Assembly (NCBI GenBank): GCA_937890045.1
Contig: CALBXV010000314.1
Location: 1 to 8,461 of the forward strand
Direction of reading: 5' to 3'
From: an uncultured archaeon
GTDB lineage: Archaea; Thermoproteota; Nitrososphaeria; Nitrososphaerales; CALBXV01
Length of the DNA: 8,461 nucleotides
Below, piece after piece: positions 1 through 8,461 of the stretch; positions within the stretch are counted from its first letter, which is position 1, and each line of letters opens with the position of its first letter. The notes beneath the pieces are model-generated. The model worked only from the letters and a program-made list of their open reading frames with translations. It was not told the origin of the DNA and did no database searches. Both the position numbers and the translations under genes were made by a program.

Positions 1-156
1 AGGTTTACCTGCTTTATTATTCATAACATAATTAACAAAATTATCATCCTCATCTGTAAATTTAAATTTATCACCACTAAATTTAGATTCAGATACGGGA
101 GCCATAAAATTACGAGTAGACCCTTTATATCCTTCTAATGTTCTTGGCTTAGCCAT
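1..156 (-). CDS. Unidentified phage protein, N-terminal 52 residues only
   Basis: The reading frame opens with ATG at 156-154 and stays open to the window edge, so only 52 residues are visible and the 3' end is missing. The start overlaps the stop of the upstream gp15-like gene as TAATG. It is preceded by the best SD in the window (GGGAGGTGA, 169-161, 7-nt spacer from GGAGG), which supports a real, well-translated gene. The protein begins MAKPRTLEGYKGSTRNF and is polar, with a Lys/Asp-rich stretch around residues 25-40. No signal peptide, membrane segment or recognisable motif is visible. In T4 the gene after 15 is 16 (small terminase), but nothing here lets me identify it as such. Its place in the operon suggests a virion or packaging protein; that is inference only. 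Confidence 0.75.
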   Translation of the reverse strand, partial: MAKPRTLEGYKGSTRNFMAPVSESKFSGDKFKFTDEDDNFVNYVMNNKAGKP

Positions 157-1505
157 TAAATCACCTCCCGTTGATATCCAATAAGAATAGAATCACCAAG
201 TAATATATTTATTCCAATTCCACTAGTTCCTAATTTACTTATATTTATATGTCTTTGATTAGTATTAAGATAAAAATCAACATTTGTACTATCTGTCTGA
301 TTAGTATTTGAACTTAAATCTAATCCATTTACTAATACATATACAGTACCACTTTTCATCCTTTTATTTGAATCTAATGTTGGTACATAAGTTGCAAATG
401 AAGATGATGCCGCGGAAGATGATGCATTTCCTGCAAACCGCTGAGAACCTACAAAATAAGCAGTATTTGCATATCCTAAACTTAATACAGATTTTGTATC
501 TGTACTAGATGAAGGTTCTCCTGTACTTCTCATAATATACATCGTTTCACCACCATAGGTATTTGTAAATTCTAAATCTTGTATTTGATTACCCACCTGA
601 CCAGCAATACCTCTAATAAAATCTGAAGATGCCCCTAATCCACTCTGTACACCTGTAGTATATCTTACCGTTTGTGCATTTGTATCTGGACTATATATAG
701 ATGATAAATGTAAACCACTTTCATCCATAATTTTTAAAGTTTTAGGTGAAAATGATTTATTTGTCAACATATAATTATTAAATTCTTTAGGTACAAGATA
801 ACCTCTAAATGAAAAACTAAAAGTAGTCTTAATCAACCTTTCATTATCAGCCATTTCAGTAGCATCGTCAAATGAATCTATAGCAACTCTAAATTTAAAC
901 TTACCTGGTTCTCCCCAATATGAACCATCACTCCAATTTATAGTTTCAACAATTTTATTCATTTGTTCAATATAAGTAGTCCATATAATACACTCATATG
1001 TCATTGTCATATAGTCAGGCATTGCTACAGAATAAAATTCCTGCGAAGGTTTTTTACCTTGCAATACTGAAAACCTATCATATCTATTTTCTTGAGTATA
1101 CTTTCTTTCAAATGTATAATGAAGTTTTGGATCTTCTGGATTCATTTTATCAACTGAAATGGTATCATCTTTAGCTAAACTATTTCTTTTAAAAACAACA
1201 AGAGGTATTATAAGTTGTTTTTTTGAATCTCTTAAATAACCTTGTCTCTGTATAGTTTTCCATCTTTCTGGATTGGCATAATATACAGGAACCTTAACAA
1301 CTTCACCATTTTCAACAACTGTAGGTTTTATTACCTCATTAAAATAATACATAATAGCTGCATCTATATCCATCAGTCCTACTGATACATCTTTAACAGT
1401 ATCCTTTTTTCTAGATAATTGTTGCGCTCTATTTTCTACAGGTGCTGCTCTAAGAGCACCAACTAACTTTCTTTGTGAACGTGGTAACGGTTTTAATCTT
1501 GCCAT
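156..1505 (-). CDS. 15: Tail sheath stabiliser/terminator-like protein (T4 gp15 type) with a long C-terminal extension
   Basis: A 449-residue protein. In T4-like phages gp15 forms the hexameric ring capping the tail tube and contracted sheath, where the tail meets the neck. Residues about 47-250 follow the gp15 pattern. There is a region with VVKVPVYYANPERW (T4 gp15 has a similar V-P-x-x-Y-A-S segment). Then comes YECIIWTTYIEQMNKIVETI (T4: Y-x-L-x-I-F-T-R-Y-x-x-x-M-x-Q-I-V-E). Then a KFKFRVAIDSFDD segment, and TTFSFSFRGYLVPKEF, matching the T4 strand ending in a G-W-x-x-P motif. The match is from memory of T4 gp15, not from a search. T4 gp15 is about 272 residues; here about 200 extra residues follow, rich in Ser/Thr/Asn and probably beta-structured. 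The start overlaps the previous stop as TAATG, with a weak SD (GAGAA, 1517-1513). Position right after the gp14-like gene agrees. Confidence 0.7.
   Translation of the reverse strand: MARLKPLPRSQRKLVGALRAAPVENRAQQLSRKKDTVKDVSVGLMDIDAAIMYYFNEVIKPTVVENGEVVKVPVYYANPERWKTIQRQGYLRDSKKQLIIPLVVFKRNSLAKDDTISVDKMNPEDPKLHYTFERKYTQENRYDRFSVLQGKKPSQEFYSVAMPDYMTMTYECIIWTTYIEQMNKIVETINWSDGSYWGEPGKFKFRVAIDSFDDATEMADNERLIKTTFSFSFRGYLVPKEFNNYMLTNKSFSPKTLKIMDESGLHLSSIYSPDTNAQTVRYTTGVQSGLGASSDFIRGIAGQVGNQIQDLEFTNTYGGETMYIMRSTGEPSSSTDTKSVLSLGYANTAYFVGSQRFAGNASSSAASSSFATYVPTLDSNKRMKSGTVYVLVNGLDLSSNTNQTDSTNVDFYLNTNQRHINISKLGTSGIGINILLGDSILIGYQREVI
161..169 (-). promoter_or_regulatory. Strong ribosome binding site for the gene starting at 156
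   Basis: The minus strand reads GGGAGGTGA, an extended match to the anti-SD of 16S rRNA, with 7 nt between GGAGG and the ATG. It lies inside the last codons of the gp15-like gene. It fixes the start of the downstream gene despite the TAATG overlap. Confidence 0.75.
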
Positions 1506-1990
1506 TAGATACTTCTCACTCTCTGAATATTTAAGCTACTTTTTCTAATTAAATGTGCACTACAATCTACAGACCAATTTTGGTTATACTGACCACCAAC
1601 TAATTGATTTTCATTAACACTACTAACTTCCCAATGTGCATAATTCCAATCAATCAAATCACCAATTTCTGTAACTAATGATAATTCTAACAGAGTAGGT
1701 CTCAAAAATCTGAATATTGCATTTTGCCTTAAATCTGGACCAAACTCATCAACGTTAAAGTCAAAATCTTCAGATTCAATTATACACGCAACTTTAACGC
1801 CAGGTTGAAACACTTTTCCACCTTGCGCTTCACCATATAAATTTACTTTAGTGTCATATGCTGATATTTTATAAATAGTAACAGTTTGATTGATTATACC
1901 ATCTTTAGCATTAAGTAAATCACCAATCAGTTCTTTATTTACTCTTTCAAAAACATCAATATCTCTTTGAGGTAAAAATCTTCCTGCCAT
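1505..1990 (-). CDS. 14: Neck / head-completion protein, T4 gp14-like
   Basis: A 161-residue protein, shorter than T4 gp14 (about 256). gp14 joins gp13 in the neck that seals the DNA-filled head and makes the tail docking site. Visible features are LYGEAQGGKVFQPGVKVACI (about residues 51-70), an acidic ESEDFDFNVDEFGPD segment, then EIGDLIDWNYAHWEVSSV with a downstream GGQYNQNW. The order 'GDLI, hydrophobic, WEV, GQ' resembles the T4 gp14 stretch in which GDLIYF is followed by FEINWVE and QLGQN. Resemblance is weak in sequence and rests partly on gene order. The gene begins 4 nt after the previous stop, its SD (AGGA, 2001-1998, 7-nt spacer) lies in the end of the upstream gene, and its stop overlaps the next start, so the three genes are probably translationally coupled. 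Confidence 0.6.
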   Translation of the reverse strand: MAGRFLPQRDIDVFERVNKELIGDLLNAKDGIINQTVTIYKISAYDTKVNLYGEAQGGKVFQPGVKVACIIESEDFDFNVDEFGPDLRQNAIFRFLRPTLLELSLVTEIGDLIDWNYAHWEVSSVNENQLVGGQYNQNWSVDCSAHLIRKSSLNIQRVRSI

Positions 1991-1994
1991 AATG

Positions 1995-3140
1995 TTATCC
2001 TATAAAAATGGGATCGGGAACTTTTCTTAACTTTTCTTGTAAAAAGTCAGCTTCATCTCTATCTGCTTCTAAGAGCGCTCTCCTACTAGTAGTTTCTAAA
2101 GTTTCTCTTAATTGTGATAATAATTGATCTTTTTCTGTAGATGCTTCTGAACGTAATGTTTCACCATCAAGAGTTGTTTCTGCTCCAGGTATTGGAATAG
2201 AACCATACTTACTTCGTATCATTCCTAAAAGTTCTTTAGATAAAGAGTATCCATATTTTCTAATCCATTGTTTTCCTGGATCATTTATAAATTTATACTC
2301 CATATTGTCAAATTGAGCATTTGAAAAGTCAGATACAACGTTAACAGACCCACTATACTCTGCATGTAATGGATTATCCCTATCTGTTTTTGAAATGTAT
2401 TGAAATCTAAGTGTAAAATTAGTAGTGGGTCTTGGAAATATTCTAATCTGATTATTAGTCATTTCAAATGTATATGAAGATTTTCTTATTTGATCATTAA
2501 ACTCTATAGCTTGTGTTCTCATTAAATCTTCATGAATTGGCATCATTAAAAATGTTACCGCTGGAGAATAATCTCCCCAACCAAATTGATCTAACAAATT
2601 AATAGATCCCCCTCCTGTACCTGCATATGGATCAAAATATCTTGAAACAGCAGGTGATGCTTCATAAAATACCCTTTTTATTTCTATTGCACCACTACCT
2701 GAAGTATCTGTAAATATTTTATTTATATCATATGTTTGAGTACCACTTGTAATCGCTATAGATCCAGTTTGCCAACTTACAGGTCCACCAACTCCTGCTT
2801 CTGTACCATAACGTTCTGCTATTCTTATTTGATTCCCAAAAGTGGGTACTACGTGTTTATGCGTAAAATTAGAGGATGTTGGTTGTCCTGCTAATGAAAG
2901 TAAATTGTCTTTAATGTTAACTTGATTAACTTGTGATGAATATTCTGAGATAGATTCCTCGAAACAAGTATAAAATTGTGAATCTTGTAACTCAACTTCC
3001 ATAATAGGGTATCCAAGCCTCTTTGCACACCAATTTGCGAATTTTGGAGCTTCTGATTGAAATGTAGCATCATTATCATAAAACCCATAAGGTGTATTTC
3101 CACTTACTGCTGAGCCACTACCTGGCCATATAGCTTCCAT
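1995..3140 (-). CDS. 13: Neck protein, T4 gp13-like
   Basis: A 381-residue protein, longer than T4 gp13 (about 309). gp13 binds the portal after packaging and, with gp14, closes the head. The N-terminus has a segment I associate with the neck protein of marine T4-like phages: TPYGFYDNDATFQ (16-28), then WCAKRLGYPIMEVELQDSQF (37-56), then CFEESISEYSSQVNQVNIKD (59-78). A central beta-rich part carries QIRIFPRPTTNFTLRFQY. The C-terminal part reads WIRKYGYSLSKELLGMIRSK, then IPIPGAETTLDGETLRSEAS, then an amphipathic helix (EKDQLLSQLRETLE), the pattern I recall from gp13 C-termini. It is the first gene after the capsid terminator and has SD AGGAG at 3153-3149 with an 8-nt spacer. A generic 'virion structural protein' label would be the cautious alternative. 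Confidence 0.7.
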   Translation of the reverse strand: MEAIWPGSGSAVSGNTPYGFYDNDATFQSEAPKFANWCAKRLGYPIMEVELQDSQFYTCFEESISEYSSQVNQVNIKDNLLSLAGQPTSSNFTHKHVVPTFGNQIRIAERYGTEAGVGGPVSWQTGSIAITSGTQTYDINKIFTDTSGSGAIEIKRVFYEASPAVSRYFDPYAGTGGGSINLLDQFGWGDYSPAVTFLMMPIHEDLMRTQAIEFNDQIRKSSYTFEMTNNQIRIFPRPTTNFTLRFQYISKTDRDNPLHAEYSGSVNVVSDFSNAQFDNMEYKFINDPGKQWIRKYGYSLSKELLGMIRSKYGSIPIPGAETTLDGETLRSEASTEKDQLLSQLRETLETTSRRALLEADRDEADFLQEKLRKVPDPIFIG

Positions 3141-3173
3141 ATTTTATTCTCCTAAAAGATATTATTACTCAAC

Positions 3174-3184
3174 TATAAATATAA
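3174..3184. promoter_or_regulatory. AT-rich TATAAATATAA element before the neck operon (possible promoter)
   Basis: The plus strand carries TATAAATATAA here, between the capsid terminator and the start at 3140. The same 11-mer occurs at 7302-7312 upstream of another gene, and on the minus strand at 249-239 inside a gene. It resembles the T4 late promoter core TATAAATA, but here it faces away from the minus-strand genes, so a promoter role is uncertain. A promoter is expected nearby because the terminator would otherwise cut off the neck genes. Confidence 0.3.
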
Positions 3185-3190
3185 TGGCAT

Positions 3191-3216
3191 AAAAAAAGGG
3201 TGGAAAACATCCACCC
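3191..3216 (-). terminator. Rho-independent terminator after the major capsid gene
   Basis: On the minus strand the sequence is GGGTGGA, loop TGTTT, TCCACCC, followed directly by seven T. This is a perfect 7-bp GC-rich stem with a 5-nt loop and U tract, 31 nt past the capsid stop. It would end or attenuate the scaffold-capsid transcript and separate its level from the neck genes. The plus-strand copy is followed by TCTTTTC, so weak bidirectional action is possible. Confidence 0.9.
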
Positions 3217-3247
3217 TCTTTTCATAATCTACTTATATAAACTAATA

Positions 3248-4876
3248 TTAGACATAGTTTACATCAGCAACGATAACTTTACCATAGAATTCCGGACGCA
3301 CGATTTTCTTCGCGTATCTGGTCATCACACCCTTACGAGGTGTAAAGTTTGTTGGATCGTATACCAATGGAGTCATAATTAGAGGTACATAAGGAGCATA
3401 CACTGCACCAGTTTCAAGGAAGTTACTTCCTCTGAAACCCATAAGAATTACATTTTCATGCATATATGGGTTCTTATAAACTGTAAAGCGATTGTTTAAC
3501 ATTCCAACCTTTTGTACGCCCATGGCCCACTGTTGGTTGGATGCATCACCAGTTGCTGTAGATGCATATCCTGGAATAGACTCGATGATAGTTGCTGTTT
3601 CAGGTGAAACCACCATGAAATTAGCACCACCACGCAGTGTCTTCTGATGAATCGTATTAGACACTGATTGGAGTTTATTACCTAACGTCTGGAACCAAGT
3701 TCCTTTCGTATATGCACTGGCATTTGCAGAACTTTCTGCAAATAATCCAGTAGCAGCATCATACTCGTATGCAGGTCTTGCAGACCAACGTTCAACTTTA
3801 GCATCAGCATTAGCCATCAACATATCAAGAATTTCAAGATCGATTTCCATCGAAATGTATTCACTCAACATTGAGGTAAGTTCAGCTTCAGCATCAACGC
3901 TATGGTAAGCATTTAAATCCTGCGCGAGTTCTGGAGTCCAAACGGCCTTCAGTTTCCGAGTCTTAGCGACAATCGGTACTGAAACCATCTGAATATCAAT
4001 CTCTGGAATGCCAACATCTGCTTCAGGTACAGCAGCACCTGCAGCAGCTTCAAAATCACCACGAGATGTATCAGTCGGTTGACGATGATACTTTATCTCC
4101 ATAGCAGCACCTTCTAGTTCATACTGTGAACCAGCAGAGGCTACAATCATAGTAATTTGTGAATCTGGAGCGGCAACAGTACCAGATATCTGCGTATAAG
4201 CAGGATACCAAGTACTTAATGTCGTAGCAACACTAGCAACAGGTTCGAAAGCGCGAACACCTTCAAGATCTGGACGTGTAAGTGTAGATGTTGCGAACGA
4301 AATCTTCCGTAAGTTACCAAAAGAGGCACTTAGTGAAGGTTCGAAATCAACATCTTTCCACGTTACAGAACCAGAAGTATAAGTTACAGATGTTGCCGAC
4401 CTATCGTTAATTGAATACCCAAACTTACCTGCACCGTACAGACCACCATCTGCATCATCGTTTGAACCTGATGTATCACCATGAACATCAGAACCAACGT
4501 TATGCAAACTAGTTTGTGCTGTACCATACTTAAAGTCTAGATAAAAAATCAGTCCAGAAGGAAGGTTCATAGGTTGAACAGAAACAAAGTCCTGTGCAGC
4601 TATTTCACCAAAAATTCTTCGGACCAACGGAAGTGCGACACCTGACCACTCTTCTTTATTAGAAGTTGTGCTTACTCTTGAAGCTTCATCAATTAATTGA
4701 CGAGCCTGATTCTCAAGTAGCACGGCCATTCCGTGAGTTTGTGTAGAGTCCTTAAGACCGTCTAACAGACCAGTAGGAGACCATTTTTTGACAAGTTTCT
4801 TTGTCTGGTCTCTTAACTGCCTAGCGGGGTTATACCCACTCATAATTTTCTCAATAGATGAAAATCTATCTGCCAT
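3248..4876 (-). CDS. 23: Major capsid protein, T4 gp23 family (precursor with cleaved N-terminus)
   Basis: A 542-residue precursor (T4 gp23: 521) forming the hexamers of the head shell. Clear family segments are PLVRRIFGEIAAQDF followed by VSVQPMNLPSGLIFYLDFKY (about 83-117), RKLKAVWTPELAQDLNAYHS in the middle, GGANFMVVSPETATIIE, and the C-terminal RKGVMTRYAKKIVRPEFYGK. The N-terminal 64 residues look like the removable delta piece. LIDE|A at E64-A65 fits the T4 prohead protease rule (Leu/Ile-x-Glu, then cut) and lies almost where T4 gp23 is cut (E65). The Gly/Ser/Asp-rich stretch at about 125-210 probably belongs to a variable surface-exposed part. Start ATG at 4876 has SD GGAG with a 7-nt spacer, 21 nt after the scaffold stop. 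Base composition is clearly richer in GC than the neck genes, as expected for a very highly expressed gene. Confidence 0.97.
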   Translation of the reverse strand: MADRFSSIEKIMSGYNPARQLRDQTKKLVKKWSPTGLLDGLKDSTQTHGMAVLLENQARQLIDEASRVSTTSNKEEWSGVALPLVRRIFGEIAAQDFVSVQPMNLPSGLIFYLDFKYGTAQTSLHNVGSDVHGDTSGSNDDADGGLYGAGKFGYSINDRSATSVTYTSGSVTWKDVDFEPSLSASFGNLRKISFATSTLTRPDLEGVRAFEPVASVATTLSTWYPAYTQISGTVAAPDSQITMIVASAGSQYELEGAAMEIKYHRQPTDTSRGDFEAAAGAAVPEADVGIPEIDIQMVSVPIVAKTRKLKAVWTPELAQDLNAYHSVDAEAELTSMLSEYISMEIDLEILDMLMANADAKVERWSARPAYEYDAATGLFAESSANASAYTKGTWFQTLGNKLQSVSNTIHQKTLRGGANFMVVSPETATIIESIPGYASTATGDASNQQWAMGVQKVGMLNNRFTVYKNPYMHENVILMGFRGSNFLETGAVYAPYVPLIMTPLVYDPTNFTPRKGVMTRYAKKIVRPEFYGKVIVADVNYV

Positions 4877-4897
4877 GATCTTTCTCCGATTAAAGAA

Positions 4898-6127
4898 TTA
4901 AGAATTAATATTAGCTAACTTCTTAAACCGATTCCTCAACGAAGATGCTTCAGAAATTACTTTCCGAGACTTAGACTTAGTTGAAGCAACAGCTTTAGAT
5001 GCTGAGCCTTTACTTTCCTTAATTCCACGTTTAGCACCACCACCAAAAGATTCTGCCATCGTTGCGTAAACAAGTTTGACTTCCCTTAGTGTTCGTGCTC
5101 TATCAAAAGTCTCAATGACTTTAACTTTCTTTTCTTCGCTTAGGCTATGTGCTCTAAACAATTTATTAGTGAAAAGTAGTTTAGCATTGAGTAGATTAAC
5201 TTCATTCAGTTTAGAACGAAGATATCTAACCACCTTGCGATGCTCTTCTAGCTCATTTTTAAGCGCTTCAGCATCCTCTTCTTCTGCTTCTTCATCATCT
5301 TCAGTGAGTGCTTTAAGAATTTCTTCGAGATCGATGTCTTCATTTTCTACGCCATCTTGTAGATCATCAACAACTTCCTCTTCGCCTTCTTCACCCTCTG
5401 GTGATTCACCAGCATCTGCAGGTTCTTCAGAACCCTGACCAGCGTCAGACGAATCTGATGCCTCAGGTGAAGGTTCTTTATTCTCTGCATCGCCAACATC
5501 AGAAGAATCAAGATCTGAATCAGAATCGGCACCAGCGTCGGTTAAGTCATCAACGACTTCCTCTTCGCCTTCTTCGCCAGCTTCTTGTTCAGTAATCTCT
5601 GCTTCCAATTCCTTTAGAATTGCTTCAAGATCAAGATCTTCTTCTGCTTCTTCTTCAGCAGCTTCTTCTTCACCCTCTTCATCCTGTTCATCCATAGCGG
5701 GGTCTTCTTCAGCTTCCTCTTCATCAGCAGGAGCTTCTTCAGCTTCCTCTTCATCTTGTTCAGCAACAACGGGAGCGTACTTGACACCATTTATTTCAAT
5801 GACGCCTTCTTCTTCCATTTCTTCTTCGGGCTCTTCAGCTTCTTCATCTTCCTCTTCCATTTCACCTTCTTCAGGTTCAACAGCAGGTTCTTCTACACCA
5901 AAGCCATCACCAGAATCTTCTTCACCCTCTTCTTCAGCGGGTTCTTCTTCTTCTGGAGCTTCCTCATCATCCTGTTCTTCCATATCTATTTCACTCTGGA
6001 TTTTCTTGGATAACATAGATTTTAACTTAGGTGTGAATGCTTCTTCGAGAGCCATCTTCGCATTTGCAAGTGCGGTTTCTCTAACAGCTTTTGCGTCAGC
6101 AATAGCTTCTTTTAAGAGATCATCCAT
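4898..6127 (-). CDS. 22: Capsid assembly scaffold / prohead core protein (gp22-like), highly acidic
   Basis: A 409-residue protein directly upstream of the capsid gene, the position of T4 gene 22, whose product forms the prohead core and is later chopped up by the prohead protease. Residues 1-45 are a helical start (MDDLLKEAIADAKAVRETAL...). Residues about 46-287 are almost entirely Glu/Asp/Ala/Gly with few hydrophobics. Residues 288-360 are a helical, coiled-coil-like part (KVVRYLRSKLNEVNLLNAKL; FDRARTLREVKLVYATMAES). Residues 362-409 are a basic Ser/Lys tail. Candidate cuts of the Leu/Ile-x-Glu type are plentiful (LKE7|A, LEE29|A, ISE393|A and others). It is longer than T4 gp22 (269) because of the acidic centre. 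ATG 6127 is preferred over a TTG nine codons earlier because SD GGGAG lies 7 nt before the ATG. The acidic tract creates long spurious frames on the other strand. Confidence 0.85.
   Translation of the reverse strand: MDDLLKEAIADAKAVRETALANAKMALEEAFTPKLKSMLSKKIQSEIDMEEQDDEEAPEEEEPAEEEGEEDSGDGFGVEEPAVEPEEGEMEEEDEEAEEPEEEMEEEGVIEINGVKYAPVVAEQDEEEAEEAPADEEEAEEDPAMDEQDEEGEEEAAEEEAEEDLDLEAILKELEAEITEQEAGEEGEEEVVDDLTDAGADSDSDLDSSDVGDAENKEPSPEASDSSDAGQGSEEPADAGESPEGEEGEEEVVDDLQDGVENEDIDLEEILKALTEDDEEAEEEDAEALKNELEEHRKVVRYLRSKLNEVNLLNAKLLFTNKLFRAHSLSEEKKVKVIETFDRARTLREVKLVYATMAESFGGGAKRGIKESKGSASKAVASTKSKSRKVISEASSLRNRFKKLANINS
5361..5580 (-). repeat. Internal duplication in the acidic region of the scaffold gene
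   Basis: The 12-residue string GEEGEEEVVDDL is encoded twice, around 5398-5363 and 5577-5544, with near-identical DNA. Each copy lies near an acidic, hydrophobic-spaced helix of similar sequence (LDLEAILKELEAE and IDLEEILKALTED). The surrounding Glu/Ala tract is low-complexity GAA/GAG-rich DNA. This looks like expansion by slippage or unequal recombination within the gene. Confidence 0.75.
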
Positions 6128-6134
6128 TTTATTT

Positions 6135-6139
6135 CTCCC
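6135..6139 (-). promoter_or_regulatory. Ribosome binding site that decides the scaffold start
   Basis: The minus strand reads GGGAG, 7 nt before ATG at 6127. The alternative in-frame TTG at 6154 lies upstream of this site and would put the SD inside the coding region. The 7-nt spacing equals that of the capsid, bS21 and gp14-like genes. Confidence 0.8.
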
Positions 6140-6170
6140 TACATATAAAGTCAAAGTTCCCAGCTCGACC

Positions 6171-6228
6171 TTTTGGATTTAATTATCCGAAAGGAACTAC
6201 CTTATCATGTTTTGATTTTGGATTTAAT
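6171..6228. repeat. 13-bp direct repeat TTTTGGATTTAAT, two copies
   Basis: Perfect copies at 6171-6183 and 6216-6228, 45 bp start to start, in the leader before the scaffold gene. The spacing is close to four helical turns, so a pair of binding sites for a regulator is conceivable. Each copy overlaps an arm of a neighbouring inverted repeat. Confidence 0.65.
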
Positions 6229-6357
6229 ATAGTTATTGGGAACTATAATTTGAGTTACTATGTAGTACGTTATATAGGATTGCCTGAAAACGGCAGATAA
6301 CGTATTCTTTATTACATTACATATATAAGTATAAAGTTTTGCGCCAAAACGTCACGA

Positions 6358-6558
6358 TCAGTAAGAATTATTTTCTTTCTCTACTTTGTATTTATTTCGT
6401 AATCGTGCTTTAGCTTTCTTTTCACGTTTTACATCAGATGGTTTTCTATAGAATTCTCTTTCTCTAAGAGTAACAAATAACCTATCTTCTTTTATTTTTC
6501 TTTTTAATATACGAAGTGCTTTATCTATATTATTATTTTTTACATTTACTTCTATCAA
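6358..6558 (-). CDS. rpsU: Ribosomal protein bS21 (phage-encoded), TTG start
   Basis: A 66-residue basic protein with the full bS21 pattern: N-terminal IEVNVKNN, helix IDKALRILKRKIKED, then FVTLREREFYRKPSDVKREK and a Lys/Arg-rich C-terminus. Cellular bS21 is about 55-71 residues, sits on the 30S platform near the anti-SD end of 16S rRNA, and helps initiation. A phage copy may enter host ribosomes and favour phage messages; phage bS21 genes are known in marine and freshwater phages. The start is TTG at 6558. It falls exactly at the family's usual first residue, has SD AGAGG (6570-6566) 7 nt upstream, and no in-frame ATG lies between it and the upstream in-frame stop. The gene follows the previous stop by 17 nt and so is probably cotranscribed with it. 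It is AT-rich like its upstream neighbours. Confidence 0.93.
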   Translation of the reverse strand: MIEVNVKNNNIDKALRILKRKIKEDRLFVTLREREFYRKPSDVKREKKAKARLRNKYKVEKENNSY

Positions 6559-6565
6559 ACTAAAA

Positions 6566-6570
6566 CCTCT
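6566..6570 (-). promoter_or_regulatory. Ribosome binding site supporting the TTG start of bS21
   Basis: The minus strand reads AGAGG with 7 nt to TTG at 6558, the same spacing as at ATG-started genes here. No ATG or GTG in frame fits this SD, so the TTG start is well supported. Confidence 0.7.
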
Positions 6571-6575
6571 TAAAT

Positions 6576-7283
6576 TTATTCAGCTGCTTTCCAATTGCTT
6601 TGGACCCAATTAAAAAATTCTTTCTTTTCGCTATCATCTAAGTCAGCTGGCGAATCAACAGACTTACCAATTTCTTCACCATAATCTTTTAATGCCTTAT
6701 CAAAGAAAGCAGAATATTCATCTTTACCACCACTTTCTGGACTATCAAGATCATCCATCTCTTCTACATTCTCTTCTTCTTCATGACTCCTATAAGCTTT
6801 AGATGCTTCTTCAACTTCACTAATATCATAATACCTATTTATGATATGACCCATATCTTCATATAATGCAGACATTCTCTCTTGCATAGATTGTGCTTCG
6901 GTAGCTACTTTTGAAAAACTACCCGCAAGAACATTTAATTCTTTCATATTACGATTAACAGAAACTTTATCAAACCAATCTTCGGTTTCACTTAAAGTAT
7001 GTGCTCTAGCTGTCTTAGCTAATTTAGAAAGATGTGTTGCAACATCTTTTAAGTTACCTTCACGATGTATAAATGAACCAATTTCATTATATTTACCAAC
7101 TGCTTCTAAAAAAGCACCTTCATCAACACTTGCCTCTGTATCACCATAGATATCTTTAACAATATCACGTAGTTTACTAGATTTAGCTTTTCTTGATCCA
7201 ATTCCAGCTTCTCTAAAAGGTTTTGTCGTTACAACTCCACCTACTGTTGCAAATTCTTTAATTAAATCTTTCATTTTTAACAT
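6576..7283 (-). CDS. Unknown helical protein with acidic linker, probably virion or prohead-core associated
   Basis: About 235 residues; I do not recognise a named family. Numbered from the first of two adjacent ATGs, the N-terminus (MMLKMKDLIKEFATVGGVVT) is followed by a basic patch (SRKAKSSKLR). A mainly helical region runs to about 150 (NLKDVATHLSKLAKTARA; MQERMSALYEDMGHIINRYY). An acidic linker at about 157-182 includes EEEENVEEMDDLD. A small C-terminal helical module ends EKKEFFNWVQSNWKAAE. This ending resembles one I have seen on other marine phage structural proteins (inference from memory). LSE|T and ISE|V match the prohead protease rule, so processing inside the head is possible. Two adjacent ATGs exist (7286, 7283). 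SD AGGAG at 7295-7291 lies 7 nt from the second and only 4 nt from the first, so the second is preferred. There is no membrane segment. Position between an unknown gene and bS21, upstream of scaffold, suggests a head role. Confidence 0.8.
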   Translation of the reverse strand: MLKMKDLIKEFATVGGVVTTKPFREAGIGSRKAKSSKLRDIVKDIYGDTEASVDEGAFLEAVGKYNEIGSFIHREGNLKDVATHLSKLAKTARAHTLSETEDWFDKVSVNRNMKELNVLAGSFSKVATEAQSMQERMSALYEDMGHIINRYYDISEVEEASKAYRSHEEEENVEEMDDLDSPESGGKDEYSAFFDKALKDYGEEIGKSVDSPADLDDSEKKEFFNWVQSNWKAAE

Positions 7284-7298
7284 CATTAATCTCCTATT

Positions 7299-7314
7299 AC
7301 TTATAAATATAAGT
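7299..7314. promoter_or_regulatory. Perfect inverted repeat ACTTATA-AA-TATAAGT in the gap before the 7283 gene
   Basis: A 7-bp inverted repeat with a 2-bp centre fills most of the short gap between two genes and touches the stop codon of the upstream one. It contains the 11-mer TATAAATATAA that also lies upstream of the neck operon. It may be a promoter element or regulator site, but AT-rich DNA makes such matches fairly likely by chance. Confidence 0.35.
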
Positions 7315-8461
7315 TATCTTAATTTTCTGTCTTTAGAATACCGTCTAAACCCATCTCTTACTTTACGCCACAGTTGTTGAATAAAATCCATCTCTCCATA
7401 ATGTGTTCTTTTAACTGGACCTGATTGAAAACCTCTTTGTAAATCCATAGCATCATACCTACCACTTTTTACACCATCCATCATAGTTTTAATAACTTGT
7501 TGTGATGCCTTTCCTATAAATTTTGACATTATAGTTACATCTCTATCTACATGCTTTTGTGCTTCACTTGAACTATACGCTGGTGATGTTGCAGTCATTG
7601 CCTCAGTTACTTTACCTTTTTCTGATTTTCTATCATGCTTTGTATCTTCTGGATGTTCTTCTGGTGGTACAGTATTCATTAATACGTTTTCTGCACCCAT
7701 ATAATCCATTATTTCCCAACCAAGGTTTTTTAATACGAATTTTATATGATCTTCCCATAAAGAAAACCCTTTAGCCATATTATCTACTTGAAATACTTGC
7801 GTTCCACCTTTTTTACCCATTATTCCAGTTGGTGCATATGAAACTGCTCCAGTAGGGCCGCCTGGATCAACATCTTTACCTTTATATAAATTTTTATCAA
7901 ATTTTCCTGGATAATCTGCACTTCGAGGATCTGCATCTCCCCACATTTTAGTATTTTTCTTCATAATCCAATCAACAACTTCCCATCCAAGTTTACCTGC
8001 AATTTTATCCTGATGACTTTCGTAAGAACCTCTATCACCCCACCAATATCTCGGTCCATCATCTACATGTGCCTTTGCACCAGCACTTGGAATAGTACTA
8101 CCTTCATTTAACTTATCTATATTTTGTTTTCTATCGTAAATATTATTCTTTCGTTTATCACCAATCCATACATTTTTATTTTTATCTAATTTTTTAAGTA
8201 ACGCTGGAAACTTCTGTACTTCAAAACTACTCAATCTAAATTTAACATAATCATCACCCACCGCGTCTATTTTACCACCCCATATTTTAATGGCTCTTTC
8301 TAATCTTTTTTTTAACTTACTATCAAGTAAACCACCTAAGTGATACTTTTCAAAACCCTCATTAACCCAGTTATCATAATTTATGGATTCCCAAGCAGTA
8401 AAATCCGCATTCCATCTCCACATTCCACTTGCTGCTCTCACATATTTATCTTTTTGTAATA
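7314..8461 (-). CDS. Unknown Trp-rich phage protein, 5' end outside the window
   Basis: At least 375 residues downstream of a GTG at 8441. The frame stays open to the window edge, reading LQKDKY before that codon. No SD precedes the GTG and the aromatic-rich run continues through it, so the GTG is probably an internal Val and the gene is 5'-truncated here. Numbered from the GTG, residues 40-105 look like a compact alpha/beta domain (KRLERAIKIWGGKIDAVGDD, then YVKFRLSSFEVQKFPALLKK, then NVWIGDKRK). Two similar segments follow, at 139-163 (with KLGWEVVDWIMKKN) and 227-252 (with NLGWEIMDYMGAEN), which suggests an internal duplication. Residues 258-280 are acidic/Lys-rich and probably disordered. 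The last 70 residues are helical and basic, ending FRRYSKDRKLR. I do not recognise a family. Its location upstream of scaffold and capsid genes suggests a head-associated or injected protein. No membrane segment or catalytic motif is evident. Confidence 0.8.
   Translation of the reverse strand, partial: LQKDKYVRAASGMWRWNADFTAWESINYDNWVNEGFEKYHLGGLLDSKLKKRLERAIKIWGGKIDAVGDDYVKFRLSSFEVQKFPALLKKLDKNKNVWIGDKRKNNIYDRKQNIDKLNEGSTIPSAGAKAHVDDGPRYWWGDRGSYESHQDKIAGKLGWEVVDWIMKKNTKMWGDADPRSADYPGKFDKNLYKGKDVDPGGPTGAVSYAPTGIMGKKGGTQVFQVDNMAKGFSLWEDHIKFVLKNLGWEIMDYMGAENVLMNTVPPEEHPEDTKHDRKSEKGKVTEAMTATSPAYSSSEAQKHVDRDVTIMSKFIGKASQQVIKTMMDGVKSGRYDAMDLQRGFQSGPVKRTHYGEMDFIQQLWRKVRDGFRRYSKDRKLR

Follow-up and report, generated by a model that had tools for sequence, protein, structure and literature searches.

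A gene on the minus strand of the window (the whole 8,461-nucleotide stretch of DNA analysed here) encodes what is, judged by its sequence, a genuine ribosomal protein bS21. In related phages this gene keeps a fixed place among the head genes, and its start codon has lost the preference for ATG, a conclusion that we regard as secure. The explanation that we favour, and consider moderately probable, is a functional phage bS21 that would be produced late from its head-region site, exchange into the host 30S subunit and aid initiation led by Shine-Dalgarno (SD) sequences. Ribosome takeover by phages has already been proposed (PMC9723584, PMC6375957), and the present gene adds another case. What is new is the co-directional, SD-using lineage, the lost ATG preference, the predicted off-ATG starts of alphaproteobacterial rpsU and a covarying leader ahead of a scaffold-like gene, and of these the weak rpsU starts and the structured leader seem most worth following.

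Table 1. Features of the window discussed in the text (positions are those of the window).
Feature	Position	Strand	Basis
bS21 (rpsU) coding sequence, 66 aa, probable TTG start at 6558-6556	6358..6558	-	ORF, Pfam, PHROG, PDB, homologues
SD AAGAGGT; (A)GAGGT-type SDs recur 5' of bS21 in many relatives	6565..6571	-	Sequence
Upstream gene, 236 aa, stop codon at 6578-6576, 17 nt ahead of the bS21 TTG	6576..7286	-	ORF
Terminator-like hairpin GTTTTG-GCG-CAAAAC with T-rich tail, just 3' of the bS21 stop	6328..6350	-	Suggestive only
Two-hairpin leader of the scaffold-like gene	6213..6329	-	Alignment, covariation, covariance model
Scaffold-like acidic gene, ATG 6127-6125, SD GGGAG	4898..6127	-	Named from place and acidity
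Major capsid protein gp23 (5.6e-75)	3248..4876	-	Pfam, PHROG
Head-tail adaptor	1995-3140	-	Pfam, PHROG
Tail-sheath stabiliser	156-1505	-	Pfam, PHROG

Identity and start of the phage gene

The original prediction held that the product matches bS21 along its full length, and profile searches returned this family. Pfam PF01165 aligned ORF residues 3-55 with positions 1-54 of its 55, in effect the whole profile (E 7.6e-14; 51.6 bits against a gathering cut-off of 27), and PHROG 21469, 'ribosomal protein S21', matched the same ORF at 7.9e-10. A comparison with the PDB gave 23 distinct sequences at E <= 0.001, all of them bS21 or S21 by name and one of them mitochondrial, and the phage protein retains the REFY-KP stretch of the solved ribosomal bS21 chains. 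Public metagenome collections contain many near-identical proteins: among the best 120 of 201 homologues, 37 were 86-100% identical with a query coverage of at least 98%, and a single near-identical homologue was present on 109 contigs.

The TTG assigned to the gene beforehand is likely its real start, since the SD stands 6 nt ahead of it, the ORF contains no in-frame ATG and no internal Met, and 7 of 16 retrieved homologues (16 taken from the 201 found) are stored with L as their first residue, which is an independent sign of a non-ATG start.

Conservation of the genomic site

Pfam and PHROG matches mark the window as a head and neck cluster of the T4-like type, in which two upstream genes are followed by bS21, the leader, the acidic scaffold-like gene, gp23, the head-tail adaptor, a further ORF and the tail-sheath stabiliser (Table 1). 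The profile matches of gp23, the adaptor and the stabiliser agree with the predicted placement of bS21 amid head-region genes, directly 5' of the scaffold-capsid leader. The scaffold-like ORF had no match in Pfam and PHROG searches, and its relative in Flavobacterium phage immuto bears the annotation 'DNA polymerase phi-like protein'. Identities of the capsid protein were 56% with an uncultured 484-kb phage, 53% with Microcystis phage Mel-JY01 and 52% with Flavobacterium phages (immuto).

We collected two sets of loci from IMG/VR, one through the capsid protein (best 80 of 83 confirmed) and one through the upstream protein (best 80 of 180 confirmed); the sets share contigs and many of their loci are near-identical. 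Related phages do keep rpsU at this site, a point that the original prediction had proposed to check and on which absence would have counted against it: among capsid-set loci whose DNA extended at least 2.5 kb ahead of the capsid ORF, bS21 lay within 2 kb of that ORF in 53/57, while in the remaining four it was farther off (three loci) or was not seen in the DNA examined (L043). In the upstream-gene set, our script placed bS21 at the site in 63 of the 64 loci with enough DNA, and in its one exception (L126) bS21 is adjacent as well, missed through an overlapping open frame. Where a distinct locus had both bS21 and a relative of the upstream gene (76 loci), the latter ended 60 nt or less from the start of bS21 in 52, and bS21 and the capsid gene were co-directional wherever both were present (128/128 loci). 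The median dN/dS of bS21 was 0.144, taken from 70 non-independent pairs that were equally long and 75-98.5% identical; the gene is under purifying selection. Flavobacterium phage immuto, although a capsid relative, had no bS21 in the 19.6 kb examined, and it is not among the 18 phage records compared.

Two further observations concern the upstream gene. At one locus that was found through bS21 itself (L014:384-1248), the upstream gene and a TTG-started bS21 occur together, but the 6 kb that follow bS21 yielded no scaffold or capsid relative. Residues about 179-236 of the upstream protein resemble ORFs from nine phages of Pseudomonas putida (about 41%), with no match reported there for the rest of the protein; this C-terminal part is possibly a shared head-targeting tail.

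Comparison with known phage bS21 genes

Chen et al. (2022; PMC9723584) described phage bS21 genes beside structural genes, found them transcribed with late genes in lake phages, and proposed ribosome takeover; their survey of published phages, 900 in all and with ocean viromes among them, placed bS21 near structural genes in 388, and relatives of the present lineage may be among these 388. Their bS21 genes have capsid, protease, portal and terminase genes only a few genes away, at a conserved site, and placement in the capsid region was likewise found in the window and its relatives. The 47 genomes of that study differ from ours in that their bS21 is on the opposite strand and their Bacteroidetes hosts are SD-poor, whereas here the gene shares the strand of the capsid gene and the lineage uses SDs.

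Similar bS21 proteins also occur in the marine Pelagibacter phages HTVC008M (KC465899) and Mosig (MT647606), where the neighbours of the gene are AAA/cobS-like and peptidase genes in the vicinity of the sliding clamp, and not the capsid gene. The HTVC008M gene starts at ATG, unlike that of the window, while the Mosig gene (L022:6995) starts at TTG behind a strong SD, AAGGAGGT, at a genomic site other than that of the window. A further comparable case is Mel-JY01 (PP395634), in which an annotated RpsU has a putative prohead protease on one side and the capsid gene on the other, and relatives of the upstream and scaffold-like genes are present; its rpsU begins with ATG at an extended N-terminus and stands two ORFs before the scaffold-like ORF.

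SD usage and host

Counting a gene as SD-carrying at an anti-SD duplex energy of -4.4 or lower, we found an SD at 5/6 of the other called genes of the window, in keeping with the clear SDs noted in the original prediction, and a mean of 0.72 of called genes across those distinct loci in which four or more genes were called. The same script returned 0.74 for Mel-JY01 (19 genes), 0.25 for the 484-kb phage (16 genes) and 0.11 for immuto (18 genes). The 484-kb phage (L025; LR756508.1) has the same bS21-scaffold-capsid order, with a relative of the upstream protein about 5.5 kb away, and, being SD-poor (25% of its 16 called genes), may infect a host without SD use.

In Bacteroidia the anti-SD is hidden in the ribosome (PMC9976891). 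Such a host is, on indirect evidence, unlikely for the present lineage, since it is SD-using and carries bS21 co-directionally, unlike the 47 Bacteroidetes phages of Chen et al. The idea of a phage-specialised ribosome is thereby extended from lake Bacteroidetes phages to a widespread lineage that uses SDs, which makes it unlikely that keeping the anti-SD blocked is the general reason for a phage to carry bS21.

The proposal to place the host by comparing bS21 itself did not succeed: the best identity among 82 rpsU proteins from Alphaproteobacteria and other Pseudomonadota was 42%, and the best matches of the phage set scattered. A contig scan was equally uninformative, giving 13 loci at 37-52% identity that were spread over Chlamydiota, Bradyrhizobium, Thermodesulfobacteriota and another bacterium.

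Loss of ATG preference in the phage lineage

The 137 loci contained 79 distinct bS21 DNAs, of which 78 were used, one being cut off. Start codons were chosen by anti-SD duplex energy with a bonus of 0.8 kcal for ATG, and the calls were TTG in 53, ATG in 20 and GTG in 5, so that 58/78 distinct copies were non-ATG. At seven TTG sites (L042, L056, L060, L162, L164, L179, L195) the SD spacing was unusually short. The same picker called the upstream gene 73 ATG and 1 GTG, the scaffold-like gene 75 ATG and 1 TTG, and the capsid gene 71 ATG with 1 uncalled, which together makes 2/221 non-ATG among the flanking genes (Fisher p 7e-42 against bS21, relatedness ignored). The next gene upstream (49 ATG, 6 GTG, 3 TTG) was excluded because its matches were fragmentary, and including it would give 11/279. 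A loose caller applied to the remaining genes, from 80 aa upwards, returned ATG 829, GTG 58 and TTG 58.

Relatedness was taken into account on a tree of 63 capsid rows, along which the bS21 start codon changed at least 8 times. Median numbers of changes at invariant capsid residues were 14 (1-22) for fourfold sites, 10 (0-19) for twofold sites and 17 (5-26) for Leu codons, so the start codon moves nearly as freely as the silent sites, with their medians of 10-14. A three-state model on this tree had its equilibrium at ATG 0.43, TTG 0.43 and GTG 0.14, and it rejected a neighbour-like ATG dominance of 0.99 (p 5e-5). It gave no preference for TTG over ATG (p 0.99), which leaves selection for TTG as such unsupported. 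The RNA fold at the start gave no signal (mean z -0.13 over 78 sites).

How the start codon came to vary can be read in two ways, both of which are compatible with exchange of the phage protein into the 30S subunit. The reading that fares better, whose chances we hold to be finely balanced, concerns the start codon only: little bS21 would be needed, and ATG, TTG and GTG would be interchangeable, the weak start carrying no meaning beyond that. The model equilibrium, which is about that of an AT-rich genome with no preference, the rejected ATG dominance and the rate of change, close to that of silent sites, all fit such relaxed demand. The suggestion that TTG keeps the level of bS21 low also fits the loss of ATG, although the tree-aware model cannot separate it from indifference to the start codon.

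Start codons of bacterial rpsU

The second reading draws on bacterial rpsU genes, which we examined in 58 genomes from the class of Bradyrhizobium; 53 had a match, and all 56 rpsU matches (loci L204, L211, L214-L267) were read. Starts were picked within about seven codons round the conserved N-terminus, with bonuses of 3, 2 and 1.5 kcal for ATG, GTG and TTG. The predicted starts were GTG 27, ATG 10, TTG 6, ATC 5, ATA 5, ATT 2 and CTG 1, or 46/56 non-ATG. The 13 AUH or CUG calls are predictions, which a true start further upstream could make wrong; duplex energy was -6.0 or lower in 12 of them. TTG also starts one rpsU copy in each of three Bradyrhizobium (L110, L112, L113).

As a control we called bS18 in 30 of the same 53 genomes, of which 28 had a match and 27 were called, with 26 ATG and 1 GTG. 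The difference from rpsU (46/56 against 1/27 non-ATG, Fisher p 2e-12) is between pickers that are not identical, the bS18 picker reaching up to 60 codons upstream and the rpsU picker only about seven. Two of the bS18 calls are faulty, L289 having been taken from the wrong strand and L288 from an internal GTG; an earlier motif, which was replaced because it found only 11/28 (all ATG), gives ATG for both. A phylum-wide draw of 60 genomes (58 with a match, 63 matches) added 26 new loci, the remaining matches having no locus or being already included; in these 26 the start followed the type of N-terminus: ATG in 14/15 with an MPxVKV-like N-terminus, and GTG or TTG in 11/11 of the DNNVDQ type. The phage protein resembles the DNNVDQ type.

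These bacterial genes may point to a feedback that could be added to the favoured explanation: initiation at a weak codon behind a strong SD would depend on whether the ribosome contains bS21, so that the phage copy would cap its own amount and might also turn down the host gene. The excess of non-ATG starts in alphaproteobacterial rpsU, the low duplex energies at nearly all AUH and CUG calls, the contrast with bS18 in the same genomes and the off-ATG majority among the phage copies are in its favour, as are two published cases in which an unusual initiation region has, or is presumed to have, a connection with feedback. The rpsU gene of F. johnsoniae is subject to autoregulation at its initiation region, exerted by ribosomes without bS21 (PMC9976891), and the UUG start of E. 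coli rpsT is believed, not proven, to serve autoregulation (PMC10931766); the former uses an extended SD, and the latter encodes bS20, not bS21. Against feedback stand the equal weights of ATG and TTG in the tree-aware fit, the ordinary folding of the phage starts and the chance that the bacterial AUH and CUG calls are wrong, and we consider it unlikely. Relaxed demand, for its part, leaves those predicted starts (13/56) unexplained in bacteria where bS21 is an ordinary ribosomal component. A more specific version, in which DNNVDQ-type alphaproteobacterial and phage rpsU share this feedback and the phage copy joins the host loop, fixes its own dose and, with phage bS21 filling the ribosomes, shuts off the host gene, seems to us rather improbable.

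Among the matches listed in a search of open-licence PMC papers we found no report of weak rpsU starts in phages or Alphaproteobacteria, and the available texts of PMC9723584 and PMC6375957 contain no mention of TTG, UUG or 'start codon'. If the predictions are right, the weak rpsU start is even commoner in Alphaproteobacteria than in the phages, and it may bear on how the dose of bS21 is set.

A possible role in the host ribosome

In the explanation that we favour, phage bS21 would be made in the late phase and exchange into host 30S subunits, and subunits carrying it would keep or raise initiation on SD-led phage messages. The weak start codon would draw from a strongly transcribed late region an amount of bS21 suited to ribosomes and not to capsids. 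The benefit might lie in supply of the protein or in a changed preference for mRNAs. Several published observations on bS21 are relevant here: it is a late-joining, exchangeable ribosomal protein (PMC10931766), a Francisella homologue alters which mRNAs are translated (PMC9578407), and the HTVC008M protein enters E. coli 70S ribosomes (Mizuno et al., 2019; PMC6375957). The roughly 5% activity of the E. coli ribosomes that carried it speaks against our explanation, as do the exceptional capsid-set loci, L014 and immuto. This entry, like the late transcription seen in lake phages, concerns phages other than the present one. Chen et al. (PMC9723584) raised packaging as a possibility, and the fixed place of bS21 among head genes, close to the upstream ORF, would fit a protein that acts away from the ribosome, perhaps as a small RNA-binding component of the virion head. 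We hold this to be very unlikely given that the REFY-KP stretch is kept and that HTVC008M and Mosig carry bS21 elsewhere, so that the head site is not needed.

A structured leader precedes the scaffold-like gene

Between bS21 and the scaffold-like gene we found a leader with two hairpins, whose stems in the window are 6303-6297/6273-6267 and 6247-6241/6234-6228 and which has counterparts in relatives (e.g. L196:6825-6934 and L043:5732-5845). Of 71 leaders, L025 and L105 were set aside, the trimming motif was present in 67/69 (it misses L079 and L050), and 56/67 were aligned. The alignment supports 14 pairs, 9 of which have changed on both sides, and none is broken in 784 cells. Among 55 distinct rows, 770/770 cells pair, compared with 87% in shuffled and 15-50% in slid alignments, and 95 cells are doubly changed compared with 19.5 in shuffles. 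Two other measures were not outstanding against shuffles, namely the number of doubly changed pairs (9 against 7.3, with 36/500 shuffles as high) and the number of pair types (12 against 14.4). Only 1 of the 770 cells is a G-U, so an inverted repeat acting at the level of DNA is possible.

A covariance model of the leader, run over 78 sources, found it at E < 1e-4 in 56 of the 59 loci that include the beginning of the scaffold-like gene; the exceptions were immuto (L027; E 0.037, weak), the 484-kb phage (0.045) and Mel-JY01 (6.2, chance-level). A search of 18 further phage loci with bS21, from beyond the lineage, did not find the leader. Rfam had no match in it, and gave two sub-threshold snoRNA-like matches inside the scaffold-like gene. 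The leader was also found in L090, L091 and L106, where bS21 is 2.5-6 kb away, and in L043, where bS21 was not seen. Because it stands before the scaffold-like gene even without an adjacent bS21, the leader belongs to the scaffold/capsid unit, and bS21 as its owner was ruled out.

A terminator-like hairpin was present after bS21 in 43/69 loci, where mononucleotide shuffles led us to expect 20. This excess suggests that the upstream unit closes with bS21; a stricter terminator scan found none in the window. Followed as it is by the structured leader, the hairpin makes joint transcription of bS21 with the scaffold and capsid genes doubtful.

An AT-rich motif around TATATTTATATA also recurs immediately 5' of the two hairpins, for instance at L108:5579-5610, with ATATTTAT in 60/71 leaders. 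The reverse complement of this motif contains TATAAATA, the T4 late promoter box.
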